Assembly: GCA_003563255.1 (NCBI GenBank)
Contig: PWSL01000275.1
Location: forward strand, 1 to 9,246
Direction of reading: 5' to 3'
Length of the DNA stretch: 9,246 bases
DNA from: Desulfonatronospira sp.
GTDB lineage: Bacteria; Desulfobacterota; Desulfovibrionia; Desulfovibrionales; Desulfonatronovibrionaceae
The position numbers and the translations under genes are program-made. Of this stretch, positions 1 through 9,246 are shown in pieces; within the stretch, counting starts at the first letter, position 1; each line of letters begins with the position of its first letter. A model generated the notes under the pieces. That model made no database searches and was not told where the DNA came from. It was given only the letters and a program-made list of their open reading frames with translations.

Positions 1-143
1 CACTACAGCGAAACTTATAAAATACAGTATGGTATCTCAGTTGGGGACAGGCACTTTTGCCGATAGAAAACTGTCAACTGTTCAAAAATCCCGGCGGCAA
101 AAGAGCCAGTCCCCGGAGGTCAATCATAAGTTTCGCTGTAGTG
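1..143. repeat. Palindromic MITE/REP-like element, copy A
   Basis: Seen directly: perfect 18-bp terminal inverted repeats, CACTACAGCGAAACTTAT (1-18) and its complement (126-143). Inside lies a second paired segment: GGGGACAGGCAC (43-54) against GAGCCAGTCCCC (103-114), paired except for two A-A mismatches, then a perfect 8-bp stem TTTTGCCG (55-62) / CGGCAAAA (95-102) and a loop of about 32 nt. The whole unit can fold as one long hairpin. It is followed by TTAT (144-147). The element has the same termini, internal stem and size as copy C at 2731-2872. The GGGGACAGGCAC/GAGCCAGTCCCC signature resembles REP-like sequences tied to IS200/IS605-type (RAYT) transposases, but that link is recalled, not shown here. 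The left flank lies outside the window, so the element could extend further. Confidence 0.85.
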
Positions 144-215
144 TTATTTACAGGCATTAAAATAAGTGCGGGGAGAGCCAGTCCCCATGCCACATGCAAA
201 TGGCTAAACTGTTAC
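144..215. repeat. Partial palindromic element, right half (copy B, D-type)
   Basis: The 25 bases at 175-199 are identical to 8753-8777 in element D: the core arm GAGCCAGTCCCC followed by ATGCCACATGCAA. The next segment, GGCTAAACTGTTAC (202-215), resembles the D right terminus GCGCTAAACAGATAC. No matching left half is visible: upstream lies element A. The bases just before the core (164-174, AAGTGCGGGGA) would be the descending arm of the inner stem, so the missing ascending arm should read TCCCCGCACTT. The copy is therefore either a truncated relic or is split by the insertion of element A. Confidence 0.75.
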
Positions 216-555
216 AAAAGGTCGAAGGAGGGGTATGTAAAATATAGCAAAAAATAAGCCAACACAACCTAAAAAATGCTATTATTATCTATCTTCGTGT
301 TATTATAATAGGTTAGATATTAAAAACATCAGATGAAGAGGGGGGCGGAGATAAAAAAGTCGGGTTTTGCTGCCTCTTTTGGGTGACAGTTGCAAACTTT
401 GGTTGGCACCAGAGGGATTGAATATGATAATTTTATTGATACAGGGGTATAAAATGATATTGAAGTGAGTATAAGAAAGGCTTTCGGGGGCAAGGGTGCA
501 GGATTTTTGGGAAACACCATGCACATACACCAAAGTTAGTAGAGGGAAATTTTTG
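216..555. other. Gene-free AT-rich stretch
   Basis: I see no credible gene here. Short reading frames on both strands lack a ribosome-binding site and have no recognisable composition. A TATAAT hexamer at 304-309 has no reasonable -35 partner and no plus-strand gene to serve. No tRNA or tandem repeats are evident. The stretch lies downstream of the minus-strand transporter unit and between repeat elements. Confidence 0.5.
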
Positions 556-599
556 TGAGTACGGTGCAGGTACTTTTGGGGACCCTGCATCCGTACTCA
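556..599 (-). terminator. Strong hairpin downstream of the 87-residue ORF, possible terminator or 3' stabiliser
   Basis: TGAGTACGGTGCAGG (556-570) pairs with CCTGCA-T-CCGTACTCA (584-599): 15 pairs interrupted by a single bulged T at 590, with a 13-nt loop. It begins 17 nt after the stop codon of the minus-strand gene ending at 617. In that direction the stem is followed by CAAAAATTTCCC rather than a run of T, so it is not a textbook rho-independent terminator. Position and strength support transcript-end processing, termination or 3' protection; an operator role cannot be excluded. Confidence 0.5.
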
Positions 600-616
600 T
601 GAAGTGGGGAGGGGCT

Positions 617-880
617 TTATCTTACTGGATCGGCTCGAAGCCCGGACTTGACATCCCTGTACTCTTCCACGTCGCTGTAAGTAAAGGCGCTGACATCTAT
701 GCCACTTTCCCGGAAGGCCTGCTTGACCTCCTGGACCAGGGGCAGGCTGTGCAGGTGTATGATGCCTAGACCCAACAGCAGAAGCAGGGATGAGGTCACA
801 ATGATCCTGGCCCATCTTCTTTTTGCCCCGGCCGGGGCTTTGGCATCGGCCGGGGCGTTAAGGGTTACTTTTTTTTTCAT
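617..880 (-). CDS. Small single-span membrane protein, unknown function
   Basis: 87 residues, not recognised as a named family. A basic, Ala/Lys-rich N-terminus (residues 1-25) is followed by one hydrophobic segment, about 26-44 (ARIIVTSSLLLLLGLGIIHL), and then a polar tail of about 40 residues with several acidic residues. The positive-inside rule places the N-terminus in the cytoplasm and the tail outside. The start ATG at 880 has an AGGA motif about 8 nt upstream. It begins only 12 nt after the transporter gene's stop and is presumably co-transcribed with it. It may be an accessory or stabilising subunit of that transporter, but this is inference from position only. The ATG is followed directly by nine A residues (MKKK), a run that could slip. 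Coding status is supported by the start signal and the linkage. Confidence 0.75.
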   Translation of the reverse strand: MKKKVTLNAPADAKAPAGAKRRWARIIVTSSLLLLLGLGIIHLHSLPLVQEVKQAFRESGIDVSAFTYSDVEEYRDVKSGLRADPVR

Positions 881-892
881 GACTTATCCTGT

Positions 893-2695
893 TTATCTGA
901 TTTCCATCAGATGTTCAGTGATGCCGGGAAAGACAACCATGAACATCAGCCAGGCCAGGAACAGAGTCAGGATGAGGTTGAAGCCCTGGGTGAAGACATA
1001 GTGATACAGGATCTTTCCACCGGCAAAGTACTTGGCCAGTTCGCGGAAGTTGGTGGCCAGTCCGATGCTGGTAAAGGCCATGGCAAAGAACCAGGCCCTA
1101 AGCGGGTTGGCCCATCCGCCCAGTACGCCGTCGCTGACAATGGTCTCGCCCATCTGGTGTCCCAGGGATTCATACACGATGGTGAAGAATACGGAAGCCA
1201 CCACAAAGCCGATAACGAATTTGGGAAAGCGGACCCAGATTTCGCGCAGGGCTGCGCCTACAGACAGTTCAACGTTGCTGCCTTCGCGCTCCACCTTGAC
1301 CGCCCAGTAGGCAGCGATACCAAAGGCCAGGATACCGATCATGACATTCTGAATCATCTTCAGAGTGGCTGCGGTGTACATGGCTCCGGGGCCAAGGAGT
1401 TCGCCCGCGGCCACAACCGCGCCGGTGGAGTCAACAGTACCGCCGACCCATGCGCCGCCCAGGATGGGGTTCATGCCTACGGCCACAACAAAGGCCGGAA
1501 TGAGGAACATGAACAGGGCGGTGAAGACCAGGGACAGACCCACAGCGATGGTCAGTTCTTCACCCTTGGCCTTGGAGGCTGCTGCTGCGGCAATGGCAGC
1601 GGATACGCCGCATACGCTGGCTGCTGCAGCCACGCATATATTCAGGGGTTTGGAGGGCAGCTTGATGTACTTGTTGCCTACCCAGTAGCCGATGATGAGA
1701 ACGGTGGGAGTAACACCCCAGGCCACCACGATGCCGGGTGCACCGATCATGAGGATCAGACCGAAGAGAATACTGCCGCCCAGGAGAACCAGGCCGGTCT
1801 TGATGTAGTATTCGGTCTGGACCGCTGGTTTGACCCAGCCGGGAGTGCTGAGGGTATTACTGATTAGAAGACCTATAATGATACACCACAGCACGTAGCT
1901 CAGGCCGTATTCGCTGGCTATGGCGTGGTTGCCGATGAAGAATCCGATTATGGATATAATGAACACTATGGGATATCCCACCAGAAATGTGCCCACATTG
2001 CCGCCCATGAAGCTGATACCGATGGAGAACATGAGCCCTGTCAGGATCATGAGCAGGATCATGGAGGGGATAACATTGTAGCCGGAAACATTGGCATCGC
2101 TTCTGGCGCTGGACTCTGCGTCCCGGGCATCCAGCCAGGCATCGATGGCGTTGACGGCCTCTTCGTTTAAGGCTTCATCCTCGAAATCGGCCTCTGCAGC
2201 TGCGGCCTGGGCCTCTTCAGCCTCAGCCAGGGCCTCTTCAGTTGCCTGCTGGGCTTCTTCATATGCTGGCTTTGCCTCCTCCCGCATTTCAGCTGCTCTG
2301 GACTCGCTCATGTAAAAGGCTTCAATGGGATTGTCATCCCAGCCTTTGGGACGCTGGATAAGCCAGCCCATTGCAGGTCCCAGTCCGTAGTCCCTGGCCT
2401 GGACAGCATCCAGTTCATCCTGGGCCTTGATCTGCTCTATAGTGGCAAAGGGGGCCCTTTCTTCCTCGTACTCAACCACTGCCTCGTGCTCAGCCAGCTG
2501 CTCTGGAGCGTCCGCAGGGGTGGCTACCCAGAAGGCCACCAGGGCGAACAGAAGCAGGGCCAGGCCGAGCCAGTTGGCCCACCAGTCTTCTTTTTTGTAC
2601 AGTTGCGCCCAGTCCCTGCCCTTGCCGGAGGTGGCGGTCGCAGCCATTTCTTCCTTAATCGCCTCTTGGGCTTCTTTTTTGTCTTTGTCAGCCAT
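893..2695 (-). CDS. YeiH/PSE-family putative sulfate exporter with N-terminal extension
   Basis: 600 residues of polytopic inner-membrane protein. The C-terminal part (about 205-600) matches the YeiH / 'putative sulfate exporter' family by its pattern: many hydrophobic spans (about 207-226, 231-252, 265-282, 300-320, 322-339, 355-374, 383-407, 438-466, 490-509, 532-549, 566-589) and conserved stretches such as LSTPGWVKP, KTGLVLLGGSILF, CGVSAAIAAAAA and GGAWVGGTVDSTGAVVAAG. Typical YeiH proteins are about 340 residues. This one has an extra 200: a basic leader, one span (about 42-58), then a soluble region with an Ala/Glu-rich predicted coiled coil (about 131-195), probably extracytoplasmic because KK precedes the first span. 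TAAGGAGT ends about 7 nt upstream of the ATG and fixes the start. The true substrate is unproven: sulfate, sulfite or another oxyanion is family-level inference. It sits between the stress-protein gene and a small membrane-protein gene. Confidence 0.88.
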   Translation of the reverse strand: MADKDKKEAQEAIKEEMAATATSGKGRDWAQLYKKEDWWANWLGLALLLFALVAFWVATPADAPEQLAEHEAVVEYEEERAPFATIEQIKAQDELDAVQARDYGLGPAMGWLIQRPKGWDDNPIEAFYMSESRAAEMREEAKPAYEEAQQATEEALAEAEEAQAAAAEADFEDEALNEEAVNAIDAWLDARDAESSARSDANVSGYNVIPSMILLMILTGLMFSIGISFMGGNVGTFLVGYPIVFIISIIGFFIGNHAIASEYGLSYVLWCIIIGLLISNTLSTPGWVKPAVQTEYYIKTGLVLLGGSILFGLILMIGAPGIVVAWGVTPTVLIIGYWVGNKYIKLPSKPLNICVAAAASVCGVSAAIAAAAASKAKGEELTIAVGLSLVFTALFMFLIPAFVVAVGMNPILGGAWVGGTVDSTGAVVAAGELLGPGAMYTAATLKMIQNVMIGILAFGIAAYWAVKVEREGSNVELSVGAALREIWVRFPKFVIGFVVASVFFTIVYESLGHQMGETIVSDGVLGGWANPLRAWFFAMAFTSIGLATNFRELAKYFAGGKILYHYVFTQGFNLILTLFLAWLMFMVVFPGITEHLMEIR

Positions 2696-2730
2696 AGTTT
2701 GAACTCCTTATTTAGTGTTTAAATTTTTAT

Positions 2731-2872
2731 CACTACAGCAACACTTTGTGTTAATTTTTGCCACGGCCACAGGGGACAGGCACTTTTGCCGAACTCAAAC
2801 CGTAAAATGGCCGGACTCCCTGCGGCAAAAGAGCCAGTCCCCTTCGAGTTCAAATAAAGTGTCGCTGTAGTG
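2731..2872. repeat. Palindromic MITE/REP-like element, copy C
   Basis: Terminal inverted repeats CACTACAGCAACACTTT (2731-2747) and AAAGTGTCGCTGTAGTG (2856-2872) match with one mismatch. The internal arm GGGGACAGGCAC (2772-2783) faces GAGCCAGTCCCC (2831-2842) with two A-A mismatches, then TTTTGCCG (2784-2791) pairs perfectly with CGGCAAAA (2823-2830). Length (142 against 143) and spacing of core to termini match copy A, whereas loop and spacer sequences have diverged. TTAT lies directly on both sides (2727-2730 and 2873-2876), which may be a 4-bp target duplication. The element sits between the stop of the universal stress protein gene and the Shine-Dalgarno sequence of the transporter gene, so it would lie within any shared transcript. 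Confidence 0.85.
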
Positions 2873-2880
2873 TTATAGGG

Positions 2881-3306
2881 TTATTTTTTGATAACAATAA
2901 CGTTGTGCTTGCCCAGGTTGATGACCTTGCAGGTCACTCCGCCCAGGGCTCCCCTGGATACAGCACCGTGTTTCCCGGAAGCGCCCATAATAATGTAGTC
3001 CACATTCTGCTGGTCTGCGGTCTCAAGGATTACGTGTTCAGGAGCACCAGCCTTGATCATTACTTCACCCTTGACGCCTTTTTCAGCCAGCATGCTTTCC
3101 ACTGCCTTCTTGATGCTCTCACCCTCCTTTTGCAGGGTGTTTTCCAGGAGATTGCATTCATCCCGGCCCACAAAGGAGATGCACAGGTCAGGGACGACCA
3201 CTACCGATGAAATGGTGGCCCCACCGTGTTTTTCGGCCATCTCAATGGCCTTGCCCAGGGTCTTGTTTGCGAATTCCGATCCATCATGGGGTACCAATAG
3301 TTTCAT
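2881..3306 (-). CDS. Universal stress protein, UspA-like single domain
   Basis: 141 residues, the usual length for a single-domain Usp. It opens with MKLLVPHDGSEFA, the family's first strand and Asp-Gly-Ser loop (D8). The nucleotide-binding loop is recognisable at 107-123: MGASGKHG through GALGG. In ATP-binding Usps the pattern is Gly-2x-Gly-9x-Gly-Ser/Thr; here the loop seems one residue longer and ends Gly-Gly, so ATP binding is uncertain. The frame stays open to an earlier ATG at 3357, but the ATG at 3306 has a strong AGGAGG 9 nt upstream and gives the canonical family N-terminus, so I prefer it. It is a cytoplasmic stress or regulatory protein. It lies immediately upstream of the transporter gene, separated by element C, which suggests that it modulates or is co-expressed with transport. 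Confidence 0.92.
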   Translation of the reverse strand: MKLLVPHDGSEFANKTLGKAIEMAEKHGGATISSVVVVPDLCISFVGRDECNLLENTLQKEGESIKKAVESMLAEKGVKGEVMIKAGAPEHVILETADQQNVDYIIMGASGKHGAVSRGALGGVTCKVINLGKHNVIVIKK

Positions 3307-3865
3307 AATAAAAATCCTCCTAAGCTGTTTTTTTGGTTTAAAAATTTGCAGGCGCAAAAGGCTGCACCTCTCTCTTCCTAAATTTGCCTGTTGAAGTTAA
3401 ATCACAGTTCAAGGTGTCCTGGTGGATCAGCCTGTTCCAGCTATTTGAAGATCAATAAAAAATAATGTTGCATTGCTTGTGCAAAAAATCTATGTTTGGC
3501 AAGTGGCTTTTGCAATATAGGGGCCAGTTTTGAAGACAAGGTTAATTTTTTAAAATAACGATTTGTTTCAGTATGTTAAGATAAAATGGAGTGTTATGGG
3601 CCGGCCGCTGAGCAAAACAGGACTGAGTGCAGGCGCAAAGTATACGAGGCAGGTGCCAACGTATATCAGCATCAGAGATAAACTTCTGTTTTAATCAGTG
3701 CTTTTGTACGAGACAACTTGACATGCTTTTTGTCCGAGTCACCAGGTTCAAGGATATTAGTATGCTTGCTCTCTTCCCCGGGAACGCTGAACTCCGGCTG
3801 GGCACAAACACCGGGGAACGGGGTGATTTTAACTCTCAAGTTCTGCAACCGGGCAGATTTTTTTC
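3307..3865. other. Long divergent intergenic region (about 560 nt)
   Basis: It lies between the minus-strand stress-protein gene and the plus-strand SNF2 gene, so it should hold the promoters of both units. I see no convincing -35/-10 pair. A TTGACA at 3718-3723 has no acceptable -10 at 16-18 nt. A short inverted pair CCCCGG (3776-3781) / CCGGGG (3811-3816) lies just upstream of the SNF2 start and could form a weak stem in its leader. A plus-strand reading frame at 3627-3950 lacks a Shine-Dalgarno sequence and overlaps the SNF2 gene; I do not consider it real. Confidence 0.5.
3316..3321 (-). promoter_or_regulatory. Shine-Dalgarno AGGAGG that sets the stress-protein start
   Basis: A perfect AGGAGG on the minus strand lies 9 nt before the ATG at 3306. 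It favours this start over the in-frame ATG at 3357, which would add 17 residues of basic sequence atypical for Usp proteins. Confidence 0.75.
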
Positions 3866-6541
<2,676 letters not shown>

Positions 6542-6559
6542 AATGAAGGAGAACATGCA

Positions 6560-7603
6560 ATGTCGCGTTATGGTTTTGCCCCGTATGTGTCTGTGGCCCA
6601 GAGAAGGGCCAGGGCAGAGAGGGAGATGCAGAAGCTGCGCAAAAAGGGTAAAGTAATTGAGCCGGTTCAGATTGAGGGCAGAAGCATTGCCCGCAGTTTC
6701 TGGGGCAAGGGCTGGTGCTCACATCTGGAATCCTTTTCCGATTTTTCCAACCGTCTTCCACGGGGCCGCACATACGTCAGAAACGGTTCGGTATGCCATC
6801 TCTGTATTGGTTCAGGCAGTATTGAGGCCATTGTCAGTGGTTCTGAACTATACCAGGTCAACATCAACATCAAAAAACTGGATGCCGATAAGTGGAAATC
6901 CATCAAAAGAGAATGTGCCGGGCAGATTGGCTCTATGCTGGAGCTTTTGCAGGGCAAGCTGTCCAACCAGGTCATGGCCATTGTTACACACACCAGGAAA
7001 GGACTTTTTCCTCTGCCCCAGGAGATAAAATTAAAATGCAACTGTCCTGACTGTGCCGTCATGTGCAAACATGTGGCAGCAGTCCTTTACGGAGTGGGCA
7101 GTCGTCTGGATGTACAGCCGGAGTTTCTCTTCCGTCTCAGGGGTGTGGACGCTGCAGAGCTTATTTCAGAAGGGGTCTATATGCCGGATATTGAGGATTC
7201 AGACCGGACCGATGTCTTGAGTGAAGACAGTCTGGGAGATATTTTCGGCATTGATATGGATCAGGCTGCTTCGACACCTCAGGATAGTAAGAGACCTGCC
7301 GCATCAAAGCAGGGCTCCCCCAAAAAGGGTTCCCTCAAGAACAGTACTGCAACTGACACAAACAGTGCTCAACCCCGCAAAAAATCTTCAGGGACAGGTG
7401 GTAAAGCCTCCAGACCTTTTTCTCCTACTGGAACCAATATTCGCAAACTGCGTCATGATTGTGGTCTCTCGGTTGCAGATTTCGCCGCCAGACTCAAGGT
7501 CTCCCCGGCAAGCGTCTATCGCTGGGAAAAAATGCGGGGCAAATGCAGGCTTCATGCAATATCCCTGCAGGCCCTGAAAGATCTCCGGGATGCGCTGGAT
7601 TGA
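6560..7603 (+). CDS. SWIM zinc-finger protein with C-terminal helix-turn-helix
   Basis: 347 residues. The N-terminal portion (1-150) has the usual form of SNF2-partner SWIM proteins, including SIARSFWGKGWCSHLE at 42-57 and RGRTYVRNGSV at 68-78. The SWIM motif C-x-C-x6-C-x-H is complete at C160, C162, C169 and H171 and should bind zinc. A Ser/Lys/Thr/Pro-rich linker (about 236-290) leads to a compact XRE-like helix-turn-helix at about 293-345 (TNIRKLRHDCGLSVADFAARL, then VSPASVYRWEK). GGAG lies 8 nt before the ATG. An out-of-frame ATG 5 nt upstream is ignored. The 18-nt gap from the SNF2 gene implies an operon. SWIM domains bind DNA or protein, so this is probably the adaptor that targets the ATPase, with the HTH as an extra DNA-contact module. 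How common this fusion is I cannot judge from the sequence. Confidence 0.93.
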   Translation: MSRYGFAPYVSVAQRRARAEREMQKLRKKGKVIEPVQIEGRSIARSFWGKGWCSHLESFSDFSNRLPRGRTYVRNGSVCHLCIGSGSIEAIVSGSELYQVNINIKKLDADKWKSIKRECAGQIGSMLELLQGKLSNQVMAIVTHTRKGLFPLPQEIKLKCNCPDCAVMCKHVAAVLYGVGSRLDVQPEFLFRLRGVDAAELISEGVYMPDIEDSDRTDVLSEDSLGDIFGIDMDQAASTPQDSKRPAASKQGSPKKGSLKNSTATDTNSAQPRKKSSGTGGKASRPFSPTGTNIRKLRHDCGLSVADFAARLKVSPASVYRWEKMRGKCRLHAISLQALKDLRDALD

Positions 7604-7652
7604 ACAAAAAATCGACTGTATTGCAACGTAGATCTTTGCCTAAACTGTTACG

Positions 7653-8579
7653 TTAACTGTTTAACATTTTATTCTTGTAATACTCTACAGAGGTAATATT
7701 TCTTACATCAATCTTATCTCCCTCTTGAAGCATCATTATCAACTGTTTATTCTGTTCTGCTGGTTGATAATCCGGATCAATTTCCAGAGCCTTATCCAGA
7801 GCATTAAGAGCTTCCTGCTTTTTTCCCAGCATTCCATAGCACAACCCGATATTTCCGTAGCACTGGGCATTATTCCTGGTCAACTTCAATGTATCTCGAA
7901 ACCCCTGCAATGCCTTTTTTGCATTATTATTCTTCATGTCTGCAAATGCCTGATCAAATCTTTCACAGGCCTGCAAAAATGTTTCAAGATCTATCCCGTC
8001 TGACTCAAAAATATGCTGCTCTATATTATCTAAAAACTCCCGGGCCTTGTTTTTAATTTCATCGTCAGAACCAGCATATTCTTCAACCTTTTTGTAGGAT
8101 ATGATAGTATTCTTCAGGTCTAAAAGCTTTTCATGCGTCACAGCTTTATTAAACCAAGCATAAACAAAATATGGAAATATATCCAGACATCTATCAAAAT
8201 GTTTTATGGATCCTACATAGTCTCCTTTAACAGCATGTAATAAACCCATACCATATTGCACTACATACAAGTCAGGTCTTTCAGAAAAAAGATTTAGAAT
8301 TATGTTTTCTCCTTGATCCAGATTCCCATTTTCTATTAATTCCAGAGCTTTGGCAACCTCATCCTCTACCTCTGGATTAAATTCTGCAATAAAATGTTTT
8401 GTCTTTTTTGTTTTGACTTGTTTTTTGGCATATTGCTCTGCCTGGATATAGTAGGTGCATCCTTTGCATTCATCATCTCTGATCTCTGCACAGCATAGAG
8501 GACATATGATGATACTTTCTTTAGCCTTGCATATACGCTTGCCTTTTACCTGCATACATAATACACATTTTTTCTTCAT
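7653..8579 (-). CDS. Cys-rich N-terminal domain plus TPR repeats, unknown function
   Basis: 308 residues. The N-terminus has Cys pairs C5-x2-C8, C17, C26-x2-C29 and C38-x2-C41, consistent with one or two zinc-binding knuckles. After a Lys-rich linker (about 51-62) come TPR-like helical hairpins at about 72-105, 106-137, 138-171, 203-235 and 236-269; the last, NAQCYGNIGLCYGMLGKKQEALNALDKALEIDP, is the clearest. No signal peptide or membrane span is seen, so it is probably a cytoplasmic scaffold or adaptor. The start at 8579 has AGGGG about 10 nt upstream. Base composition is visibly more AT-rich than all neighbouring genes, which suggests recent acquisition. Its stop lies 49 nt from the convergent SWIM gene, and element D begins 63 nt behind its start. 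The specific function is unknown. Confidence 0.85.
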   Translation of the reverse strand: MKKKCVLCMQVKGKRICKAKESIIICPLCCAEIRDDECKGCTYYIQAEQYAKKQVKTKKTKHFIAEFNPEVEDEVAKALELIENGNLDQGENIILNLFSERPDLYVVQYGMGLLHAVKGDYVGSIKHFDRCLDIFPYFVYAWFNKAVTHEKLLDLKNTIISYKKVEEYAGSDDEIKNKAREFLDNIEQHIFESDGIDLETFLQACERFDQAFADMKNNNAKKALQGFRDTLKLTRNNAQCYGNIGLCYGMLGKKQEALNALDKALEIDPDYQPAEQNKQLIMMLQEGDKIDVRNITSVEYYKNKMLNS

Positions 8580-8633
8580 ATGATGTAAACCCCTGATAGC
8601 TGTTAAAGATTGACTGCCAGTGTCCAGAAACGG

Positions 8634-8642
8634 GACGGTCTG
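8634..8642. repeat. Left 9-bp target-site duplication of element D
   Basis: GACGGTCTG lies immediately left of the element D terminus and is repeated exactly at 8794-8802 immediately right of the other terminus. An exact 9-mer in precisely these two places is very unlikely by chance and marks a staggered-cut insertion. Confidence 0.85.
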
Positions 8643-8793
8643 GTATCTGTTTAGCGCTTTTAAGGAAAGCAGGGGACAGGCACTCCGGGACCCACTTGAG
8701 CATCATTTTGTGCTAAAAATTTCTTATTTTTTGGGACAAGCGGGTCCCGGAAGAGCCAGTCCCCATGCCACATGCAATGCGCTAAACAGATAC
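8643..8793. mobile_element. MITE-like palindromic element D with TIRs and target duplication
   Basis: A 151-bp unit with perfect 15-bp terminal inverted repeats: GTATCTGTTTAGCGC (8643-8657) and GCGCTAAACAGATAC (8779-8793). Inside, GGGGACAGGCAC (8672-8683) faces GAGCCAGTCCCC (8753-8764) with the same two A-A mismatches as in A and C. The inner stem TCCGGGACCC (8684-8693) / GGGTCCCGGA (8742-8751) continues, after one mismatch, with CTTG/CAAG. The core lies 29 nt from either end. There is no coding capacity, so it must be moved in trans; no transposase is in the window. It sits between the TPR and YciI genes, in the upstream region of the TPR gene. Confidence 0.9.
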
Positions 8794-8802
8794 GACGGTC
8801 TG
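8794..8802. repeat. Right 9-bp target-site duplication of element D
   Basis: GACGGTCTG, identical to 8634-8642 and directly adjoining the right terminus. Removing the element and one copy would restore an uninterrupted AAACGG-GACGGTCTG-TACATA target. Confidence 0.85.
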
Positions 8803-8837
8803 TACATATTAATTCTGACGAGCAATATTGCAATCAG

Positions 8838-9113
8838 CTACATGACTTTTTTGACCCGTGCGGCTTCGCGGGAAGCAAACAGCCCGGCCTGTACGTAAGG
8901 ATCCTGGTCCATAATGGACTTGACCTTTTCCACGTCTTCAGTGTCGAATATAATAAGACTTCCATTCATCTCTCCCCGGTCATCCAGAAGCGGTCCAGCA
9001 AAGTGAATCAGTCCCCGGGCCTGCAGGTCTTTGAGCATGGCCACGTGCTTTTCGCGCTGGGCCTGTCGGATTTCCAGGCCGCCGGGCTTGTCTTTACCTA
9101 TGAATACTACCAT
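8838..9113 (-). CDS. YciI-like protein (YCII-related domain)
   Basis: 91 residues, the normal size for a stand-alone YCII-related domain. It shows the family pattern: an N-terminal strand with KDKPG (7-11), a conserved His at 23 (REKHVAML), the GPLLDDRG turn with the conserved Asp pair 44-45, a GSLIIFD strand (51-57), and the DPYVQAGLF block (71-79). The His and Asp form the putative active site in the ferredoxin-like fold. The family is related to muconolactone isomerase-like proteins, but most members, including this one, have no defined substrate. AAGGAGG 6 nt upstream fixes the ATG at 9113. It is cytoplasmic. No operon partner is visible in the window; an upstream partner could lie beyond 9246. 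Confidence 0.9.
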   Translation of the reverse strand: MVVFIGKDKPGGLEIRQAQREKHVAMLKDLQARGLIHFAGPLLDDRGEMNGSLIIFDTEDVEKVKSIMDQDPYVQAGLFASREAARVKKVM

Positions 9114-9129
9114 GGGTACCTCCTTTTAG

Positions 9130-9145
9130 TGTACATTGGCGTACA
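9130..9145 (-). promoter_or_regulatory. Small inverted repeat in the YciI gene leader
   Basis: TGTAC (9130-9134) and GTACA (9141-9145) are inverted across 6 nt, just behind the Shine-Dalgarno sequence of the YciI gene. It could be an operator half-site pair, but a 5-bp match is weak evidence. Confidence 0.2.
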
Positions 9146-9235
9146 TTTTCAATAATCTTTATACTTGCAACAATGTTGAGCATATCATATAGAATCTTTG
9201 AAGGGTAACCATTCAGGGGGCAGATACCGGCCAGG

Positions 9236-9246
9236 GGGACAGTCCC
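9236..9246. repeat. Possible start of another repeat element, cut by the window end
   Basis: GGGGACAGTCCC-like sequence ends the window (GGGGGACAGTCCC from 9234). It shares GGGGACAG with the core arm of the other elements, then differs. Without the following sequence I cannot tell whether it is a true copy. Confidence 0.35.

What the first reader, a model, noticed from the sequence alone, without database searches (positions are those of the whole stretch)
43..114. Conserved core with two fixed A-A mismatches shared by elements with unrelated ends
In A, C and D the core arms read GGGGACAGGCAC / GAGCCAGTCCCC, always with the same two A-A mismatches inside GC pairs. The inner stem differs by type (TTTTGCCG/CGGCAAAA in A and C; TCCGGGACCC/GGGTCCCGGA in D), as do the outer ends, yet each pairs with its own partner. 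Constant mismatched core with covarying inner and outer stems suggests selection for a folded DNA or RNA structure recognised at the core, reused by different mobile families.
Basis: partly seen in the sequence, partly recalled or inferred. Interest (0 to 1): 0.75.

Follow-up and report, generated by a model that had tools for sequence, protein, structure and literature searches.

The report
Mismatched hairpin core shared by transposons
Hundreds of tiny mobile DNA elements with unrelated ends in this bacterial genome carry a hairpin with swappable inner part whose core nearly always keeps the same two A-A mismatches, a core that also turns up with quite different stems in unrelated contigs of a virus collection, so it is likely recognised in folded form, perhaps by a single-strand DNA transposase.

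Summary
The window (contig C62 of a 3.5-Mb draft genome) holds three complete 142-151-bp elements and one half. The core right arm occurs 534 times in the genome. Two sets of ends are separate transposition systems: CACTACAGCG ends with 4-bp NTAN duplications (25 of 41) and GTATCTGTTTAGC ends with 8-bp duplications (14 of 36, one more of 9 bp). Central cassettes move between them: 57-nt and 56-nt cassettes are 100% identical in elements with different ends. In 104 normally built elements the mismatches are A-A in 92 and 102. In IMG/VR contigs the exact doubly mismatched core (loop 14-43) occurs in 14 contigs with unrelated stems, against 0 for two perfectly paired versions; with the four mismatch bases free, 10 of 18 distinct hairpins are A-A/A-A. 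Recognition as folded DNA is inferred. A RAYT-like Y1 transposase is the likeliest partner (its elements begin with GGGACAG, 24 of 29), but none found is flanked by the whole core. Against: compensatory change inside this genome is weak, orientation ignores GC skew, and one mismatch can be read as the relic of a CAG repeat.

The parts
1..143 (+). Element A (alpha ends): 18-bp perfect terminal inverted repeat 1-18/126-143 around the core hairpin; contig starts at its first base, so its left target duplication cannot be seen
   Evidence: (I6)
43..54 (+). Core left arm of A, GGGGACAGGCAC
55..62 (+). Inner stem left arm of A, TTTTGCCG
   Evidence: I7
95..102 (+). Inner stem right arm of A, CGGCAAAA
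   Evidence: I7
103..114 (+). Core right arm of A, GAGCCAGTCCCC
166..215 (+). Half element B: inner C-type right arm end, core right arm 175-186, gamma right end to CTAAACTGTTAC
   Evidence: (D4)
2727..2730 (+). Left copy of 4-bp target duplication TTAT of element C
2731..2872 (+). Element C (beta ends CACTACAGC.../...GCTGTAGTG), core arms 2772-2783 and 2831-2842, inner stem 2784-2791/2823-2830
   Evidence: (I1, I5)
2873..2876 (+). Right copy of TTAT duplication of element C
8634..8642 (+). Left copy of 9-bp target duplication GACGGTCTG of element D
8643..8793 (+). Element D (gamma ends GTATCTGTTTAGCGC.../...GCGCTAAACAGATAC), core arms 8672-8683 and 8753-8764, inner stem 8684-8693/8742-8751
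   Evidence: (I12, I25)
8794..8802 (+). Right copy of GACGGTCTG duplication of element D
9205..9246 (+). Left end of a further element type (zeta, GTAACCATTCAGGGGG...GGGGGACAGTCCC) cut by the contig end; zeta arms hold the related palindrome GGGGACAGTCCCC

Best explanation
The core is a portable hairpin (GGGGAC-A-GGC-A-C ... G-A-GCC-A-GTCCCC) that sits at the centre of several families of miniature transposons with unrelated ends and is likely recognised as folded single-stranded DNA, probably by a Y1 (RAYT-like) HUH transposase. Shown: at least two sets of ends with different target duplications (4 bp NTAN; 8-9 bp) carry the same core, and central cassettes between the core arms are exchanged between the families. 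The two A-A mismatches are nearly invariant, and the identical doubly mismatched core recurs with unrelated inner and outer stems in unrelated contigs. Inferred: the folded strand, told apart from its complement by A-A versus T-T mismatches, is the recognised form. Y1 proteins are the best candidate because their own elements begin with GGGACAG, the start of the core. The miniature transposons would then multiply the hairpin by ordinary DDE transposition of their ends (the transposases are inferred from the duplications and were not found), and breaks or template switches at the palindrome would swap cassettes and make fold-back chimeras.
For: Copy number: 534 exact right arms in the genome, reversed control 0. 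Ends, in the 889 kb examined: target duplications 25 of 41 (4 bp) and 14 of 36 (8 bp, one more of 9 bp); flanks shifted by 1 to 20 bases gave no full match. All 40 CACTACAG end pairs and 31 of 35 gamma end pairs within 260 bp carry both core arms, with up to 3 mismatches per arm allowed. Modularity: outer left and right types agree in 100 of 105 (shuffle maximum 52) and inner in 118 of 127 (shuffle maximum 56), while outer and inner types combine (alpha with C, K and T; beta with C and T; gamma with C and G). Cassettes of 57 and 56 nt are 100% identical between alpha and gamma elements, and one loop cluster of 21 spans gamma 12, alpha 6, beta 3. Mismatches: 92 and 102 of 104 normal elements; absent in the seven fold-back chimeras, each of which joins ends of two families. 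Elsewhere: 14 IMG/VR contigs with the exact core at loop 14-43 against 0 and 0 for two perfectly paired versions at the same loop lengths, and 2 more contigs at loop 44-72 (no paired control at that length). With the mismatch bases free, 10 of 18 distinct hairpins are AA/AA. Of all 13 distinct AA/AA hairpins, 12 have an outer stem of at least 4 bp, the stems differing in sequence. Y1: GGGACAG lies 82-120 nt before 24 of 29 distinct Y1 starts, is the commonest 7-mer there, and is in 0 of 29 coding controls.
Against: No Y1 gene found is flanked by the full core, and profile search found no Y1 in the IMG/VR loci that carry it. Order-mates with 9-12 matches to this Y1 protein (G018, G020, G025), and G012 with 18, have no exact right arm. 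Orientation of the core shows no association with contig GC skew (Fisher p = 0.55, 103 elements), whereas lagging-strand HUH movement might give one. Compensatory change inside the genome is weak. In the free scan 5 of 18 distinct hairpins are fully paired at both positions, though with other bases than A-T (or, in one, T-A at only one position) throughout. The mismatch at position 7 can be read as the two copies of a CAG direct repeat around the cassette: alpha elements with the bare palindrome GGGGACAGTCCCC exist (L279, L284). Mismatch positions are somewhat more variable than most paired positions (position 7: A-A in 122 of 144). The bases next to the core are not the GTAG or CGTC tags of known REPs.
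Confidence: 0.5

Rival explanations
1. Inherited relic: the core is simply the sequence shared by descent among miniature transposons. Cassettes swap by template switching or gene conversion through the 12-nt arms, and the mismatches are relics (a CAG direct repeat around the cassette, and cassette tips GCAC/GAGC), with no recognition of a folded form.
For: Bare GGGGACAGTCCCC at the centre of two alpha elements of G006 and of a short zeta element (L082) fits cassette gain or loss between CAG repeats. Fold-back chimeras, tandem arrays (L038, L046) and core-less alpha remnants (L277, L278) show palindrome-driven rearrangement. Within-genome covariation is weak.
Against: The same 24 core bases, mismatches included, recur in unrelated contigs with no other sequence common to all, while two perfectly paired versions gave no hit there. 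In five element combinations the core arms average 0.97-1.00 identity against 0.70-0.92 for the loops, although the copies were found through the core.
Confidence: 0.3
2. The core is a binding site for a double-strand DNA-binding factor (host or accessory protein) needed by the DDE transposases of several end families; folding is incidental.
For: Nearly every end pair within 260 bp carries both arms (40 of 40 and 31 of 35), in families with different target duplications.
Against: A protein reading double-stranded arms would not need the two arms to differ at the same two positions. A core-less alpha remnant still between TTAT repeats exists (L277). In the IMG/VR contigs the core has no such transposon ends in view. 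The tested accessory candidate DruA is not linked to the core.
Confidence: 0.12
3. The hairpin works as RNA (terminator, processing site or regulator) and is kept because it makes insertions harmless.
For: Very stable folds on both strands (DNA parameters); the window copies lie between the likely genes.
Against: No Rfam family matches at gathering score. Loops and inner stems differ widely. Some distant copies lie inside open reading frames (L293, L295).
Confidence: 0.08

Closest known systems
REP/BIME sequences and REPtrons (RAYT, TnpAREP)
   Same: High-copy imperfect palindromes; a Y1 HUH transposase family in the same genome with a sub-threshold NCBIfam match to REP-associated tyrosine transposases
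   Different: No GTAG/GTGG or CGTC tag at the foot; not found flanking a Y1 gene; lodged inside miniature transposons that make target duplications; the core recurs in distant contigs, whereas PMC6006769 (passages read) describes REPs as species-specific in sequence
[quoted passage not shown]
   Same: 142-151 bp in the window, no gene, terminal inverted repeats, target duplications, hundreds of copies
   Different: Sets of ends with different duplications share and exchange one central hairpin; no autonomous parent found. A review of prokaryotic MITEs, PMC10969869 (passages read), has no occurrence of mosaic, chimeric, modular or exchange, but tells of pneumococcal repeats inserting into one another
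BOX elements of streptococci (boxA-boxB-boxC; in S. suis also boxE-boxF around the same boxB)
   Same: Modular repeats in which different outer modules surround the same inner module (PMC3049150, passages read)
   Different: Here the shared part is a mismatched palindromic core, with both inner and outer modules exchanged and target duplications of two lengths
TIMEs (Tn3-derived miniature elements) with mosaic derivatives
   Same: Miniature elements that gain different central modules (PMC4133298, passages read)
   Different: In the passages read, TIMEs keep one family of ends and gain a recombination module or other DNA; no shared hairpin core is described there

Membership tests
MITE | Short, gene-less, terminal inverted repeats | tested here: met
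MITE | Target-site duplications of fixed length per end family | tested here: met
   25 of 41 (4 bp); 14 of 36 (8 bp) plus one of 9 bp; shifted flanks gave no full match
MITE | Autonomous parent with the same ends | tested here: inconclusive
   none in the 889 kb examined, about 25% of the genome; in G006 no two alpha/beta-type ends among the 74 listed lie 0.5-6 kb apart facing each other, read by eye; the IS66-DruA element in L090 has its own ends and is a nested insertion
REP / RAYT system | High-copy extragenic imperfect palindromes | tested here: met
   534 exact right arms; paired arms and folds; intergenic position seen for the window copies only
REP / RAYT system | GTAG/GTGG or CGTC tag at the hairpin foot | tested here: not met
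   feet read AATT, CACC, AGCA or TTGT before GGGG; tag definition from PMC6006769 (passages) and the title and abstract start of PMC3733652 (listing)
REP / RAYT system | Y1 transposase gene flanked by the repeat | tested here: not met
   only GGGACAG is shared (24 of 29 upstream regions); full core absent at the Y1 flanks examined, except a beta half element 3' of the Y1 gene in L037
REP / RAYT system | Cleavage of the folded repeat by the Y1 protein | not testable with these tools
   needs protein
IS200/IS605 | HUH motif and catalytic tyrosine in the partner protein | tested here: met
   N60-H61-x-H63 and Y155 invariant in eight aligned Y1 proteins; that Y155 is the catalytic residue is recalled
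Rfam RNA family | Match at gathering score | tested here: not met
   0 matches in the window

The most novel reading that the evidence does not exclude
A horizontally spread hairpin that is recognised through two fixed A-A mismatches and nests in the tips of other palindromes: miniature transposons in this genome, other inverted repeats elsewhere. It in turn accepts new hairpins at its own tip, and so forms a portable single-strand DNA docking site that links HUH and DDE mobile elements across distant bacteria.
Probability: 0.25. Interest if true: 0.85.

Novelty: new variant of a known kind. Interest (0 to 1): 0.66.

Why it matters
REP-type repeats are described as species-specific in sequence (PMC6006769, passages read). 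A core whose mismatches are held constant in unrelated contigs while every paired stem around it changes would mean that a mispaired DNA shape is what is recognised and passed on. It also gives a concrete case in which one central hairpin serves several transposon families with unrelated ends, so the same cassette can be followed from one family to another and the role of mismatches in strand choice can be tested at the bench.

Tried and rejected
IS66-DruA element as parent of the gamma ends: first taken as parent because L055/L090 carries core arms at both ends. Rejected: a 99.6% identical copy in G016 (L207) lacks core and gamma ends, and in L090 it lies in a gamma loop between 8-bp repeats CAAAAACA (repeats read).

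DruA as the shared factor: three DruA matches in the genome, one beside a core only by that nested insertion. IS4-family gene in L037 as parent: its C terminus is cut by a gamma half element. IS630 (PF13358): no match. The IS66 and IS4 copies of G006 whose boundaries I compared have other ends.

Strong covariation in inner family C (59 double changes) was inflated by a shift between 3-C and 4-C variants; anchored, on 19 unique arm pairs, it is 5 against a shuffle mean of 1.9 and maximum of 7. An early note that a second core type lacks the mismatch was wrong: of the 11 printed copies, most still have A-A or, read on the other strand, T-T at position 7.

Y1 relatives in viral contigs: 72 stretches matched a pattern, none confirmed. 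Plasmids: no match to element A; only distant Y1 relatives under 60% identity in 11 records, flanks not examined. Text searches for the 12- and 13-mers gave three papers outside the field by title and abstract start. A broad search on MITEs and mosaics listed known MITE, REP and TIME papers, of which I read passages of four; two narrower searches listed three unrelated papers and none; further listings. No claim of absence in print is made beyond these searches.

Rows dropped: 11 of 155 places that could not be classified were left out of the 144. One of eight rows flagged as fold-back (L139) is cut by a contig end; 32 elements whose ends were not clear in that test have A-A in 29 (position 7) and 30 (position 11).

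Full report
What is in the window. Three complete elements (A 1-143, C 2731-2872, D 8643-8793) and one half (B, 166-215) share the core arms GGGGACAGGCAC and GAGCCAGTCCCC (B the right arm only). C is flanked by TTAT on both sides and D by GACGGTCTG. A starts at the first base of the contig, so its left flank is unknown. The genes around are ordinary: a PF03601 membrane protein, a universal stress protein, an SNF2 helicase, an HTH protein, a TPR protein and a YCII protein. No Rfam family matches.

How common it is. The window is contig C62 of a genome of 3.52 Mb in 532 contigs. AGCCAGTCCCC occurs 559 times against 2 for the reversed pattern; the full right arm occurs 534 times. Of the relatives searched, G006 has 79 copies, G010 129, G015 39 and G005 6. 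In all, 48 of 150 genomes had a match. One locus per genome was looked at for 30 of them: outside G000, G005, G006, G010 and G015 none has a left arm or paired stem beside the match, and these look like chance matches, mostly in coding DNA.

Structure. In 889 kb from 121 loci I found 155 places with both arms (up to 2 mismatches each), of which 144 could be classified. Three main end types occur. Alpha and beta have CACTACAGCG ends with 4-bp NTAN duplications (25 of 41). Gamma has GTATCTGTTTAGC ends with 8-bp duplications (14 of 36, one more of 9 bp). Shifting the flanks by 1 to 20 bases gave no full duplication. A fourth type, delta, is less well defined. Left and right ends agree in 100 of 105 elements, and inner left and right arms in 118 of 127, far above shuffles, but ends and inner types mix: alpha with C (18), T (10) and K (1); beta with T (17) and C (3); gamma with C (25) and G (17); delta only with K (4).

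Exchange of cassettes. Entire cassettes between the core arms are identical in elements with different ends: 57 of 57 nt in an alpha (L050) and a gamma (L051), and 56 of 56 in another pair (L122, L043). One loop cluster spans gamma (12), alpha (6) and beta (3); the other clusters of two or more keep to one end type. A 31-nt module is seen directly after the core right foot in 12 of 25 pattern matches by a strict rule. By my reading of the printed rows, 18 of the 25 are true copies, and 17 of these lie next to a recognisable right arm or GGGACAGTCCCC, in gamma, delta and other settings. So the points of exchange coincide with the edges of the core.

The mismatches in this genome. In 144 elements, position 7 is A-A in 122 and position 11 in 133. 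In 104 elements with a normal left and right half the numbers are 92 and 102. Seven fold-back chimeras built of two left or two right halves have none, and each joins ends of different families. Elements located through the inner stems alone give a similar picture: C 54 and 56 of 65, T 34 and 37 of 37, G 14 and 17 of 20, counted after requiring 9 of 12 matches per arm, which 65 of 79, 37 of 61 and 20 of 34 met; the printed remainder are contig ends, chance matches, nested copies and the second core type. Against a special role, mismatch positions are a little more variable than most paired ones, and position 7 can be read as the two copies of a CAG repeat: GGGGA-CAG-cassette-CAG-TCCCC, next to bare GGGGACAGTCCCC centres in two alpha elements of G006 and in a short zeta element. 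No bare centre with alpha, beta or gamma ends on both sides was found in the G000 loci. The same repeat, extended to GGGACAGTCCC, flanks the cassettes of a second type.

The same core elsewhere. A scan of the IMG/VR contigs with the exact arms found 14 contigs at loop 14-43; the two perfectly paired versions at that loop length found none. Two more contigs have it at loop 44-72, where no paired version was scanned. With the four mismatch bases free (loop 14-43), 22 contigs give 18 distinct hairpins: 10 are A-A/A-A and eight are other combinations, five of which are fully paired (three GGGGACAGGCCC/GGGCCTGTCCCC, one GGGGACAGGCGC/GCGCCTGTCCCC, one GGGGACCGGCTC/GAGCCGGTCCCC). Adding the three long-loop hairpins, there are 13 distinct A-A/A-A hairpins. 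GC of their loci is 48-68% and the inner parts differ; the outer stems differ too, though some share a type (TGAATCA, CGACA), and 12 of 13 have at least 4 bp. By simple arithmetic (nine registers, 1 in 256 each) a 4-bp outer stem is expected in about 3.5% of hairpins by chance; no shuffle was run. Two of these loci carry the hairpin inside long open reading frames, and L293 also holds bare GGGGACAGTCCCC twice between similar ends. This is the main reason to prefer recognition of the core over simple descent.

The candidate enzyme. The genome has Y1 (HUH) genes with a sub-threshold match to REP-associated tyrosine transposases. Eight aligned proteins keep N-H-x-H and a conserved tyrosine. Their elements start with GGGACAG 82-120 nt before the gene in 24 of 29 distinct upstream regions, and in 0 of 29 coding controls; the five without it are four relatives of 27-47% identity (one with a masked upstream region) and one of 57%. 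The core begins with G-GGGACAG. That is the whole of the link: the full core does not flank the Y1 genes examined, no Y1 frame was found in the IMG/VR loci, relatives have the Y1 without the core, and core orientation does not follow contig GC skew (p = 0.55). I therefore rate the Y1 part as likely rather than shown.

Verdict. What it works like: a REP-type hairpin carried inside MITEs. Membership: it meets the MITE tests that could be made, with the parent unknown, and fails the tag and gene-flank tests of known REP/RAYT systems, so it is not filed as a REP. I call it a new variant of a known kind.

Noticed in passing
L250-L254 (G006): Y1 genes occur in clusters; the copies compared have a sharp left end at or a few bases before GGGACAG but right ends that vary between pairs.
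   Followed up: partly
L090:540-3161 (G000:C430): An IS66-family element with a DruA gene, nested in a gamma loop between CAAAAACA repeats; a 99.6% identical copy is in another genus (L207, G016) without the core.
   Followed up: yes
window 9205-9246; L051, L082: Zeta elements (GTAACCATTCAGGGG ends) carry GGGGACAGTCCCC or a near copy in their arms; a short form (L082) has it once at the centre.
   Followed up: partly
L120, L131, L153, L265-L269: A 31-nt module CTCCGGGCTGTATGCCTCCGGGCAGGAAGCC sits directly after the core right foot in several end families and two genera.
   Followed up: partly
L293:2723-4453; L295:6232-7836: Core hairpins lie inside long open reading frames of IMG/VR contigs (576 and 534 aa) without breaking them, which recalls palindromic elements inserted in coding genes (the comparison is recalled).
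   Followed up: no
L038:1917-2164; L046:8341-8730: Head-to-tail tandem arrays of three and four gamma elements with shortened joints.
   Followed up: no
L172 (G000:C353): A 606-aa frame joins a DruA-like region to a further part that looks like a transposase, without any core nearby; the further part was not identified by a search.
   Followed up: no
L277, L278 (G006): Alpha elements that have lost core and cassette, one still between TTAT repeats.
   Followed up: partly
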